In this document: piece by piece, positions 1 to 64,000 of the stretch | Layout of the letters: each line of letters opens with the position of its first letter | Numbering within the stretch: position 1 is the first letter of the stretch | Program-made: the position numbers and the translations under genes | NCBI RefSeq assembly: GCF_001294625.1 | Contig: NZ_CP012677.1 | Location: forward strand, 3,982,454 to 4,046,453 | Source: Arthrobacter alpinus | GTDB taxonomy: Bacteria > Actinomycetota > Actinomycetes > Actinomycetales > Micrococcaceae | Direction: 5' to 3' | DNA length: 64,000 bases | The notes under the pieces: generated by a model | What the model was told of the DNA's origin: nothing | The model's database searches: none | The model's input: the letters and a program-made list of their open reading frames with translations, nothing else

Positions 1-442
1 GGGGTGGCAAAGAAGTCGAGCTACGTGTTTGGGGATGTTGGCGCGCGAACAGTCATGGCCTTCTGTGTACCAAAAATTGGATCCGTGCGCAGATGGTCCC
101 AAGATTTTTGGCATAGCTTGTGGGAAGGTCAAGTTGGGGTCTGGGGAAGATCTGCCCGGAAATTCTCTAATGATTCTTGGTAGGCCTGGTGCCCACTGTC
201 AGGATAGGTGCCACTGCTTCTCGACGTGACTCGATCTTTCTCTGGCGACGAATTCATCTGTCCTATTTTTGACTCGTCCATTGAATGGCAGTGGCATCAG
301 CCTGGCCCCTTGCCTTGGCTTGATAAAAGGTTGACCACACCAGCGATGGTGCGTGTCTCATTAGAGATCTGCCGGACAAGACTTGAACACCAGATGCGAT
401 GCCACCAAATAGCGGCAACGACTGGAAAGCAGGATCACCATC
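1..442. other. Non-coding 5' flank of the IS110-type element
   Basis: No convincing gene is seen here. The short open frames lack ribosome binding sites and resemble no family I recognise. The part closest to the transposase contains an 8-bp inverted repeat, GTGGCATC at 291-298 and GATGCCAC at 398-405, enclosing about 100 bases with smaller potential stems. IS110-group elements keep their non-coding bridge RNA upstream of the transposase, so this stretch is the natural place for it; that is inference. I could not define the left end of the element, and anything belonging to a neighbouring gene before base 1 is not visible. Confidence 0.4.
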
Positions 443-1488
443 ATGGCCCTTGTGGCAGAACAATACGATTACGTCATCGGTATCGACACGCACTCGCGTA
501 TCCACACGTACGCCGTCATCAACACCAACACTGGAGCCAAAATCGGTGTGAAACATTCCCCGTCACCAAACCCGGGATGAACCGTGCCATCGCCTGGATC
601 CGCAGGAATACCTCCGGGGAGATCTTGGCATCCATTGAGGGAACCAACTCCTACGGGTCTTCTATTCGCCGTGCGCTCATTGTTGAGGGAGTGCGCGTAG
701 TGGAGGTGAAGCCGCCAAGGAAGAAGGCACGTCATGGGGTCGGAAAATCCGATCCGATCGACGCATTTGCTGCAGCTAGGAGTGTTCTGGGACAAGAGAC
801 AGAGTTGCTGCTTCATCCCCGTTGTGACGGAGAACGTGCTGCGATCAGCGTGCTTTTGGCTGCACGGCGCCGTATCGATCATCAGCGCACCGCAAACCGC
901 AATGCCTTGAATGCCCTGGTGCAATTAGTCGACTTAGGGGTTGATGCCCGCCATGCGTTGACCGACGCCCAGCTCAAGGAAATCAGTGAGTGGCGCACAC
1001 GCGAGCATGACAACAAAGACCAGCGGGTCGCCCGGGCCGAGGCTATCGACCTGGCAAAATCCATCAAGACCAGCAAGGCAAGGCTCAAAGAAATCGAGGC
1101 TGAGTTGGTTGACCTTGATGAGAAAATGGCGCCGGGATTGCAGGATCAATTTGGTATGGGTCCGGTGACCGTCGGGATCATCTTGGCCGCGTATTCACAC
1201 CAGGGCCGGGTTCGCTCTGAAGCTGCCTTCGCAGCCCTAGCCGTCACTTCACCACTCCAAGCATCCTCCGGGAACACCAAACGGTACAGACTTAACCTCG
1301 GAGGCGACAGGCAACTGAACATGGCCTTGGACATCATTGCCAAGAACCGTATGAGATTCGATGAGAAAACCAAGGCCTACGTCGAGCGACGAACCGCAGA
1401 GGGACTGAGCTACCGAGAAATCAAAAGATGCTTGAAACGGTTCCTCGCCCGATCAATTTTTAGGCAACTCGAAGCACTTGGGGCTTGA
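291..1488 (+). mobile_element. IS110-family insertion sequence, ends not resolved
   Basis: A disrupted IS110-type transposase (see the pseudogene at 443-1488) preceded by about 150 bases of potentially structured non-coding DNA. IS110 elements usually lack clear terminal inverted repeats and make no obvious target duplications, so the boundaries given here are only the outer limits of what I can tie to the element. It sits about 220 bases from tRNA-Ser(CGA). A comparison with a related genome lacking the insertion would set the ends. Confidence 0.5.
443..1488 (+). pseudogene. IS110-family transposase, frameshifted
   Basis: Two frames together make a normal-length (about 348 residue) IS110 transposase. 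The frame from ATG 443 encodes the N-terminal catalytic start with the motif GIDTHSRIHTYAV, then ends at a TGA just after about 44 codons. The remainder, from roughly base 556, continues in the next frame (PVTKPGMNRAIAW), with the ASIEGTNSYG acidic region, KSDPIDAFAA and the C-terminal IS116/IS110/IS902 domain (GMGPVTVG, then ASSGNTKRYR). One missing base near 553-556 would explain the break; restoring it joins VK to FPVTKPG smoothly. No classical slippery heptamer is present, so this looks like a mutation or a sequencing error rather than programmed frameshifting. The long open frame that begins upstream at 208 is only a chance extension of the second part and omits the first catalytic aspartate. 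Confidence 0.8.
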
Positions 1489-1676
1489 TTTAATCCATAA
1501 AAGGGTCAAAAAAGACAGCGGTATCAAACCCGGGACGGTTTAGTCTGCCCTCGTTCCGTGTCGAGGCTTGGCAACAAGATGAAATGTGAATGCAGCACGG
1601 GGACATTGTGTGGAACTTGACTATGATGCTTTCAAAGTCTGCACCATAAGTGCACCACAACATCCCAGAAATGACG

Positions 1677-1702
1677 AAAACCCCCGGTAAACCGGGGGTT
1701 TT
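1677..1702 (-). terminator. Rho-independent terminator of tRNA-Ser(CGA)
   Basis: Perfect 12-bp arms (AAAACCCCCGGT and its complement) around a 2-base loop. On the minus strand the stem ends in a T run, and it begins 4 bases past the encoded CCA of the tRNA. Confidence 0.9.
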
Positions 1703-1705
1703 CAT

Positions 1706-1795
1706 TGGCGGTGACGGTGGGATTTGAACCCACGTCAGGCTCTCACCTGAACAACATTTCGAGTGTTGCACCTTCGGCCGCTCGGACACGTCACC
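1706..1795 (-). tRNA. tRNA-Ser (anticodon CGA)
   Basis: The minus strand folds as a class II tRNA: acceptor GGTGACG paired with CGTCACC, D-arm GTCCGAGCGGCC, anticodon loop CTCGAAA, a long variable arm (GTGAGAGCCTGAC) and the T-loop GTTCAAATC. Anticodon CGA reads UCG serine codons. The discriminator is G, and a CCA end is encoded at 1706-1708, unlike the two other serine tRNAs in the window. A strong terminator follows directly. Confidence 0.97.
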
Positions 1796-1869
1796 AACGC
1801 GTCAACAATACCGGCTTAGAGCGCTGGAGCAAAAATGGCGGTTTCCATCCCACCTAATATGTCCGATCC

Positions 1870-3060
1870 ATGGTGCAAGATAAGCACATGGACACTCCAA
1901 CGCAACGTGCCTGGAGCTGGCACAAACAAGGCCTGGACGGATCGCTGGAGGGGAGCACCAGCGCCGAAATATTCACCAAGGCAGGGTGGGCCCGGTCCGT
2001 GGGCGGCGCAAACCCCTACCTGACACTCTTCTCCCGGGCGGGGATCCGCAGGGATGTGGCCGACGCCGACGTCGCCGCAGTGCGCATCCACGAACTTCCG
2101 ACGGCGCGCGGCTGCACCTACGTCCTCGGGGCTGACGACTTCGCCTGGGCTCTGACTCTGGGGCGGGCGGCGGCCGACGCTTCGGTGAAGATCCTGGACA
2201 AACTCGGCGTGGACCGTCGGGAAATCGACGAGCTTGCCGCGAAGACCCTGGCATTACTCCAGGATGCCGCCAGCAACGGCACCGGCGCCCTGGACCCGAA
2301 GCAGCTCAGGGACAGCCTTGGCGACGCCGTCCGCAGTTTGGGCGAGGAAGGCAAGAAGAAGGGGGCCTCCACCACCCTGCCCACCGTGCTGGGGATGCTC
2401 CAGGCCGGCGGGCGCATCCGGCGCGTCCCGCTAAACGGCCGGCTGGACCAGCAACGCTACGCTTACACCTTCTGGGGGCTGGAGCCCGCGCCGGAAACCA
2501 CAGAACAAGCCCGCGCCACCTTGATGGAACGGTATCTGGGCTGGACGGGCGGGGCCACACTCAAGCAAACCCAGTGGTTCACAGCCTTTACCGTGGCGCA
2601 AACCAAGGCAGCGCTCGCAGCAGCCCAGGCCGTGGAAGTTGACGGGCTGTGGCTGCTGCCCGCAGACACCGACGAGAGGGAAAACTATACGGCGCCGCGG
2701 GAGGAGAAGATCCAGCTGCTCGCCGGCACCGATGCGCTCTTCCTGCTCAGGCGCAACGCCGCCAGCCACTTTGCGCAGGATGATCAGGACCGTCAGCTGC
2801 TCACCCAGAAACTGGCACTCCAGGCCGATCTTCCCGACCATCCCATCGTGGACCGCGGCCTCATCATCGGCTTGTGGCAGTACGATCCTGGTAACAAACG
2901 GATCGCGCACTGGCTCTTCAATGAACCCACCACGGCGGTGATGCACCGGATCAAGGAGGTGGAGGCGTTCATTCGCGATGACCTGGGCGACTTCCGCAGC
3001 TTCAGCTTGGACTCGCCGTCGAGCAGGCAAAAACGCATCGACGCCATCAACGCCGCCTGA
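1870..3060 (+). CDS. Winged-helix protein of the AlkZ/YcaQ (HTH_42) family
   Basis: A 396-residue protein built like the winged-helix DNA-binding family that includes the DNA glycosylases AlkZ and YcaQ. The central stretch LMERYLGWTGGATLKQTQWF matches the family's second winged-helix segment, and the C-terminal part with VDRGLIIGLWQYDP resembles the beta-rich domain. The family size is about 360-400 residues. The N-terminal QxQ or QxD catalytic motif of true glycosylases, expected near GLQAQ, is not visible; the matching place reads GGANPYLTLFSR. It may therefore bind DNA without excising bases, or use other residues. It stands alone, convergent with the next gene. A second ATG at 1888 is an alternative start; neither has a clear ribosome binding site. 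Confidence 0.7.
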   Translation: MVQDKHMDTPTQRAWSWHKQGLDGSLEGSTSAEIFTKAGWARSVGGANPYLTLFSRAGIRRDVADADVAAVRIHELPTARGCTYVLGADDFAWALTLGRAAADASVKILDKLGVDRREIDELAAKTLALLQDAASNGTGALDPKQLRDSLGDAVRSLGEEGKKKGASTTLPTVLGMLQAGGRIRRVPLNGRLDQQRYAYTFWGLEPAPETTEQARATLMERYLGWTGGATLKQTQWFTAFTVAQTKAALAAAQAVEVDGLWLLPADTDERENYTAPREEKIQLLAGTDALFLLRRNAASHFAQDDQDRQLLTQKLALQADLPDHPIVDRGLIIGLWQYDPGNKRIAHWLFNEPTTAVMHRIKEVEAFIRDDLGDFRSFSLDSPSSRQKRIDAINAA

Positions 3061-3071
3061 CAGTCAGCTAG

Positions 3072-3515
3072 CTACGCCCCCGCTTTGCGCCACACAATCT
3101 GTTCACCAAGTGAAACACTCATCTCCCCGGGTTGGGGGGCTTCCCCGGCCAGCAAATACGGTTGCACGATGCTCAGCGACACGCCTTCGACGTGCTCGGC
3201 CGCCAGGTGGATGGCGTCGGTGCCCTGGTTCGGAAGTGAGATGTTTGAAACCACGATGGCGGCCCTGAGTTCGTCGTGGCGCTTGGAGAGGCCGTGGTAG
3301 CAGTCGGCGATGATCTCGCTCGACCCCGAGGCATCCTCCTCGCGGGGTTCGGCCATGATGAAAGCAGGCTTGCCGTCGGTGCCGATGGCGGCGGCAAACG
3401 GGACGAACTCGCCGTACTTGGCCAGACACTGGTGCGCGAACGGCAGCGCCATGTTCAGCAAGCCTTCCAAGTCTTCCTGTGCCGCCTCGGACACGGAATC
3501 ACGCCATGATGTCAC
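3072..3515 (-). CDS. Conserved protein of unknown function, paralogue of the gene at 27847-28323
   Basis: A 147-residue soluble protein I cannot assign to a named family. It shares a pattern with the 158-residue protein encoded at 27847-28323: YGEFVPFAAAI against HGAFLPVALVV, then RAAIVVSNISLP against RAAAVVCDIHLP, TDAIHLAAEHVEGVSLSIV against TDAIHIMAEHSNGVSISAV, and GEQIVW against GENQIW near the end. The GTG at 3515 is preferred because GAGGG lies 6-7 bases upstream; an in-frame ATG at 3578 has no such site. It ends 11 bases from the convergent AlkZ-like gene and may be co-directional with tadA downstream. There is no signal peptide or membrane segment. Confidence 0.65.
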   Translation of the reverse strand: MTSWRDSVSEAAQEDLEGLLNMALPFAHQCLAKYGEFVPFAAAIGTDGKPAFIMAEPREEDASGSSEIIADCYHGLSKRHDELRAAIVVSNISLPNQGTDAIHLAAEHVEGVSLSIVQPYLLAGEAPQPGEMSVSLGEQIVWRKAGA

Positions 3516-3602
3516 AGTCCACCCTCGCAGAAAATAGTTGTCCACCCGGTTTCCGGGCTCCGGAGCAGACTTTACCAAGGCGGTGCGCGTTACCAGGGCT
3601 CG

Positions 3603-4097
3603 CTAGCGGTGTCCGCTGAAGAAGTCCCTCAACAGTGCAGCGCATTCCTCCTCCCGGACGCCGGGGAAGACCTCCACCCAGTGGTTGAGGCGGCGTTCGC
3701 GCAGCACGTCAAAAACCGACCCCGCTGCTCCGGCCTTCTCATCCCAGGCCCCAAAGACGACGCGCGGCACACGTGCCAGCACAATGGCCCCGGCACACAT
3801 GGTGCACGGTTCCAGGGTCACCACCAGGGTGCAACCTGCAAGACGCCAAGAGCCCAGCTTCTTGGCCGCCTCGCGGATGGCCACCACCTCGGCATGCGCC
3901 GTGGGGTCTCCATGTGCTTCACGTTCGTTGCGCCCCAAACCGAGGACTTCGCCGTCGTTCCCTATGACCACGGCACCGATCGGCACGTCCCCCGTGAGGA
4001 GGGCGCGGCGGGCTTCAGAGAGGGCCAAGCCCATCCACTGGGCGTGCATAGCCGTGGTGGTGGTCTCGATTGGGTTGAAATTCGCGGTGGAGGGCAC
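3603..4097 (-). CDS. tadA: tRNA-specific adenosine deaminase TadA
   Basis: A 164-residue cytidine-deaminase-fold enzyme that converts the wobble adenosine of tRNA-Arg(ACG) to inosine. The zinc site is plain: HAEVVAIREA (His and catalytic Glu) and EPCTMCAGA (PCxxC). The N-terminal HAQWMGLALSEARRAL and GDVPIGAVVI are typical of TadA. Its substrate, tRNA-Arg(ACG), lies at 23825-23897 in this window, and no other adenosine-34 tRNA is seen here. The gene is divergent from upp with only 22 bases between the start codons, so their promoters overlap the coding starts. Confidence 0.95.
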   Translation of the reverse strand: MPSTANFNPIETTTTAMHAQWMGLALSEARRALLTGDVPIGAVVIGNDGEVLGLGRNEREAHGDPTAHAEVVAIREAAKKLGSWRLAGCTLVVTLEPCTMCAGAIVLARVPRVVFGAWDEKAGAAGSVFDVLRERRLNHWVEVFPGVREEECAALLRDFFSGHR

Positions 4098-4119
4098 GGC
4101 TCAATGGTAGCTTTTATCT

Positions 4120-4758
4120 ATGCGCGTACTGGTTGCGGATCATCCGCTGATTGCCCACAAGTTGACCGTTCTGCGGGACAAGAACACTCCGTCCCCCATT
4201 TTCCGGCAGTTGACCGAAGAACTTGTCACTTTGCTGGCCTATGAGGCAACCCGTGAAGTTCGGGTTCAACCCGTGAAAATTGAGACCCCCGTGACCTCCA
4301 CGATTGGCACCGGGTTGTGCAAGCCCACACCCCTGGTGGTGCCGATCCTGCGTGCCGGCCTGGGCATGCTCGAGGGTATGACCCGGCTGTTGCCCACCGC
4401 CGAGGTAGGCTTCCTGGGTATGGCCCGCAACGAGGAAACCCTCGAGGCCATCACCTATGCTGAACGCCTCCCCGAGGACCTGACAGGGCGCCAGGTCTAC
4501 GTCCTGGATCCCATGCTGGCCACCGGCGCCACCCTGATCGAAGCCTTCAAGTTCCTCTTTGACCGCGGCGCCGCGGACATCACCTGCATCTGCCTACTGG
4601 CCGCCCCCGAGGGCCTGGCCAAACTTGAAGCCGCCCACGGCGACCGCGACAACGTTCATATTGTGCTGGCCTCCATTGACGAGGGCCTGGACGAAAACTC
4701 TTACATCGTGCCGGGTCTAGGCGACGCCGGCGACCGCCTGTACGGCGTGGTGGACTGA
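4120..4758 (+). CDS. upp: Uracil phosphoribosyltransferase
   Basis: A 212-residue pyrimidine salvage enzyme joining uracil and PRPP to give UMP. Visible landmarks are [13 protein letters not shown], the PRPP-binding loop [17 protein letters not shown] and the C-terminal uracil-binding stretch [12 protein letters not shown]. The length is exactly that of the family. There is no clear Shine-Dalgarno before the ATG; a TAGCTT box at 4108-4113 would place the transcription start at or near the start codon, so a leaderless message is possible. It is divergent from tadA and convergent with the lytic-transglycosylase-like gene across a long palindrome. Confidence 0.96.
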
Positions 4759-4770
4759 CCCTTGTGACGA

Positions 4771-4832
4771 GAACGGGGCCAACCCGCGAGAACGGGTATA
4801 TTACCCACCGTTCTCGCGGGTTGGCCCCGTTC
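4771..4832. terminator. Long perfect palindrome between convergent genes (25-bp arms)
   Basis: The arms at 4771-4795 and 4808-4832 are exact reverse complements, with a 12-base loop. It lies between the stops of upp and the gene at 4850. There is no T-tract on either side, so it is not a textbook intrinsic terminator, but its symmetry and position fit bidirectional termination. Confidence 0.7.
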
Positions 4833-4849
4833 TGGCGTTAAAAGCGGGC

Positions 4850-5599
4850 TTAGTACCAGCCGACGGCGTTCGAGTGTCCCCACGCGCCGCACGGGGTGCC
4901 GTAGCGCCCCGCGATGTACGTCAATCCCCACGCGATCTGGGTTTGGTAGTTGGTGGCCCAGTCCGCGCCGACGCTTTCCATCTTGCTCGCTGGCAGTGAT
5001 TGGGCAATCCCGTAGGCGCCGCTGGAGGGATTTTCCGCCGACGTGAGCCAGCTGGATTCGCGTTCCCACAGCTGGGTCAGGCAGCTCATTTGCTCTGCGC
5101 CCCAGCCGCGGGCGCTCAAAGTTGTGGCGGCGTAGGCTTTCGCGGCGGCCGGGTTGTCGGCAACTACGGCTGCGGCGGGCGCTGCCGTGGGGCTCCCCAC
5201 CGCAGTGACGGCGTCGGCCTGGCTCTTGACAGTGGGCGAGGTGCTAGATGCGGTGCTGGAGCCGAGCGGGACGCTGGAAAATGCGATGGCCGCATCAGAC
5301 GGTGCGGAAATGGCCGACGGCGCTGCATTGGACGCGGTGGTCGATGTCAGGCTGGCTGCCGAGAAGTCAGCGGGGGCATTGTGGGCACCAGCCTGGGTCA
5401 AACCTCCGCCGGCTAGCAGTGCCCCGGCGATGGCAACGACTGCCATGCGTTTGGCCGGACTTACGCGCCGGGCGTTGCTGTGGGAGGCGGCCGCACTGGC
5501 GGACCCGGGGCGTTTGGCTTCTTGGCGGGAAGGATCTTGGCGGGAAGGATTGCTGGCGGAATCGGCGCGGCGGCGGCCGCGCGCAGGTGTATCGGGCAT
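4850..5599 (-). CDS. Secreted lytic-transglycosylase-like (Rpf/SLT-type) cell-wall protein
   Basis: A 249-residue exported protein. After a basic, low-complexity N-terminus a hydrophobic segment MAVVAIAGALLAGGGL with AGA suggests a signal peptide preceded by an unusually long n-region of about 50 residues. A long Ala/Ser/Thr-rich linker follows, then a C-terminal transglycosylase-like domain of about 75 residues with ERESSWLTSAENPSSGAYGIAQ and ITYIAGRYGTPCGAW-type ends. Such proteins cleave peptidoglycan during growth or resuscitation. ATG 5599 is chosen because AGAGAGG precedes it; the upstream in-frame ATG at 5656 lies inside the riboswitch aptamer. Control by c-di-AMP is expected from the leader. 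Confidence 0.85.
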   Translation of the reverse strand: MPDTPARGRRRADSASNPSRQDPSRQEAKRPGSASAAASHSNARRVSPAKRMAVVAIAGALLAGGGLTQAGAHNAPADFSAASLTSTTASNAAPSAISAPSDAAIAFSSVPLGSSTASSTSPTVKSQADAVTAVGSPTAAPAAAVVADNPAAAKAYAATTLSARGWGAEQMSCLTQLWERESSWLTSAENPSSGAYGIAQSLPASKMESVGADWATNYQTQIAWGLTYIAGRYGTPCGAWGHSNAVGWY

Positions 5600-5610
5600 A
5601 GTGAACAGGA

Positions 5611-5805
5611 CCTCTCTACGCCTGCGAGGTGAGCTGTCGGGAACGGATGAGAGCATCCGGCCAGGCGCCGGGCAAAAAAATGCCCGCGCTTTGGTTTAAC
5701 CCCAAGGACTTCCAAGGTGGAGGCCCGCAAAGATTGGGTCCCCCGTCTCTGCCATCAGTGTGAACGGGAAATGGGCGGCGGCAGAGCTCGGCGAACCGTC
5801 CATTT
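5611..5805 (-). promoter_or_regulatory. c-di-AMP riboswitch (ydaO/yuaA class)
   Basis: The minus-strand leader carries the conserved ydaO pieces in order: a 5' GGTTCGCCGAGCTCTGCC part, GGGGGACCCA, TTGGGGTTAAACC, a variable hairpin with a run of seven T between GCGCGGGCA and TGCCCGGCGC, and the hallmark 3' end CCCGACAGCTCACCTCGC followed by AGGCG. This class binds cyclic di-AMP and usually turns off cell-wall hydrolase and osmolyte genes when the ligand is high. It ends about 10 bases before the ATG of the lytic-transglycosylase-like gene, next to its ribosome binding site. The exact 5' limit is approximate. Confidence 0.9.
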
Positions 5806-5904
5806 GCGCCCTGGAACCGTTGGTGTTTCGGTAGGCACTTTCCCAACTTTACGCAACGAAACCGCGTATGTCACATTTTGGTAACGGGCATGACGGGACA
5901 GCCA

Positions 5905-5933
5905 TTTACTTAGCAATGCTAATGACCTAGGCT
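5905..5933 (+). promoter_or_regulatory. Promoter with palindromic MarR-type operator
   Basis: TTTACT at 5905-5910 and TAGGCT at 5928-5933 are separated by 17 bases. TTAGCAATGCTAA, a perfect inverted repeat around its central base, fills 5910-5922. The gene downstream is a MarR regulator, so autorepression is the likely reading. Confidence 0.55.
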
Positions 5934-5969
5934 AAGGAAAACGAGATACGTAACTTTTTCAGCGGACAG

Positions 5970-6488
5970 ATGCAGGCGATGACTGAGGCTTCAACAGCAT
6001 TTACGACGGCGGAACATGGTCCGCCACTGCCTCTCGCCGGGTGCGAGGAGACTCCGGACCAAACACGAACTGCGGATGCGGGCCTCCTTGCCGCCGAACT
6101 GCGTGTAGCGATCATGCGCACCTCCCGCCGGGTGCGGGCAGAGGGGGCTTCCCGGGAAATCAGCCCCGGACAATATTCGGTGCTAGTGGGCGTCGTGGAC
6201 GGCGCCCGGACCTCCGGGCAACTCGCCGAACGCGAGCAGATTCAGGCGCCATCGATGACCCGCATAGTCAACGGACTGGTGGCTGCCGGCTTCGTCACCC
6301 GCGAGGCCAGCCCCCAGGACGGACGGCAGGTGTTGGTGCGAATAACCAGCGCCGGAACCGAGGTGCTCCGGCAGGCCCGCTCGCGGCGGACGCAATGGTT
6401 GGCCCAACGCGTTGCCGCCCTGACCACTGAAGAGCGTGCCACACTTCACCGGGCTGCCCTGATCCTGACGGAGATGAGCGGCTCGTGA
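5970..6488 (+). CDS. MarR-family transcriptional regulator
   Basis: A 172-residue winged-helix repressor. The core runs from SPGQYSVLVGVVDGARTSGQLAEREQIQAPSM through the wing DGRQVLVRITSAGTEVL, in the usual MarR order, with a roughly 40-residue extra N-terminus. The stop overlaps the start of the MFS exporter by 4 bases (GTGA), so the two are translationally coupled and the regulator probably senses a substrate of the exporter. A palindromic operator lies in its promoter. The start could be ATG 5970 or ATG 5979. Confidence 0.88.
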   Translation: MQAMTEASTAFTTAEHGPPLPLAGCEETPDQTRTADAGLLAAELRVAIMRTSRRVRAEGASREISPGQYSVLVGVVDGARTSGQLAEREQIQAPSMTRIVNGLVAAGFVTREASPQDGRQVLVRITSAGTEVLRQARSRRTQWLAQRVAALTTEERATLHRAALILTEMSGS

Positions 6489-7750
6489 ATTCCATGTTCC
6501 GTGCCCTGAAGGTGTTCAACTACCGGCTCTGGGTGACCGGAGCGTTGGTGTCCAACATTGGCACCTGGATGCAACGCGTGGCCCAGGACTGGCTGGTGCT
6601 GACCATCTTGACCAACCATTCCGGAACTGCCGCCGGCATCACCACCGGACTGCAGTTCTTGCCCATTCTCTTTCTGGGCCCCTTCGCCGGCCTGGTGGGC
6701 GACCGCGTGAACAAGAGAAAGCTGTTGCTGTGGACCCAGAGCGCCATGGGGCTCTTCGCCCTGCTGCTGGGCCTGCTGGTGATCACCCACACGGTGGAGC
6801 TGTGGCACGTGTATTTGCTGGCATTCTTGCTCGGTGTGGCCAGCGCCTTTGACGCCCCGTCACGGCAGGCATTTGTCTCAGAAGTCGTCGATAAAGAAGA
6901 TATCCCCAACGCCGTCGCCCTTAACAGTGCCTCCTTCAACCTGGCCCGCCTGGCAGGCCCCGGGATTGCCGGGCTGGTGATTGCCTTCTTTGGGACAGGT
7001 CCGGCCTTCTTGATCAATGCGGCAAGCTTCCTGGCGGTGATCATTTCGCTATGGCGCATGCGTGTCTGCGAATTGCAGCCTGCGGTGCAGGTGCCACGGG
7101 CCAAGGGGCAGATTCGCGAAGGGTTCAGCTACATCCGCCAACGGCCGGATCTGATGATGATCATGTTTCTGGTGTTCATGGTGGGCACCTTTGGCATGAA
7201 TTTCCAGATCACCAATGCCCTTATGGCCACTACCGTGTTCCATCTGGGGCCCGGTGAGTATGGGCTTCTGGGATCCGTCATGGCTGTCGGTACGCTGGCG
7301 GCAGCCCTCATGGCGGCGCGGCGCAAGAGGATGCGGATGCTTTACATCGTGGGCGGGGCCTTTGCATTTGGGGTAACCGTTGCCATCGCCGCGTTCATGC
7401 CCACCTTCTTGCTCTATGCCCTTGCCTTGGTCCCTGTGGGGCTGGCGTCGTTGACATTCCTGAACGCCTGCAACACCACCGTCCAGCTGACCACCGATTC
7501 AGCCATGCGTGGACGTGTCTTGGCGGTTTACATGATGGTCCTGCAAGGTGGCACGCCCATTGGGGCGCCCTTGGTTGGCTGGATCGCCACCGAATTTGGA
7601 GCCCGCTGGTCGCTGGGGATCGGCGCCGTGGTGGCTGTAGTCTGTTCGGCGATTGCCATGGTCATGATGAACCGGCGCAACAATATCCGCTTCCGGGACC
7701 AGTTCCAAAGCATGCGGCCATTTGCCGTGGCCCGCATCCTGCACCGATAA
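6485..7750 (+). CDS. MFS exporter (DHA3/enterobactin-exporter-like)
   Basis: A 421-residue major facilitator protein with about 12 hydrophobic segments. It opens with FRALKVFNYRLWVTGALVSNIGTWMQRVAQDWLVL, the characteristic start of MFS_3-type exporters, and carries the conserved loop GDRVNKRKLLLWTQ after helix 2 and FDAPSRQAFVSEVV in the first half. This family exports drugs, macrolides or siderophores; the substrate cannot be told. It starts at a GTG inside the stop of the MarR gene, so the pair is a simple repressor-pump operon. Confidence 0.88.
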   Translation: MNSMFRALKVFNYRLWVTGALVSNIGTWMQRVAQDWLVLTILTNHSGTAAGITTGLQFLPILFLGPFAGLVGDRVNKRKLLLWTQSAMGLFALLLGLLVITHTVELWHVYLLAFLLGVASAFDAPSRQAFVSEVVDKEDIPNAVALNSASFNLARLAGPGIAGLVIAFFGTGPAFLINAASFLAVIISLWRMRVCELQPAVQVPRAKGQIREGFSYIRQRPDLMMIMFLVFMVGTFGMNFQITNALMATTVFHLGPGEYGLLGSVMAVGTLAAALMAARRKRMRMLYIVGGAFAFGVTVAIAAFMPTFLLYALALVPVGLASLTFLNACNTTVQLTTDSAMRGRVLAVYMMVLQGGTPIGAPLVGWIATEFGARWSLGIGAVVAVVCSAIAMVMMNRRNNIRFRDQFQSMRPFAVARILHR

Positions 7751-8130
7751 GCGCCGCCACCGCTTGCGTCGGTGCTAGCTCTGATACAGCACAGTGCGGG
7801 CGGACCTGGAGCCGGTGATCCGCAACCTTTGCTGACCTACCGTAGAAGGCTGGGAGAAAACCGAACGCCGCCGATCGTTTGCGAGGACATCATAGACATG
7901 CTTTTTTGTGAAATGAATATATTCGTCGATAATCGCCTTTTCGTAGAATTTATGACAATAAAATCCGACAAGATCTTTAGGAAGTTTGACACAAAGCGTC
8001 ATTTACGGTGCAATTGAGACTAAAGATACATTGTCGCCTTGGTCACAAATGGCCCGTCAGTCTCAAATGGTGGACACTTCCCCCCTTTGTTACTTGCACG
8101 TTCGGATTGTTACGTAGGAGACTAGCTAGT
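7751..8130. other. Intergenic region, AT-rich, no convincing gene
   Basis: Roughly 7880-8040 is clearly more AT-rich than its surroundings. Two small frames, one on each strand (plus 7772-8017, minus 7775-8002), have no ribosome binding site and no recognisable family, and their amino-acid use follows the base bias. I see no terminator after the MFS gene and no repeat. The base composition hints at acquired DNA or a regulatory region for the gene at 8344. Confidence 0.35.
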
Positions 8131-8217
8131 GTGAACAACCACTCAGTGAATTCTGCAGCAACAGTCCTCGTCCGGGCCACGGGACAGATGTTGATGCGCT
8201 GTCGAATGCAGGCCTAG
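8131..8217 (+). CDS. Possible 28-residue leader peptide
   Basis: A GTG preceded by GGAG (8117-8120, spacing 10) opens a 28-codon frame ending in LMRCRMQA and TAG. It sits 126 bases upstream of the winged-helix gene, with a small hairpin (CGGCC-act-GGCCG) in between. Short actinobacterial leader peptides often end in an Arg/Cys-rich cluster like this and act in attenuation. The spacing is long and only one example is visible, so this is tentative. Confidence 0.3.
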   Translation: MNNHSVNSAATVLVRATGQMLMRCRMQA

Positions 8218-8343
8218 CCGGACCCCTTTGTTTTATGCATTTTCGGCCACTGGCCGGCTCGCAACCGGGCAGTTAGTTCCGGTTTCCAGCACACGAGGAA
8301 AGCATTCGCGCCGTAGCATACGGCCATACACCTAGGTAGTTCA

Positions 8344-9195
8344 ATGTCTGTAGCATCCGGATACGTCCATATCTCTGTTCGCAACGCCGCCAAAGCTGTA
8401 GCCCGTGGCGGCTCACAAAACCCGCTGAACCGCAGCCTGCACCAGGATCAGCCATCCTACGAAGGCCCGGCCTCCTACCGGCGGGACGCTGATGCCATGT
8501 CCTCCCGCTTTCGCACCGTTCCCACCAACGACACCAACCCGATGACTGCGCCCACCCCTGTGGTTGCAGGCGGTGACAAGCTGCGTGGTGTCGCCACTGA
8601 CAACGTTGCCCGCGGCTTCGTCCTTTACGTTGGCGTGGATGAGGACACCGCGGCCGCGGCCGGGACCTCCCTTGCCAAGCTCGCACAAGAAATCCGGGCC
8701 TATGCCCAGACTTTGGTGCCCCAGGCCCAGAGCTATGCGGCCGTGGCCATCGCGCCGTCGGATGCGGTGGGGACACCGCTGGACGTGGTGCGCTCCACCT
8801 TTGGTGACCCCACGGTGCTTACCCGCCAGCGTCAAGAAGCCCTCCGCCTCCCCGTAGCCACCGAACAGCGACCCACGGGTGTGCTGATCGACTTGGCCCG
8901 CCGTGAAGTACACCTTGACGGCGATACCCTGAACCTCACGTTCAAGGAATTTGAGCTGTTGAACTACTTGGTGGAAAACGGTACCCGCACCGTGGGCCGT
9001 GACGAACTCCTTGAAGGGCTGTGGAGCAACGCCGACGAGGTCCCCAATGAGCGGACCATCGATGTGCACATCCGCCGTCTGCGTTCGAAGTTGGGCCGCC
9101 TGGCCAATACGGTGCGCACCGTCCGTGGCGAGGGTTACCGTTTCTACGAGCACCCCGAAGTGGTTGTTTGGGCCGCACCGGAATACTCCATCTAG
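8344..9195 (+). CDS. OmpR/PhoB-type winged-helix protein without receiver domain
   Basis: A 283-residue protein. Its C-terminal about 100 residues are a clear OmpR/PhoB DNA-binding domain: LTFKEFELLNYLVENGTRTVGRDELLEGLW, ERTIDVHIRRLRSKLGR and TVRGEGYRF. In place of a phosphoacceptor receiver there is a disordered N-terminus and a segment around GFVLYVGVDEDTAAAAGTSLAKLAQEIRAYAQ that I do not recognise. No histidine kinase is nearby. It is likely an atypical transcription factor responding to a ligand or to its own level rather than to phosphorylation. A possible leader peptide precedes it and a stable hairpin follows. Confidence 0.82.
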   Translation: MSVASGYVHISVRNAAKAVARGGSQNPLNRSLHQDQPSYEGPASYRRDADAMSSRFRTVPTNDTNPMTAPTPVVAGGDKLRGVATDNVARGFVLYVGVDEDTAAAAGTSLAKLAQEIRAYAQTLVPQAQSYAAVAIAPSDAVGTPLDVVRSTFGDPTVLTRQRQEALRLPVATEQRPTGVLIDLARREVHLDGDTLNLTFKEFELLNYLVENGTRTVGRDELLEGLWSNADEVPNERTIDVHIRRLRSKLGRLANTVRTVRGEGYRFYEHPEVVVWAAPEYSI

Positions 9196-9224
9196 CGGTT
9201 GCCCCGGACCAGTTCAGGAACGTG

Positions 9225-9265
9225 CGACGGCGGTCGGGTCACCTTAGGTGAGCTGACCGCCGTCG
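9225..9265 (+). terminator. Stem-loop after the winged-helix gene
   Basis: Perfect 11-bp arms (CGACGGCGGTC and its complement) with a nested TCACC-TT-AGGTGA inner stem. It lies 30 bases after the stop at 9195 and before the phosphatase gene. No strong T-tract follows. Confidence 0.55.
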
Positions 9266-9294
9266 TTCCCATTAAATTTCACTAAACTGTGAAC

Positions 9295-9816
9295 ATGAGC
9301 GAACACCACATTAAACGGCTGATCCTGATGCGTCATTCCAAGGCGGCCTTCCCGCTGGGTGTGGAAGACCACGAGAGGCCGCTGGCCCAGCGCGGACACA
9401 CCGAGGCGCCGCTGGCCGGGAAATGGCTGGTGGAGAACGCCGTGGTGCCCGATTTCATCCTGTGTTCCTCAGCCCTGCGGACGCGGCAAACCTGCACCTG
9501 GGTGTGCCAGCAGCTGGGGGAGAAGGCGCCCACGCCCAAACTTGAGGATGGCTTGTACGCTGCCGGGCCACGCCAGATCCTGTCCGTGATCAACCATGTT
9601 CCGGAGACTGTCACCACGCTCATGGTGATAAGCCACATGCCAGGCGTCCAGGAGGCTGCCCTGCGGCTGGCGTCGCGGGAATCGGACCAGGAGGCGTACA
9701 TGTACCTGGCCTCGGGGTTTCCCACCAGCGCCTTTGCCGTCTTTGAGCACGGGGGCGACTGGGCAACCCTTGACGGCCAGGACGCGACGCTGCGCAATTT
9801 TGTGGTGCCGCGCTAG
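9295..9816 (+). CDS. SixA-like histidine phosphatase
   Basis: A 173-residue member of the histidine phosphatase (phosphoglycerate-mutase-like) superfamily. The RHG-type motif is LMRHSKAAFP, followed by ERPLAQRGHTEA, the second arginine region SSALRTRQTC and the second histidine in VISHMPGVQEAAL. The short form and the RHS rather than RHG motif are typical of SixA proteins, which dephosphorylate phosphohistidine phosphotransfer proteins or similar substrates. ATG 9295 is preferred over GTG 9289; neither has a strong ribosome binding site. It is convergent with the YhgE gene. Confidence 0.85.
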   Translation: MSEHHIKRLILMRHSKAAFPLGVEDHERPLAQRGHTEAPLAGKWLVENAVVPDFILCSSALRTRQTCTWVCQQLGEKAPTPKLEDGLYAAGPRQILSVINHVPETVTTLMVISHMPGVQEAALRLASRESDQEAYMYLASGFPTSAFAVFEHGGDWATLDGQDATLRNFVVPR

Positions 9817-9843
9817 AGACGCCGGGCCCCCGGGAACACGCAG

Positions 9844-11880
9844 CTAGACAGCGATCTCCGGCATGAGCGTCTTCAGCGTCCAGGTCTTGTTCCTGGCCAC
9901 GGCCGCCCAAGCGAACAGCAGGCCCAGTACGAGGTATCCAAGCAGCCCCAGTGAAATGGGCACCAGCGGCGCCAGATCGGCTCCGTAGATGAGGTGTCGC
10001 ATGCCTTCCACCACGTGGCCCATGGGCAGTATCTGGTGCATGATGTGCAGCGGTTGCGGCGTGGTCTGCCAAGGGAATGTGCCCCCGGAGGACACCAGCT
10101 GCAGCACCAGCAGGATCAGCACCACAAATTTCCCAGGCGTTCCCATCAAGGCCACAATGCCCTGGATGAGGGCCGTGAAAGTCAGTGAGGCTAGCAGTAA
10201 CAGGCCCAGCGTGAGCCACGGATGGCTCGGCTCGAGCCCCAGGCCAAACTTCACGACGGCGTACAACAGGAGGGCCTGGAACGTGGAGACCGTGGCAAAC
10301 GGCAGCCAGCCGCCCACAGCGATCTTCCACGACGGGGCGTTGGAGGCCAGCGCCCGCAGCGTCAGCGGCCGCATGGCCTGCACCAACATGAACGCACCAA
10401 TCCACAGGGCAAGCACCAGGAAGAACGGCGCCAGCCCCGAGCCGTAGTTGGGGGCCTGGGCCTGGGAAACCGAGTCGACACGTACCGGGTCGGCGATGAC
10501 GCCCGCGGCGTTCTCCTTGGTTTTGTCGTTGGGATTGGGCACCGAACCGGCGCCGTTTCGCAGCTGCGTGGACAGCTCCGTGGCCCCGGCGGACAGCTTG
10601 CCGGAGCCGTCCTTCAAGTCAGCAGCCCCGGAGTCCAGCTTCGCGGCCCCGGAAGCCAGCGCGTTGGCGCCATCTAGGGCGGTGGTCTGCCCCGTGACAA
10701 GCGCCGAGCCACCACCGGAGAGGGCGCCCGCCCCGGCATGGGCCTGCGCAATCGCCGCAGTCAGGGTAGGCGTCGCCGTGGCCAGTTTCGCGGCGCCGTC
10801 GGCAACAGAGACGGAACCGGCGGCCAGCTTCTGGATGTCGGCGGCATCCGTGGCCAGCTTTGCCTTCAGCTCGGCCACTGTAGGGCTTGTCGCGGCCCCA
10901 GTTAACGAGCTGCGGATCTGGGCCGCCTGCGTGGCGGTGATGGTGCCAGCCGCCACCAGCCCGTCAAGCTTGTCGTTGATGGCCGAGGTGACAGCGCCAT
11001 CCAGCTGCCCGGCGGTGCCCACGGCGCCCTGCACCTTCTCGTTTAGCGCGGCATTTCCGGCGGCGACGGCGGCCGCACCGTCGGAAAGTTTCTGGGTGTC
11101 GGCGGGCAGGGTGGCCGTTTGGCTTTCCAGCAGCCCCAAGCCCTTGTCCAAGGACGAGGAACCGGACAGCAGCGCATTCGCGCCGGTCACCAGTTTCACC
11201 TGGCCGGCGGCCAGTGCGTCGGTGCCGGCGAGCAGCTCGGAGGTACCGGATTTCAGGGTTCCCACGCCGGAGTCAAGGGTTGCTGCGCCGTCGGCAAGCT
11301 GTTGGGCACCGTCCGCGGCCTGCACCAGCTGGGCGTGGATGGTGCCATAGCCGCTGAGCAGGGCATTGGCAGTTTGCAGCCCCACTTGCTGTGCCACGGC
11401 GGCATGGACCTGCGTTGTCACCTTGTCCACGATGGAGGTCAGTAGGTAGTTGTTGGCGTCGTTGGTGGTCACCGTCAACATGGCCTGCTTGGCCGCGTTA
11501 AAGTTCTCGGGCGAGGCAAGGTTTGCGGAAAAGTCCTCCGGAATGATCAGCGCAAAGGCAAAGTCACCATTTTTGACTCCCGCGTTTGCCTCCTGCGGCG
11601 TATCCACCAGCTGCCAGTCGAACTTCTTCCCCTCCACGAGGTTTGCCGCAACCTCCTTGCCAACAGTGAGTTCCTTGCCGCCCTTGGTTACGGCACCAGC
11701 GTCCTGGACCACCACGGCGGCCTTGAGCTGGTCCAGGTTTCCGTACGGATCCCAGTTGGCGTACAGGTAGACGGCACCGTACAGCAACGGCACCATCACC
11801 AGGGCGACGATAGTCAGCTTGGGCAGCATCCCGCCTGTCATGCGCTTGAGTTCGGAAAGGGCCAGACGGAAGACGGTCAT
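9844..11880 (-). CDS. YhgE/Pip-family membrane protein (ABC-2-like permease)
   Basis: A 678-residue protein with one N-terminal membrane helix (KLTIVALVMVPLLYGAVYLYA), an extracytoplasmic region of about 430 residues and five C-terminal helices (from LAPFFLVLALWIGAFMLVQA to the end). The outer part contains repeated short motifs of the form LxxGAxxLxxG (for example QLADGAATLDSGVGTLKSG and LASGAAKLDSGAADLKDG), expected to form long helices. This is the layout of YhgE/Pip proteins such as phage infection protein, related to type VII secretion and ABC-2 exporters. Its start overlaps the upstream degenerate ATPase gene by 4 bases, so they form one unit. Confidence 0.9.
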   Translation of the reverse strand: MTVFRLALSELKRMTGGMLPKLTIVALVMVPLLYGAVYLYANWDPYGNLDQLKAAVVVQDAGAVTKGGKELTVGKEVAANLVEGKKFDWQLVDTPQEANAGVKNGDFAFALIIPEDFSANLASPENFNAAKQAMLTVTTNDANNYLLTSIVDKVTTQVHAAVAQQVGLQTANALLSGYGTIHAQLVQAADGAQQLADGAATLDSGVGTLKSGTSELLAGTDALAAGQVKLVTGANALLSGSSSLDKGLGLLESQTATLPADTQKLSDGAAAVAAGNAALNEKVQGAVGTAGQLDGAVTSAINDKLDGLVAAGTITATQAAQIRSSLTGAATSPTVAELKAKLATDAADIQKLAAGSVSVADGAAKLATATPTLTAAIAQAHAGAGALSGGGSALVTGQTTALDGANALASGAAKLDSGAADLKDGSGKLSAGATELSTQLRNGAGSVPNPNDKTKENAAGVIADPVRVDSVSQAQAPNYGSGLAPFFLVLALWIGAFMLVQAMRPLTLRALASNAPSWKIAVGGWLPFATVSTFQALLLYAVVKFGLGLEPSHPWLTLGLLLLASLTFTALIQGIVALMGTPGKFVVLILLVLQLVSSGGTFPWQTTPQPLHIMHQILPMGHVVEGMRHLIYGADLAPLVPISLGLLGYLVLGLLFAWAAVARNKTWTLKTLMPEIAV

Positions 11881-12677
11881 CGTTGCCCACCCTCGCCGTG
11901 GATGCGGTTCTCGGATGTTGCCTCAAGGGGGTCGTCATCCTGAGGTTCCTGAGGGGCGACGCCGGAGGACTGGGTTTCGCCGTCGTCCTGCGTTGCCGCT
12001 GGCGTTGCCCACGGCGTGGCCGTTGCATTGCCGGCCAGTGCGGTGGGGCCTGTCCAGCCGTCTGGCAGTCGGCCCACCACGCCCACCACAATCAAAGGTC
12101 GCGGCGGGGTGTCGGCAGGCGAATCGGGGTCACGGCCCAGTTGGCCCGCCGCGGCTTGTTCCAGGAGCGGGAGCCAGGCGGAGGGGTCGGCGGTATGCCG
12201 GTCGGGGGAGTCGACCACCACCACATCAACATATTGGTTGGCCAGGGTCAGTTCCAGTTGCAGGTGCAGGAGCCGCCCCGGGTCTAGGGCATGAACCCAT
12301 TGGTCCAGGATGTCCCGGAATCCGTGCTTGACCAGCCAGGCCGTGGGGCGGGTGCGGTCCCGGAACGCCAGGGGGACAAGTGCCAGGTCCTCGGAGACCA
12401 GGGAACGGACCGTAAGGTGGTGTTCCGGGGCGTTGACGTCGGGGGAGTCCACAATCGCGCTGCGTTTGCGCAGGGCGCTCATGGCGCCGTCGTGGCCCAG
12501 CGCCACGGAGCCGGAGGAGGGCCTCATGCGCCCGGTCAGGGCCAGGGCGAGGGCCGTTCGGCGCTCCTGACCGTCGGCCTGGATGAGGAGCACCTCAGCC
12601 TTGCCGGCTTCGACGGTGGTGGCGGGCAGCAGTGTGTGATGGCGGCCATCGATGTGCAACTGGCTGGTGGTGAGCAT
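11877..12677 (-). CDS. Degenerate ABC-type ATPase domain protein
   Basis: A 266-residue protein laid out like an ABC ATP-binding subunit but with decayed motifs. The Walker A position reads LLIQADGQERRTALALAL followed by TGRMRPSSGSVALG, which keeps the family's downstream pattern but lacks the GxxGxGKS/T loop. The signature LSGGQ is not visible (LDPGRLLHLQLELTLA lies in its place), and the Walker B-like strand is VDVVVVDSPD. The last 60 residues are acidic and look disordered. It is coupled to the YhgE/Pip gene, so it is probably a non-hydrolytic partner. Its promoter carries a TetR-type operator. Confidence 0.75.
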   Translation of the reverse strand: MLTTSQLHIDGRHHTLLPATTVEAGKAEVLLIQADGQERRTALALALTGRMRPSSGSVALGHDGAMSALRKRSAIVDSPDVNAPEHHLTVRSLVSEDLALVPLAFRDRTRPTAWLVKHGFRDILDQWVHALDPGRLLHLQLELTLANQYVDVVVVDSPDRHTADPSAWLPLLEQAAAGQLGRDPDSPADTPPRPLIVVGVVGRLPDGWTGPTALAGNATATPWATPAATQDDGETQSSGVAPQEPQDDDPLEATSENRIHGEGGQR

Positions 12678-12713
12678 GCTGGGAGCTCCTTAGGCGGCGG
12701 GACGAGCTGCATA

Positions 12714-12742
12714 AAAATATCAGAACTGACCGGTCGGTGCAA
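12714..12742 (-). promoter_or_regulatory. Promoter of the YhgE/Pip operon with TetR-type operator
   Basis: On the minus strand TTGCAC (12737-12742) and TATTTT (12714-12719) are exactly 17 bases apart. The spacer and -35 edge hold ACCGACCGGTCAGT (12725-12738), with a perfect GACCGGTC centre, a form common for TetR-family operators. No TetR gene is in this window. Confidence 0.75.
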
Positions 12743-12800
12743 GAAATGCGGCTACCAGTTCTCTTGTCACATTTTCACACAACGCCAGCCAGCCGGCGTG

Positions 12801-13751
12801 TCAGGCCAGGGCCCGCTGGAGGGCCTCGTCACGGTCGCGGAGGATGCGCACGCTCACCTCGGCGTCCGGGATAAGCCCCTCGGCGCCGTGGTAAACGCCG
12901 GCATAGACCTGGAATTCGGTGCTCACGCCGGCGCGCAACAGACGGGCCGCGTAGTCGAAGTTCTCATCCCTGAACAGGTCGAGTTCACCGATCTGGATCA
13001 GCGTAGGCGGCAGCCTTGAGAGGTCAGTGGCCCGGGCAGGCGAAGCATATTCGCTGACTCTGTCGGTCCCGTGGGCCGGGCCCAGCAGCCAGGACCAGGC
13101 CAGTGTGTTGCGTTCGCGGTTCCATGACGGGATGCCGGAGAACTCAGAGTTCGACGGCGTGTGGTCCCGGTCATCGAGCATGGGGTACGCCAGGTACTGG
13201 AAGCTCAAAGCTGGTCCCTTTTCATCGCGGGCGCGCAGTGCCGTGCCTGCGGCAATTCCGCCGCCGGCGCTGGCGCCGCCAATGGCTAGGCGGTGCGGGT
13301 CGATGCCCAGCAGACCGGCATTGGCAGCGGTCCACAACAGGCCCTGGTGGGCGTCGTTGATGGCTGCCGGGAAGGGGTGCTCGGGTGCCAGACGGTATTC
13401 CAGCGACACAGCAACAAGGCCCAAGGACTTTGCCAGTTTCAGGCAGTACACATCGTCCTCGGCCATGCTGCCGGCCACCATGCCGCCGCCGTGGATCCAG
13501 AACAGGCCCGGCAGCGGACCCTTCGCCTTGGCCGGCCGGTAGCTGCGCAGGGGGACGCCCACGTCGGGGCCCGGCGCCACATGGTCGGTGATCGTCACGG
13601 CGTCCGTCAGCTCGGCAGGCAGCCCGGGGCGCCGGGCAAGGTTCGCCGCCCGCGTGGCGACAAGCTCTTCCGGCGTGCCCGGAGGGGTACTGCCCACTAG
13701 GAAGTCGACGCCGGCTTGCAGTTGCGGGTCCACTCGGTCAAAGAACGTCAT
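12801..13751 (-). CDS. HSL-family alpha/beta-hydrolase esterase
   Basis: A 316-residue hormone-sensitive-lipase-type esterase. The oxyanion motif is WIHGGGMVAG, the nucleophile elbow IGGASAGGGIA, the acid likely in IQIGELDLFRDE and the histidine in VYHGAEGL. It has no signal peptide, so it acts in the cytoplasm on short acyl esters. It starts 28 bases after nanE on the same strand with an AGGA ribosome binding site, and so looks like the last gene of the sialic acid operon. A role in removing O-acetyl groups from sialic acids is possible but is only inferred from position. Confidence 0.85.
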   Translation of the reverse strand: MTFFDRVDPQLQAGVDFLVGSTPPGTPEELVATRAANLARRPGLPAELTDAVTITDHVAPGPDVGVPLRSYRPAKAKGPLPGLFWIHGGGMVAGSMAEDDVYCLKLAKSLGLVAVSLEYRLAPEHPFPAAINDAHQGLLWTAANAGLLGIDPHRLAIGGASAGGGIAAGTALRARDEKGPALSFQYLAYPMLDDRDHTPSNSEFSGIPSWNRERNTLAWSWLLGPAHGTDRVSEYASPARATDLSRLPPTLIQIGELDLFRDENFDYAARLLRAGVSTEFQVYAGVYHGAEGLIPDAEVSVRILRDRDEALQRALA

Positions 13752-13779
13752 GCCGGGTCCTTTTCGGAAACGGGGTGGG

Positions 13780-14466
13780 CTAGGCGCCCAGGGCGTCCTT
13801 GAACCAGCCTGTGATGGTGGCCGGGTGGGTGATGGCGGTGCCCACCACCACGGCGAACGCGCCGGCGTCCAGGGCCGCGCGGGCTTGGGTGGGGGAGTGG
13901 ATGCGGCCCTCGGCGATCAACGGTTTGCCCAGCTCCGCCGCGGCGATCGCGGCGATGAGCTCCAGGTCCGGGCCGTCGGTCTTGGGGCGTTCGCCCGAGT
14001 ACCCGGCCAAGGTGGTGCCGATCAGGTCAGCACCGGCGTTGGCCGCGGCAACGGCGTCCTCGAAGGATCCGCAGTCGGCCATGACCAGGGCGTTGGACTG
14101 GGCGTGGATGCCGGCGATGGTCTGTGCCAGCGTCAGGCCGTCCGGGCGGGGGCGGCGGGTGCCGTCAATGGCCACAATGTGCGCCCCGGCGCTTGCGCAG
14201 GACAGGGCGTGCTGGAGCGTTGGGGTGATGAAGACGCCGTCATGGCCGTCCTTCCACAAACCGATCACGGGGACCTCCACGGCGGCGCGGGCGAACTGGA
14301 TGTCGGCAATGCCTTGCACCCGGATGGCAGCGGCCCCGCCAATGACGGCCGACGCCGCCACCTGGGCCATGGTGCGCGGGTCGCGCATGGGTTCTCCCGG
14401 GTACGCCTGGGCCGATACCACCAGTTGGCCTGCGAGCGAATCGAGATTGGTCAGTTTCAGCGTCAA
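13780..14466 (-). CDS. nanE: N-acylmannosamine-6-phosphate 2-epimerase NanE
   Basis: A 228-residue TIM-barrel epimerase converting ManNAc-6-phosphate to GlcNAc-6-phosphate, the third step of sialic acid breakdown. Family landmarks are the N-terminal LVVSAQAYPGEPMRDP, IRVQGIADIQ, VPVIGLWKDG, IVAIDGTRRPRPDG, ADLIGTTLAGY and the phosphate-binding end LIAEGRIHSP with VVVGTAITHP. It lies 33 bases after nanK and before the esterase. The next enzymes, NagA and NagB, are not in the window. Confidence 0.95.
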   Translation of the reverse strand: MTLKLTNLDSLAGQLVVSAQAYPGEPMRDPRTMAQVAASAVIGGAAAIRVQGIADIQFARAAVEVPVIGLWKDGHDGVFITPTLQHALSCASAGAHIVAIDGTRRPRPDGLTLAQTIAGIHAQSNALVMADCGSFEDAVAAANAGADLIGTTLAGYSGERPKTDGPDLELIAAIAAAELGKPLIAEGRIHSPTQARAALDAGAFAVVVGTAITHPATITGWFKDALGA

Positions 14467-14499
14467 GGTGACTCCTAGATAAGGGACAAACGAAAGATT

Positions 14500-15432
14500 T
14501 TAGGCGAGGACCAAAGACGCCGCGCCCACCAGGGCGGCAGTGTTCCCGAGTGAGGCCCTGACCACGGGGACGCTCGCGAGGGGTGCCAGCAGTTCTTGGC
14601 GCAGGGCGAGGTCCATAGTAGTCCACCAGAGGTGTCCGGCATTGGCCAGACCACCGGAAATGACCACCACGCCGGGGTCAAGGATGTTGATCAACCCGCC
14701 CACTGCCTGCCCTGCGGCCTTGGCGCCCACACCTATGGCCGCCAACGCCGCGGCGTCGCCGCCTCCTCGGGCCAGCTCAAAGACTTCCCTGGTGTCCGGC
14801 ACCGACGGGGAGCCGCCAAAGCGGAGGTAGGATTCGTGGATGGCGGGTCCGGAGGCGATGGCCTCCACGTGACCGGCGTGACCGCACGAGCAGGGGAGGG
14901 CGGCGCCGTCGTGGTAAGCGTAGGGGGAGGCGAAGTGGCCCACGTGGCCGCCAACAAAGTGGTGGCCCAGCAGCGGCTGCCCGTCAACCACAAAACTGCC
15001 GCCAACCCCGGTGCCGAAGGCGACCATGAGCGAGGTTGCGGTTCCTGCCCCGGCACCCAGCCAGGCCTCGCCGAGGGCGTGGGCGTGCACGTCGTTGACG
15101 ACGGCGCACGGCAGTCCCAGCCGCTGTGTCAGGCCGGCCGCGAGGTGGGTTCCGGTCCAGCCAAGGATCGCGTCGGTGGCGGAGATGACGGTTCCTTCGG
15201 CGGCGTTGATGACACCGGCGGAGCCAACCCCCACGGCATCCACCACGGCGCCCTGCTCTGCGGCACGCTCGATGAGGAAGTGAACTAGGACGGCGGTGGC
15301 GTCCAAAATGGCTGCGCCGCCGTCACGGTTCTTCGTGGGGATTTCCCCTTGGACCAGGACCGAGCCGTCCTCGGCCACAACTCCGGCTGCCGTTTTGGTT
15401 CCGCCAAGGTCAACGCCAACTACGTACCGCAT
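14500..15432 (-). CDS. nanK: ROK-family N-acetylmannosamine kinase NanK
   Basis: A 310-residue ROK sugar kinase. The ATP loop is VGVDLGGTKTAAGVV at the N-terminus, the catalytic Asp lies in AVVNDVHAHALGE, and AFGTGVGGSFVVDG completes the core. The zinc motif is CSCGHAGHVEA, in which the last cysteine of the usual CxCGxxGCxE is a histidine. Context between nanA and nanE makes ManNAc the likely substrate. ATG 15432 is chosen over an upstream TTG because AAGGA lies 7 bases before it. Confidence 0.92.
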   Translation of the reverse strand: MRYVVGVDLGGTKTAAGVVAEDGSVLVQGEIPTKNRDGGAAILDATAVLVHFLIERAAEQGAVVDAVGVGSAGVINAAEGTVISATDAILGWTGTHLAAGLTQRLGLPCAVVNDVHAHALGEAWLGAGAGTATSLMVAFGTGVGGSFVVDGQPLLGHHFVGGHVGHFASPYAYHDGAALPCSCGHAGHVEAIASGPAIHESYLRFGGSPSVPDTREVFELARGGGDAAALAAIGVGAKAAGQAVGGLINILDPGVVVISGGLANAGHLWWTTMDLALRQELLAPLASVPVVRASLGNTAALVGAASLVLA

Positions 15433-15475
15433 AAGAGAATCCTTCAAGGTTTAGGTCTGGGCTAAGAGTCCATTG

Positions 15476-15510
15476 CCCCGTCCGGGCCACGCAGGGCGGG
15501 CCGGACGGGG
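15476..15510 (-). terminator. Intercistronic hairpin between nanA and nanK
   Basis: Perfect 10-bp arms (CCCCGTCCGG and complement) with a 15-base loop and no T-tract. It lies in the gap between the aldolase stop and nanK and may tune transcript stability or act as a partial terminator. Confidence 0.5.
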
Positions 15511-15520
15511 TCAAAGATTC

Positions 15521-16450
15521 TTAGATCAGGCCCGTGCGCTCAAGGATAACCTTGATGGCTGCGGTCTCGTCCTCATCCAACGCGAGCATCGGGGCGCTCA
15601 TGACGTTGGTCTTGATGACGCCCATGAGCATCAGCGCGGTCTTGAACGCGCCAAGGCCTGCGGCGTTGCCGGACACGCGGCCGGCCTTCGGGGTGTAGAC
15701 GATGTTGAAGACGTCGGCAATGCGGTCCTGCTCGGCAGCGGCACCGGCCCAGTCGCCGGCCACGGCCAGGTCGTACAGGCGGCGGTACGCCTTCGGGTCG
15801 ACGTTGCCCAGGCCCGGCACAACACCCTGCGCGCCACCGAGCAGCGCACCGTCAACAACCACTTCGTGGCCGGTGAAGATGTCAAAGTTCGGGATGTCCT
15901 TGGCGGCGATGAGCAGCTGGCGGAAGGAGACGTCGTCGCCCGAGGAGTCCTTCACACCGGCGATGACGCCTTCACGGCCCAGCTCAACGAGCAGGTCGGT
16001 GGGCATCTTGAAGTGGGTGCGCACCGGGACGTCGTAGACGAACAGGGGAACGTCCACGGATGCTGCCACAGTGCGGATGTGGCGGCCGGTCTCCTCGGCG
16101 TTGCTGATGGCGTAGTACTGGCTGGTGGCTACGATGCCGTCGGCGCCCAGGGAAACCATGCGGCGGGCTTCCTCGACAACACGGTTGGTGGTCTGCTCAA
16201 CGGCACCCACCAGCAGGGGGACCTGTCCGGCATTGACGCCGGCAATGGTTGTCAAAACGGTGTCGCGCTCGGTGTTGGTCAGGTGGGTGACCTCGCCGGA
16301 GGAGCCGTTGACGAACAAGCCGGATACGCCGCCGTCGAGCAGGTGGCGGGTGAGGTTCTCGAGGGAGGGAACGTCAATGGCGCCATCGGCGGTGCGGGGG
16401 GTGCAGACGGGCGGGATGACGCCCTGGAAACGGGAAGCGACGGTAGTCAC
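15521..16450 (-). CDS. nanA: DHDPS-family aldolase, N-acetylneuraminate lyase
   Basis: A 309-residue class I aldolase of the dihydrodipicolinate synthase/N-acetylneuraminate lyase family. The binding loop is FVNGSSGEVTHLT, the Tyr is in LFVYDVPVRTH and the Schiff-base lysine in IAGVKDSSGDD. Housekeeping DapA is possible on family grounds alone, but the position between an oligopeptide-type importer and nanK-nanE makes it the enzyme splitting sialic acid into ManNAc and pyruvate. The GSSGE variant (rather than GTTGE) also fits sugar-acid aldolases. Confidence 0.85.
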   Translation of the reverse strand: MTTVASRFQGVIPPVCTPRTADGAIDVPSLENLTRHLLDGGVSGLFVNGSSGEVTHLTNTERDTVLTTIAGVNAGQVPLLVGAVEQTTNRVVEEARRMVSLGADGIVATSQYYAISNAEETGRHIRTVAASVDVPLFVYDVPVRTHFKMPTDLLVELGREGVIAGVKDSSGDDVSFRQLLIAAKDIPNFDIFTGHEVVVDGALLGGAQGVVPGLGNVDPKAYRRLYDLAVAGDWAGAAAEQDRIADVFNIVYTPKAGRVSGNAAGLGAFKTALMLMGVIKTNVMSAPMLALDEDETAAIKVILERTGLI

Positions 16451-16519
16451 GTAGATTACTCCAAAATTGTGTTGTACGGGTGAAAAATATGGGCCAGCCC
16501 GGGAGGGTGTGGGTGGGGA

Positions 16520-17341
16520 TTAGATGTGCAGCAGGGACGGCGCAGCGCCGAGCAGCTTCTTGGTGTAGTCGTTGGTGGGGTGGTCAAAGATCTGCTCGGC
16601 GGCGCCCTGTTCAACAATCTCGCCGTAGTACATGACGCAGATGCGGTCCGAGACGTAACGCACCGTCTGGATGTCGTGGCTGATGAACACCATGCCCAGG
16701 TTCAGTTCCTTTTTAAGGTCCGAGAGCAGGTTCAGCACCTGGGCGCGGACGGAGACGTCCAGTGCCGAGGTGGGCTCGTCCGCCACGATGATGTCCGGGT
16801 CCAGTGCTAGGGCGCGGGCGATCGCCACACGCTGGCGCTGCCCGCCGGAAACTTGCGACGGCGTAACCTCGGCTGCCGACTGCGGCAAGCCGACCAGCGC
16901 CAACAGATCGGCGACCTTGGCCAGACGCGATGCTGCGTTGCCGATGCCGTGGATGGTCAGCGGATCAACCAAGATGTCCTGGATGGTCATGCGCGGGTTC
17001 AACGCCGTCGAAGGGTCCTGGAAGACCACAGAGACGGAACGGCCAAATTCCTTGCGCATGGCGGCGTTGCGCTTGATGGCGGGCTCGCCGCGGAACAACA
17101 CCTGCCCGGACGTGGGAGTCTGCAGGCCAACCAGCACAGAGGCCAGTGTGGACTTGCCACACCCGGACTCGCCCACGATGCCCACGGTCTCGCCGCGGCT
17201 GATCGAGAAGTTCACGCCGTTGACGGCCTTGACATAGTTCGGCTTGAATAGGCCACCGGAGCGGGTCCGGTGGTGGACGTGCAGGTCCTTGAGCTCGATG
17301 ACGGGGGTAGTTGAAGAGACGGGCGCTGTGTGCTTGCTCAT
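16520..17341 (-). CDS. ABC transporter ATPase, DppF/OppF type
   Basis: A 273-residue ATP-binding subunit: Walker A GESGCGKST, Q-loop VFQDPSTALNPR, signature VSGGQRQR, Walker B IIVADEPTSALD and the switch His in FISHDIQTV. It is the second ATPase of the peptide-type importer, pairing with the ATPase half of the fused protein upstream. Its ATG shares a base with the stop of that gene, so the two are tightly coupled. Confidence 0.93.
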   Translation of the reverse strand: MSKHTAPVSSTTPVIELKDLHVHHRTRSGGLFKPNYVKAVNGVNFSISRGETVGIVGESGCGKSTLASVLVGLQTPTSGQVLFRGEPAIKRNAAMRKEFGRSVSVVFQDPSTALNPRMTIQDILVDPLTIHGIGNAASRLAKVADLLALVGLPQSAAEVTPSQVSGGQRQRVAIARALALDPDIIVADEPTSALDVSVRAQVLNLLSDLKKELNLGMVFISHDIQTVRYVSDRICVMYYGEIVEQGAAEQIFDHPTNDYTKKLLGAAPSLLHI

Positions 17342-19374
17342 TATGCGTTTTCCTTATCTGCGCCGGAAACTGCCAGCGCATCTTCGGCCTTGTGGCTGGC
17401 CCAGAAATGGTCGCCTGTCACGCCGTCACGGGTGAGCGGAACAAACGCCAGCTTTTGCCCGGCGTCGGCATCCGGGCGCTGTGAACGGCCGGCAAATCTG
17501 TCGCCGGTGGCAAACTCGCGAGGTGAGGGAACCGTGCCGGGGATCTGGTGCAGGCGTACGGCGTCGGACTCGATGGAGAGAACAGCACCTAGCAGGCCAC
17601 GGGTGTATTCGTGGGTGGGGTAGCTGAGCAGCTCCGAAGCCTGTGCCGACTCCACCACCTGGCCGGCGTACATGACAGTGATCTTGTGGGCCAGGGAGGC
17701 CACCAAGGCAAGGTCGTGGCTGACGAAGACCATGGCGAAGCCAAGCTGCTCACGCAGCTCGTTCAACAGGTCGACGACCTGCTTTTGTACCGTGACGTCC
17801 AAGGCGGTGGTCGGCTCATCGGCCACTACGATCTTCGGTGAACGGGACAGTGCCATGGCGATCAGCACGCGCTGGCGCTGGCCGCCGGAGAGTTCGTGCG
17901 GGTAGCTCTTGAGCGTCCGATCCGGATCCAGCTTCACCAGTTCCAATAGTTCACGCGGGGTCTTGCGGCCGTTGCGCTTGGTGAGTTGCAACATCTGATC
18001 CTTGATCAGCATGGACGGGTTCAAGGAGCTCAACGCATCCTGGTAGACCATGGAGATCTGCTCGCCGCGCAGGCCCTCGTAGGCCTTGACCGAGCTGTGC
18101 TTGATGGCCGGATCCAGCAGTTCCTTGCCATCGAACTTGATGGAGCCGGTGACCTCGGCCGTCTTGGGCAGCAAGCCCATGATGGCAAGGGAAGTGATGG
18201 ACTTGCCACAACCGGATTCGCCCACCAAACCCATGGTTTCGCCTTCACGTACGGTGAAGGAGACCTTGTCCACGATGGCGGTTTCGCCAAAGCGGCCCGG
18301 GAAGCGGATGGAGAGGTTGTTGACCTCCAGGATCACCCGGGCCTCGGGGCCCACACGGGGGAGGCGGTCGGAACGGGAGCGTTCAACAGCCTGCAGCAGG
18401 AGCAGTTCCTTGTTCAGGGCCGCGAACGGGTCCTCGATGGCTGCGCGGGCGGCTGCATCAGCCTTGGCGAGCTCAAGAGCGGCGGCGGCTGAACCGTCGT
18501 CGTCCTTCACCGGGGCAGCCTTCTTGAAGCGAGGGTTGACCATGGCATCGGTGAGGCCTTCGGCCAGGATGTTCAAGGAAAGCACCGTCAGCAAGATGAC
18601 CAGGCCGGCGAAGGTTGTGGCCCACCAGCCGCCGGAGAGCACCAGGTTGCGGCCGTAGGAGATGACGTTTCCCCAGCTGGGATTGGGGTCCTGGATGCCG
18701 GCGCCCAGGAAGGACAAGGAGGCCTCCAAAATGATGGCGTCGGCAACCATAACGGTGGCAAACACCAGAACGGGGGCAGCAGTGTTGCGCACAATGTGCT
18801 TGAGCATGATGTAGGCGCGGCCTGCGCCGATGACCCGCTCGGCGCGGACGTAATCCTCGCCATACTGGGCCAAAACGTTGGCACGTACCACGCGGGCAAT
18901 CTGCGGGGTGTAGATGATGCCGATGGCAATGATGATGGTGGGTACCGAGTTACCGAAGGCTGTCAGCAGCACCGCGGCAAGGGCAATGCCCGGGAACGCC
19001 ATGAGGATGTCCATGAGGCGCATGATGACCTCATTGACGGCCTTGGAGGATGTGGCGGCCAGGGAGCCCAAGGTGGCACCGACAATGATGGCCAGGGCCA
19101 CCGAGCCAAGGCCGATCATCAAGGATGCCTGGGCGCCGTACATCAGGCGGGAGAGAACGTCCCGGCCGATCCTGTCGGTGCCGAACCAGTTGACGGCGTT
19201 CGGGGCCTGGGCCGGATCGCCCGTCTCCAGGGGGTCGTGCGGTGCAATCCAGGGGGCCAGGATGGCCACGATGACAATGAAGAGCAGGAAGATCAGGGCC
19301 AGTTTGGAGCCCAGGTTCAGGGCTTTGAAGCGTAGGCCCGGAGCGCTGAGCCGTTCGGCAAGTTTGCTTCGCAT
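17341..19374 (-). CDS. Fused ABC permease-ATPase, DppC-DppD type
   Basis: A 677-residue fusion. Residues 1 to about 300 are a DppC-like permease with five to six helices, the WFGTDRIGRDVLSR entry motif and the EAA-like loop RAERVIGAGRAYIMLKHI. A linker of about 50 residues rich in Ala leads into a DppD-like ATPase: Walker A GESGCGKS, VYQDALSSLNPS, LSGGQRQR, IVVADEPTTALD and FVSHDLALV, with the peptide-importer C-terminal extension. Fusion of these two subunits fixes their ratio at one to one. It serves the sialic acid operon, so sialic acid is the likely cargo (compare the SatABCD importers), but peptides cannot be excluded. Confidence 0.93.
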   Translation of the reverse strand: MRSKLAERLSAPGLRFKALNLGSKLALIFLLFIVIVAILAPWIAPHDPLETGDPAQAPNAVNWFGTDRIGRDVLSRLMYGAQASLMIGLGSVALAIIVGATLGSLAATSSKAVNEVIMRLMDILMAFPGIALAAVLLTAFGNSVPTIIIAIGIIYTPQIARVVRANVLAQYGEDYVRAERVIGAGRAYIMLKHIVRNTAAPVLVFATVMVADAIILEASLSFLGAGIQDPNPSWGNVISYGRNLVLSGGWWATTFAGLVILLTVLSLNILAEGLTDAMVNPRFKKAAPVKDDDGSAAAALELAKADAAARAAIEDPFAALNKELLLLQAVERSRSDRLPRVGPEARVILEVNNLSIRFPGRFGETAIVDKVSFTVREGETMGLVGESGCGKSITSLAIMGLLPKTAEVTGSIKFDGKELLDPAIKHSSVKAYEGLRGEQISMVYQDALSSLNPSMLIKDQMLQLTKRNGRKTPRELLELVKLDPDRTLKSYPHELSGGQRQRVLIAMALSRSPKIVVADEPTTALDVTVQKQVVDLLNELREQLGFAMVFVSHDLALVASLAHKITVMYAGQVVESAQASELLSYPTHEYTRGLLGAVLSIESDAVRLHQIPGTVPSPREFATGDRFAGRSQRPDADAGQKLAFVPLTRDGVTGDHFWASHKAEDALAVSGADKENA

Positions 19375-19377
19375 GAC

Positions 19378-20334
19378 TTAGACCGTCCTGATTCGGGGGT
19401 TGATGAGCAGGTAAAGAAGGTCCACGAGGATGTTCACGAGGACGAACGTCACGGCGATGATCAGAACCACGCCCTGGACCAGGTTCGTGTCCGAGTTGGT
19501 GATGCCGTTGAGGATCTGCTGACCCATGCCCGGCAGGGAGAAGATCATTTCAATCACGACGGCGCCGCCCAGTAGGTAGCCGATGCGAAGACCCAGCACG
19601 GTTACCGGGGTGACAAGTGCGTTGCGCAGCACGTTGCGGGACACCACTGTGAAGTAAGGGACACCGTTGCCGATGGCCGTGCGCACGTAGTCGCGGTCTA
19701 GTTCTTCCACCATGGACGTGCGGACAACCCGGATCAGTGAGGCTGAGACCGGAACGGCCAGGGCCAGGGCCGGCAGCGTCATGGAGCTGAGCCAACCGCC
19801 AAAGCCTTCAGAAGGATCTGCCAGGCCGCCGGAGGGGAACCAGGAATTCTCGCCCAGGGCAAACCACTGGATAAGCAAGATGCCCAACCAGAAGGACGGC
19901 GTGGCGATGGCGGCGATGGAGAACACGCGAATGACCTGGTCAACCCAGGTGTCGCGGTAGAGCGCGGCAAGAACGCCGAAGACAAGGGAAATAACAATGG
20001 CAATCAAGACGCCCAAGAACGTCAGCTGCAAGGTTACCGGAAATGCGCTGGCAATAACCTCGGTGATGGGTTTTGCCGGAGGCAAGGTGTTACCAAAGTC
20101 ACCCCTGATGAGCTTGCCTAAATAAGTGAAATATTGAATGAAGAGGGGTTCGTTGTATCCGTTGGCCTGGCGGTACTGTTCGAGGGCCTCGGGCGAGGCT
20201 CCTTCGCCCAGTGCTGACACGGCACGGTCGCCTGGGGCGAACTGCAACACAACGAAGACGAGCAGGGTGACACCCAGGATCATCAACGGCAGTGCTGCGA
20301 GCCTGCGCCCAAGCAGTCGCAAAAAGTTTGCCAA
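19378..20334 (-). CDS. ABC permease, DppB type
   Basis: A permease of 318 residues with six predicted helices. LGVTLLVFVVLQFAPGD follows a basic start, and the family loop DYVRTAIGNGVPYFTVVSRNVLRNAL faces the ATPase. TTG 20334 is preferred, since GGAG lies 8 bases upstream and the protein then begins MANFLRLLGRRLAALPL as DppB proteins do; the longer reading from 20457 adds 41 residues of unlikely sequence. It ends 3 bases before the fused permease-ATPase. Confidence 0.9.
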   Translation of the reverse strand: MANFLRLLGRRLAALPLMILGVTLLVFVVLQFAPGDRAVSALGEGASPEALEQYRQANGYNEPLFIQYFTYLGKLIRGDFGNTLPPAKPITEVIASAFPVTLQLTFLGVLIAIVISLVFGVLAALYRDTWVDQVIRVFSIAAIATPSFWLGILLIQWFALGENSWFPSGGLADPSEGFGGWLSSMTLPALALAVPVSASLIRVVRTSMVEELDRDYVRTAIGNGVPYFTVVSRNVLRNALVTPVTVLGLRIGYLLGGAVVIEMIFSLPGMGQQILNGITNSDTNLVQGVVLIIAVTFVLVNILVDLLYLLINPRIRTV

Positions 20335-20414
20335 TGTACTTACTCCGGTTCTAATTGCGGCACGGCTCTGGTGGTGAACGTGTGCCACGTCATAGGAAAT
20401 GTGGTGTGAGACGG

Positions 20415-20446
20415 GAGGGGCCGTGGCCTGGAGGCCACAGCCCCTC
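20415..20446 (-). terminator. Hairpin between the binding-protein and permease genes
   Basis: Two stacked stems (GAGGGGC/GCCCCTC and GTGGCC/GGCCAC) with a TGGA loop and no T-tract. It follows the binding-protein gene on the minus strand. Such hairpins often protect the upstream message so that the binding protein is made in excess. Confidence 0.6.
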
Positions 20447-20470
20447 GGGTCTGTCATGCAAGGAAGAAAA

Positions 20471-22096
20471 TTAAGCTGTTCGGCCTACACCGATGAATGA
20501 CACGCCCGTGGTGGGCAACGGCGCGAAGCCAACGAGCTTCTTGGAATCCCAGGCGGTGGGCAGCTTGCGGTGGAAGATCGGGTACAACGGCGCCTCTTCG
20601 GCGATGATGTCAATGACTTCCTTGTACAGCTTCTTGCCGTCTTCCGGGGAAGCGGCAAGGGCTGAATCCAGCTTGGTCTGAACCTTCTTGTACTCGGCGG
20701 ATTCGCTCCATGCGAAGCGGTTCTTGGCCCAGGTGTTGCCGCGGTAGAACCAGCTGAGCAGGATGTCAGCGTCGTTGCCGAACACGGAGGGATCACCGGG
20801 GGCTGCGACGACGTCGTAGTTCAGGCCACCAACCTTCTCGGGGGCGTAAACTGCGGCGGAAGCCAACGGCTCAAGAGTGGTTTCAACGCCAATGGCGTCC
20901 CAGTTCTTCTTGATAACCGGGATGACATCCTTGACCCACGCGGTGTCCGTGCTGGTCAGGGTCAGCTTCAGGTTGGTGACACCGGCGCCGGCGAGCAAGG
21001 ACTTGGCCTTGGCTGCGTCGAAGGCGTAAACCGTGGAAGCCTTCTGGTAGTTGGAGCTGCCTTCCTGGAAGTAGGAAGTGGCTGCCGTGCCGTTGCCCAG
21101 CAGGGCCGTCTTGATGATGGCTTCCTTATCCAGGGCGTAATGCAGGGCCTGGCGGACTTCCTTCTTGTCGAAGGGCGCGCGGGTCAGGTTGAACATGAGG
21201 AACATCAGGCCGAAGGACTGGACCGACTCAACGTCAACCTTGGCCTTCAGCGCGTCAACATCCAGGTAGGGGACGTCCTCGATAGCCTGGACGCGACCTG
21301 ACTGCATGGCGGTGACGCGGGCGCTGGCATCGGAGAGCAAGAACCAGGTCATGTCCTTGGCCAGGGCAGGCTTCGGGCCGTTGTAGTCGTCGTTGCGGGC
21401 GAAGACGATCTTGTCGTCCTTGGCTGCGGAAACGAACTTGTATGGACCGGTACCGATCGGCTTGGCGTCGAACGCCTTCTGATCGGCGGAGGCGAGGGCC
21501 TTCGGCACAACCTTGACAACGGAGATGCGCGGACCGAATCCGGCGAATGCGGTTTTGAGCTTGAATTCGACGGTCTTGGCGTCAACGACCTTGACGGAGT
21601 CGATGAAGAAGATGAACTGGGCGAACAGGGCCTTGTTGGCCGGGTCCAGTACACGCTCGAAGGAGTAGGCGACGTCCTCGGTGGTGACCGGGGTGCCGTC
21701 GTGGAACTTGGCCCCATCGCGGATGGTGACCTGGTAGGTCAAGTCGTCGACCTTCTTGGGGTCTGCGGCGGCGAGAGCGTTGTAGGGCTCGCGCGTTGCC
21801 GGGTGAAGTTCCACCAGGCCTTCGAAGATGTGCAGGTTGGCGGCCAGCGGGGTGGCGCCGGAGGAGCTCATCGGATCAAAGCCAGTGGACAGTGAGTAGG
21901 AGATGCCGGCCTCGATGGAGCCATCCTTGTTGACAGCAGCGGCGCTGGCAGATTCGGAGGTGGACGTCTTGGAGGAGCCGCCGCAAGCGGCCAGGGTTGC
22001 GGTGAACGCGGTTGCAGTTCCAAGGACGCCTGCGGCCTTAAGGAACGTGCGCCGTGATGCGTTGCTCAGAGGCAGGTTCTGAAGAGAGTTGCTCAT
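20471..22096 (-). CDS. Family 5 substrate-binding lipoprotein (sialic acid/peptide ABC importer)
   Basis: A 541-residue solute-binding protein. The N-terminus has a twin-arginine motif ([11 protein letters not shown]), a hydrophobic stretch and the lipobox LAACGG, so it should be exported folded and anchored by a lipidated Cys. The mature part has the family 5 signs [27 protein letters not shown] and [16 protein letters not shown]. It heads the operon with permease, fused permease-ATPase, ATPase and sialic acid enzymes behind it. It is transcribed from a promoter next to a GntR-type operator and divergently from the GntR gene. Confidence 0.92.
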
Positions 22097-22126
22097 TCGG
22101 GTGACTCACCATTTCGTATGTTAGTT

Positions 22127-22147
22127 ATCGGATGTAGGACGTCCGAT
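22127..22147 (-). promoter_or_regulatory. GntR/FCD-type operator of the sialic acid operon
   Basis: A 21-base inverted repeat with outer arms ATCGGA and TCCGAT, placed just downstream of the promoter at 22160-22189. A further ATCCGAT copy lies at about 22400 near the regulator gene. The arms match half-sites of the fucose cluster operators. Confidence 0.65.
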
Positions 22148-22159
22148 GCTTATAGGGAA

Positions 22160-22189
22160 ACTGTAATCGTGGTCACAGCGATTGGTCAA
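22160..22189 (-). promoter_or_regulatory. Promoter of the sialic acid operon
   Basis: On the minus strand TTGACC (22184-22189) and TACAGT (22160-22165) with an 18-base spacer. The operator at 22127-22147 begins about 12 bases downstream, in a position to block early transcription. Confidence 0.6.
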
Positions 22190-22491
22190 GTGTCTAAGGT
22201 CTCGTTTTGGCAACAAGCCTTTTGGCGCATATGACGCTGAGTTGCCGGGAGTGGCACGACGCTGTGAATGACGGGTAGATGGGGGGGGAAGGGCCTCATT
22301 GCTGTGAGGGATAAAGGCGGCAAGATGCGGCGTGACGGACCGGTGCGCCCGGCGCGATTTTCGGGTCCTATGTGCCATTATGTAGGCAAGTCGTGGGACA
22401 TCCGATATTCTATGTCATAGGTCACGTCCCGAGCTTTCACTTGTCTTAAGTGAAAGCCGGTAATTTGAGTGCCAAGATAAGGGGAGATCCG

Positions 22492-23220
22492 TTGTCCACC
22501 ATCCTAGTGCCGAAGGCGCGTTTCAGTGCTCAGTCGCGTTTACGCGCCCTGCAGGCAGACATTATGGAACTTATTCTGGATCGCGATCTGGACGCGGGTG
22601 ATCCCATGCCTACCGAGAACGAGCTTTCAGAGGTTCTGGGCGTCGGCCGCAACACCTTGCGTGAATCCCTGAAGGTTCTGCAGGCGCTGGGCGTCATTGA
22701 GATCCGCCACGGCTTTGGGATGTTTGTGGCTCCCAGCAACTTCGAGGCACTGGCCGACGGGCTGACCTTTCGCGGCAGGCTGTCCCTGCGCCACGAAGGA
22801 CTGGAAGCGCTTCAGCTGGTTGACATCCGCCAGGCCCTGGAATCGGGCCTCATTGGCGCCTCCATCGCCAAAGTCACCGATGAGCACCTGATCAGCATCG
22901 AGGCGGCGGTGGTCAAGATGGAACGCCAGGCGGCCAAGGGCGAGACCTTCACCGAGGCTGACGCCGAATTCCACCGGCTTCTCTTTGAGCCGCTGAACAA
23001 TGATCTCCTGATGAACCTCATGAGCGTCTTTTGGAAGGTCTACCGCAAAATTCACCTGGAGATTGGTATTGGCAGTTCCGATCTTCTCGACACCGCAGCC
23101 CAGCACCGTGCCATCTACGACGCCGTCGCCGGCAAGGACTCCGCCACCGCCGCGAGCCTGCTCAGCTGCCACTTTGACGGCATCCGGGCCAAGATCATCC
23201 AGTTCGTGAGCCCCGTCTAA
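22492..23220 (+). CDS. GntR-family (FCD) regulator of the sialic acid operon
   Basis: A 242-residue repressor. The N-terminal winged helix reads PMPTENELSEVLGVGRNTLRESLKVLQALGVIEIRHGFGMFV; the FCD ligand domain follows, with VDIRQALE, the metal-binding type histidines in AEFHRLLFEPLNN and AAQHRAIYDAVAG, and HFDGI. TTG 22492 is chosen as start, with GGGGAG 5-6 bases upstream; a GTG at 22450 lacks a site. It is divergent from the importer and probably senses a sialic acid or ManNAc derivative. Confidence 0.9.
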   Translation: MSTILVPKARFSAQSRLRALQADIMELILDRDLDAGDPMPTENELSEVLGVGRNTLRESLKVLQALGVIEIRHGFGMFVAPSNFEALADGLTFRGRLSLRHEGLEALQLVDIRQALESGLIGASIAKVTDEHLISIEAAVVKMERQAAKGETFTEADAEFHRLLFEPLNNDLLMNLMSVFWKVYRKIHLEIGIGSSDLLDTAAQHRAIYDAVAGKDSATAASLLSCHFDGIRAKIIQFVSPV

Positions 23221-23239
23221 AGCCTGCGGCGGTTCCCTG

Positions 23240-23271
23240 GACGACGGCCCAGCGACGGTTGCGCCGTCGTC
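23240..23271 (+). terminator. Stem-loop after the GntR gene
   Basis: Perfect 9-bp arms (GACGACGGC and complement), 14-base loop, followed by GTTT. It starts 20 bases past the stop of the GntR gene. Confidence 0.55.
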
Positions 23272-23280
23272 GTTTGGCCC

Positions 23281-23744
23281 ATGGCGCGAGTTCTCGGCGA
23301 TACGGTCAACATGACGGTGCGCAAAGTTCGCGCAGGTGGGTATGAAATTGTCACAACCGACACAGGCAAGGTGGAAGGGCGCACCTTTTTGCTGGTGCAC
23401 GGCGTCGGCATGGGGATCCCATATTTTGCCGAACTGAGCCAGGCCCTGGAATCCCATGGGCGGGTGGTGGCCATCGACCTGCCTGGTTTTGGTGACGCGC
23501 CCGAGCCCAAAAATGCGATGATCATGGCGCAAATGGGCAGGGTGCTCATTGACTTTGTGGAAGTCGAGGGGCCGGGCCGGCCGGTCCTGGTGGCTCCAAC
23601 CTGGAGGTCCGGGGCAACCGCGATCCCGTCTGCCCCCACGGCTGGGTGGAGGAAGTGACTGCGCAGCCCGGCGGCTTGTGCCTGCTGGTTCTGGTGCATA
23701 AACGTACGTTGTCCGCTTACCCGTTGTTAGACAACAGCGGGTAA
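23281..23744 (+). pseudogene. Remnant of an alpha/beta hydrolase with internal deletion
   Basis: The first part (from ATG 23281) is a clear hydrolase N-terminus: TFLLVHGVGMGIPYFAELSQAL, VVAIDLPGFGDAPEPKN. It stops making sense after GRPVLVAP. A separate frame from 23601 gives LEVRGNRDPVCPHGWVEEVT, which is the usual strand just before the catalytic histidine in this fold (compare GxxDxxxP). The whole middle, including the Ser nucleophile elbow and the lid, is missing, and the two parts are in different frames. The tail runs into the left arm of the palindrome at 23696-23765. The gene is therefore dead. Confidence 0.75.
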
Positions 23745-23765
23745 GCGGACAACGTACGTTTATGC
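23696..23765. terminator. Long perfect palindrome between convergent units (28-bp arms)
   Basis: The arms at 23696-23723 and 23738-23765 are exact reverse complements; the 14-base loop holds a further TTGT/ACAA pairing. It lies between the hydrolase remnant and tRNA-Arg. No T-tract is present. Confidence 0.7.
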
Positions 23766-23785
23766 GCCGAAACGCTAAGTTAAAG

Positions 23786-23820
23786 CAAAAAGCGGCCCAC
23801 CTAAATGGACCGCTTTTTTC
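23786..23820 (-). terminator. Rho-independent terminator of tRNA-Arg(ACG)
   Basis: Stem AAAAAGCGG-YCCA with a short loop; the minus strand ends in CTTTTTG. It begins 5 bases after the tRNA 3' end. Confidence 0.85.
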
Positions 23821-23824
23821 AAAG

Positions 23825-23897
23825 TGCGCGCGAAGGGACTCGAACCCCCAACCTCCTGATCCGTAGTCAGGTGCTCTATCCATTGAGCTACGCACGC
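23825..23897 (-). tRNA. tRNA-Arg (anticodon ACG)
   Basis: Minus-strand cloverleaf: acceptor GCGTGCG with CGCGCGC (one T-G pair), D-arm with AGCTCAATGGATAGAGC, anticodon loop CTACGGA and T-arm GGGGGTTCGAGTCCC. Anticodon ACG is the target of TadA, whose gene is at 3603-4097. No CCA is encoded. A terminator follows. Confidence 0.97.
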
Positions 23898-24177
23898 ATA
23901 TTTAGTTTCTTTGTTTCTTTGTTGACCCTCGGGCCGTGAATAACTCTAACCCGCATTGACCGTGGGCACAAATCGAAAGCGCGGTGTTCCCCAACACTAG
24001 ACCGGTCTAGGTGATCTGTCTCACAAATGTTGACCATAACAATTCGTGAAAACCCCGCAGGTCAGCGGTTTTTCCCATGAGGTGCACGGGTACATCCCAT
24101 GTCCAACGCCCGGGAAATCCGATTTCGGGGCCATAGCATTTAGTCACCAACTGACTGACCCAATGAAGGGATACATG

Positions 24178-26019
24178 ATGGGCCACGCGCCAGTGCAGGA
24201 ACCCGTGCAGGAATCTGTTGAGCAGGCAATGACAACCCACAGCGGCCTAGCCGCATGGGTGGAGGAGATTGCAAAACTCACTCAGCCGGACACCATTCAC
24301 TGGGTCGACGGGTCTGAGCGCGAATATGCCGAGCTTGCCGACGAGCTGGTGGCGTCCGGGACATTCACCAGGGTCAACCCGGAACTTTTCCCCAACTCTT
24401 TTGCCGCATTTTCGGATCCAGTGGACGTGGCCCGCGTTGAAGGCCGGACGTTCATCTGCTCGGAGAAGCAGCGCGACGCCGGATTCACCAACAATTGGAT
24501 GGAACCTTCGAAGATGAAGGAGATCCTGGATGACAGGTTTGCCGGCAGTATGCGCGGTCGAACCATGTACGTCATCCCCTTCGTCATGGGGCCCCTGGAC
24601 GCGCCGGATCCCAAGTACGGCGTCGAGATCACCGACTCCGCCTACGTTGTGACTTCCATGCGAATCATGGCCCGCATCGGTACCGACGTGCTGCGCCAGA
24701 TGGAACTCAGCAACGCCTTCTTCGTCCCCGCACTGCACTCCGTGGGTGCGCCGCTGGCTCCCGGGGAGAAAGACGTTGCCTGGCCATGCAATGAAGAGAA
24801 ATGGATTGTGCACTTCCCCGAGGAGCGCTCCATCTTCTCCTACGGCTCCGGCTACGGCGGCAACGCGCTGCTGGGCAAGAAGTGCTTTGCCTTGCGCATC
24901 GCCTCCGTCATGGCCCGCGACGAAGGGTGGCTGGCCGAGCACATGCTGATCCTGAAGCTCATCAGCCCCGAGAATAGGAGCTACCACGTGGCCGCGGCGT
25001 TCCCGTCGGCCTGTGGCAAGACCAACCTGGCGTTGCTGGAACCGACCATTCCCGGGTGGAAGGCCGAGACGCTCGGCGATGACATCAACTGGATGCGCTT
25101 TGGCAAGGAAGGCGAACTCCGTGCGGTCAACCCGGAGGCGGGCCTGTTCGGCGTAGCCCCGGGCACCGGCTGGTCCACCAACCCCAACGCCATGGCAGCG
25201 ATCGCCAAGGGCAACTCGATCTTCACCAACGTCGCATTGACGGACGACGGCGGCGTGTGGTGGGAGGGCATGACCGAGGAGGTGCCCGCTCACCTAACCG
25301 ACTGGCAGGGCAACAGCTGGACGCCGGATTCAGGACGCCCCGCGGCCCATCCCAACTCACGGTTCTGCACGCCTATTGACCAAGTGGACATGCTCTCCTC
25401 CGAGTACTACGCTCCCGAAGGCGTGGAAATCAATGCGATCCTGTTCGGCGGCCGCCGCAAAACCACAGTTCCCCTTGTGACGCAGGCCCGCGACTGGACC
25501 CACGGTATCTTCATGGGTTCAACCCTGTCCTCGGAAACCACCGCTGCCGCGACCGGTGCGGTGGGTGTGGTGCGCAGGGATCCCATGGCCATGTTGCCCT
25601 TTATCGGCTACGACGCCGGCGACTACCTCAAGCACTGGATCGATCTCTCCGCCCAAGCCAACCAAGCCCGGCTGCCGAAGATCTTCCTTGTGAACTGGTT
25701 CCGCCGTACCTCCAGCGGTGGCTTCGCCTGGCCCGGATTTGGTGAGAACAGCCGCGTGCTCAAATGGGTGGTGGAACGCCTTGAAGGTACCGCCGACGCT
25801 GTGGAGACGCCCATTGGCTTCACCCCGGCCCCCGGCTCACTGGACCTGAGCGGTTTGGAGGTCTCGGCGTCGGACATGGCAGATGCCCTGAAGGTGGATC
25901 CGGCCGAATGGGAGCAGGAGTTGCAGGGTATTGAGCAGTGGTACGCCCGCTTTGGCGATTCCCTGCCGGCGGACATGGCTGCCGAGCTTGAAGACCTAAA
26001 GCAGCGCTTCGCGGCTTAA
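24178..26019 (+). CDS. pckG: Phosphoenolpyruvate carboxykinase (GTP)
   Basis: A 613-residue gluconeogenic enzyme converting oxaloacetate and GTP to phosphoenolpyruvate. The GTP-type hallmarks are the P-loop [13 protein letters not shown], the metal/substrate stretch [26 protein letters not shown] and the guanine-binding NWFRR with [13 protein letters not shown]. Of two adjacent ATGs, 24178 is chosen because AAGGG lies 7 bases upstream; the longer reading from 24046 is not supported. The 280 bases before it, up to tRNA-Arg, hold no gene. It would supply PEP when cells grow on pyruvate and lactate, the end products of the fucose pathway here. Confidence 0.96.
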
Positions 26020-26030
26020 CCCAGCCCACC

Positions 26031-26103
26031 GTTGAGAGGGCAGATCACCACGGGCCCGGCGGCGTTCGACGCCGCCGGGCCCGTGGTGATCTGCCCTCTC
26101 AAC
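26031..26103. terminator. Long perfect palindrome between pckG and hmp (34-bp arms)
   Basis: The arms at 26031-26064 and 26070-26103 are exact reverse complements around a 5-base loop, the longest such structure in the window. It lies between converging genes, 11 bases after the pckG stop and 8 before the hmp stop. There is no T-tract. Confidence 0.75.
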
Positions 26104-26111
26104 GAGATCCG

Positions 26112-27284
26112 CTAGGAAGCTGCGCCGGCGAGCCAGAGGTCCGGGCCGAAAACCTCGTAGTGGATCTTCGTGGACGGGATGCCGGCGTCGATCGCCTGGT
26201 TGCGGATGGCCTTCATGAACGGCAGCGGCCCACACACATACATTGAGGCGTTCGCTGGAATGTCCAGGCCGGCCAGGGACATAAAGCCCTTGTGGAAGCC
26301 CTCGGTCGGTTCCTCCAGCCACAACTGCAGCTCGGCGCCGTCGATGGCGTCGACGTCGTTGGTCATCTGATCGCGCAGGGCCCAAGCGGCAAGGTTCTTT
26401 TCTGCGTGCAACACCATGACCTCGCGATCGGTTCCGGTGGCAGCCAGTGAGCGCAGCGCCGACGCGGAGGGGGTACAGCCAATCCCTGCCGTGGCGAACA
26501 CGACCGGGCCTTCGCCGTCGAGGGTCACATCGCCGTAAGGGTTGGAAAGCTCGAGCACGTCCCCCACCTGCACATTGTTGTGCAGCACGGGCGAGACCTC
26601 GCCGCCGTCATCCTTCTTGGTGGTGAACACGCGGCGGGTGGTGGACTCGACGTCGGCCGAGAGCGAGTACTGGCGCACCTGCAGCAAGCCATCGGGCAGG
26701 GCAACCTTGACGGAGACAAACTGGCCGGGGCGGGCCACGGTGACGGGCGTGTCGTCGGCAGGCGCCAGTACGAAGGTCATGGCGTCGGTGCCGGCGGGGT
26801 TCTTCTCAATGACGGTCCAGGGCATCCACATCTTGTCATTGGCCTGCAGAGCGTAAAGGCCCTTTTCAATCTTGATCAAGGCGTTGGCCATGAGCCAGTA
26901 CACCTCGGTCCAAGCATCGGCGATCTCGGCGGTGATGACGTCAGCGAGTTCCTCGGCGATGGCTTCAAACAGATACTTGTACACGATGTCGTACTGGTCC
27001 TCGGTGATGCCCAGTGCCGTGTGCTTGTGGGCAATCCGGCTCAGCAACTGCTCCGGGATGATGTCCGGGTTGGCCACCAGGGCGCTGGCGAATCCGGCGA
27101 TGGAACCGGCCAGTGCCTTCTGCTGCTCGCCGTTGTTCTGGTTGGCGCGGCTGAACAGGCCGTCCAAGAGCTCGGGGTGCGCGGTCAGCATTCGGCTGTA
27201 AAAATTCGGCGTGATGGTGCCTAGGCGAGAACCTACCAGGGGAAGTGTTGCGGTAATCAGCGGGCGGGACTTTTCCGAAAGCAT
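26112..27284 (-). CDS. hmp: Flavohaemoprotein (nitric oxide dioxygenase)
   Basis: A 390-residue enzyme oxidising NO to nitrate with NAD(P)H. The globin domain (about 1-140) has the haem-ligand region RIAHKHTALGITEDQY. The reductase half has the FAD motif RQYSLS, the nucleotide loop FATAGIGCTPSASALRSL, VCGPLPFM and the ending HYEVFGP. It lies downstream of nsrR on the same strand with its own NsrR-like operator at 27322-27344, so it should be induced by nitrosative stress. The 17 bases spanning its start and ribosome binding site (CATCGGTACTCCTTGGG on the plus strand) are identical to those of the gene at 28323. Confidence 0.96.
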   Translation of the reverse strand: MLSEKSRPLITATLPLVGSRLGTITPNFYSRMLTAHPELLDGLFSRANQNNGEQQKALAGSIAGFASALVANPDIIPEQLLSRIAHKHTALGITEDQYDIVYKYLFEAIAEELADVITAEIADAWTEVYWLMANALIKIEKGLYALQANDKMWMPWTVIEKNPAGTDAMTFVLAPADDTPVTVARPGQFVSVKVALPDGLLQVRQYSLSADVESTTRRVFTTKKDDGGEVSPVLHNNVQVGDVLELSNPYGDVTLDGEGPVVFATAGIGCTPSASALRSLAATGTDREVMVLHAEKNLAAWALRDQMTNDVDAIDGAELQLWLEEPTEGFHKGFMSLAGLDIPANASMYVCGPLPFMKAIRNQAIDAGIPSTKIHYEVFGPDLWLAGAAS

Positions 27285-27321
27285 CGGTACTCCTTGGGTG
27301 GAATTCGAGGTGACATTCCAA

Positions 27322-27344
27322 AAGTAGCATCTGAGATGCGTCTT
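27322..27344 (-). promoter_or_regulatory. NsrR-type operator upstream of hmp
   Basis: A near-perfect inverted repeat: GCATCT-n-AGATGC core, two variable bases on each side, then AAG and CTT at the ends. This matches the known NsrR recognition pattern. It lies about 40 bases before the hmp start. Confidence 0.8.
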
Positions 27345-27393
27345 TAAAGTCGCAATTTCTACGAGTTGTAGAAAAGTGTTGAATTGACGCGGA

Positions 27394-27843
27394 CTAGGCC
27401 GGGCGCACTGTGCTCAAGGTCACAGAGACTGGGCCTTCCTGGGTTTTGCCGGCCAGACCGTAAATGGTCACGCTGTCCAGCGAGGAGTAGAAGGCTTCGC
27501 GGGCGTGGTTGAGTACCCCGCGCAACCCGCAGTCGTGGATTAAGGGGCAGGCGCCCATGTTCGTCTGGCACTCGGCCACGTCACTGTGGTCATCGAGCAC
27601 ACGCAGCACGCCGCCCACGGTGGCCCGACGGCCCTCAGGGGAGATGCGCACCCCGCCGCTGCGGCCGCGGATGGCCTCCACCAGGCCCATCTGGCGCAGC
27701 TTCAGCACGGCCTTGCTGACGTGGTTGTACGGCGTCCCCACGGCCTCGGCGAGTTCGCGAGTGGTGGCAAGCTCATCTTCGGGTGTTGAACCCAGCACCA
27801 TCAACAGCCGAAGGCTGACATCGGAAAAGGAGTTGATGCGCAT
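27394..27843 (-). CDS. nsrR: Rrf2-family nitric-oxide-sensing repressor NsrR
   Basis: A 149-residue Rrf2 protein: winged helix with TTRELAEAVGTPYNHVSKAVLKLRQMGLVEAIRGRSGGVRI, then three cysteines in ECQTNMGACPLIHDCGL (Cx6Cx5C) that hold the Fe-S cluster. Reaction of the cluster with NO releases repression. It is directly upstream of hmp, whose operator it should bind, and 3 bases downstream of the unknown gene at 27847, so both are probably cotranscribed. Confidence 0.93.
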   Translation of the reverse strand: MRINSFSDVSLRLLMVLGSTPEDELATTRELAEAVGTPYNHVSKAVLKLRQMGLVEAIRGRSGGVRISPEGRRATVGGVLRVLDDHSDVAECQTNMGACPLIHDCGLRGVLNHAREAFYSSLDSVTIYGLAGKTQEGPVSVTLSTVRPA

Positions 27844-27846
27844 GCG

Positions 27847-28323
27847 CTAGGCCCAGATTTGATTCTCGCCGGGCTCCAGGAACGGGGCGCCAAAATCCCA
27901 GCCGCTGGGTGCCTGTCGGTACGGGCGCACCGCCGAGATACTCACGCCGTTGCTGTGTTCGGCCATGATGTGGATGGCGTCGGTGGAGTCGTCCGGGAGG
28001 TGAATGTCACAGACGACGGCGGCGGCCCGGTTTTGCCCCTTTTGTTGCGTCAGGGCTTCGTAGAGGTCCGAGATCATCTCATCGGCGTCCAGATCGGTTT
28101 CCGCTTCGCCTTCCACGGTGTTCGGAGAGACAGCCACGAGGCTGATCTCGCCGTCGTTGCTGACCACCAGGGCCACCGGCAGGAACGCGCCGTGGGCTTC
28201 GATTTGGTCTCCGGCCACACCGAGCGCGGTGCCAATGAGCTTGTTCAGGTCGTCCTGGACCAGCTGGTCTGCAGCAATTTGCTCGGCGCTGGCCTGGTCG
28301 GCTGCAGCGTTGTTGGTATCCAT
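27847..28323 (-). CDS. Conserved protein of unknown function, operon partner of nsrR
   Basis: A 158-residue acidic soluble protein, paralogous to the product of 3072-3515 (shared TDAIHIMAEHSNGVSISAV-type block, RAAAVVCDIHLP and GENQIW ending). The first 35 residues are Ala/Asp/Gln-rich. ATG 28323 follows AAGGAG with 7-base spacing; the longer frame to 28479 overlaps manB and is rejected. It lies 3 bases before nsrR, which hints at a link with NO or redox stress, but the other paralogue has a different neighbourhood. I do not recognise the family. Confidence 0.75.
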   Translation of the reverse strand: MDTNNAAADQASAEQIAADQLVQDDLNKLIGTALGVAGDQIEAHGAFLPVALVVSNDGEISLVAVSPNTVEGEAETDLDADEMISDLYEALTQQKGQNRAAAVVCDIHLPDDSTDAIHIMAEHSNGVSISAVRPYRQAPSGWDFGAPFLEPGENQIWA

Positions 28324-28358
28324 CGGTACTCCTTGGGAAGTGGGTGCGGGGGAATCGG

Positions 28359-29774
28359 TTACTGTCGGACCAGGGCCAGAACAGCGTCGCGGACATCTGC
28401 CATAGTGACGGCGTCCACGGCCTCGGCGTTCAACCGCAGGAACGGTTCGGTGTTGGAGGCGCGCAGATTGAACCACCACTGGCCATTGTTGGCCGTGAAT
28501 GTCAGTCCGTCGAGCTCGTCGATGGTGACGTCCTCGTTTGTGTAGGCGGCACGGACACGGGCCACGGCGGCGGGTACGTCGGCGAGCTGGGAGTTGATCT
28601 CCCCGCTGGAAACGTAGGGCTCGTATTCGCGGCCCAGATCCGACAGCGGGCCCTCCTGCTCACCGAGTGCGGCCAGGACGTGCATGGCGGCCAGCATGCC
28701 GGTGTCTGCGTTGAAGAAGTCGCGGAAGTAGTAGTGGGCCGAGTGCTCTCCGCCAAAGACGGCGCCTTCCTCGGCCATGGTGGCCTTGATGAAGGAGTGG
28801 CCCACACGGGTGCGGACCGGGCGCCCGCCGTCGTGGGCGATCAGCTCGGGCACGGCACGGGAGGTGATCAAGTTGTGGATCACGGCGGGGTGCTCCTCGC
28901 CCAGCGCCTTGGCGCGGGCGATCTCGCGGCGGGCCACCAACGCTGTCACTGCCGAAGGCGAGACGGGTGCGCCGAGTTCGTCAATGACGAAGCAGCGGTC
29001 AGCGTCGCCGTCGAACGCCAGGCCAATGTCGGCGCCATGCTTGATGACGGCCGCCTGCAGGTCCAGCAGGTTGGCCGGCTCCAAGGGGTTGGCGGGGTGG
29101 TTCGGGAAGGTGCCATCCAGCTCAAAGTACAGGGGCACAATCTCAAAGGGCAGACCCGCGAGCAGGGTGTCGCCAAGGACTGCGGGGGTGGTCATTCCGG
29201 CCATGCCGTTGCCGGCGTCGACCACCACTTTCAAGGGGCGCGAGCCGGAGAGGTCCACCAGGCTGCGCAGGTATTCTGCGTACTGTAGCAAGACGTCAGT
29301 CTCGGCGATGACACCCTTCGCCGCAGCGGCCGGGATCCCCTCCGCCAAGTACGTCTGGGCCAGGTCGCGGATGTCCATCAAACCGGTCTCGGAGGAGACC
29401 GGGACTGCTCCTGCCTTCGCCATCTTCATGCCGTTGTACTCGGCAGGGTTGTGGCTGGCGGTAAACACGGCGCCGGCGGCGTTCAGTGAACCGCAGGCAA
29501 AGTACAGCTCATCGGTGGAGATCAAACCGAGCAGTTGCACATTCGCGCCGCGGGTGGCAGCGCCGTCGGCAAAAGCCTGGCTGAACTCGGCGGAGGAGGG
29601 GCGCATATCCCCGCCCACCAGGACGGTCTCGCCGGCCAGGCCCAGCACGTCGACAAAGGCCGCGCCGACGGCTTGGACGGACTCGGCGGTAATGGTCTGG
29701 CCCACAATGCCGCGCACGTCATACGCCTTGAAGGAGCTGGACAGATCGACAGGTACATTCTCTGCAGTAGTCAC
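28359..29774 (-). CDS. manB: Phosphomannomutase/phosphoglucomutase
   Basis: A 471-residue alpha-D-phosphohexomutase. The order is complete: FKAYDVRG start, catalytic serine in TASHNPAEYNGMK, metal loop DGDADRCFV, sugar loop GGEHSAHYYF and phosphate loop RASNTEPFLRL. It interconverts mannose-6-P and mannose-1-P (or the glucose forms) for cell-envelope sugars. It is followed 35 bases later by the unknown gene and nsrR-hmp on the same strand, and is divergent from recQ. Confidence 0.94.
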   Translation of the reverse strand: MTTAENVPVDLSSSFKAYDVRGIVGQTITAESVQAVGAAFVDVLGLAGETVLVGGDMRPSSAEFSQAFADGAATRGANVQLLGLISTDELYFACGSLNAAGAVFTASHNPAEYNGMKMAKAGAVPVSSETGLMDIRDLAQTYLAEGIPAAAAKGVIAETDVLLQYAEYLRSLVDLSGSRPLKVVVDAGNGMAGMTTPAVLGDTLLAGLPFEIVPLYFELDGTFPNHPANPLEPANLLDLQAAVIKHGADIGLAFDGDADRCFVIDELGAPVSPSAVTALVARREIARAKALGEEHPAVIHNLITSRAVPELIAHDGGRPVRTRVGHSFIKATMAEEGAVFGGEHSAHYYFRDFFNADTGMLAAMHVLAALGEQEGPLSDLGREYEPYVSSGEINSQLADVPAAVARVRAAYTNEDVTIDELDGLTFTANNGQWWFNLRASNTEPFLRLNAEAVDAVTMADVRDAVLALVRQ

Positions 29775-29884
29775 ATCTCCATGATACCGGGCACAATTGT
29801 AAGGACATCGCCGTTATCCACAGATTCGGTGCCGGGCAGGCTTTGGGGATTCCATTGTCGGTGACCACTGAAATACTTAGCACC

Positions 29885-32047
29885 ATGATACCTAGCCAGT
29901 CCCCGTCCCTGCCTCCGGCCACCGTTGAGACTTCCGCCACCCGTGAGCAGGCGTTGGTGGTGTTGCGAAAGCTCGTGGGACGGGCGGACGCGGAATTCCA
30001 CGACGGCCAGTTTGAGGCCATCGAGGCGCTGGTCGACGCCGGCCGGCGGGCCTTGGTGGTCCAACGCACCGGCTGGGGGAAGTCGGCTGTGTACTTCGTC
30101 TCGTCCCTGCTTCTACGTGCCCGGGGCGCCGGCCCAACCTTGATCGTTTCCCCGCTGCTGGCTCTGATGCGTGACCAGGTGGCGGCAGCAGAACGGGCCG
30201 GCGTGCGTGCCATGGCTATCAACTCGGCCAACGCCACCGAGTGGGACCTGGTCTCCGCGGCCTTGGCAGCCGACGAGGTGGATGTGCTGCTGGTCTCCCC
30301 GGAACGGCTGACCAACCCGTCCTTCAGGGAAAACCAGCTGCCAACCCTGATCCGGCGCACGGGCCTGTTGGTGATTGACGAGGCCCACTGCATCTCCGAC
30401 TGGGGCCATGACTTCCGGCCCGACTACCGCCGGATCGCTGACCTTATTGCGCGGCTGCCGCCGTCGGTCCCGGTCCTGGCGACCACGGCCACGGCCAATT
30501 CCCGGGTGGTTGCAGACATCGAGGAACAATTGGGCGCCGGCGTGTTCACCATCCGGGGTCCGCTGGCACGCAAGTCGCTGCGCCTGGGCGTGCTGCGCCT
30601 AGCCGATTCCCGGGACCGGCTGGGCTGGTTGCTGACGCACCTGCCCGAGCTGCCCGGCAGCGGCATCATCTATACCCTGACGGTCTCCGCGGCCGAGGAC
30701 ACCGGACGACTTTTGGCGGAGGCCGGGCATGTGGTCAAGGCGTACACGGGACGCACCGACACCATGGAGCGGGAGGCCCTGGAAGAGGCGCTCAAGGACA
30801 ACCAAGTCAAGGCGCTGGTGGCTACCAGCGCCCTCGGCATGGGGTTCGACAAACCAGATTTGGGGTTCGTGATTCACTTGGGTGCGCCGTCATCCCCGGT
30901 GGCCTACTACCAGCAGGTGGGCCGTGCCGGCCGCGGAAGCGCCAACGCCGACGTGCTGTTGATGCCCGGGGCTGAGGATCAGGACATCTGGCAGTATTTC
31001 GCGACGGCTTCGATGCCTGCCCAGGACAAGGCGATGGCGGTTTTGGAGGCCCTGGGCGCGGCGGCCAAGCCCATGTCCACCCCCGCACTGGAGGCGCGTG
31101 TGGACTTGCGCCGCACCCCGCTGGAACTGCTGCTGAAGGTGCTGGCGGTGGACGGGGCCGTGCGGCGGGTCTCCGGCGGCTGGGAGTCGACCGGGCAGCC
31201 ATGGGTTTATGACAGCGACCGCTACGAACGTATTGCCCAGGCCCGTGTGGACGAACAACAGTCCATGATGGTGTACGAAAAAATGTCCGGCTGCCGGATG
31301 GAATACCTCGCCGCTGCCCTGGATGACACCACGGCAGCGCCCTGCGGGCGGTGTGATTCATGTGCCGGGCGGTGGTTCCCCACGGACATCGGCTCCGGTG
31401 CCGTGGAGGCGGCCAGCGAATCCCTGAGTCATGCCGGCCTGCCCATTGAGCCGCGCACCTTGTGGCCCACGGGCATGGACAGGCTGGGCGTTCCGGTGAA
31501 GGGCAAGCTCAAGGCGGAGGAACAAGTGGCGCAGGGTCGGGTGCTGGCCAGGATGACGGACCTGGGCTGGGGCAACTCCCTGCGGGCCATATTTGCCGCA
31601 GGCGCCCCGGACGCGCCCCTTGATCCCGCCGTGGCGCAGGCCGTGGTGGGCGTGCTGCGCGACTGGGGCCAGGCCCGGTGGGCCGGCGCCGGCCGTCCCG
31701 TTGCGGTGGTGTCGATGCCGTCGCGGACCAAGCCGGAATTGGTGCGCTCGCTGGCCCAGACCATGTGCGAGATTGGCAGGCTGCCCTACCTGGGTGAGCT
31801 GTCCCTCGAATTTGGCGGGCCCACCGGGCGCCGTGGCGGCAACAGCGCCTACCGATTGGCGGGCGTGTGGGACAGGCTGGCCGTGGGGCCGGAGCTTGCC
31901 GCCGCCCTTGTCGCCTACCCGGGAGGGCCGGTCCTGCTGGTCGATGACCTCGTCGACAGCCGCTGGACCCTCACCGTTGCCGGCCGGGCGCTGCGCCTCG
32001 CCGGGGCCACCCAGGTGCTGCCGCTGGTCCTGGCTCAGGCCGGCTAA
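29885..32047 (+). CDS. recQ: RecQ-family DNA helicase with C-terminal phosphoribosyltransferase-like domain
   Basis: A 720-residue protein. Residues about 30-350 are a RecQ helicase core: QRTGWGKSAVYF (motif I), DEAHCISDWGHDFRPDY (motif II and aromatic loop), LATTATA, ATSALGMGFDKPD and QQVGRAGR (motif VI). A four-Cys zinc region follows (SGCRMEYL then PCGRCDSCAG). The last about 200 residues are not the usual RQC/HRDC tail; they carry RPVAVVSMPSRTKPELV and the PRPP-loop-like GPVLLVDDLVDSRWTLTVAG, as in type I phosphoribosyltransferases. ATG 29885 is taken as start, with no clear ribosome binding site; a TTG at 29843 is an alternative. Confidence 0.9.
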   Translation: MIPSQSPSLPPATVETSATREQALVVLRKLVGRADAEFHDGQFEAIEALVDAGRRALVVQRTGWGKSAVYFVSSLLLRARGAGPTLIVSPLLALMRDQVAAAERAGVRAMAINSANATEWDLVSAALAADEVDVLLVSPERLTNPSFRENQLPTLIRRTGLLVIDEAHCISDWGHDFRPDYRRIADLIARLPPSVPVLATTATANSRVVADIEEQLGAGVFTIRGPLARKSLRLGVLRLADSRDRLGWLLTHLPELPGSGIIYTLTVSAAEDTGRLLAEAGHVVKAYTGRTDTMEREALEEALKDNQVKALVATSALGMGFDKPDLGFVIHLGAPSSPVAYYQQVGRAGRGSANADVLLMPGAEDQDIWQYFATASMPAQDKAMAVLEALGAAAKPMSTPALEARVDLRRTPLELLLKVLAVDGAVRRVSGGWESTGQPWVYDSDRYERIAQARVDEQQSMMVYEKMSGCRMEYLAAALDDTTAAPCGRCDSCAGRWFPTDIGSGAVEAASESLSHAGLPIEPRTLWPTGMDRLGVPVKGKLKAEEQVAQGRVLARMTDLGWGNSLRAIFAAGAPDAPLDPAVAQAVVGVLRDWGQARWAGAGRPVAVVSMPSRTKPELVRSLAQTMCEIGRLPYLGELSLEFGGPTGRRGGNSAYRLAGVWDRLAVGPELAAALVAYPGGPVLLVDDLVDSRWTLTVAGRALRLAGATQVLPLVLAQAG

Positions 32048-32064
32048 TTCCGCTTCCAGACAAA

Positions 32065-32141
32065 CGCTGCATCACCTTTTACTTGTTTTTTCGCATCGCT
32101 GCATCACCTTTTACGGGTTTTCCGGCAACGCTGCATCACCT
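32065..32141. repeat. Three direct repeats with 32-base period after recQ
   Basis: CGCTGCATCACCTTTTAC occurs at 32065-32082 and 32097-32114, and its first 13 bases again at 32129-32141. The period is exactly 32 bases. The third copy forms the left arm of the palindrome at 32123-32159. The bases between copies differ, and three copies are too few for a CRISPR array. Confidence 0.85.
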
Positions 32142-32159
32142 ACTGATGCAGCGTTGCCG
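32123..32159. terminator. Bidirectional terminator between recQ and the SDR gene
   Basis: Perfect 15-bp arms (CGGCAACGCTGCATC and complement), 7-base loop, with TTTTC before and GAAAA after. The flanking T/A runs make this a more classical two-way terminator than the other palindromes. Confidence 0.8.
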
Positions 32160-32194
32160 AAAAATCTGTCATTGGTGGTGCAGCGTCTGGTGGG

Positions 32195-32953
32195 CTACTG
32201 GCTGACGGGGCGCAGGCGCAGGGCCTGCATACCGCCGTCGACGGCGATCGAGGTGCCGGTGGTGGAGCCTGCGAGTGGGCTGGCGAGGTAGGCCACGGCT
32301 CCTGCCACTTCCTCGGCCGTCACCAGGCGCCCGTGGGGTTGGCGGGCGTTCAGGGCGGCACGCTCGGCTACGGGGTCATCCGCCTGATCCATGAGACGGC
32401 CAATCCAGGGGGTGTCGGCTGTGCCGGGGTTTACGGCGTTCACGCGGACGCCATCACGGAGGTGGTCGGCCGCCATCGCCTGGGTTAGGGACAGCACTGC
32501 ACCCTTGGTGGCGGAGTACAGTGCCCGCTGAGGTAAGCCGGCGGTGGCGGCGATGGAGCAGGTGTTCACGATCGCCGCCGCAGAAGACTTGCGCAGGTGC
32601 GGCAGGGCCGCCCGGCTCACCCTGACCATGCCGATGACGTTGATGTCCCAGACCCGTGCCCATTCGGCGTCGTCGTTATCTTCAACGGTGCCCTGCGAGC
32701 CGATGCCGGCGTTGTTGATGACGATGTCGATGCCGCCAAAGGCTGCAACGGTGCCCTCGATCGCTGCCTTGACCGAGGCGTCGTTGGCCACGTCGCAGAC
32801 AAAGCCGAGCTGCCCCTTAGGGAGGTTCGTGGGGTTCAGGTCAAGGACGGCGACCTGGGCGCCCATAGCCTGCAGCATCGCTGCGATGGCCGCACCGATG
32901 CCCGATGCTCCGCCAGTGACAACTGCTGTCAGTGATGAGAATTCTTGGCTCAT
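32195..32953 (-). CDS. SDR dehydrogenase, probable 2-keto-3-deoxy-L-fuconate dehydrogenase
   Basis: A 252-residue classical short-chain dehydrogenase: TGGASGIGAAIA cofactor loop, NNAG, catalytic Ser in NTCSIAATAG and YSATKGAV. Family membership does not fix the substrate. It begins directly after the stop of the FAH-family hydrolase, inside the fucose cluster, where the step lacking an enzyme is oxidation of 2-keto-3-deoxy-L-fuconate to the 2,4-diketo acid. An L-fucose dehydrogenase role is the alternative, but an aldo/keto reductase fills that place. Confidence 0.85.
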   Translation of the reverse strand: MSQEFSSLTAVVTGGASGIGAAIAAMLQAMGAQVAVLDLNPTNLPKGQLGFVCDVANDASVKAAIEGTVAAFGGIDIVINNAGIGSQGTVEDNDDAEWARVWDINVIGMVRVSRAALPHLRKSSAAAIVNTCSIAATAGLPQRALYSATKGAVLSLTQAMAADHLRDGVRVNAVNPGTADTPWIGRLMDQADDPVAERAALNARQPHGRLVTAEEVAGAVAYLASPLAGSTTGTSIAVDGGMQALRLRPVSQ

Positions 32954-33838
32954 TTAGACCTCCTGCGTGGTAGTTGTGGCCCGGAAGAATTCCTGGCGCT
33001 GGCGACCCAGACCGTCAATTTCAATTTCGACAACGTCGCCGTTTTGGATGTAGGGGAAGCGGCCGGAGAGGGCGACGCCTTCGGGCGTGCCGGTCAGGAC
33101 CACGTCCCCGGGTTCGAGCACCATGTACTGGCTTAGGTGGTGGATGATCGTGGGGACGTCGAAGATCAAGTCAGCGGTGCTGGAGTCCTGGCGGGGTTCG
33201 CCGTTGACCCAGCTGCGCAGGCGGAGGTTATTGGTGTCGATCTCGGAGGCAGGCACCAGCCACGGGCCCAGTGGGGTGGACTTGGGCAGTGATTTGCCCT
33301 TGGTCCACTGGCCGGCGGCACCGGGGATTTGGTATTCGCGCTCGGAGAGGTCGTTGGCGATGACGTAGCCGGCCACGGCGGCGGCGGCCTCCGAAACGCT
33401 GGAAAGGTAGCTGACCTCACGGCCGATCACCACGGCGAGTTCCACCTCCCAGTCGTATTTGGCGGCCAGCGGCGGGATCGGTGCCGCGTCGTTGGGGCCG
33501 GCAACGGTGTTGTTCGGTTTCAGGAACACCACCGGAATGGTGGGTGGAAGGGCGCCCGACTCCGCGGCGTGAGCGGCGTAGTTCATGCCGATGCAGATGA
33601 CGTTGTTGGGCCGGACGATGGGGGATCCGACCCGCAGGTTCCGGGCACCCGGAAGCTCGGGAAGTTCCCCGCGTTCGACGGCGGCCGCCAGTTGGGCGAG
33701 CCCGTCGCCGGCGAGGAAGTCACCGGTGATGTCGGCCGTGACTGGGCGGGCGTCATAGACTCGTTCGGCGCCGGTGGAATCAGTGGCCAGCACGGCAGGA
33801 ATTTCCGCACCCTGCGCACCAAGACGTGCAATCTTCAT
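32954..33838 (-). CDS. FAH-family hydrolase, probable 2,4-diketo-3-deoxy-L-fuconate hydrolase
   Basis: A 294-residue fumarylacetoacetate-hydrolase-fold protein with an N-terminal cap. The metal site shows in YDWEVELAVVIGREV, with VICIGMNYAAHAAE before it and GDVVLTGTPEGVAL near the end. In the non-phosphorylating fucose pathway this family splits the diketo acid into pyruvate and L-lactate. GGAGG lies 9-10 bases before the ATG. It is transcribed divergently from the fuconate dehydratase gene, with the shared operator between them, and is followed at once by the SDR gene. Confidence 0.88.
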   Translation of the reverse strand: MKIARLGAQGAEIPAVLATDSTGAERVYDARPVTADITGDFLAGDGLAQLAAAVERGELPELPGARNLRVGSPIVRPNNVICIGMNYAAHAAESGALPPTIPVVFLKPNNTVAGPNDAAPIPPLAAKYDWEVELAVVIGREVSYLSSVSEAAAAVAGYVIANDLSEREYQIPGAAGQWTKGKSLPKSTPLGPWLVPASEIDTNNLRLRSWVNGEPRQDSSTADLIFDVPTIIHHLSQYMVLEPGDVVLTGTPEGVALSGRFPYIQNGDVVEIEIDGLGRQRQEFFRATTTTQEV

Positions 33839-33968
33839 TTATTACTTACCTCCGTGGCCGCCGTGAGGGCGGCCCTAGTGCGTGCCGGGGCCCAACATAG
33901 GTCTTAACATCTGAGCTTTTAGGCAACTTTACCCACAAGTTCGGGCCATTTCAGCAATATTGCTCATA

Positions 33969-33998
33969 TTGACATGTAAAACATCCGATGTTTAGCTT
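33969..33998 (+). promoter_or_regulatory. Promoter and GntR operator of the fucose genes
   Basis: TTGACA (33969-33974) and TAGCTT (33993-33998) with an 18-base spacer. AAACATCCGATGTTT (33979-33993), a near-perfect palindrome, fills the spacer, so a bound repressor would exclude RNA polymerase. Its reverse complement recurs at 38902-38916. It may also control the divergent FAH gene. Confidence 0.8.
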
Positions 33999-34047
33999 GG
34001 AGTAGCTTTTTTGGTTTACCCACAATCTTTCGCAGGGAGCAGCAATC

Positions 34048-35388
34048 GTGAGCATAGTCATCGCCGTGGAGACCAGTGACGTTCGTTTTCCGACGTCGCG
34101 TGAATTGGATGGCTCGGATGCCATGAACCCGGATCCGGACTACTCCGCGGCCTACCTTCGCATTGTCACGGACAGCGGTGACGGCCTTGAAGGGCACGGT
34201 TTCGTGTTCACCATTGGAAGAGGCAATGACGTGGAAACGGCTGCCATCAAGGCGTTGACACCCTATGTTCTTGGCCGCAACGCCGAGGAACTTCTTGCGG
34301 ATATGGGAGCCACCTGGAAAGAGCTGGCCCATGATTCCCAGTTGCGCTGGCTGGGCCCGGAAAAGGGCGTCATGCACATGGCCATCGGCGCCGTCATCAA
34401 CGCGCTGTGGGATCTGAAGGCCAAGCGAGCCGGGTTGCCGTTGTGGCAGCTGCTGGGGCAGATGACGCCGGAGGAGCTTGTTGACCTGGTGGACTTCCGC
34501 TACCTCACGGATGCCCTGACCCGGGACGAGGCCCTGCAAATTCTGCACGCGGCCGAACCCGGTCGCGCGCAGCGGACGGCCACCTTGCTCGCCGAAGGCT
34601 ACCCCGGCTACACCACCACGCCCGGCTGGCTGGGGTACTCGGATGAGAAATTGACGCGACTGGCCCACGAGGCCGTGTCCGCCGGCTTCAAGCAGATCAA
34701 GCTCAAAGTTGGCGCCGACCTTCAGGACGACATCCGCCGCCTGCGTGCGGCTCGTGCCGCCGTCGGGCCGGAGATCTTGATTGCCGTGGATGCCAACCAG
34801 CGTTGGGACGTGGCCGAAGCCATCGAATGGATGGGCCACTTGGCCGAATTCGGCATTGCCTGGATCGAGGAGCCCACCAGCCCGGATGACATCCTGGGCC
34901 ACGCCGCCATTGCCCGGGCTGTGGCGCCAATCCCGGTGGCCACCGGCGAGCACGTGCAAAACCGTGTGGTGTTCAAGCAAATGCTTCAGGCCGATGCGCT
35001 CCAGGTCCTGCAAATCGACGCCTCCCGGGTGGCCGGCGTCAACGAGAACGTGGCGATCCTGCTACTTGCGGCCAAGTTCGGCGTTCGGGTCTGCCCGCAT
35101 GCCGGAGGCGTGGGGTTGTGCGAGGCCGTGCAGCACCTGTCCATGTTTGACTTTGTGGCGGTGTCGGGGACCAAGGAGGGCCGCATGATTGAATTTGTGG
35201 ACCACCTGCACGAGCACTTCGTCACACCGATTGACGTCCACGACGGCTGCTACTTCCCGCCCACAACACCCGGCGGCGGCAGCGAAATGCATACGGCCTC
35301 CATCGCCGAATTCACTTTCCCCGATGGTGGCTTCTGGCTGGCGGATGCGCAGACAAGGCAGGTACAAGACGTGGAAGTAGCGGTTTAG
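34048..35388 (+). CDS. L-fuconate dehydratase (enolase superfamily)
   Basis: A 446-residue mandelate-racemase-type enzyme. Its start ([20 protein letters not shown], then [18 protein letters not shown]) is characteristic of L-fuconate dehydratases. The catalytic lysine pair is in [10 protein letters not shown], metal ligands follow in [19 protein letters not shown] and TGEHVQNR, and the histidine base in CPHAGGVGL. It removes water from L-fuconate to give 2-keto-3-deoxy-L-fuconate. GTG 34048 has AGGGAG upstream. It is the first gene of a plus-strand operon running through to the lactonase. Confidence 0.93.
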
Positions 35389-35392
35389 GGCA

Positions 35393-36709
35393 ATGCCACA
35401 GCAAGTTCACGTAGACCACGCGCTTTGGTTCACCGAGGCACGTTTTGGCATGTTTGTGCACTGGGGCTTGTATTCCTTGGCGGCCCGGCACGAGTGGGTG
35501 AAGTACCAGGAGGAAATATCCAACCAGGAGTACCAAAAATACTTTGAGCACTTTGACCCGGATCTCTACGACCCCCGGGAGTGGGCGGCAGCTGCCAAAA
35601 AGGCTGGCATGAAGTACGTGGTGCTGACCACCAAGCACCACGACGGATTCTGCCTGTGGGATTCCGCCTTGACGGACTACAAGGCCAGCAACACCCCCTA
35701 CGGCAAGGACCTGTTGACACCCTACGTCGAGGCGCTGCGCGAGGCGGGTCTGAAGGTGGGCTTCTACCACTCGGTCATCGACTGGCAGCATCCGGACTTC
35801 GCCATCGACGGCAACCACTCCGAGCGGAACAACCCGGCCGCCGTGGAATTGAACAAGACCCGCGACGGCGGCAACTACCGTGCGTACCTGCACGGCCAGG
35901 TCCGCGAACTGCTGACCAACTACGGGAAGATCGATTACCTGTTCTTCGACTTCTCCTACCCCACCGTCGACGGCGCGGCGTCGGCCGGGACAACGTTCCC
36001 CGGCAAGGGCCGCAAGGATTGGGGCTCGGCGGAACTGCTGGGCATGATCCGGGACTTGCAACCCGGCATCGTGGTCAACGACCGCCTGGATGTTCCCGGA
36101 GACTTTGTCACCCCAGAGCAGTACCAGCCCGCTGGCGCCATGTTCAGCGGGGGCAAACAAGTGCCGTGGGAGGCCTGTCAGACGCTTAACGGAAGCTGGG
36201 GCTATGACCGGGACAACCTCGACTACAAGTCTGCTGACCTGCTGGTGAGGATGCTCATTGACGGGGTGTCCAAGGGCGGAAACCTGCTGCTCAACGTCGG
36301 CCCTACGGCTCGTGGCGAGATCGATTCGCGCGCCCACGGCGCCCTTGACGGCATGGGGGAGTGGATGCGTGTCCACGGCAGATCAATCTACGGCGCGGGG
36401 GCCGCCGCTGCGGTGCCGCCGCAGGACGGGCGGTACACTCGCCGCGGCGACCGGCTGTACCTGCACCTTTTTGCCTGGCCGTTCCAGTTTGTGCACCTGC
36501 CGGCGCTGGCGGGCAAGGTCCGCTATGCGCAGTTGCTCAACGACGCCTCAGAGGTGGCCATGATGATCCTTGGCCCGGGCCAGGCCGCAGGGCACATGAC
36601 CCCTGCCGGCCAGGACGCCGGGACCTTGACGCTGAAGCTTCCTGTGCAACGGCCCAATGTGGCCGTGCCCGTGATTGAACTGTTCCTCAATGAAGAAGGT
36701 GAGATCTGA
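35393..36709 (+). CDS. GH29 alpha-L-fucosidase, intracellular
   Basis: A 438-residue glycoside hydrolase of family 29. Landmarks are WFTEARFGMFVHWGLYSL, YVVLTTKHHDGFCLWDS, the nucleophile region KIDYLFFDFSYP (about residue 185), IVVNDR and VPWEACQTLNGSWGY. There is no signal peptide, so it must act on fucosylated sugars already brought into the cell. It starts 4 bases after the dehydratase stop and its stop shares a base with the mutarotase start. The released L-fucose would feed the enzymes encoded alongside. Confidence 0.93.
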   Translation: MPQQVHVDHALWFTEARFGMFVHWGLYSLAARHEWVKYQEEISNQEYQKYFEHFDPDLYDPREWAAAAKKAGMKYVVLTTKHHDGFCLWDSALTDYKASNTPYGKDLLTPYVEALREAGLKVGFYHSVIDWQHPDFAIDGNHSERNNPAAVELNKTRDGGNYRAYLHGQVRELLTNYGKIDYLFFDFSYPTVDGAASAGTTFPGKGRKDWGSAELLGMIRDLQPGIVVNDRLDVPGDFVTPEQYQPAGAMFSGGKQVPWEACQTLNGSWGYDRDNLDYKSADLLVRMLIDGVSKGGNLLLNVGPTARGEIDSRAHGALDGMGEWMRVHGRSIYGAGAAAAVPPQDGRYTRRGDRLYLHLFAWPFQFVHLPALAGKVRYAQLLNDASEVAMMILGPGQAAGHMTPAGQDAGTLTLKLPVQRPNVAVPVIELFLNEEGEI

Positions 36710-37020
36710 TGCACAAGATCGCCCTGCACACCCGACTCAAGGCGGGGAAAGAGGCAGAATACGATTCCGTCCACTCCACCATCAGTGACGAGCTTGACGC
36801 TGCCCTGCGCACCGCCGGCGTGCACCACTGGAACATCTGGCGCAGCGGCCGGGAACTCTTCCACGTCGTCGAGGTGGATGACTACCAGGCAATGCGCAAG
36901 GAACTCGCCACCAACCCCGTGAACATCGTCTGGCAGTCCGTCATGGCCGAGTTGCTCGAGGTTGCGGACGACTACTCCGGCGATGACATGGGCTTGGCGA
37001 AAGTGTGGGAACTGCCATGA
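36709..37020 (+). CDS. L-rhamnose/L-fucose mutarotase-family protein
   Basis: A 103-residue protein of the L-rhamnose mutarotase (RhaM, DUF718) family: HTRLKAGKEAEYDSVHSTISDEL, HHWNIWRSGRELFHVVEVDDY and a C-terminal MGLAKVWEL. These enzymes speed exchange of sugar anomers. Here it most likely serves L-fucose, giving the form used by the dehydrogenase. It is coupled on both sides by overlapping start and stop codons. Confidence 0.9.
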   Translation: MHKIALHTRLKAGKEAEYDSVHSTISDELDAALRTAGVHHWNIWRSGRELFHVVEVDDYQAMRKELATNPVNIVWQSVMAELLEVADDYSGDDMGLAKVWELP

Positions 37021-37985
37021 GTGTTCCGGAACTGGGCCGGCTGGGCTTCGGTGCCGCGGGCATCGGCAATTTGTATCGGGCCATGGACGATGCCGTTGCT
37101 ACCGCCACCATCGCGGCCGCCTGGGACACGGGCATCAGGTACTTTGACACGGCACCCCACTACGGGCTGGGCCTGTCAGAGCGCCGTGTGGGCGCCTTCT
37201 TGGCCACGAAACCCCGCAATGAGTTTGTTATTTCCACCAAGGTGGGGCGCATCCTGGAGCCGGCGTTCAACCCGTCGGGGGCCAGGGACGCCGAAGGCTT
37301 CGATGTTCCAGCGGACGCCGTGCGCCGCTGGGACCCTTCCGAAGCCGGCATCCGCCGCAGCCTTGAGGACTCCCTGACACGGCTGGGCCTGGACCGCATC
37401 GACATCGCCTACTTGCACGACCCCGACGTCTACGACCTGGAAGCCGGAATCAGTCAGGCCCTGCCGGCGCTGGAAAAGCTGCGCGCCGAGGGCCTGGTCG
37501 GGGCCATCGGTGTGGGAGCCAACTCCGCCCACGCGCTGCGCGAGTGCGTGCAGGCCGCGGACCTGGACCTGATCATGCTCGCCGGACGCTACACCCTGCT
37601 GGAACAGCCTGCCGCCGCCGCTCTGCTGCCCCTGTGCGCCGAACGTGGCGTGGGCGTGGCCAATTGCGGCGCCTTCAACTCCGGACTCCTGGCCCGGCCG
37701 GTGGTCCCGGCGGATGCGCACTACAACTACGAGCCCGCCCCGGCCGCCATTGTGGCCCGTGCCAGGGCGCTCGCTGCCTGCTGCGAGGAATTTGGTGTGG
37801 AACTGCCGACGGCGGCACTTCATTTTGCCGCCAACCATCCCGTCGTGCGCACAGTGGTTGTGGGCGCGAGCCGCCCCGAACAAATTACACAAAGTGCACA
37901 ACGCATGTCGACGCCGGTCCCGGCAGGGTTGTGGAACGAAATGGTCGACCGCGGGCTGCTTGCGGGGGAGCTCGTCCATGGCTAA
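37017..37985 (+). CDS. Aldo/keto reductase, probable L-fucose 1-dehydrogenase
   Basis: A 322-residue aldo/keto reductase: LGFGAAGIGNLY, the Asp and Tyr of the active site in YFDTAPHYGLGLSER, the Lys in ISTKVGR, and TVVVGASRPEQI at the cofactor end. It resembles D-threo-aldose (L-fucose) 1-dehydrogenases, which oxidise L-fucose to the lactone. ATG 37017 overlaps the mutarotase stop (ATGA) and is preferred over the GTG at 37005. The position between mutarotase and lactonase fits the assignment. Confidence 0.88.
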   Translation: MSVPELGRLGFGAAGIGNLYRAMDDAVATATIAAAWDTGIRYFDTAPHYGLGLSERRVGAFLATKPRNEFVISTKVGRILEPAFNPSGARDAEGFDVPADAVRRWDPSEAGIRRSLEDSLTRLGLDRIDIAYLHDPDVYDLEAGISQALPALEKLRAEGLVGAIGVGANSAHALRECVQAADLDLIMLAGRYTLLEQPAAAALLPLCAERGVGVANCGAFNSGLLARPVVPADAHYNYEPAPAAIVARARALAACCEEFGVELPTAALHFAANHPVVRTVVVGASRPEQITQSAQRMSTPVPAGLWNEMVDRGLLAGELVHG

Positions 37986-38892
37986 GACGCCCGCACCGGC
38001 CACCGCTGTGCCGACCACCGCTGTGGTGGGCCGGACGCCTCAGACGGGCAACGGCGTCGTCCGCCTGGATTCCCACCTGCACCTGTGGGAGTTGGGGGAG
38101 GGCATGTATTCCTGGCTAAATCCTGAATTGGGGCCGCTCTACAACACCTTTACGGCGGGGCAGTCCCGGGAAACACTGGCTGGTGCGGGGGTTCGGCGCG
38201 CCATCCTGGTGCAGGCGGATGACACCGCCGCGGATACCGTGGCCATGCTGGAAAACGCTGCGGAGAACGATTTCATCGCCGGCGTGGTGGGCTGGCTGCC
38301 GCTGGAAGATCCTGCAGCCGGGGCCTCTTTGTTGGAGAAATGGTTGGCACAGCCCAAGTTTTGTGGCGTGCGGACCTTGATCCATGACGATCCGCGCCCG
38401 AATGTGCTGGATCTTGCCCCGGTGCGGGAGTCCCTGCGCATGCTGGCACGGGCAGGGCTGCCCTTCGACGTGCCGGACGCGTTCCCCCGGCATCTGGGGC
38501 AGGTGGCGGCCCTTGCCGCCGAGTTGCCCGGGCTGACGGTGGTGCTGGACCACCTGGGCAAGCCGCCGCGGGCCGGAACGCCTGACGAGTTAGCGCACTG
38601 GGAGCGGGAATTCCGGGCTGTGGCTGCCCTGCCCAACACCGTGGCCAAGCTGTCCGGGCTGCATTGCCCCGGTGCAGAATTCAGCGCGCAGGCGTTGGAG
38701 AGGGTCTGGGACATTGCCTTGGACGCCTTCGGGCCGCAGCGGCTCATGTTTGGCGGGGACTGGCCCGTGAGCCTGCTCGGGGCAGACTACGCGCGATGCG
38801 TTCAGGTGGTGGCAGCCCTGCTTGAGCCCTTGAGCGGCACCGAAGCCGCTGACATTTGGTCGGGCACCGCTGAGCGGATTTACCTCCGATAA
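37978..38892 (+). CDS. Amidohydrolase-family L-fuconolactonase
   Basis: A 304-residue TIM-barrel amidohydrolase of the amidohydrolase-2 type, as found in sugar lactonases. LDSHLHLWELGEGMYSWL is the N-terminal metal motif, VVLDHLGKPP the central histidine and MFGGDWPVSLLGA the terminal aspartate. It would open L-fucono-lactone to L-fuconate. ATG 37978 overlaps the dehydrogenase gene by 8 bases; the open frame continues upstream without biological meaning. The first 30 residues (Ala/Thr/Pro-rich) look disordered and may mean that a later start is used. Confidence 0.9.
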   Translation: MAKTPAPATAVPTTAVVGRTPQTGNGVVRLDSHLHLWELGEGMYSWLNPELGPLYNTFTAGQSRETLAGAGVRRAILVQADDTAADTVAMLENAAENDFIAGVVGWLPLEDPAAGASLLEKWLAQPKFCGVRTLIHDDPRPNVLDLAPVRESLRMLARAGLPFDVPDAFPRHLGQVAALAAELPGLTVVLDHLGKPPRAGTPDELAHWEREFRAVAALPNTVAKLSGLHCPGAEFSAQALERVWDIALDAFGPQRLMFGGDWPVSLLGADYARCVQVVAALLEPLSGTEAADIWSGTAERIYLR

Positions 38893-38901
38893 CCTTTTCG
38901 T

Positions 38902-38916
38902 AAACATCGGATGTTT
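38902..38916. promoter_or_regulatory. GntR operator before the fucose importer
   Basis: AAACATCGGATGTTT is the exact reverse complement of the operator at 33979-33993. It lies 10 bases after the lactonase stop and about 200 bases before the importer genes. A TAAAAT box at 38922-38927 could be the -10 element, but no good -35 is seen. Confidence 0.75.
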
Positions 38917-39073
38917 TAGCGTAAAATATCTATCTTTGTGTCGTGGATAACATACCATGGGGTAAGTTCCGTTGCTCCAATGGTGGAATCGGATCCACGT
39001 GAATACCGACGTTACGGTAATATTCAAACAATTTGTCAGACTTTGGCGCTCGGGGAACCGCTTCGCCAAGAGG

Positions 39074-39085
39074 TCTGACGTCAGA
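39074..39085. promoter_or_regulatory. Perfect 12-base palindrome upstream of the importer
   Basis: TCTGACGTCAGA lies 28 bases before the ATG of the ATPase gene. TTGGCG/CGCCAA pairing just upstream could form a hairpin. It could be a second operator (for example for a LacI-type or catabolite regulator). No such regulator is encoded in the window. Confidence 0.4.
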
Positions 39086-39113
39086 TCTCATTAATAACGC
39101 TTGAGAGGGCAGT

Positions 39114-40646
39114 ATGAGCAACCATCTTCTTCGCATGAGCGGGGTGAACAAGAGTTTCCCTGGCGTCAAGGCACTGTCAGAGATGCAGCTGGATCTGGGA
39201 TACAACGAGGTTCTGGCCCTGGTGGGCGAGAACGGTGCCGGCAAGTCAACCCTCATGAAACTGCTCTCCGGCATCTATGTCCCTGACTCCGGCAAGTTTG
39301 AAATTGACGGCGAAGAGGTCGCTATTGCGGGCACTAAGCATGCTCAGGAACTGGGTATCAGCATCATCCACCAGGAATTCAACCTGATGCAGGACCTGAC
39401 GGTGGCCCAGAACATCTACATCGGCCGCGAACCCCGTCTTGGCGGCATGTTCCTCAGTGAACGCAGGCTCAACCGCAAGGCCGCATTCTTGTTCGAGAAG
39501 ATCAACATCGATCTGGACCCGAAGGCCCGTGTGGGAGACCTAACAGTTGCCAAGCAGCAGATGGTCGAAATAGCGAAGGCACTCTCCTACAAGTCACGCA
39601 TCCTGATCATGGATGAGCCGACCGCTGCGTTGAACGACGCTGAAGTGGCCACCTTGCACGATCTCATCCGGAACTTCACCAGCGAAAAAACCGGTGTCAT
39701 CTACATCTCGCACCGAATGGATGAGCTCAAAGCCATCTCCAACCGCATCAGCGTCATACGCGACGGCGAATACATCGACACCGTCAACACCGCCGAAACC
39801 AGCATGGCCGAGGTCATAAACTTGATGGTTGGCCGGGAAATCTCCGGAAACCAGCGTCCGGAAGCAATCCCACACACCAGCGACGTCGTCTTGAAGGTGA
39901 CCGGGCTCTGCACCAAAGATCTCCTGGACAATGTCAGCTTTGAGCTGCGTAAGGGGGAAATTTTGGGTTTTGCCGGCCTCATGGGTGCCGGCCGGACCGA
40001 GGTGGCTCGCGCCATCGTGGGAGCTGACCGTATTAGCTCAGGATCCATTGAGCTAAACGGTTCCCCGGTGACCATTGGAAATCCGGCCATCGCCGCCAAC
40101 CTGGGCCTTGGGTACCTCTCGGAAGACCGCAAACATCTTGGGCTGATGCTCGAACGCGACGTCAAGGACAACATTGCTCTGAGCTCGCTGAAGATGTTTA
40201 GCCGCATGGGTGTCCTGGATAACCGGGCCATGAAAGCCACGGCAACCGAATACATTGACAAGCTGCGCATCAAGACGCCCTCAAGTGCCCAAGCGGCCAA
40301 GAACCTCTCGGGCGGCAACCAGCAAAAGATCGTCATTGCCAAATGGCTCGTCAAGGACTGCGACGTCCTCATCTTTGATGAGCCCACCCGCGGCATCGAC
40401 GTAGGTGCCAAGGAAGAGATCTACACACTCCTGAACGACCTGGCGGCGCAAGGGAAGTCCATCATCATGATCTCCTCAGAACTGCCCGAGGTCCTGCGGC
40501 TTTCACACCGCATCGCCGTGATGTGCGAGGGGCGGCTCACCGGATTCCTTTCCAACGCCGAGGCCAACCAGGCAAACATCATGGCCTTGGCTACGCAAAG
40601 TACTGAAGATGCCACCGCCAGCAACCGTGCCAGCGCGCAGCGCTAA
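39114..40646 (+). CDS. Sugar ABC transporter ATPase, RbsA/XylG type
   Basis: A 510-residue protein with two ABC modules. The first has VGENGAGKSTLMKLLSG and LIMDEPTAALNDAEV; the second has the typical altered P-loop GLMGAGRTEVARAI, NLSGGNQQKIVIAKWL and IFDEPTRGIDVGAKEEI. This is the monosaccharide (ribose/xylose) importer form. It is the first gene of the importer operon, with GAGGG 5-6 bases before ATG 39114. The likely cargo is L-fucose or a small fucosylated sugar. Confidence 0.93.
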   Translation: MSNHLLRMSGVNKSFPGVKALSEMQLDLGYNEVLALVGENGAGKSTLMKLLSGIYVPDSGKFEIDGEEVAIAGTKHAQELGISIIHQEFNLMQDLTVAQNIYIGREPRLGGMFLSERRLNRKAAFLFEKINIDLDPKARVGDLTVAKQQMVEIAKALSYKSRILIMDEPTAALNDAEVATLHDLIRNFTSEKTGVIYISHRMDELKAISNRISVIRDGEYIDTVNTAETSMAEVINLMVGREISGNQRPEAIPHTSDVVLKVTGLCTKDLLDNVSFELRKGEILGFAGLMGAGRTEVARAIVGADRISSGSIELNGSPVTIGNPAIAANLGLGYLSEDRKHLGLMLERDVKDNIALSSLKMFSRMGVLDNRAMKATATEYIDKLRIKTPSSAQAAKNLSGGNQQKIVIAKWLVKDCDVLIFDEPTRGIDVGAKEEIYTLLNDLAAQGKSIIMISSELPEVLRLSHRIAVMCEGRLTGFLSNAEANQANIMALATQSTEDATASNRASAQR

Positions 40647-40674
40647 ACCAAGACAAGAAAGTGAAGGCTAAGAC

Positions 40675-41697
40675 ATGACCTTGGTAAAGGACACTGCGCA
40701 AACTAGCAAGATTGCCAGTGACAAGAAATCAGAAATGGCAACCCGAATCCGGGCCAGCTTCCAGCAGTTGTTGGCATTTGCAAGTTTGTTGGCCCTTGTG
40801 GTGTTCTTCTCTGTCGCCAGCGAGAACTTCTATCAAGCCGGCAACCTCTCCAACATCCTGCTCTCCACCGTAGTGACAGGCCTGTTGGCGCTGGGCACCA
40901 CGTTTGTCATCATCACCGGTGGCATCGACCTGTCCATCGGTACGGGCATGACGCTTTGCTCGGTCATGACGGCCTGGTTCATGACTCAACTGGGGCTGCC
41001 CATGATCCTGGGCGTGCTGGCCGGCGTGGCCTTCGGTGCCCTCATCGGCAGTGTCAACGGTTTCTTTGTTGCAGTGCTGAAAATCCCGTCCTTTATTGCC
41101 ACACTGGCCATGATGATGGTGGCCGCAGGATTAGCGCTTGTCATTTCCGGCACCAAACCGATCTACACCAATGAGGTGCCAGGCTTCCAGAAGATCTTCG
41201 CCCTGGGCAAATCCATTCCCGGATTGGTCATCCCCAACGCCGTGTTTATCCTGTTCGCTGCAGCCATCATTGCCGGCCTGATCTTGTCCAAGACAGTCCT
41301 TGGACGCTACACCTACTCTATTGGCAGCAACGAGCAGGCCACAGCCCTCTCCGGTGTGAACGTGACCAAGTGGACAGTGCTGATCTACACCCTGGCAGGT
41401 TCCTTCACCGGCCTGGCTGGCGTCATCGCCACGGCCCGCTTGAACTCGGCCCAGCCAGCAGGTGGCATGGGCCTGGAGCTTCAGGCGATTGCCGCCGTCG
41501 TTATTGGCGGAACCTCCCTGCAAGGCGGCAAGGGCTCAATCATCGGCACAGTGATTGGTGCGCTGATCATGTCCGTTCTGACCAACGGACTCACCCTCAT
41601 GTCCATCCCGCAGGAGTGGCAGCAGGTGGCCGTGGGCGTGGTCATCATTCTCGCCGTTTACCTGGACATGATGCGTCGCAAAAAGACCGCCAAATAG
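40675..41697 (+). CDS. Sugar ABC transporter permease, RbsC type
   Basis: A 340-residue permease with about ten helices. Typical family features are the GTTFVIITGGIDLSIGTGMTL segment, the loop GRYTYSIGSNEQATALSGVNV, and VVIGGTSLQGGKGSIIGTVIG. It has a 30-residue hydrophilic N-terminus. It lies 28 bases after the ATPase gene and before the binding protein, the usual order in such importers. Confidence 0.93.
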   Translation: MTLVKDTAQTSKIASDKKSEMATRIRASFQQLLAFASLLALVVFFSVASENFYQAGNLSNILLSTVVTGLLALGTTFVIITGGIDLSIGTGMTLCSVMTAWFMTQLGLPMILGVLAGVAFGALIGSVNGFFVAVLKIPSFIATLAMMMVAAGLALVISGTKPIYTNEVPGFQKIFALGKSIPGLVIPNAVFILFAAAIIAGLILSKTVLGRYTYSIGSNEQATALSGVNVTKWTVLIYTLAGSFTGLAGVIATARLNSAQPAGGMGLELQAIAAVVIGGTSLQGGKGSIIGTVIGALIMSVLTNGLTLMSIPQEWQQVAVGVVIILAVYLDMMRRKKTAK

Positions 41698-41771
41698 ACT
41701 TTCCAGCCGCATTTCCCAGCACTGCCGAAACCCATTTAGCCAAAGCGTTCTCACAAAGGAGTAAGAAAATC

Positions 41772-42746
41772 ATGCAAAGAAGAAAATTCCTCTCACTGGC
41801 CTCCATCGCTGCACTGTCCCTGAGCGTTGCTGCCTGCGATACCCCGGCAGCAACCCAGGATGCCGCGGCCGGCAAGAAGCCGTACATCGCCATTGTTTCC
41901 AAGGGCTTCCAGCACCAGTTCTGGCAGTCTGTGAAGCAGGGCGCCGAGAACGCGGCGAAGGAATTCAACGTTGATATCTCCTTTGAGGGCCCGGACAAGG
42001 AAACCAACGTTTCCCAGCAGATGGACCAGCTGAACAACGCCATGGCCAAGAACCCGCAGGCCCTGGCCCTGGCGGCACTTGACTCGAAGGCCGCCGAGGG
42101 CGTGCTGCAGGAGGCCAAGGGCAAGAACATCCCCGTCATCGCCTTTGACTCCGGCGTGGACTCCACCGTCCCCGTCGCCACCGCATCCACGGACAATAAG
42201 GCGGCCGCCGCTGAGGCTGCCAAACACATGGCGGAGCTGTTGGGCAACAAGGGCGACATCGCCATCATCGGCCACTCGCAGACGGCGACCTCCGGCACCG
42301 ATCGTCGCGATGGCTTTGTTGACTACTTGAAGAAGAATGCGCCGGACATCAAGGTCGTTGACATCCAGTACGCCGATGGCGACCAGGCCAAGTCCACGGA
42401 TGCGGCTAAGGCCATTATGACCGCCTATCCGAACCTTGCCGGCGTGTACGGCACCAACGAGGGTGCCGCCATCGGCGTTGTCAACGCTGTCAAAGAAGCG
42501 GGCAAGTCCGGCAAGCTCATCATCGTCGGCTTCGACTCCGGCAAGGCCCAGATGGACGCTATCAAGGAGGGCCTCATGTCCGGGGCCGTCACCCAGAACC
42601 CCGTGGGCATCGGCTACGAAACCGTCAAGGCCGCCGTCGCCGCCATCAAGGGAGAGAAGGTGGAGAAGGTTATCGACACCGGCTTCTACTGGTACGACAA
42701 GGCCAACATCGCAGATCCCAAGATCGCTGCGAACCTCTACGAGTAG
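41772..42746 (+). CDS. Sugar-binding lipoprotein, RbsB type
   Basis: A 324-residue type I periplasmic-binding protein. The signal peptide MQRRKFLSLASIAALSLSV ends in the lipobox VAACD. The mature part has YIAIVSKGFQHQFWQSVKQGAENAA, DQLNNAMAKNPQALALAALDS, VIAFDSGVDS and GYETVKAAVAAI, as in ribose/xylose/galactose binding proteins. AAGGAG is 8-9 bases before ATG 41772; the longer open frame upstream overlaps the permease and is not used. It completes the fucose-cluster importer. Confidence 0.93.
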   Translation: MQRRKFLSLASIAALSLSVAACDTPAATQDAAAGKKPYIAIVSKGFQHQFWQSVKQGAENAAKEFNVDISFEGPDKETNVSQQMDQLNNAMAKNPQALALAALDSKAAEGVLQEAKGKNIPVIAFDSGVDSTVPVATASTDNKAAAAEAAKHMAELLGNKGDIAIIGHSQTATSGTDRRDGFVDYLKKNAPDIKVVDIQYADGDQAKSTDAAKAIMTAYPNLAGVYGTNEGAAIGVVNAVKEAGKSGKLIIVGFDSGKAQMDAIKEGLMSGAVTQNPVGIGYETVKAAVAAIKGEKVEKVIDTGFYWYDKANIADPKIAANLYE

Positions 42747-42773
42747 GATTCGCGCTAAGGTCGGGGCCGTTGT

Positions 42774-42815
42774 GGAAGGCCGGGGGCCGTTGTGGTGATT
42801 CGCCCCCGGCCTTCC
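42774..42815. terminator. Palindrome between the binding protein and gntR genes (14-bp arms)
   Basis: The arms GGAAGGCCGGGGGC (42774-42787) and its complement (42802-42815) enclose a 14-base loop. A partial direct repeat, GGGGCCGTTGTGG, occurs twice at its left side. It lies between converging genes; no T-tract. Confidence 0.7.
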
Positions 42816-42837
42816 CCGGATCTGAAAGAGGCCGCTG

Positions 42838-43509
42838 CTAGAGTGCCTGGCGCAGCCACTGCTCCACCCCGCTGATGTGGACGGTGAGGAGGGCCTTGGC
42901 CAACTCTGCGTCGCCACGTTCCAAGGCCTCGATGATGGCTGTGTGTTCGGCAAGCGTACGGTCAACGGCTTTTTCCTGAGTCAGGCCGCGCCAGATGCGT
43001 GCTCGGACAGTGCTGCTGGAGAGTCCATCCAAAACACTTGTCAGGTAGGAATTATTTGCCGCAGTGGCGATCAGGCCGTGGAAGACAAGGTCGTGCTCCA
43101 CGAGCGACTCGACGCTGGTGTCATCGCCAATGTTCTCCATGGTGGCGCGCAGCTCGGTAATCTCCTCGGGCGATATCCGCCCTGCCGCCATCGCAGCTGC
43201 GGCCGGTTCCAGGATGCGGCGCACCTCAAAAATGTCCAGGATCGACTTGTCCTGGTGCAGGTCCACAATGAATGCCATGGCCTCGGTGAGCAGCTTGGGC
43301 TCCAGGCTGGTGACGTACGTGCCGTCCCCGCGGCGAACATCTAGTACGCGGATGATTTCCAGGGCCTTTACGGCCTCGCGTAGTGAGCTACGGGAGAGGC
43401 CGAGTTTTTCGCTCAGTTCCTTCTCAGGCGGGAGCCTGTCTCCGGCTGACAGCTCGCCGGAGATGATCATGTCCTTGATCTTGGTGATTGCTTCGTCTGT
43501 AACGGCCAT
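42838..43509 (-). CDS. GntR-family (FCD) regulator of the fucose cluster
   Basis: A 223-residue repressor: winged helix RLPPEKELSEKLGLSRSSLREAVKALEIIRVLDVRRGDGTYV, then an FCD domain with FEVRRILEPAAAAMAA, EHDLVFHGLIATAANN, LAEHTAIIEAL and the closing VHISGVEQWL. It is convergent with the importer. The region before its start holds TCGGATGTTT, a half-match to the two operators of the cluster, so weak autoregulation is likely. L-fuconate or a later intermediate would be the expected inducer. Confidence 0.9.
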   Translation of the reverse strand: MAVTDEAITKIKDMIISGELSAGDRLPPEKELSEKLGLSRSSLREAVKALEIIRVLDVRRGDGTYVTSLEPKLLTEAMAFIVDLHQDKSILDIFEVRRILEPAAAAMAAGRISPEEITELRATMENIGDDTSVESLVEHDLVFHGLIATAANNSYLTSVLDGLSSSTVRARIWRGLTQEKAVDRTLAEHTAIIEALERGDAELAKALLTVHISGVEQWLRQAL

Positions 43510-43520
43510 GAATCAATTCT

Positions 43521-43535
43521 ATTGGTCGGATGTTT
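43521..43535 (-). promoter_or_regulatory. Half-conserved GntR operator before gntR
   Basis: ATTGGTCGGATGTTT keeps the right ten bases (TCGGATGTTT) of AAACATCGGATGTTT. It lies 12 bases upstream of the GntR start codon. Confidence 0.55.
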
Positions 43536-43559
43536 GATTCCGTGGTCAAACCGCGCACA

Positions 43560-43594
43560 AAAAGGCACCCCTGATTCAATCAGGGGTGCCTTTT
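43560..43594 (-). terminator. Rho-independent terminator of tRNA-Ser(GCT)
   Basis: Stem AAAAGGCACCCCTGA with its exact complement, 5-base loop, ending in a T run on the minus strand. It begins 17 bases after the tRNA. Confidence 0.92.
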
Positions 43595-43611
43595 CACTGC
43601 GATTTTCTCTG

Positions 43612-43699
43612 CGGAGACGGGGAGATTTGAACTCCCGGTGGAGTTGTGCCCCACACTTCATTAGCAGTGAAGCCCATTCGGCCGCTCTGGCACGTCTCC
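43612..43699 (-). tRNA. tRNA-Ser (anticodon GCT)
   Basis: A class II minus-strand tRNA: acceptor GGAGACG/CGTCTCC, D-arm GCCAGAGCGGCC, anticodon loop CTGCTAA, a long variable arm and T-loop GTTCAAATC. It reads AGC and AGU. The discriminator is G; no CCA is encoded. Confidence 0.97.
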
Positions 43700-43813
43700 A
43701 GCACTGGCTAAGGTAGAAGCCCCTAACCAGCATCCCAAACTTTACCCAGTTGAACGGGCCAAAGCAAAACGAAGACAGGGGGCCGGGCAAATCAGGTCAG
43801 GGAGAGCCGTAGC

Positions 43814-45937
43814 TCAGACGCCCGTGGTGAGCACCCGCCACAGGAATTCGTGCGACGCCGTGTGCAGCCGGGCCGCCTGCGCATTGTTGCCAGCCCCGGC
43901 ATGGCCGCCCTCCAACGCCTCATGAAACCAGACGGGAATGCCCATGGATTCCATCCGGGCAGCCATCTTCCGGGCCTGCACGGGGCCCACCCGGTCATCC
44001 GAGGTGGCGGTCCAGATGAACGCCGCCGGATACTTCACCCCGGCCCGCAGTTGATGGTAGGGCGAAAACGTCTTGATGAACTCCCACTGTTCCGGGACGT
44101 CAGGGTCGCCATATTCGGCAATCCACGACGCCCCCGCGGAGAGCTTGGTGTACCGACGCATGTCCAGCAGCGGCACCCCACAGGAGATGGCGCCAAACAG
44201 TTCTGGGTAGAGCGTGAGCATATTGCCCACCAGCAGCCCGCCATTGCTGCCGCCGACACACCCCAGTCGGGACGGCGATGCCACACCCCTCGCGGCGATG
44301 TCGCGGGCCACCGCGGCAAAGTCCTCGTACGCGCGGTGGCGGTTTTCCCGCAGGGCGGCGGTGTGCCAGCCGGGCCCGTATTCGCCGCCACCGCGGATGT
44401 TTGCCACCACATATACGCCACCACGCTCCAAGCCGTCCACCATCGAGCGTCGCTCCAGCCATGTCCGGCCTACACTCCCGCTGTAAGCAGGTGTGCGCGA
44501 GACCTCAAATCCGCCGTAACCGCTGAGCAGCGTAGGGTTGCCGCCGTCGTGCACCAAATCCTTGGGCCCTACCTGAAAATAGGGCACGCGGGTGCCGTCC
44601 AGGGACGTGGCGAAGTGCTGTTCCACGGCGTAACCGGAATCGTTGAAGAACGACGGCGCCTCCCGCACCAGCGCTGCCGGCTCGCCGTTGCCGCCGTGTA
44701 GGGACAGGGTGCCCCGGTACACGGTGGTGGGCGTCAGGAATCCCGTGGCCACGAGCCAATAATCGTTGCCGACCTCAGGATCCTCCTCGTCCACGGCGTA
44801 CGCGTCAACGGAGTGCAGCGGCGGGCAGGCGTCAAGTTCCTGGGCGGCCCAGTTCCGCGCCGGGTCCAGCACCAAGATGGTGGAGGAGACATCCTCGAGC
44901 AGGTTCAGTAGTAGGAAGTCCTTGCTCCAGCTCCACGTCTGCAGGGACTGGGAGGGGCTCGGCGCAAAGATGGTGCGCACCTCGCGACTGCCCGCCAGAA
45001 ACGCCTCGAGCTCTATGGCCAGCAGGGTGCCGGCAGCATAAACAGCACCGGCCACCGTCCACTCTGTGCGGGGGCGCAACAGCAGCCATTGCCTGTGGAG
45101 GGAGACGTTCATGTCGTCGGGGACCGCAATGTGCACCCACTCCCCGCCCACCCGCAGGTAGCTTCGACTGTTGAAGAAGTCCACGACGTCGTACGCCACG
45201 TCGCGCTCATAGCCGGGGGTGCTGCTGTGGGAGACGCCGCCGCTGAGATGATCCAGCGGCACCGAAAACAGCGGCTCCTTGGCGGCGAGCTCCTCCAGGG
45301 TTTCGCCGCGGCGCAGCACACGGGCCGCCGCCGGGTAGGAGGAACCCGTCATGGAACCGGCCCCCGTGTCGGTTCCCACGTACAGCGTGTGGGCATCCAG
45401 CCAGCTCAGGCGGGTCTTCGCCGTCGGAAGTTCAAAGCCGCCCGCCACAAACGTGAACGTGGCCAGGTCGAATTCCCGGTAGGCCACGGCGTCGCCGCCG
45501 TCGGGGGACAGTGCCACCATGGCAAGGGTGTACTCAGCGCCGGGAGCCGGGCGCAGGAACACGGCCCCCGCCCACAGCCAGTCGGCGCCTTCATCCCGGC
45601 ACAGGGCATCCACGTCCAGCAACACCTGCCAGACGGGGGTGCCGCAGAAATAGTCCTCCCAAGTGGTACGCCGCCACAGCCCGCGGGGGTTGGCCTCATC
45701 GCGCCAGAAGTTGTAATACCAGTCCCCGCGCTTGGCAACCATGGGGATGCGGTCGCGCGAGTCCAGCACCTGCAGCACCGACGCCTCAAGGGCCGTGTAA
45801 GCCGGATTCACCAGGGCAGCATCGGTGCGGGCATTGTGTTCGCGGACCCACGCCATGGCGTCATTGCCGTGAATGTCCTCCAGCCACAGGTTTTCATCGG
45901 CGGGCGCATCGGCAAAGGCAGGGGCGGTATCAGTCAT
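43814..45937 (-). CDS. Prolyl oligopeptidase-family serine peptidase (S9A)
   Basis: A 707-residue cytoplasmic peptidase. The N-terminal two-thirds form the beta-propeller gate (starting ENLWLEDIHGNDAMAWVREHN), and the C-terminal domain has the catalytic Ser in VGGSNGGLLVGN, the Asp in TATSDDRVGPV and the His in ALEGGHAGA. AYEDFAAVARDIAARGV and ANIRGGGEYGPGWH are typical S9A stretches. ATG 45937 starts at MTDTAPAFADAP; the open frame further upstream overlaps the divergent gene. It cleaves short proline-containing or similar peptides. Confidence 0.93.
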   Translation of the reverse strand: MTDTAPAFADAPADENLWLEDIHGNDAMAWVREHNARTDAALVNPAYTALEASVLQVLDSRDRIPMVAKRGDWYYNFWRDEANPRGLWRRTTWEDYFCGTPVWQVLLDVDALCRDEGADWLWAGAVFLRPAPGAEYTLAMVALSPDGGDAVAYREFDLATFTFVAGGFELPTAKTRLSWLDAHTLYVGTDTGAGSMTGSSYPAAARVLRRGETLEELAAKEPLFSVPLDHLSGGVSHSSTPGYERDVAYDVVDFFNSRSYLRVGGEWVHIAVPDDMNVSLHRQWLLLRPRTEWTVAGAVYAAGTLLAIELEAFLAGSREVRTIFAPSPSQSLQTWSWSKDFLLLNLLEDVSSTILVLDPARNWAAQELDACPPLHSVDAYAVDEEDPEVGNDYWLVATGFLTPTTVYRGTLSLHGGNGEPAALVREAPSFFNDSGYAVEQHFATSLDGTRVPYFQVGPKDLVHDGGNPTLLSGYGGFEVSRTPAYSGSVGRTWLERRSMVDGLERGGVYVVANIRGGGEYGPGWHTAALRENRHRAYEDFAAVARDIAARGVASPSRLGCVGGSNGGLLVGNMLTLYPELFGAISCGVPLLDMRRYTKLSAGASWIAEYGDPDVPEQWEFIKTFSPYHQLRAGVKYPAAFIWTATSDDRVGPVQARKMAARMESMGIPVWFHEALEGGHAGAGNNAQAARLHTASHEFLWRVLTTGV

Positions 45938-46018
45938 AGCCCCTATCCTAGGCGCGGGCCGCGCAGGCCACCCGGACAGGACGCAGACCGGGTGGGGCAG
46001 GTCGGTTAAGCTGAGGGG

Positions 46019-47974
46019 GTGGAATTCATGGGCGGGGCGAGCGTAGTCATTGTGGGGGCGGGGCCCCGCGGGACTTCCGTCATGGAACGCCTCTTGGCCC
46101 AATTTGCTGCCCTTCGTGCCACGGCCCAGGGTGCGGACCGTACCCTGGACATCCACCTGGTCGATCCTTTCCCGCCGGGCCCCGGCCATGTGTGGCGGAC
46201 GGGCCAGTCCCGGCTATACCTGATGAACACGCAGGCGTTCTTTCCCACGCTGGTTCCCGACCAGGGCGTGGAAGCCCCGCCGCTGGCCGGCTGCAGCTTC
46301 GAGCAATGGCGCCGAGCCCAGCGCACCGCCCCCGACGCGACACTCAGCCTGGCGGACCGCACCGAACTTGCCGCGCTCGCGGCCACCGGCTTCCCCAGCC
46401 GGGCCTTGTACGGGCGTTACCTGAGCTGGTGTTTTGCCCAGCTTCTTCAGGCCAAGCCCGACGGCGTCACACTCACCCACCACGCCACCGTTGCCAAGCG
46501 TGTGGCGAGGGGCCAGGGAAACGGCGGGTTCGACGTCGTCCTGCAAGACGGTGGGCGGCTGCCTGCGGACAGTGTGGTGCTGGCCTTGGGGCATGTGGAG
46601 TCAAAACTGAGCCCCACCCAGCGCGAACTGCACGACCAGGCCAGGACCCACGGCCTGTCCTATTTCCCGCCGGCAGTGCCCAACGACGTCGACTGGGACC
46701 TGATTCCCGCGGGCGAAAACGTGCTGGTGCGCGGCATGGGACTGAACTTCTTTGACGTGCTGGGGCAGCTGACGGAGGGCCGAGGCGGCCGCTTCGAGCC
46801 CACGGGCCGCGGTGCCGGGGATGCCTTGGCCTACTTACCTTCGGGTGCGGAACCGGTCATTGTGGGGGCGTCGCGCCGCGGGACCCCGTACCGGGGCAAG
46901 GCCGAGCTGGCGAGCTACTACCCGGCCAGCGTGGAGTTGCGGTTCCTCACCGAGGACGCCCTGGCGGGCCTGGGTGCCACCGCCGGTTTTGACCACGACA
47001 TCTGGCCGCTACTGCACAGGGACACGCTTTGGGCGTACTACTCAACCTTGGCACGGAACGGTTCCGGGGCGGTGCCTGCAGGTTTTCTGGGTGAGCTGGA
47101 TGAGGTGCTGCATTCCGGGCTCGACGGCGACGGGCTGGCCTGGGCAGACAGGCTCAGTTCGTTGGTGGGCGCACACATCGCGGTAGGCCAGCGCCTGGAC
47201 CTGCCCGGGTTGGCCAGGCCGCTGTCCCGCTACCCGATCCGGCCCGGGGAGACCCACCGTTTTTCCTCGCAGGCCCAGCTGGATGCCGCTGTCCTGGAGT
47301 ATTTGAGCGATGACGCGGCAGGTTCCTTCCGGGGCGAGGCCGATCCCGTCAAGATGGCCATCGGGGCGTTGAATGCCGGCCGGGCGGTCATCAAGTCCCT
47401 TGTAGCGGATGACGGCATCACCGCGGAGTCGTGGATGGGCGAGCTGCGAGGTTGGTTTGAGGCGTTCGTGGAGGGGCTGGCCAGCGGCCCGCCCGCACTG
47501 CGCATGGAACAGCTGGCCGCCCTGGTGCGCGCGGGTGTGGTGCACTTCGCCGGGCCAGATCCCGTTTTCCGCATTGAGCACGGTGTGTTTTCGGTGAGCT
47601 CGCCGTGGGTGGCGGGACATCCATGGGCATCCCGCCACTTGGTGGAGGCGCTTGCGCCGGCCAACACGGTCAATGGCAGTGACTCTGTGTTGTTGAACAG
47701 CCTGTTGGAGGATGGTTTGGTGCGCCCACGCGTCATGCTGGCCGCCGACGGCGAAGCCGTGGTGACCAGCGGTATGGATGTTTCGGGACCGCCCTATCAG
47801 CCCCTGGACGGAGCGGGGACGCCAGTTCCTGGATTGTACGTCCTGGGTCTGCAACTCTCATCGGTGCAGTGGGGAACGGCCATCGCCGCGCAGGCCAATG
47901 CCGAATACCGTAGCGGCTTCCGGACCGTTCTTGACGCTGACGCCATTGCCGCGGCCATCCTGGCCCGGCACTAG
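46019..47974 (+). CDS. FAD/NAD(P)-binding protein (NAD_binding_9 type)
   Basis: A 651-residue flavoprotein of the FAD-NAD(P)-binding family. The Rossmann start is SVVIVGAGPRGTSVMERLL, followed by LDIHLVDPFPPGPGHVWR and SVVLALGH, with VLVRGMGLNFFDVL in the middle and a final GLYVLGLQLSSVQWGTAIAAQ that closes the FAD site. No partner reductase is near. Members are often left as hypothetical; an oxidoreductase or N-hydroxylase-like activity is possible, but the substrate is unknown. The start may be GTG 46019 or ATG 46028. Confidence 0.8.
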   Translation: MEFMGGASVVIVGAGPRGTSVMERLLAQFAALRATAQGADRTLDIHLVDPFPPGPGHVWRTGQSRLYLMNTQAFFPTLVPDQGVEAPPLAGCSFEQWRRAQRTAPDATLSLADRTELAALAATGFPSRALYGRYLSWCFAQLLQAKPDGVTLTHHATVAKRVARGQGNGGFDVVLQDGGRLPADSVVLALGHVESKLSPTQRELHDQARTHGLSYFPPAVPNDVDWDLIPAGENVLVRGMGLNFFDVLGQLTEGRGGRFEPTGRGAGDALAYLPSGAEPVIVGASRRGTPYRGKAELASYYPASVELRFLTEDALAGLGATAGFDHDIWPLLHRDTLWAYYSTLARNGSGAVPAGFLGELDEVLHSGLDGDGLAWADRLSSLVGAHIAVGQRLDLPGLARPLSRYPIRPGETHRFSSQAQLDAAVLEYLSDDAAGSFRGEADPVKMAIGALNAGRAVIKSLVADDGITAESWMGELRGWFEAFVEGLASGPPALRMEQLAALVRAGVVHFAGPDPVFRIEHGVFSVSSPWVAGHPWASRHLVEALAPANTVNGSDSVLLNSLLEDGLVRPRVMLAADGEAVVTSGMDVSGPPYQPLDGAGTPVPGLYVLGLQLSSVQWGTAIAAQANAEYRSGFRTVLDADAIAAAILARH

Positions 47975-47983
47975 GCCCGGCGC

Positions 47984-48027
47984 TTCCCCGCATACCCGGC
48001 GTTGTCCAACGCCGGGTATGCGGGGAA
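47984..48027. terminator. Long perfect palindrome between convergent units (20-bp arms)
   Basis: The arms at 47984-48003 and 48008-48027 are exact reverse complements with a GTCC loop. CCGGGTATGCGGG, 13 bases of the right arm, is repeated at 48031-48043. It lies between the flavoprotein gene and tRNA-Ser(TGA). Confidence 0.7.
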
Positions 48028-48051
48028 CCACCGGGTATGCGGGCCGGGCAC

Positions 48052-48090
48052 AAAAAAGGGAAGCAGCCCCGTGACGAGACTGCTTCCCTT
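48052..48090 (-). terminator. Rho-independent terminator of tRNA-Ser(TGA)
   Basis: Stem AAGGGAAGCAG with exact complement, 13-base loop and TTTTTT at the minus-strand end, 7 bases after the tRNA. Confidence 0.92.
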
Positions 48091-48097
48091 AAGCGCG

Positions 48098-48185
48098 CGG
48101 AAGGTAAGAGATTCGAACTCTTGGTACGGGGTTACCGCACACTGGTTTTCAAGACCAGCTCCATCGGCCGCTCGGACAACCTTCC
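48098..48185 (-). tRNA. tRNA-Ser (anticodon TGA)
   Basis: A class II minus-strand tRNA: acceptor GGAAGGT/ACCTTCC, D-arm GTCCGAGCGGCC, anticodon loop CTTGAAA, variable arm GTGTGCGGTAACCCCGTACC and T-loop GTTCGAATC. It reads UCA and, by wobble, other UCN codons. Discriminator G; no CCA encoded. Confidence 0.97.
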
Positions 48186-48291
48186 TTACCCTAGTAGTGT
48201 TTCATAAGCAGGGCGGTGCCACCAAAGTGAGCGGTTCCGGCGAGAGAAAATTTACGCTCTGGAAGTGTTGAGTATGTATGTGGAGAGTGTC

Positions 48292-49275
48292 ATGAAGGCA
48301 ATTGTTGCCACCCAAGCAGGCGGCCCGGAGGTTCTCACCCTGGCCGACGTTCGCGCACCCGTTCCGGGGCCCGGCGAGGTGTTGATCGATGTGGTTGCCG
48401 CGGGGATCAACCGGGCCGACGTCCAGCAACGCCGCGGCTTTTACCCGCCTCCGCCCGGGGCATCGGAGATTCTGGGACTGGAAGTCTCAGGACGAATTGC
48501 CGGGTTCGGCCCTGGTGTGACCAAGCCCTTCACGGTCGGTGAAAAAGTGGTCGCCCTTTTGACTGGTGGCGGATACGCGCAACAGGTGGCGGTTCCGGCG
48601 GGGCAGGTTCTGCCGTTGCCCGGCGGGGTGGACGTTGTCACGGCGGCATCGCTACCAGAGGTCGCTGCCACCGTCTACTCCAACTTGTTCATGACTGCGA
48701 TGTTGCAACCGGGTGAAACCGTCCTGGTCCACGGCGGGACCGGCGGCATTGGTGTCATGGCCGTCCAGCTGGCCAAGGCCGCCGGCGCGTTTGTCATCGC
48801 TACAGCTGGCAGCGACGAGAAAGTCGCCACCCTGACCAGCTATCTCGGTGCGGACGTTGCCATCAACTACCGCACCCAGGACTTCGTTGAACTTGTCAAA
48901 GATCACACTGGTGGGCAGGGCGCGAACGTGATCCTCGACGTCGTCGGCGCCAAATACCTCCAGCAAAACGTGGACGCACTGGCCATGTACGGCCGTCTTG
49001 TGGTGATTGGCCTGCAGGGAGGGGCCAAGGCCGAGCTGAACCTGGGCACCCTACTCGCCAAGCGCGCGGCTGTCATCGGCACCACTTTGCGCGCACGTCC
49101 GGTTGGGGAGAAATCAGCGATCATGGATGGTGTGCGCGAGAACGTCTGGCCGTTGATCGCCGACGGCACCCTCAAGACGGTGGTGGATAAGACCTTCCCG
49201 CTCGCGCAGGCGTCTGCCGCCCACACATATTTCGACTCCGGGACGCATGTGGGCAAGGTCTTGCTGACGCTCTAG
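48292..49275 (+). CDS. NAD(P)H-quinone oxidoreductase (zeta-crystallin/PIG3 type)
   Basis: A 327-residue zinc-free medium-chain dehydrogenase. MKAIVATQAGGPEVLTLADV and the substrate loop INRADVQQRRGFYPPPPGASEILGLEVSG match TP53I3-like quinone reductases; the cofactor loop is VLVHGGTGGIGVMAVQLAK, and LVVIGLQGGAKAELN follows. It reduces quinones or related electrophiles. ATG 48292 follows GGAGAG; an earlier frame start at 48265 is not needed. It stands alone between tRNA-Ser and cstA. Confidence 0.9.
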   Translation: MKAIVATQAGGPEVLTLADVRAPVPGPGEVLIDVVAAGINRADVQQRRGFYPPPPGASEILGLEVSGRIAGFGPGVTKPFTVGEKVVALLTGGGYAQQVAVPAGQVLPLPGGVDVVTAASLPEVAATVYSNLFMTAMLQPGETVLVHGGTGGIGVMAVQLAKAAGAFVIATAGSDEKVATLTSYLGADVAINYRTQDFVELVKDHTGGQGANVILDVVGAKYLQQNVDALAMYGRLVVIGLQGGAKAELNLGTLLAKRAAVIGTTLRARPVGEKSAIMDGVRENVWPLIADGTLKTVVDKTFPLAQASAAHTYFDSGTHVGKVLLTL

Positions 49276-49466
49276 CTGAACAACCAATGCGGAGCGCGGA
49301 TCGGGACGCTGCCAATTCGGCCAAATTTACGCAGGCATTGCCGTTCACCGCGAGGACACCACCTTTGGCAGATTTTCAGCCGTGACCGGATCCCGTTCCG
49401 GGTGTGTTGCGAGTCATACTGCTAACGTCAAAAAGGCCGTATTGATCTCTTGACGTAGGGAAAACC

Positions 49467-51734
49467 ATGACAATGTCCTCAAGTAAGGCCGCAGATCCAG
49501 CGGACCTTCTTATCCAGGATCCGGAGCTGCCACCTGTCGCAGTGGATGTGGAAAAAGATGAAGAGGCCCACAAATGGACGCCGTTGAAGATCGCGATCTG
49601 GTCAGCGATCGCACTGCTTGGCGGCGTGGCCTGGGTAGTGCTGGCAGTGGTGCGAGGGGAAACCGTCAACGCCATTTGGTTTGTGTTTGCCGCCGTCTGC
49701 ACCTACTTGATCGGCTACCGCTTCTACTCCAAGGTCATTGAAAAGTACCTGATCAAGCCCAATGACAAGCGGGCTACCCCGGCCGAATACAAGGCCGACG
49801 GCAAAGACTACGTCCGCACAGACCGCAACGTCCTCTTCGGCCACCACTTTGCCGCTATCGCCGGCGCAGGACCCTTGGTGGGTCCCATCCTGGCAGCCCA
49901 GATGGGTTACCTGCCCGGCACCATCTGGATCATCGTCGGCGTCGTGCTCGCCGGTGCCGTCCAGGACTACCTTGTCCTGTTCTTCTCCATGCGACGCGGC
50001 GGGCGCTCCCTGGGTCAGATGGCCCGCGAGGAGCTCGGCCTGATCGGCGGCACGGCCGCACTGATCGCCACGCTGCTGATCATGATCATCATCGTGGCCA
50101 TCCTGGCGCTCGTCGTGGTCAACGCACTGGGCGAATCGCCGTGGGGAGTGTTCTCCGTGTCGATGACCATTCCGATCGCACTGTTCATGGGCGTGTACCT
50201 GCGCTACCTGCGCCCGGGCAGGATCATGGAAGTGTCCCTGATCGGCGTGGTCCTGTTGTTGGCCGCCATCGTGGGCGGCGGCATGGTTGCGGCCACCGAA
50301 TGGGGCTCGGCAACCTTCCACCTGGACCGCACCACGCTCGCCTGGGCCATCATCGTCTATGGCTTCATGGCCGCCATCCTGCCGGTTTGGCTGCTGCTGG
50401 CCCCGCGCGACTACCTCTCCACGTTCATGAAGATCGGCACCATCGTCATGTTGGCCGGCTCCATCGTTCTGGTCCGCCCCACCATCAACGTCCCGGCTTT
50501 CAGTGAATTTGCCGGCCGCTCGGACGGCCCGGTGTTCTCCGGATCCCTGTTCCCGTTCCTGTTCGTGACCATCGCGTGCGGCGCGCTCTCAGGCTTCCAC
50601 GCCCTGATCGCCTCCGGCACCACGCCCAAGCTGATTGAAAAGGAACGCCAGGCCCGCTACATCGGTTATGGCGGCATGCTCATGGAGTCCTTCGTGGCGA
50701 TCATGGCACTGGTCGCCGCGCTCTCCATTGACCGTGGCATCTACTTCGCCATGAACTCCTCCGGCGGAGCCACCGGCGGCACCATTGAGGGGGCCGCGGC
50801 GTTTGTGAACTCGTTGGGGCTGACCGGTGTGCATGTTGACCCGGCCACGCTCGCCCAAACCGCGGCCGACGTCGGCGAGAAATCCATCGTCTCGCGCACC
50901 GGCGGCGCGCCCACCCTCGCCGTGGGCCTAGCCCACATCATGCAGCAGGTGGCCGGCGGCAAGGCCATGATGAGCTTCTGGTACCACTTCGCCATCATGT
51001 TCGAGGCCTTGTTCATCCTCACCGCGGTCGACGCCGGCACGCGCGTGGCCCGTTTCATGCTGCAGGATTCCATCGGCAACTTCATCCCCAAGTTCAAGGA
51101 CACCTCCTGGCGCACGGGCTCGTGGATCACCACGGGCATCATGGTGGCTGGTTGGGGCGCGATCTTGATCATGGGAGTGACCGACCCCCTGGGCGGTATC
51201 AACACGCTGTTCCCGCTGTTCGGCATCGCCAACCAGCTCTTGGCCGCTATCGCCCTGGCCGTCTGCCTGGTGATCGTTTCCAAGAACACTCACGTAAAGT
51301 ACCTGTGGATCGTGGCGCTGCCCCTGGTCTTCGTCACAGTGGTCACCGTGGTGGCCTCCTTCCAGAAGATTTTCTCGACCGTGCCGGCAGTAGGCTACTG
51401 GGCTCAACACCATGCGTTCAAGGCGGCATTGGCCGACGGCAAGAGCAGCTTCGGCAATGCAAAGACCGTCGAAGCCATGGAGGCCGTGGTGCGCAACACC
51501 GTCGTCCAGGGCACCTTGTCCATCATCTTTGTGGCGCTCTCACTGATCGTTATTACGACGGCGGTCCTTGTCGCCATCCGCTCCATCAGGGCTGGCGGGG
51601 GACCCAGCAAGGAGGACCCGGCCGTCGCCTCAAAGATCTTCGCGCCGGCTTCCGTGGTTGCCACGGCCGCTGAAAAGGCGATCCTGAAGGAATGGGCCGA
51701 TTCCGGCAAGGAAACCGTCAGGTCCGGGCACTAG
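49467..51734 (+). CDS. cstA: Carbon starvation protein CstA (pyruvate/peptide transporter)
   Basis: A 755-residue membrane protein with about 17 hydrophobic segments. The CstA core is clear: NVLFGHHFAAIAGAGPLVGPILAAQMGYLPG, VVLAGAVQDYLVLFFSMRRGGRSLG and GALSGFHALIASGTTPKLI. The family imports pyruvate or peptides and is raised when carbon is short. The hydrophilic start of about 40 residues is typical of actinobacterial members. It is paired with a YbdD-like gene directly downstream. The 190 bases upstream hold no gene and no clear operator. Confidence 0.95.
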   Translation: MTMSSSKAADPADLLIQDPELPPVAVDVEKDEEAHKWTPLKIAIWSAIALLGGVAWVVLAVVRGETVNAIWFVFAAVCTYLIGYRFYSKVIEKYLIKPNDKRATPAEYKADGKDYVRTDRNVLFGHHFAAIAGAGPLVGPILAAQMGYLPGTIWIIVGVVLAGAVQDYLVLFFSMRRGGRSLGQMAREELGLIGGTAALIATLLIMIIIVAILALVVVNALGESPWGVFSVSMTIPIALFMGVYLRYLRPGRIMEVSLIGVVLLLAAIVGGGMVAATEWGSATFHLDRTTLAWAIIVYGFMAAILPVWLLLAPRDYLSTFMKIGTIVMLAGSIVLVRPTINVPAFSEFAGRSDGPVFSGSLFPFLFVTIACGALSGFHALIASGTTPKLIEKERQARYIGYGGMLMESFVAIMALVAALSIDRGIYFAMNSSGGATGGTIEGAAAFVNSLGLTGVHVDPATLAQTAADVGEKSIVSRTGGAPTLAVGLAHIMQQVAGGKAMMSFWYHFAIMFEALFILTAVDAGTRVARFMLQDSIGNFIPKFKDTSWRTGSWITTGIMVAGWGAILIMGVTDPLGGINTLFPLFGIANQLLAAIALAVCLVIVSKNTHVKYLWIVALPLVFVTVVTVVASFQKIFSTVPAVGYWAQHHAFKAALADGKSSFGNAKTVEAMEAVVRNTVVQGTLSIIFVALSLIVITTAVLVAIRSIRAGGGPSKEDPAVASKIFAPASVVATAAEKAILKEWADSGKETVRSGH

Positions 51735-51751
51735 GCGTGGACGGGCAGCCC

Positions 51752-51952
51752 ATGAACCTGCTGCGCAGTGCGGGCCGCGGACTGGGGTCGGTCAATAGCT
51801 TCCTCAAGGGCGTCCTGGGGGAGGACTCGTATGAGAAGTACCTTGACCACCACCGGGCCACCAACTGCGCAACGGAGCCCATGACGGTCAAGGAATTCTG
51901 GCGCGAGAAAACCGACCGCCAGGACGCGAACCCGGAAGGGCGCTGCTGCTAG
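51752..51952 (+). CDS. YbdD/YjiX-family small protein
   Basis: A 66-residue protein that follows cstA in many bacteria and is needed with it for pyruvate uptake in Escherichia coli. Family signs are GEDSYEKYLDHHRATNC, PMTVKEFWREK and the closing GRCC. ATG 51752 is taken; a GTG at 51737 is an alternative. It starts 17 bases after cstA, so the two are cotranscribed. Confidence 0.9.
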   Translation: MNLLRSAGRGLGSVNSFLKGVLGEDSYEKYLDHHRATNCATEPMTVKEFWREKTDRQDANPEGRCC

Positions 51953-52059
51953 CGCGTCGTCTGCCCGGTATCCACAATGCAGTTCTTGTACCAAAACCCC
52001 ACAGATCGGGGAGGGAGGGGTCAGGGACGGAACAGGGGCCTCCGTGAGAGACTTTCATT

Positions 52060-52701
52060 ATGACTGACAAGGCGCACACCCCGGCCAACGGTTTGGTTGC
52101 TGAGGGGAAGATCATGGACGACGTCGAGCCCACCCCTGGCAGCGAAGCAACGGGCTCGCCGGCCGCCGGCGCTCAGGAGGGACCACCCAAGGGCCCCGTC
52201 AGCGTTTCCGACATGGTGGACCAACCTGCCAAGGTGATGCGCATTGGCACCATGGTCAAGCAGCTGCTTGATGAGGTGAAGAGCGCCCCGCTCGATGATG
52301 CGGCGCGGGCTCGCCTTGCCGAAATCCATGAGCGTTCCATCGCTGAACTCGAAGACGGCCTGTCCCCGGAGCTCGTGGACGAACTTCACCGGCTGAGCCT
52401 GCCGTTCAACGAAAGCTCCGCCCCCTCGGATGCCGAGCTGCGCATTGCCCAGGCCCAACTGGTGGGCTGGCTGGAAGGCCTTTTCCACGGCATCCAGACG
52501 GCGCTGGCGGCCCAGGCCATGGCGAACCAGCAGCTCGCCGCCAAGCTGGCGATGCACCAGCTACCGCCCGGAACCATGATCGCACCGGGCGTGGTGGTGG
52601 GTGAAAATGGTGAGCCGCGCCGGGCCGCCATGGGACAGTCGGGCGGGGCCGGGCGTGAGCCGGGCCATCCCGAATCCGGCGGCCCCGGCCAGTACCTCTA
52701 A
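52060..52701 (+). CDS. bpa: Bacterial proteasome activator Bpa
   Basis: A 213-residue ATP-independent activator that forms rings on the 20S proteasome. The helical core runs from VSVSDMVDQPAKVMRIGTMVKQLLDEV through LVDELHRLSLPF to LVGWLEGLFHGIQTALAAQAM. The disordered tail ends in GQYL, the motif that docks into the proteasome alpha ring. The proteasome genes are not in the window. It is followed 14 bases later by an unknown gene with good coupling. Confidence 0.95.
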   Translation: MTDKAHTPANGLVAEGKIMDDVEPTPGSEATGSPAAGAQEGPPKGPVSVSDMVDQPAKVMRIGTMVKQLLDEVKSAPLDDAARARLAEIHERSIAELEDGLSPELVDELHRLSLPFNESSAPSDAELRIAQAQLVGWLEGLFHGIQTALAAQAMANQQLAAKLAMHQLPPGTMIAPGVVVGENGEPRRAAMGQSGGAGREPGHPESGGPGQYL

Positions 52702-52715
52702 CCGGGGTGGGAATT

Positions 52716-53258
52716 ATGCTCAAGGGACTTTTTGGCGCCAACCGCCAGGGCCGGCGGGACGACGCCGAGCTGGGCAAGGGTGTGTGGCGCCGCGCCCACG
52801 ACAGGTTCCGCCGCGGCCTGGACAGGTTCCACCAGATGCTTGAAGGTCTCGAGGCGGACGCCATGGCGCTCGTCCAAGACGCTACGGCGCCCGTCCAAGG
52901 TGCCACGGCATCCGCCCAAGAGACCCGGAACGCCAGGGACAACTACGCCCGGCTGGTCCCGGTGGCCAACTCCCTGGCAGACCTGCTGCCCGAGGTTCGC
53001 AGGATTGCCGCCAGGGCCCAGTCGCTGGCCCCAAGTGAGGGCATGGATATCCCCTTCGGTGCCGGTGGCTACCTCAACGACGTCCACCGGGAACTTTCGC
53101 GGGCCGGAAATGCGCTGGCCACGGCGGCCGAGTCGGTGGCCATGCTGCGCCTGGGGGCAGGGGACATGGCCGCCGTCGAACGCCGGTCCGGGACTGTCCA
53201 CCAACACGTCAACCGAGCCAGAGAACTTCTGGAAAAGAATCACGCCGTCGGCAAGTAG
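52716..53258 (+). CDS. Unknown helical protein cotranscribed with bpa
   Basis: A 180-residue protein with no signal peptide or membrane helix, starting MLKGLFGANRQGRRDD and rich in Arg, Ala and Leu. Long stretches (for example HDRFRRGLDRFHQMLEGLEADAMALV and VHQHVNRARELLEK) look like amphipathic helices or coiled coil. ATG 52716 has GGTGGG upstream and lies 14 bases after bpa. I do not recognise the family. Position suggests a role with the proteasome or its clients, which is inference only. Confidence 0.75.
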   Translation: MLKGLFGANRQGRRDDAELGKGVWRRAHDRFRRGLDRFHQMLEGLEADAMALVQDATAPVQGATASAQETRNARDNYARLVPVANSLADLLPEVRRIAARAQSLAPSEGMDIPFGAGGYLNDVHRELSRAGNALATAAESVAMLRLGAGDMAAVERRSGTVHQHVNRARELLEKNHAVGK

Positions 53259-53314
53259 CGGGCGGAAAATGTCCGCGGAGTGCGCGCGAGAGCTGCCTCA
53301 CATTATGTAGGGAA

Positions 53315-53333
53315 TTAGGGCAGCCTCACCTAT
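53315..53333 (+). promoter_or_regulatory. IdeR/DtxR iron box upstream of the iron importer
   Basis: TTAGGGCAGCCTCACCTAT closely matches the DtxR/IdeR consensus TTAGGTTAGSCTAACCTAA. It lies 57 bases before the start of the binding protein gene, so the importer should be repressed when iron is plentiful. Confidence 0.85.
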
Positions 53334-53389
53334 TGTATGATTACGTACAGCAAATGTTCGCTAATTAGTTATCTGCCGAAAGGCCCCCC

Positions 53390-54454
53390 TTGAAGACTTG
53401 GCTCAATAAGTCCGCGCTCAGCAAAGGCGCTGTCACCGCGCTGGCCAGTATTTCCATTTTCACCCTGGCGGCCTGCAGCGGCGGCACCGCTCCCACAGCT
53501 TCCGACGGCGCCGCAGGATCAGCCACGGATGCCATCACCGTCTACAACGCTCAGCACGACACTCTGACCCAGGCCTGGGCCGACGCCTTCACCAAGGAGA
53601 CCGGTATCAAGGTCACCCTGCGTCAGGGCGACGATTCCGAACTCAGCAACCAGATTGTCCAGGAAGGGGCAAAGTCGCCCGCCGACGTTTTCCTGACCGA
53701 GAACTCACCTGCCATGACGCAGGTGGAGAACGCTGGCCTGTTCGCGGACACCAGCGCCAAGATCCAAGAGCAGGTGCCCGCGGAATACCGCCCCTCCACC
53801 AACAAGTGGACGGGCATCGCCGCCCGCAGCACCGTCTTCGCCTACGACAAGACCAAGCTGACCGAGGCGCAACTGCCCAAGTCCATCATGGACCTGGCTG
53901 ATCCGGCCTGGAAGGGCCGCTGGGCCGCCTCCCCTTCGGGTGCCGACTTCCAGGCCATCGTCTCGGCCATGCTCGAGCTCAAGGGCGAGGCTGCGACGCT
54001 GTCTTGGCTGGAGTCCATGAAGGAAAACTCCAAAGCGTACAAGGGCAACAGCACGGCCATGAAGGCTGTCAACGCCGGCGAGGTTGAGGGCGCCGTCATC
54101 TACCATTACTACTGGTTCGGCGACCAGGCCAAGACCGGGGAAAACTCCAAGAACGTGGCCCTGGAGTACTTCAAGAGCCAGGATCCGGGCGCGTTCGTGT
54201 CCATCTCCGGTGGTGGCGTACTGGCCTCCAGCAAGCACCAGGACAACGCGCAAAAGTTCCTGGAGTTCATCACAGGCAAGGCCGGACAGACAGTCCTGCA
54301 AACGGGCACGTCCTTTGAATACCCCGTGGCCTCCGATGTAGCTCCCAATGCGAAGCTGACCCCGCTGTCCGAGTTGCAGGCGCCCAAGATCGACCCGGCC
54401 AAGCTGAACTCGGCCAAGGTCACCGAGCTGATGACACAGGCCGGTCTACTCTAG
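53390..54454 (+). CDS. Iron(III) ABC transporter binding lipoprotein, FbpA type
   Basis: A 354-residue solute-binding protein. Signal peptide with lipobox TLAACSG; the mature part begins ITVYNAQHDTLTQAWADAFTKETGIKV, with EGAKSPADVFLTENSP, the tyrosine-rich GAVIYHYYWFG expected to bind iron and GAFVSISGGGVLASSKH. It starts at TTG 53390 with GAAAGG 6 bases upstream. An IdeR box precedes it, and the permease follows 5 bases later. Confidence 0.92.
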   Translation: MKTWLNKSALSKGAVTALASISIFTLAACSGGTAPTASDGAAGSATDAITVYNAQHDTLTQAWADAFTKETGIKVTLRQGDDSELSNQIVQEGAKSPADVFLTENSPAMTQVENAGLFADTSAKIQEQVPAEYRPSTNKWTGIAARSTVFAYDKTKLTEAQLPKSIMDLADPAWKGRWAASPSGADFQAIVSAMLELKGEAATLSWLESMKENSKAYKGNSTAMKAVNAGEVEGAVIYHYYWFGDQAKTGENSKNVALEYFKSQDPGAFVSISGGGVLASSKHQDNAQKFLEFITGKAGQTVLQTGTSFEYPVASDVAPNAKLTPLSELQAPKIDPAKLNSAKVTELMTQAGLL

Positions 54455-54459
54455 TACTG

Positions 54460-56052
54460 ATGTCACAAGCGAAAAGTACGGCGGCGGCACAGCCGCGCAA
54501 GCGATTCCCAGGTAAGACCGGGGGCCGGGGCAGGCGCTCCGGCCCTTGGGCTGTCGTCGTGTTATGCCTGTTGATCGCCATGTTTTCCCTGCTGCCGCTG
54601 GGGTATGTGGGGGTCATGACCGCCGACGCCGGGTGGGACACCATTGAGAAACTGGTGTTCCGCCCGCGCGTGGGCGAATTGTTGTTTAACACCGTCGCCC
54701 TGGTGGTGGTCACCGTCCCGATCTGCGTCGTGCTTGGCATCGGCGGGGCATGGTTGGTGGAGCGGACCCGGCTGCGCGCCCACAAAGTGTGGGCAGTGCT
54801 GCTGGCGGCGCCCTTGGCCATCCCTGCGTTTGTGAACAGCTATGCGTGGGTCAGCGCCATCCCGTCACTGGGCGGGCTGTTTGGCGGGGTGTTGATCTCC
54901 GTGCTCTCGTATTTTCCGTTGGTGTACATTCCTGTGGCCGCCGTCCTGAGCAGGATGGATCCGGCATTGGAGCAGTCCGGTTCAGCCCTGGGCCTGGGGC
55001 CGTGGCGGGTGTTCTTCCGGGTGGTGCTGCCACAGCTGCGGCTGGCCGCCGCCGGCGGGGCACTGCTGGTGTCATTGCACCTGCTGGCCGAGTACGGGGC
55101 CTTCGCCATGATCGCGTTTGACACTTTCACCACCGCAATCTATGACCAGTTCCGTTCCACGTTCAACGGTGCGGCAGCCAACATGCTCGCCAGCGTTCTG
55201 GTGCTCCTTTGCCTGTTGTTGCTCCTGGGGGAGTCCAAGGCCCGCGGCAATGCCCGGTACGCGCGGGTGGGGGCCGGGGCGCAGGCGAATCCCAGCCGCC
55301 TTGCTTTGGGTGGTTTCCAAGCACCGGCACAGCTTGGCCTGGCGGCGCTCAGCGTGCTGGCGCTGGGTGTGCCGCTGTTCCATGTGGGGCGCTGGCTGGT
55401 GGCCGGCGGCGCCGAGATCTGGACCAGGGACGCCTTGGCCACGTCGTTGTTGCAAACCCTCGGCTATGGTCTGGCCGGCGCCCTCGTCACCACCATTTTG
55501 GCGTTTCCGCTGGCGTTTCTGGTGATTCGACACCCAGGCCCGGTGAGCAAGCTACTCGAGGGGGCCAACTACATTTCCAGCTCCATGCCCGGCATTGTGG
55601 TGGCCCTGGCGCTGGTGACCATCACCATCCATTACGTGCCCGGGGTCTACCAGACAGCCGTCGTGCTGGTGGCAGCCTATGCCCTGCTGTTCATGCCAAG
55701 GGCGTTGGTGAACTTGCGGGCCGGGCTTGCCCAAGCGCCTAGGGAACTCGACGAGGCCGCCCAGGCGCTGGGCAAACCGCCGCTTGTGGCGTTCTTCAAG
55801 GTCACCCTTCGGCTCACCGCCCCGGCAGCGGCCGGCGGGGCTGCGCTGGTGTTTTTGGGTATCGTGAACGAGCTGACGGCAACGCTGCTGTTGGCACCCA
55901 ATGGCACCCGGACCCTAGCCACTGAATTTTGGACGCTCAGCAGCGAAATTGACTACACGGGCGCGGCCCCCTACGCGTTGTTGATGATCCTGCTCTCGGC
56001 ACCCATGACGTACTTGCTCTTTGCCCAATCCAAGAAAGTAGCTGGACAGTGA
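54460..56052 (+). CDS. Iron(III) ABC transporter permease, FbpB type
   Basis: A 530-residue permease made of two fused six-helix modules, each with an EAA-type loop (MDPALEQSGSALGLGPWRVFFRVVLPQLRLA and LAQAPRELDEAAQALGKPPLVAFFKVTLRL). The doubled form is typical of iron and thiamine importers. It overlaps the ATPase gene by 4 bases (GTGA). Confidence 0.93.
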   Translation: MSQAKSTAAAQPRKRFPGKTGGRGRRSGPWAVVVLCLLIAMFSLLPLGYVGVMTADAGWDTIEKLVFRPRVGELLFNTVALVVVTVPICVVLGIGGAWLVERTRLRAHKVWAVLLAAPLAIPAFVNSYAWVSAIPSLGGLFGGVLISVLSYFPLVYIPVAAVLSRMDPALEQSGSALGLGPWRVFFRVVLPQLRLAAAGGALLVSLHLLAEYGAFAMIAFDTFTTAIYDQFRSTFNGAAANMLASVLVLLCLLLLLGESKARGNARYARVGAGAQANPSRLALGGFQAPAQLGLAALSVLALGVPLFHVGRWLVAGGAEIWTRDALATSLLQTLGYGLAGALVTTILAFPLAFLVIRHPGPVSKLLEGANYISSSMPGIVVALALVTITIHYVPGVYQTAVVLVAAYALLFMPRALVNLRAGLAQAPRELDEAAQALGKPPLVAFFKVTLRLTAPAAAGGAALVFLGIVNELTATLLLAPNGTRTLATEFWTLSSEIDYTGAAPYALLMILLSAPMTYLLFAQSKKVAGQ

Positions 56053-57200
56053 CACTTCCCCCGAGGGGCTCCGAGGCCGCTCCCGCCCAGCCTGCATTCA
56101 CGCACGACGCCGGGCACGTCACCGACCACTTGCGGGTCACCGGCGTGCGGAAATCGTTCGGCGGCACCGAGGTCCTGAAGGGTGTTGACCTGACGGTGGC
56201 ACAGGGGCGCACCACTGCCATTGTGGGGGCCTCCGGCTCCGGCAAGACGACTTTGCTGCGGCTGATCGCCGGCTTTGAGGCGCCCGATGACGGCAGTGTC
56301 AGTCTCGACGGGGTCACCGTGGCCGGGCCGCAGACGTGGGTGCCTGCGCACAAACGCAGTGTGGGTTATGTGGCCCAGGACGGGGCCCTTTTCCCCCATT
56401 TGAGCGTGGGACAAAACATCGAGTTCGGCTTGCCCGTGCGCGGGCGCGCCGCAGCCTCGCGGGTGGCGGAGCTGCTGGAAATGGTGTCCATGGACCCCTC
56501 CTATGCCAAGCGGCGGCCCTCACAACTCTCCGGCGGGCAGCAGCAACGCGTGGCCTTGGCGCGTGCCCTGGCCCGGCAACCGGAGCTGATGCTACTGGAT
56601 GAGCCCTTCAGCGCCCTGGACGCAGGGTTGCGGGTGGCTACGCGCCGGGCCGTGTCCGAAACCTTGCGCGAGGCCGGTGTGACCACCATCTTGGTGACCC
56701 ACGATCAGGGCGAGGCGCTCAGCTTTGCGGACCAGGTCGCCGTCATGCGTGACGGCACACTGGCCCAAATTGGCAGCCCGTTCGTGGTGTACACCCGGCC
56801 CGCCGACAGGGCCACGGCGGAGTTTTTGGGTGACGCGGTGATCCTGGAAGCGTGGATGGAAGGCTCACTGGCGCTGTGTTCACTCGGCGGGATTCCGGTG
56901 CGCCGCCCTTCAGCCCAGGGCAGGGTGCACCTGATGCTGCGCCCGGAACAAATCCGCATCGCCGAGGGCGGGAACATTCGCGGGCGCGTGGTGGACACCG
57001 ACTACTTTGGCCCGGAAACAACCGTCCGGATTGCCCTGGCGCCCATCGCTGTGGACCCTTCCAAACCCGTGGATCCGCACCAACCCGTTGGCGGGGAAGT
57101 CATTAGCATCAGGCATTGGAATGCCATGCTGGCCCGGCCCGGAACCGACCTGTCGCTAAAGGTTGTGGGGGAGGGCGTCGTCTTCCCCTGGCAGGACTAG
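56049..57200 (+). CDS. Iron(III) ABC transporter ATPase, FbpC type
   Basis: A 383-residue ATP-binding subunit: GASGSGKTTLLRLIAGFEAP, LSGGQQQRVALARAL, LMLLDEPFSALDAGLR and LVTHDQGEALSFADQVAVM, with a C-terminal TOBE-like extension (RVHLMLRPEQIRIAEGG). It begins at GTG 56049 within the permease stop. It shares its stop region with the convergent ltrA gene (overlap of 4 bases), leaving no room for a separate terminator. Confidence 0.93.
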   Translation: MTLPPRGSEAAPAQPAFTHDAGHVTDHLRVTGVRKSFGGTEVLKGVDLTVAQGRTTAIVGASGSGKTTLLRLIAGFEAPDDGSVSLDGVTVAGPQTWVPAHKRSVGYVAQDGALFPHLSVGQNIEFGLPVRGRAAASRVAELLEMVSMDPSYAKRRPSQLSGGQQQRVALARALARQPELMLLDEPFSALDAGLRVATRRAVSETLREAGVTTILVTHDQGEALSFADQVAVMRDGTLAQIGSPFVVYTRPADRATAEFLGDAVILEAWMEGSLALCSLGGIPVRRPSAQGRVHLMLRPEQIRIAEGGNIRGRVVDTDYFGPETTVRIALAPIAVDPSKPVDPHQPVGGEVISIRHWNAMLARPGTDLSLKVVGEGVVFPWQD

Positions 57201-58372
57201 GGTGAGCGGATCCGCCGTCGAGCATTGATCTCGACGTAGGCCGTGACCAGGACCCACAACCCAACCGCCAGCCCAAGGACGACGGCGGCGGGTTGGGTTG
57301 CACCGAGGGGCACCAGTCCCAGCGAAAGCACCACTGTGGGAACGCCCCAGGCCAGGACTGTGCGCGGCGGTTGGCCATAGCGCGACGAAACGGCGGCGTT
57401 GGTGGCGTAGAACAGTGCAATGCCGCCGCCGATGGCAATAGTGGAGCCCAGAGGGAGTTGCTCAAACGGTGCGGGGATGGCGGTGGCGATGCCCGCGGCG
57501 AGGGACGTGACCCCCACAATCAGTATGAATGGCAGGAACAGGGTTGTCTGCAGGATGCCGGTGAGGTCGCCCCGCTCTCGGAGGTGTTCGAGCCCGGCGG
57601 ACAGGGTGCCCATCCCGTACTGGAAGAAGGCCCAGCCCAGCAGCGCGACGGTCATAAAGCCCAACGCCGCGGCCAATCCCGCGCCGGGGCTCCAATATTC
57701 GGCGGCCTCCGTGACGATGCTGAACACCGATTCGCCGAGCACAATGATGACGAACAGGCCCAGCCGTTCCCCGGCATGCTCAATGTTGATACCGGCCATG
57801 CTGCGGTCGGCCCCGAGCCGGTTGCTGTTGGCGACCATGGTCACCTCGATGGCGATCGACAGTGCCCACAGCGCGACGGCGGCCGGCAGCGGAAGGAGCG
57901 CGGCCACGAGCCAGAGGGTGGCGGTGCCGCCGTTGTAAACCCAGATCCGCCAGGACGGCTCGGGGGAATGCTCTCGGTGCTGGAGAAGCCACAACACCAG
58001 CAGCAGGATACGCAGGGCGCCGTTGGCCAGCGAAAACGCCCAGGCCCGCTCGCCAAATGCTCCGGGTGCGGCGGCGGCCATGAGCGCTGCGGCCGTCATG
58101 GCCGCCAGCATGGCCACACCTAGAGACCTTGAGGTCAGCCCGGGCAGCAGGTTGATGACCGAGACAATGTTCACCCAGGCCCACCAGGCCGGGAAAAACA
58201 GCAGCACAAAGGTGCCGAATTCGGGGAAGCCGGGGTTGCCGTGGATGCCGTGGGCCAGTTGTCCCACGAAAGCCACGAATACCAGGTCGAAGAACAGCTC
58301 CATCCAGTGCACGCGCCCGGGTTCCCGCGCAGGGCGGGTTTTCGTGGGAGGCGGTGGAGATTTTCCGTCCAC
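57197..58372 (-). CDS. Low-temperature requirement A (LtrA) family membrane protein
   Basis: A 391-residue protein with about ten hydrophobic segments. VHWMELFFDLVFVAFVGQLAHGI is the characteristic LtrA opening, and GINIEHAGERLGLFVIIVLGESVFSIV the conserved middle motif. The function is not settled; the name comes from a Listeria cold-growth locus. GTG 58372 is used, since the frame further upstream runs through tRNA-Thr. It begins about 40 bases after that tRNA on the same strand and may be read from the tRNA transcript. Confidence 0.85.
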   Translation of the reverse strand: MDGKSPPPPTKTRPAREPGRVHWMELFFDLVFVAFVGQLAHGIHGNPGFPEFGTFVLLFFPAWWAWVNIVSVINLLPGLTSRSLGVAMLAAMTAAALMAAAAPGAFGERAWAFSLANGALRILLLVLWLLQHREHSPEPSWRIWVYNGGTATLWLVAALLPLPAAVALWALSIAIEVTMVANSNRLGADRSMAGINIEHAGERLGLFVIIVLGESVFSIVTEAAEYWSPGAGLAAALGFMTVALLGWAFFQYGMGTLSAGLEHLRERGDLTGILQTTLFLPFILIVGVTSLAAGIATAIPAPFEQLPLGSTIAIGGGIALFYATNAAVSSRYGQPPRTVLAWGVPTVVLSLGLVPLGATQPAAVVLGLAVGLWVLVTAYVEINARRRIRSP

Positions 58373-58410
58373 GCGCTCATCGTAGACCCGGTCTTCGCAC
58401 CGGGGTTTAG

Positions 58411-58486
58411 TGGGGCCTCCAAACAGAATCGAACTGTTGACCTTCTCATTACGAGTGAGACGCTCTACCAACTGAGCTATGGAGGC
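58411..58486 (-). tRNA. tRNA-Thr (anticodon CGT)
   Basis: Minus strand: acceptor GCCTCCA/TGGAGGC, D-arm AGCTCAGTTGGTAGAGC, anticodon loop CTCGTAA, T-arm ACAGTTCGATTCTGT. Anticodon CGT reads ACG. A CCA end is encoded at 58411-58413. The discriminator position is C, which is uncommon for threonine tRNAs. Confidence 0.95.
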
Positions 58487-58549
58487 CTGTGATCCTCAAA
58501 CAACCCTTGCGGGGTTATTCGCCGAACACAAGAAACCACTCTAATATGC

Positions 58550-58578
58550 CTGCCCCCGATGCACAAAATCGGGGGCAG
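58550..58578 (-). terminator. Stem-loop after the peptidase gene
   Basis: Perfect 11-bp arms (CTGCCCCCGAT and complement) with a 7-base loop, 18 bases past the stop of the peptidase gene. No long T-tract. A smaller AACCC-TTGC-GGGTT stem lies further on toward tRNA-Thr. Confidence 0.65.
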
Positions 58579-58596
58579 GGTGGCCGCAGGTGAAGG

Positions 58597-60147
58597 TCAG
58601 CAGGTGGTCCCGTCCGCCGGCACCTTTCCCTCCACAAAGTAGTCGTCGACAGTGGTTGTCAGGCAGGCGTTGGCGCGGCCGTAGGCGGTGTGCCCGTCGC
58701 CCTTCCAGGTGATCAAAACACCCGACTCCAGCTGCTTGGCCAGCGACTGCGCCCACTGGTACGGGGTGGCCGGGTCACCGGTGGTGCCGATGACCAGGAT
58801 GGGCCCGGCTCCGGCAGCGGAAATCTCCGCCGGCTTGCCCGTCGCAGGGAACGGCCAGAATTTACAGCCCAGACCGGAGTAGGCCAGCAGCTTCCCAAAC
58901 GTCGGGGACGCCTTTTCCAGGGCTGCGGCGTCCTCGCGCATGTGCGCGGTGTTGGAGTTCATGGGGTAATCAAGGCAGTTGATGGCGGTGAACGCGGCGG
59001 CTGTGTTGGACTGGTATTTGCCGTCGGAATCACGGTCCGCCGAGTAGTCGGCTAGTGCAAGCATCCCGGAGGCATCCCCGGCAAAAGCCTGCTTCAAGGC
59101 GCCGGTGAGCGGATCCCACAGATCGGTGGAGTACATGGCAAACGCCACGGCGTTGGTGAACTCATCCCCGGTGACCGACCGGCCGGACGGGGTTTGCGCC
59201 GGCGTCTTGGTGTACACGGCGTTCAGGTCCCGGATCTGGGACAGCGCAGTGTCGACAGTTCCGGAAACCGGGCAATCCTTGGTGCCCAGGCAGTTCGCGG
59301 CCCAGGCGCGCAAGGCATTTTCAAAGCCCACCGCCTGGCCCATGGAAACCTGGTCGATGGTCAGTGTAGGATCCAGGGCCCCGTCAAGGGAGAACTTGCC
59401 CACCCGTGCGGGGAACAGTCCGGCATAGGTGGCGCCCAGCTTGGTGCCGTAGGAGAAGCCCATATAGTTCAGTTTGGGATCGCCCACCACGGCCCGCAAG
59501 ATGTCCATGTCACGGGCGGAACTGACAGTGTCAATATATGCCAGCACAGGCCCGGTGTTCTTGACACACAAATCGGTTTCGGTCTTCGTCGCCGCTTCAG
59601 CGGCCTGCAGGCCGGCGTCGGTGCCCAGGTCGAAGGACTCCTGCCGGGAGGCATCCATCTGGGCGTCGCTGAGGCATTTGACCGGTTCCGAGCGTTGCAC
59701 GCCGCGCGGGTCAAAGCCCACAATGTCGTACGCGCCGCGGAGCTTGTCCGAGAAGTACGATTTTGCCCCGTTCTTGGCCATGTCCACACCGGAGGCGCCC
59801 GGTCCGCCAGGGTTGATGAGCATCGCACCCAGCCGCTTGCCGGAGGCTGGCAGGCGGATCACCGACAACTTGATGGAGGTGCTCAGCGGCTTCGCATAGT
59901 CCATGGGCACCTCAACCTGCGCGCACTGGAAACCGCCGTTGCAGGAGGTCCAGGTGACGGCCTGCGCGTAATAGGCGTTGAGCTCGGCCGGGACCTCACC
60001 AATGATTGAGGCCTCCGCACTGGACTTGACGGTCGTCTCAGGGGCGGGCGTCGTGGTCGTGCAGGCGCTCAGCAGCAGCGCACCCACGGTTGCAGCGGCA
60101 GTGGCCAGGAGCAGGCGGTGACGCCGTCGAACAGTTCCGGCAGGCAT
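58597..60147 (-). CDS. Secreted tripeptidyl-aminopeptidase-like alpha/beta hydrolase lipoprotein
   Basis: A 516-residue exported hydrolase of the SlpD/SlpE (TAP) group. Signal peptide with lipobox LLLSACT; AMLINPGGPGASGVDMAK (oxyanion loop), DIVGFDPRGVQRSEPV, the Ser nucleophile in NYMGFSYGTKLGATYAGLFP, and the C-terminal TAP-like part with LVIGTTGDPATPYQWAQ (Asp) and GDGHTAYGRANACL (His). It would release tripeptides from peptides outside the cell. ATG 60147 has GAAGGA 7 bases upstream. It follows holB by 18 bases. Confidence 0.9.
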   Translation of the reverse strand: MPAGTVRRRHRLLLATAAATVGALLLSACTTTTPAPETTVKSSAEASIIGEVPAELNAYYAQAVTWTSCNGGFQCAQVEVPMDYAKPLSTSIKLSVIRLPASGKRLGAMLINPGGPGASGVDMAKNGAKSYFSDKLRGAYDIVGFDPRGVQRSEPVKCLSDAQMDASRQESFDLGTDAGLQAAEAATKTETDLCVKNTGPVLAYIDTVSSARDMDILRAVVGDPKLNYMGFSYGTKLGATYAGLFPARVGKFSLDGALDPTLTIDQVSMGQAVGFENALRAWAANCLGTKDCPVSGTVDTALSQIRDLNAVYTKTPAQTPSGRSVTGDEFTNAVAFAMYSTDLWDPLTGALKQAFAGDASGMLALADYSADRDSDGKYQSNTAAAFTAINCLDYPMNSNTAHMREDAAALEKASPTFGKLLAYSGLGCKFWPFPATGKPAEISAAGAGPILVIGTTGDPATPYQWAQSLAKQLESGVLITWKGDGHTAYGRANACLTTTVDDYFVEGKVPADGTTC

Positions 60148-60165
60148 AAGGGAGTCCTTCACAGG

Positions 60166-61350
60166 TTAGAGCAGGCTGACGGCCATGGCTTCAAGAGCCA
60201 GCAGCGGGGAAACATTGGTGGTGGTCAGGCGGCGGCGCACGTCATTGATCGCATCCATGCGCGCCAAAGTAGCCTCGGGCCGCGTCCGGGTGGCGAATTC
60301 GCCCAGCGCCTCGCGCAGGGACTCATTGACAAGCTCCACGGTGGCGGCCTGGTCAGGGGAATGCGCGACGGCGGGCGCGCCCTGCGCTGCCAGCTGGAGT
60401 ACCAGCACATCCCGGTAGAAGGAGAGCAGGTCTGTCAACGCCCGGTCCAGCTGATCCGTCACCGAACGCTTGGAGCGGCGCTTCTGGTCCTCTTCCAGGG
60501 CCCGAACCTGTGCGCGCATGGGCGGGGGCAGGGTGCCGGTCTCCGGCGCCCCCAGCGAGCGAAGCAGATCCGCCTTGTCCGAGATGTCGCGTTCCTCATT
60601 GGAGGAGACCGCCTCCGCCTGTGCCAGTTCCAGCAGGGAGCCGGCGGCCAATACGGCCGTTGTGACGTCGCGCAAGGTCAGCGGAAGCCGTACGATCTCC
60701 TCGCGGCGTTGCCGAGCTCCGGCGTCGGAGGCCAGCCGGCGGGCAATGCCGATGTGGCTTTGCGCGGCCCGCGCCGCGTGGAGCGCCAGAGCGGGGTCGA
60801 CACCGTCGCGGCGCACCAGCAAGGCGGCCACGTCGGTCACGGGCGGAAGGCGCAGGGTCAGGGTCCGGCACCGCGACCTGATGGTGACCAGGACGTCCGC
60901 CGGGCTGGGGGCGCACAGGATCCAGATGGTGCGCGGCGGCGGCTCTTCGATGGCCTTGAGCAGCACGTTCGTGGTGCGTTCGCTCATGCGGTCGGCGTCC
61001 CCCACCACGATCACCCGCCACCGGGACGACGAGGGGCTGTCGTGGGCCTTGCGGACCAGCTCGCGTGCCTCGTCGATGGCGATGGTGGTTTTCTCCGTCG
61101 CAATGAAGGTGACGTCGGCGTTGGTCCCGGCCAAGGTGGTGTGGCAGGCCCTGCAGATGCCGCAGCCGCGCTCGACCAGCTGTTCACGTTCACACACCAG
61201 CGCGGCGGCAAAGGCCAGCGCGGCGTTGGAGCGCCCCGAGCCCGGAGGCCCGGTGATCAGCCAGGCGTGCGTGGGAGCCCCGGATTGGGCGGCGCGGCGC
61301 AGTTGCTCGACGACGGGCCCTTGGCCTTGCAAGTCCACCCAGACGCTCAT
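60166..61350 (-). CDS. holB: DNA polymerase III subunit delta'
   Basis: A 394-residue clamp-loader subunit. WLITGPPGSGRSNAALAFAAAL is the P-loop region (Arg for the usual Lys, as in non-hydrolysing delta'), ERGCGICRACHT the zinc site, RVIVVGDADRMSERTTNVLLKAIEEPPP the Walker B and sensor region, and TIRSRCRTL the SRC motif. Its start overlaps the tmk stop by 4 bases, a pairing seen throughout actinobacteria. Confidence 0.95.
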   Translation of the reverse strand: MSVWVDLQGQGPVVEQLRRAAQSGAPTHAWLITGPPGSGRSNAALAFAAALVCEREQLVERGCGICRACHTTLAGTNADVTFIATEKTTIAIDEARELVRKAHDSPSSSRWRVIVVGDADRMSERTTNVLLKAIEEPPPRTIWILCAPSPADVLVTIRSRCRTLTLRLPPVTDVAALLVRRDGVDPALALHAARAAQSHIGIARRLASDAGARQRREEIVRLPLTLRDVTTAVLAAGSLLELAQAEAVSSNEERDISDKADLLRSLGAPETGTLPPPMRAQVRALEEDQKRRSKRSVTDQLDRALTDLLSFYRDVLVLQLAAQGAPAVAHSPDQAATVELVNESLREALGEFATRTRPEATLARMDAINDVRRRLTTTNVSPLLALEAMAVSLL

Positions 61351-62009
61351 GGGCTCTCTCTCATGCTGGTCAGCAGGGTTCCCACGGCGGCGTCGATGGC
61401 AGCGGCCAGTTCGTTGATAGGCCGGTTGGCAGCCAGCACCAGGTAGCGGTCGGGGTGCTCGCCGGCCAGGTCAAGGAAGGCTTGGCGGATGTCGGCGTGG
61501 AAACCGTCCGGCTCGGATTCCATCCGGTCCTCGGCGGCGTCGCCGGCCGTGCGACGTTTGCGCCCATCCAGGGGGGCCACGTCAAGGAGCACTGTCAGGT
61601 CAGGCCACAAGTTGGCGGTGGCCCACTCGTTGATCTGCGCTACGTCCCGTGTTCCCAGCCCGCGCCCGGCACCTTGGTAGGCGATGGAGGAATCGATGTA
61701 GCGGTCGCTGATCACGATCTGGCCCCGTGCCATGGCGGGGGCGATGACCTGGACCGTGTGGGCGGCGCGGGAGGCGGCAAAGATCAGGGCCTCGCAGCGG
61801 GCGTCGATCTCGCCTTGGCCGTGGTCCAGCACCAGGGACCGCAATTTCTCACCCACGGGTGTCCCGCCCGGCTCGCGGGTGCGCACGACAACGTGGCCGG
61901 TCTCGGTCAGTGCTTGCGTCAACAGGGCGGCTTGGGTGGATTTCCCGGCCCCATCCCCGCCTTCGAAGGCGATGAACAGGCCCGGCTTGGCGGCGGAAGG
62001 AAAAGTCAC
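61347..62009 (-). CDS. tmk: Thymidylate kinase
   Basis: A 220-residue enzyme phosphorylating dTMP to dTDP. P-loop FIAFEGGDGAGKSTQA, TREPGGTPVGEKLR, the DR motif ISDRYIDSSIAYQGAGRGLG and DVAPLDGRKRR in the lid. The length is normal. It is followed by holB with a 4-base overlap and is divergent from the cystathionine gamma-synthase gene. Confidence 0.96.
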   Translation of the reverse strand: MTFPSAAKPGLFIAFEGGDGAGKSTQAALLTQALTETGHVVVRTREPGGTPVGEKLRSLVLDHGQGEIDARCEALIFAASRAAHTVQVIAPAMARGQIVISDRYIDSSIAYQGAGRGLGTRDVAQINEWATANLWPDLTVLLDVAPLDGRKRRTAGDAAEDRMESEPDGFHADIRQAFLDLAGEHPDRYLVLAANRPINELAAAIDAAVGTLLTSMRESP

Positions 62010-62111
62010 CTCCCCAGCCTACCGGCCCCAGCTGTCAGCTTCCCCGCGTTATCCACAGCAGTGTGTCACGAAGTTACGTGGAAGTGACCGGCGGCACTAA
62101 TCTTAGAAACC

Positions 62112-63290
62112 ATGACGTACGAACCCTCTTCCCACCCCGACCAGCTCAGCCCGGAAACCATTGTGGTGGCCGCCGGACGACCCGCCCGCGAACACGACGC
62201 GCCCGTCAACCCGCCCATCGTTTTGTCCTCCACCTATGTGGGTGCGGGCCAGGTGGTTGACGGCGACAGGGCTTACGGGCGTTATTCCAACCCCACGTGG
62301 GACCCGTTGGAAGAGGCGCTGTCCGAGCTTGAGGGCGCAACATTACCGGGCCTGATCTTCAGCTCCGGCCTGGCCGCGGCCTCAGCCGCGTTGTCGCTGA
62401 TCCCCGTGGGGGGTGTCCTGGTCATGCCCAAGCATTCGTACCAGGGCGCGCTGGTCATGGCGCAGGAGCAGGCGGCTAAGGGTATGTTTGTTTTGCGTAC
62501 TGTCGACATCGCCAACAATGACGATGTCATTGCCGCGCTCACCGGCTCGGGTGAGAAGGCAGCTGACATGCTGTGGCTGGAGAGTCCCACCAATCCCATG
62601 CTGGAAATAGCCGACCTCCGTGTCCTGTGCAGTTCGGCCCGGGCCGTGGGCGCCGTCGTGGTCACGGACAACACCTTCTGTACCCCGTTGGTCCAAACAC
62701 CGCTGGAGCTGGGCGCAGACATTGTCCTGCATTCGGTGACCAAGTACCTGGCCGGGCATTCGGACGTCATCCTGGGCGCGGTGGTGACCTCAAACCCTCA
62801 GCTTCGCCAGGACCTGCACCACCACCGCTCCATCCACGGCGCCATCGCCGGCCCGTTCGAAGCCTGGCTGGCCCTGCGCGGCTTGCGGACTCTGGCCTTG
62901 CGGGTGGAGCGCTCCCAGGCAACGGCGCTGGAGCTGGCTCGGCGGCTTGAAATGCACGACGGCGTTGAGCGGGTCTTGTTCCCCGGTCTGAGTTCCGATC
63001 CGGGTCATGAGCGGGCGAAGGCTCAGATGCTCGGCTTTGGTTCCATCATCTGTGTTGAGGTTGCGGGCGGAGAAAGCGCAGCCAACGCCGTGGTTGAGGC
63101 GCTGCGGTTGTGGACGCCTGCCACGTCCCTGGGCGGGGTGGAGTCGCTCATTGAGCGCCGCCGGCGCCACGCCAATGAACCCGACACCGTTCCGCTGAAT
63201 TTGTTGCGCCTGAGCGTTGGCATTGAAAACCTTGTGGACCTGTGGAATGACCTGGCGCAGGCCCTTGAGAAAGTGGCGGCCGAGTCATAA
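62112..63290 (+). CDS. metB: Cystathionine gamma-synthase-family PLP enzyme
   Basis: A 392-residue Cys/Met metabolism enzyme. Substrate loop RYSNPTWDPLEEAL, phosphate-binding SSGLAAASAAL, ESPTNPMLEIADL, the PLP aspartate in VTDNTFCTPL and the PLP lysine in LHSVTKYLAGHSDV; the end has SLGGVESLIERRRRH and LLRLSVGIEN. It most likely joins an activated homoserine with cysteine, although a lyase of the same family is possible. The gene stands alone. Confidence 0.9.
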   Translation: MTYEPSSHPDQLSPETIVVAAGRPAREHDAPVNPPIVLSSTYVGAGQVVDGDRAYGRYSNPTWDPLEEALSELEGATLPGLIFSSGLAAASAALSLIPVGGVLVMPKHSYQGALVMAQEQAAKGMFVLRTVDIANNDDVIAALTGSGEKAADMLWLESPTNPMLEIADLRVLCSSARAVGAVVVTDNTFCTPLVQTPLELGADIVLHSVTKYLAGHSDVILGAVVTSNPQLRQDLHHHRSIHGAIAGPFEAWLALRGLRTLALRVERSQATALELARRLEMHDGVERVLFPGLSSDPGHERAKAQMLGFGSIICVEVAGGESAANAVVEALRLWTPATSLGGVESLIERRRRHANEPDTVPLNLLRLSVGIENLVDLWNDLAQALEKVAAES

Positions 63291-63336
63291 CAAATGGCGC
63301 GTGTTGGTTGTTGGGGCCACGCGCTACGCTTGAGAG

Positions 63337-63714
63337 GTGAACAACCTTCTTAACGCAGCAACATTTCTGATCCTCGTGGCCCTCGGGGTAGCAGCTCTGG
63401 GTATCCAATTGATGGCGCTCAGCGACTGTCTTCGCACGCCCACCGCATATTTTCAGCGCGTGGACAAGAGGACCAAGTTGTTTTGGGGTGCGCTCACGGG
63501 AGGCTCCGCCTTCTTCGGGTTCATCTTTCTGATCGGTCCTGTGACGAGTTCGCTCGCCTTTGGCACGCTGATCCCGCCCAGCATGGGCTTTAACTTGCTG
63601 TTGAACCTGGCGGCCGTCACGGCGGCCAGCGTGTACTTGGCTGATGTCCGCCCGGCGCTGGCTGAGGTTCGCGGCCGTGGCAAGGGCAATCAAAACCGCG
63701 GCTCCTCCTGGTAG
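63337..63714 (+). CDS. DUF2516-family membrane protein
   Basis: A 125-residue protein with three hydrophobic segments (residues about 5-25, 50-72 and 80-102). ALSDCLRTPTAYFQRVDKRTKLFWGAL and VYLADVRPALAEV are family traits. The function is unknown. It starts at GTG 63337, 46 bases after metB. It appears only in actinobacteria as far as I know. Confidence 0.8.
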   Translation: MNNLLNAATFLILVALGVAALGIQLMALSDCLRTPTAYFQRVDKRTKLFWGALTGGSAFFGFIFLIGPVTSSLAFGTLIPPSMGFNLLLNLAAVTAASVYLADVRPALAEVRGRGKGNQNRGSSW

Positions 63715-63734
63715 TTCCAGGCTTGAACCTGGTC

Positions 63735-64000
63735 CTAGTTTGGGTTCACCGCTGACCAGGCCACGCTCAGTTCGCCTAAGCGCCACCGTGACGGTGCCCT
63801 GACAACCGGCCAGCCGTCGTCGTACATTTTTTGGCACATGAGCATCCAGCGCTGACGGTTGCCGAAGGACGCCATCGGTGCCCCAGCGAGCCAATGCTGG
63901 TCAAGAGCCTGCAGGAAGCCGTGAATCTTCTGGCCGGGAACATTGTGGTGGATCAGGGCCTTGGGCAGGCGTTCGGCAACGTCACTGGGCAGGTCAAACG
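63735..64000 (-). CDS. C-terminal 88 residues of an unknown protein (5' end outside the window)
   Basis: The minus-strand frame enters from the right edge and ends at TAG 63735. It reads FDLPSDVAERLPKALIHHNV, then HGFLQALDQHWLAGAPMA, RWMLMCQKMYDDGWPVVR and LGELSVAWSAVNPN. The Trp-rich soluble sequence does not let me name a family. It is convergent with the DUF2516 gene, 20 bases away, with a small CCAGG/CCTGG stem between. Confidence 0.7.
   Translation of the reverse strand, partial: FDLPSDVAERLPKALIHHNVPGQKIHGFLQALDQHWLAGAPMASFGNRQRWMLMCQKMYDDGWPVVRAPSRWRLGELSVAWSAVNPN

What the first reader, a model, noticed from the sequence alone, without database searches (positions are those of the whole stretch)
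32195..43509. Complete non-phosphorylating L-fucose pathway with importer, fucosidase and regulator in one block
Every step from a fucosylated sugar to pyruvate and L-lactate has a candidate: GH29 fucosidase, mutarotase, aldo/keto-reductase dehydrogenase, lactonase, fuconate dehydratase, SDR dehydrogenase and FAH hydrolase, plus a ribose-type importer and a GntR/FCD repressor. The dehydratase N-terminus and active-site residues are seen directly; the pathway order is established for Xanthomonas. Assignment of the SDR, reductase and importer is by context. The fucosidase lacks a signal peptide, so fucosyl-oligosaccharides may be imported whole.
Basis: partly seen in the sequence, partly recalled or inferred. 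Interest (0 to 1): 0.75.

Follow-up and report, generated by a model that had tools for sequence, protein, structure and literature searches.

The report
Arthrobacter L-fucose catabolic gene block
An Arthrobacter chromosome carries one compact gene block that should import L-fucose, free it from small fucosides and oxidise it to pyruvate and L-lactate; the pathway is already known from other bacteria, and the new part is a conserved set of likely repressor binding sites that marks the block.

Summary
Window 32195-43509 encodes candidates for every enzyme of the non-phosphorylating ("route 3") L-fucose pathway, plus a GH29 fucosidase, a ribose-type (CUT2) ABC importer and a GntR/FCD regulator. 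The key assignment is strong: the dehydratase is 69% identical to Xanthomonas L-fuconate dehydratase, with seven of seven checked residues kept. The SDR fits a described L-2-keto-3-deoxyfuconate dehydrogenase type at three of four positions. Lactonase, mutarotase and FAH hydrolase match their families; the aldo/keto reductase and importer rest mainly on context. No fucose isomerase domain was found.

What I add is the likely control circuit. A palindrome, AACATCNGATGTT, lies in the fucD promoter spacer in 21 of 21 genus loci. It recurs before the importer (16 of 16, 0-1 mismatch) and, degenerate, before the regulator gene (18 of 18). A second, imperfect site, where found (34 of 49 loci), lies 74 or 63-64 bp away, one helical turn apart. 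In one relative the palindrome lies between a GH95 and a GH29 fucosidase gene.

Verdict: a new member of a known kind. Regulator-operator pairing, inducer and importer ligand are predictions. Import of whole fucosyl-oligosaccharides is not supported by a CUT2 importer.

The parts
32195..32953 (-). fucF-like SDR, L-2-keto-3-deoxyfuconate 4-dehydrogenase candidate (252 aa)
   Evidence: SDR family; best solved relative 4DQX, 171 bits, named as close to type 2 L-KDFDH in PMC11199699; R143, T178, R204 at the R-T-x-R positions, L187 (with R186 beside it) at the third; D38 in VLDLNP suggests NAD+
32954..33838 (-). fucG-like FAH-family 2,4-diketo-3-deoxyfuconate hydrolase candidate (294 aa)
   Evidence: PF01557; best NCBIfam 2,4-didehydro-3-deoxy-L-rhamnonate hydrolase, 224 of 500 bits; among solved proteins 1gtt 192 bits, then 8gsr L-2,4-diketo-3-deoxyrhamnonate hydrolase 173 bits
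33906..33918 (.). O2, imperfect operator AACATCTGAGCTT, 74 bp from O1
   Evidence: at 74 bp in 20 of 21 genus loci, 64 bp in the other
33969..33998 (+). fucD promoter: -35 TTGACA 33969-33974, 18-bp spacer, -10-like TAGCTT 33993-33998
   Evidence: TTGACA unchanged in 21 of 21 aligned intergenic regions; not reported by the sigma-70 consensus scan
33980..33992 (.). O1, palindromic operator AACATCCGATGTT inside the promoter spacer
34048..35388 (+). fucD, L-fuconate dehydratase (446 aa, GTG start)
   Evidence: 298 of 434 aligned residues identical to 2HXT; seven checked residues kept
35393..36709 (+). GH29 alpha-L-fucosidase without visible signal peptide (438 aa)
   Evidence: PF01120, 302 bits, from residue 11; best solved relative 6gn6, 398 bits; catalytic residues not checked
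36709..37020 (+). RhaM-family mutarotase, fucM-like (103 aa)
   Evidence: PF05336; start overlaps the GH29 stop
37017..37985 (+). aldo/keto reductase, L-fucose 1-dehydrogenase candidate (322 aa)
   Evidence: PF00248; nearest solved relatives L-galactose dehydrogenases, best 119 bits; neighbour of fucD in 20 of 20 genus stretches
37978..38892 (+). L-fucono-1,5-lactonase candidate (304 aa)
   Evidence: PF04909; sole NCBIfam match L-fucono-1,5-lactonase, 185 of 400 bits; best solved relative 4dlf, 123 bits
38903..38915 (.). O3, operator AACATCGGATGTT before the importer
   Evidence: 0-1 mismatch in 16 of 16 genus loci with the importer beside fucD
39114..40646 (+). CUT2 importer ATPase, RbsA type (510 aa)
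   Evidence: best NCBIfam RbsA, 549 of 745 bits
40675..41697 (+). CUT2 importer permease (340 aa)
   Evidence: PF02653
41772..42746 (+). sugar-binding lipoprotein (324 aa)
   Evidence: PF13407; closest chains 4kqc, 4rxt; present in 16 of 21 fucD-bearing genus genomes and 0 of 2 others
42838..43509 (-). GntR/FCD regulator, here called FucR (223 aa)
   Evidence: PF00392 and PF07729; D140, H144, H189, H211 as in metal-binding FCD domains
43521..43535 (-). O4, degenerate operator AAACATCCGACCAAT before fucR
   Evidence: its like aligned in 18 of 18 genus loci that hold the gene

Best explanation
This is an Arthrobacter fuc locus for the non-phosphorylating route 3 of L-fucose breakdown. Free L-fucose enters by the CUT2 ABC importer; small fucosides that reach the cytoplasm are cut by the GH29 enzyme. 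The mutarotase supplies the right anomer. The AKR oxidises L-fucose to the 1,5-lactone, the lactonase opens it to L-fuconate, FucD dehydrates that to L-2-keto-3-deoxyfuconate, the SDR oxidises C4 with NAD+, and the FAH hydrolase cleaves the product to pyruvate and L-lactate. The FCD regulator represses the fucD operon, the divergent FAH-SDR operon, the importer and its own gene by binding a palindrome; at fucD that site lies in the promoter spacer and would block RNA polymerase. An acid intermediate (L-fuconate or L-2-keto-3-deoxyfuconate) bound at the FCD metal site is the likely inducer. Shown by sequence: gene content, order, families, FucD active site, operator conservation. Inferred: AKR substrate, SDR and hydrolase specificity, importer ligand, repressor-operator pairing, inducer.
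For: FucD identity and residues. SDR and the type 2 L-KDFDH pattern. Lactonase, FAH and mutarotase families. Six enzyme genes in one order in 20 of 20 genus stretches. No fucose isomerase domain in the genome (control found it in E. coli and two others). Operator: 21 of 21 at fucD, 16 of 16 at the importer, 18 of 18 degenerate at fucR; all 27 perfect copies in 522 kb of loci lie before fucD (21), the importer (5) or a fucosidase pair (1). In 290 genomes of the window's family, 41 of 44 promoter-operator matches lie just before a fucD hit, and the reversed control pattern gave none. A site in a relative lies between GH95 and GH29 genes.
Against: No wet data. The AKR has no NCBIfam match over its cut-off and its best solved kin act on L-galactose. 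The lactonase and FAH hits are under the NCBIfam cut-offs. The third arginine position of the SDR is Leu. Enolase-type L-fuconate dehydratases also take D-arabinonate (PMC6336799, passage). Five of 20 genus stretches keep the enzymes but not this importer, and three of 20 do not show the regulator. In the own genome, at up to one mismatch, the palindrome has 3 places and its reversed control 2. More distant lactonase homologues are mostly not beside fucD.
Confidence: 0.88

Rival explanations
1. The block serves D-arabinose or L-galactose (same stereochemistry at C2-C4) rather than L-fucose, yielding pyruvate with glycolate or glycerate.
For: Enolase-type L-fuconate dehydratases act on D-arabinonate too (PMC6336799 passage); the AKR is nearest to L-galactose dehydrogenases among solved structures.
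Against: A GH29 fucosidase gene sits within the operon in 19 of 20 genus stretches; the operator also lies between GH95 and GH29 genes in a relative. In P. mimosarum the D-arabinose and L-fucose clusters were each induced only by their own sugar (PMC6336799 passage).
Confidence: 0.08
2. The importer brings in a fucosyl-oligosaccharide or a fucoside, and free L-fucose is only an intracellular intermediate.
For: Fucosidase without visible signal peptide; only one GH29 and no GH95 N-terminal domain in the genome, so no secreted fucosidase of these two families was seen. Other fucosidase families were not searched.
Against: The importer is of the ribose (CUT2) type, known for monosaccharides. One genus stretch lacks GH29 yet keeps the importer (L124). 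The candidate fucoside system of a relative has PF00528 permeases instead.
Confidence: 0.07
3. The palindrome is the site of another regulator, and the FCD protein is only a neighbour.
For: Its best NCBIfam match is LldR (111 of 311 bits), and the palindrome lacks the TKGT/ACMA boxes given as common consensus of FadR-type sites (PMC4494728 passages). The fucR upstream site is degenerate. The regulator was not seen in three of 20 stretches that keep O1.
Against: It is the only regulator gene in the block, and a conserved half-site lies before it in 18 of 18 genus loci.
Confidence: 0.15

Closest known systems
Non-phosphorylating L-fucose pathway, route 3 (Xanthomonas campestris, Herbaspirillum huttiense, Acidovorax avenae)
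   Same: The same steps as in the introduction of PMC11199699: mutarotase, 1-dehydrogenase, lactonase, dehydratase, SDR 4-dehydrogenase, diketo hydrolase. FucD is 69% identical to the Xanthomonas enzyme.
   Different: Joined here with a GH29 fucosidase, a CUT2 importer and an FCD regulator; the SDR resembles type 2, not the H. huttiense type 1 enzyme. That Xanthomonas uses an AKR for the first step is recalled; in Burkholderia multivorans FucA is an SDR.
Bifidobacterium fucose pathway (B. kashiwanohense, B. infantis)
   Same: Actinobacterial fucose use; fuconate dehydratase is named in these papers (search listing).
   Different: Ends in 1,2-propanediol by the title of PMC7732495 (search listing); here the SDR and FAH pair points to pyruvate and L-lactate.
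Metal-binding FCD repressors (LldR, TM0439, PS5454, DgoR)
   Same: GntR wHTH plus FCD; D140, H144, H189, H211, with 22 residues between the last two His as in TM0439 and PS5454.
   Different: Operator AACATCNGATGTT instead of TKGT/ACMA boxes; a second site at 74 or 63-64 bp in many loci.

Membership tests
Route 3 non-phosphorylating L-fucose locus | enolase-type L-fuconate dehydratase with its catalytic residues | tested here: met
   the residue numbers of Xanthomonas FucD are recalled
Route 3 non-phosphorylating L-fucose locus | L-KDF 4-dehydrogenase of the SDR family with the arginine pattern | tested here: inconclusive
   R143-T178-L187-R204 against R-T-Y-R of type 2; the third position varies between types
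Route 3 non-phosphorylating L-fucose locus | FAH-family diketo hydrolase beside the SDR | tested here: met
   PF01557 over the cut-off; closest function-level model, the rhamnonate enzyme, under its cut-off
Route 3 non-phosphorylating L-fucose locus | dehydrogenase and lactonase for free L-fucose | tested here: inconclusive
   lactonase 185 of 400 bits; AKR by context and L-galactose dehydrogenase kin
Route 3 non-phosphorylating L-fucose locus | growth on L-fucose dependent on the locus | not testable with these tools
   needs a strain
Route 1 (aldolase) L-fucose pathway | L-KDF aldolase in the genome | not tested
   none among the eleven genes of the block; the genome was not searched for it
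Phosphorylating L-fucose pathway | L-fucose isomerase FucI | tested here: not met
   no PF07881 match in the genome; control found it in 3 of 14 genomes, E. coli among them
GntR, FCD subfamily | GntR wHTH and FCD domain over the Pfam cut-offs | tested here: met
GntR, FCD subfamily | three His and an Asp for the metal | tested here: met
   by residues and spacing only, no structure
CUT2 sugar importer | RbsA-type double ATPase, PF02653 permease, PF13407 binding protein | tested here: met
GH29 fucosidase | catalytic domain over the Pfam cut-off | tested here: met
GH29 fucosidase | catalytic nucleophile and acid/base | not tested
   no alignment to a solved GH29 was printed

The most novel reading that the evidence does not exclude
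FucR represses by bridging two operators on the same face of the DNA: O1 in the fucD promoter and O2 towards the divergent FAH-SDR promoter. The spacing is 74, 64 or 63 bp (7 or 6 helical turns) in 34 of 49 loci, and O2 was found at no other distance in the 21-140 bp searched; the fucD tree needs at least three switches between the two classes. It would be a compact looping or cooperative FCD switch that couples the two arms of one pathway and, in relatives, adds further fucosidases.
Probability: 0.35. Interest if true: 0.55.

Novelty: new member of a known kind. Interest (0 to 1): 0.36.

Why it matters
It gives soil Arthrobacter and its relatives a complete, testable L-fucose pathway and a clear operator by which the fucose regulon can be sought in genomes of the family. 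It predicts importer ligand and inducer, and the phased operator pair is a simple case in which to test bridging by a small FCD repressor.

Tried and rejected
The 74/63-64 bp spacing could be mere inheritance; at least three switches on the tree argue against that, but the tree was a quick one with 19 of 44 inner forks open. The O2 consensus was taken from the genus loci, so its presence there at few mismatches is partly by construction; the spacing is not. Fifteen of 49 loci have no second site at up to 2 mismatches; among the loci, three (L149, L159, L161) have a 3-mismatch candidate at 64 bp, which I did not count.

A structure model of the binding protein was made to look for its sugar. 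Its confidence was low (mean pLDDT 59.4, eight sequences), so no fold search was run.

The first family-wide operator pattern had the wrong gap; it is used only for two sites, in G205 and G030, which are one base shorter. The corrected search is.

A one-mismatch operator elsewhere in the genome (position 118680) lies near no pathway gene by eye; since the reversed control gave two such places, I leave it as chance. The G188 site lies near no match to the block's proteins in the 3 kb held. The importer homologues of L014 and L017, which lie elsewhere in those loci at 55-63% identity and run to the end of the stretch, showed no site. The consensus scan found one promoter-like site where 2.2 were expected and did not report the fucD promoter, whose -10 is TAGCTT.

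FMN-dependent dehydrogenase hits for lactate use were weak and partial; I drew nothing from them. The lactonase-centred loci (80 best of 233) were used for L004-L017; of the other 66, only L054 showed a fucD of at least 50% identity, so distant lactonase homologues mostly serve elsewhere.

Loci without O2 were left out of the switch count.
Full report
WHAT IS THERE. The window is the last 64 kb of a single-contig genome of 4.05 Mb. The closest named loci are Arthrobacter, so I take the genome to be of that genus. Between 32195 and 43509 lie eleven intact genes. On the minus strand are an SDR and an FAH-family hydrolase. Divergent from them, on the plus strand, are fucD, a GH29 fucosidase, a RhaM-family mutarotase, an aldo/keto reductase and an amidohydrolase-type lactonase, with starts that closely follow or overlap the preceding stops. 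Then follow a CUT2 ATPase, permease and binding lipoprotein, and on the minus strand a GntR/FCD regulator. A tRNA-Ser lies just beyond.

FUNCTION, STEP BY STEP. FucD is identical to Xanthomonas L-fuconate dehydratase 2HXT at 298 of 434 aligned residues, and K218, K220, D248, E274, E301, D324 and H351 are all kept (the choice of residues is recalled). The SDR's best solved relative is 4DQX. PMC11199699 (passages, section 10, introduction) places type 2 L-2-keto-3-deoxyfuconate dehydrogenases close to that structure; their pattern is R-T-Y-R, and here it is R143-T178-L187-R204, with R186 beside the third place. The lactonase has one NCBIfam match, L-fucono-1,5-lactonase, at 185 of 400 bits. The FAH hydrolase is nearest to 1gtt (192 bits) and to the diketo-deoxyrhamnonate hydrolase 8gsr (173 bits) among solved proteins; PMC11199699 says that the rhamnose and fucose routes share the intermediate this hydrolase cleaves. 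The AKR is the least certain enzyme: its nearest solved kin are L-galactose dehydrogenases, best 119 bits. The genome has no match to a fucose isomerase domain, one GH29 and no match to a GH95 N-terminal domain.

CONSERVATION. Twenty-one of 23 genus genomes, the own one included, have a fucD at 84% identity or more. In 20 fetched stretches of the others, SDR, FAH, fucD, mutarotase, AKR and lactonase are present in 20 of 20, GH29 in 19, the importer in 15 and the regulator in 17. The binding protein occurs in 16 of 23 genus genomes: 16 of the 21 with fucD and neither of the 2 without. Among the named loci, L004-L017 carry FAH, fucD, AKR and lactonase in 14 of 14; at E 1e-8, GH29 beside them is missing in L005, L014 and L017 and the SDR and mutarotase in L013.

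THE OPERATOR. AACATCNGATGTT occurs twice without mismatch in the genome, at the fucD and importer promoters, and once with one mismatch elsewhere; the reversed control has two places at up to one mismatch. In the aligned FAH-fucD intergenic regions of 21 genus loci, TTGACA and the palindrome are unchanged apart from the palindrome's middle base. The site lies in an 18-bp promoter spacer. Five more distant named loci (L013-L017) have it with one mismatch, 5 of 5. The importer has the site at 0 (5 loci) or 1 mismatch (11 loci), 16 of 16 genus loci with the importer beside fucD. fucR has AAACATCNGACCA in 17 of 18 and AAACGTCTGACCA in one. In that pair, read in L006, the site lies between a GH95 gene and a GH29 gene followed by an oxidoreductase and two PF00528 permeases.

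FAMILY-WIDE TEST. A pattern of -35 box plus operator, up to 1 mismatch, gave 44 matches in 43 of 290 genomes of the family and none for the reversed control. Forty-one of the 44 lie within 250 bp before a fucD hit. Of the other three, the G235 site lies between AKR and FAH homologues. The second G226 site lies about 1.8 kb from that genome's main site, just outside the stretch held, on the side of a regulator and a lactonase homologue. G188 has no match to the block. Of the 77 fucD hits, 25 of 26 at 80% identity or more and 16 of 20 at 69-79% have the site; 0 of 31 below 69% do. Two of the four lacking it at 69-79%, G205 and G030, have a version one base shorter. The lower group is a contrast: in 12 fetched stretches of those 31 hits, five show fucD without AKR, lactonase, FAH or SDR homologues (L179-L182, L187), three show it with FAH and SDR only (L183-L185), and four have an AKR (L186, L188-L190), three of these with a lactonase homologue too. 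So complete-looking loci without this operator exist in the family. In L184 fucD sits with a TRAP transporter, which fits sugar-acid uptake.

THE PAIRED SITES. A second site, AACATCNGAGCTT at up to 2 mismatches, was sought 21-140 bp upstream of the first. It was found in 34 of 49 loci, at 74 bp (22), 64 bp (9) or 63 bp (3), and at no other distance. Parsimony on a fucD tree needs at least three changes between the 74 and 63-64 classes. The two classes differ by about one helical turn. That one regulator bridges both sites is inference; looping has been proposed for a tetrameric FCD repressor in PMC7797058 (passages). Separate control of the two divergent promoters is the plain alternative.

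REGULATOR AND INDUCER. FucR has D140, H144, H189 and H211. Published sites use three His with an Asp or Asn in LldR, TM0439 and PS5454 (PMC7797058 passages; PMC7674646 passages); DgoR is described with a different set, D146, H150 and H195, and binds D-galactonate. Metal-bearing FCD domains of DgoR and CitO (citrate; abstract in the listing) bind acids, so an acid intermediate is the likely inducer; this is inference.

WHAT IS KNOWN. Route 3 is established. PMC5507952 (passages) shows L-fucose loci with predicted FucR sites in bacteria of a microbial mat, and PMC12263773 (passages) reports the pathway in an acidimicrobial actinobacterium. Four searches listed no paper whose title or abstract start names this locus or operator: fucose with Arthrobacter and fuconate (one paper), with Actinobacteria, regulon and GntR (six papers), with Micrococcaceae (12 of 85 papers listed) and with FucR and GntR family (11 papers). 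Only open-licence papers are held, and I did not read these texts apart from passages of PMC5507952, PMC12263773 and PMC13387620. PMC13387620 (passages) reports L-fucose use for one of six new Arthrobacter species and none for the other five, so the trait varies in the genus.

VERDICT. The finding is real and mostly rightly read. It is a new member of a known kind; the regulatory circuit is the new part.

Noticed in passing
L012 (NZ_JADHDY010000003.1): A record titled Sporosarcina beigongshangi REN13 carries this locus at Arthrobacter-like identity and 65% GC; a contig of the same length (377059) is held as G014 in the window's own genus, so the record's name is probably wrong.
   Followed up: partly
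L006:12802-20874: In A. silviterrae the palindrome (15715) lies between a GH95 gene and a GH29-oxidoreductase-PF00528 permease operon, a candidate fucoside uptake system.
   Followed up: partly
L007:15701-20151: A 1448-codon frame with a GH29 domain and weak F5/8 matches has two one-mismatch operator sites at or before its 5' end (20025, 20151); possibly a secreted fucosidase under the same regulator.
   Followed up: partly
L135 (G074:C28:13891-13915): A two-mismatch match to the mis-gapped pattern lies shortly before a GH29-like frame (32% over 214 residues).
   Followed up: no
L184:4290-11409: A fucD-like gene (60%) with SDR, FAH, TRAP transporter and Ldh_2 dehydrogenase: probably a sugar-acid uptake version of the pathway.
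   Followed up: partly
window:43611-43699: A tRNA-Ser gene abuts the fucR end of the block; whether the block entered beside the tRNA was not examined.
   Followed up: no
window:29843-32047: By eye a RecQ-type helicase with a phosphoribosyltransferase-like C-terminus lies next to the SDR gene.
   Followed up: no
L153 (G188:C2:69180-69205): A one-mismatch promoter-operator match with no match to the block's proteins nearby.
   Followed up: partly
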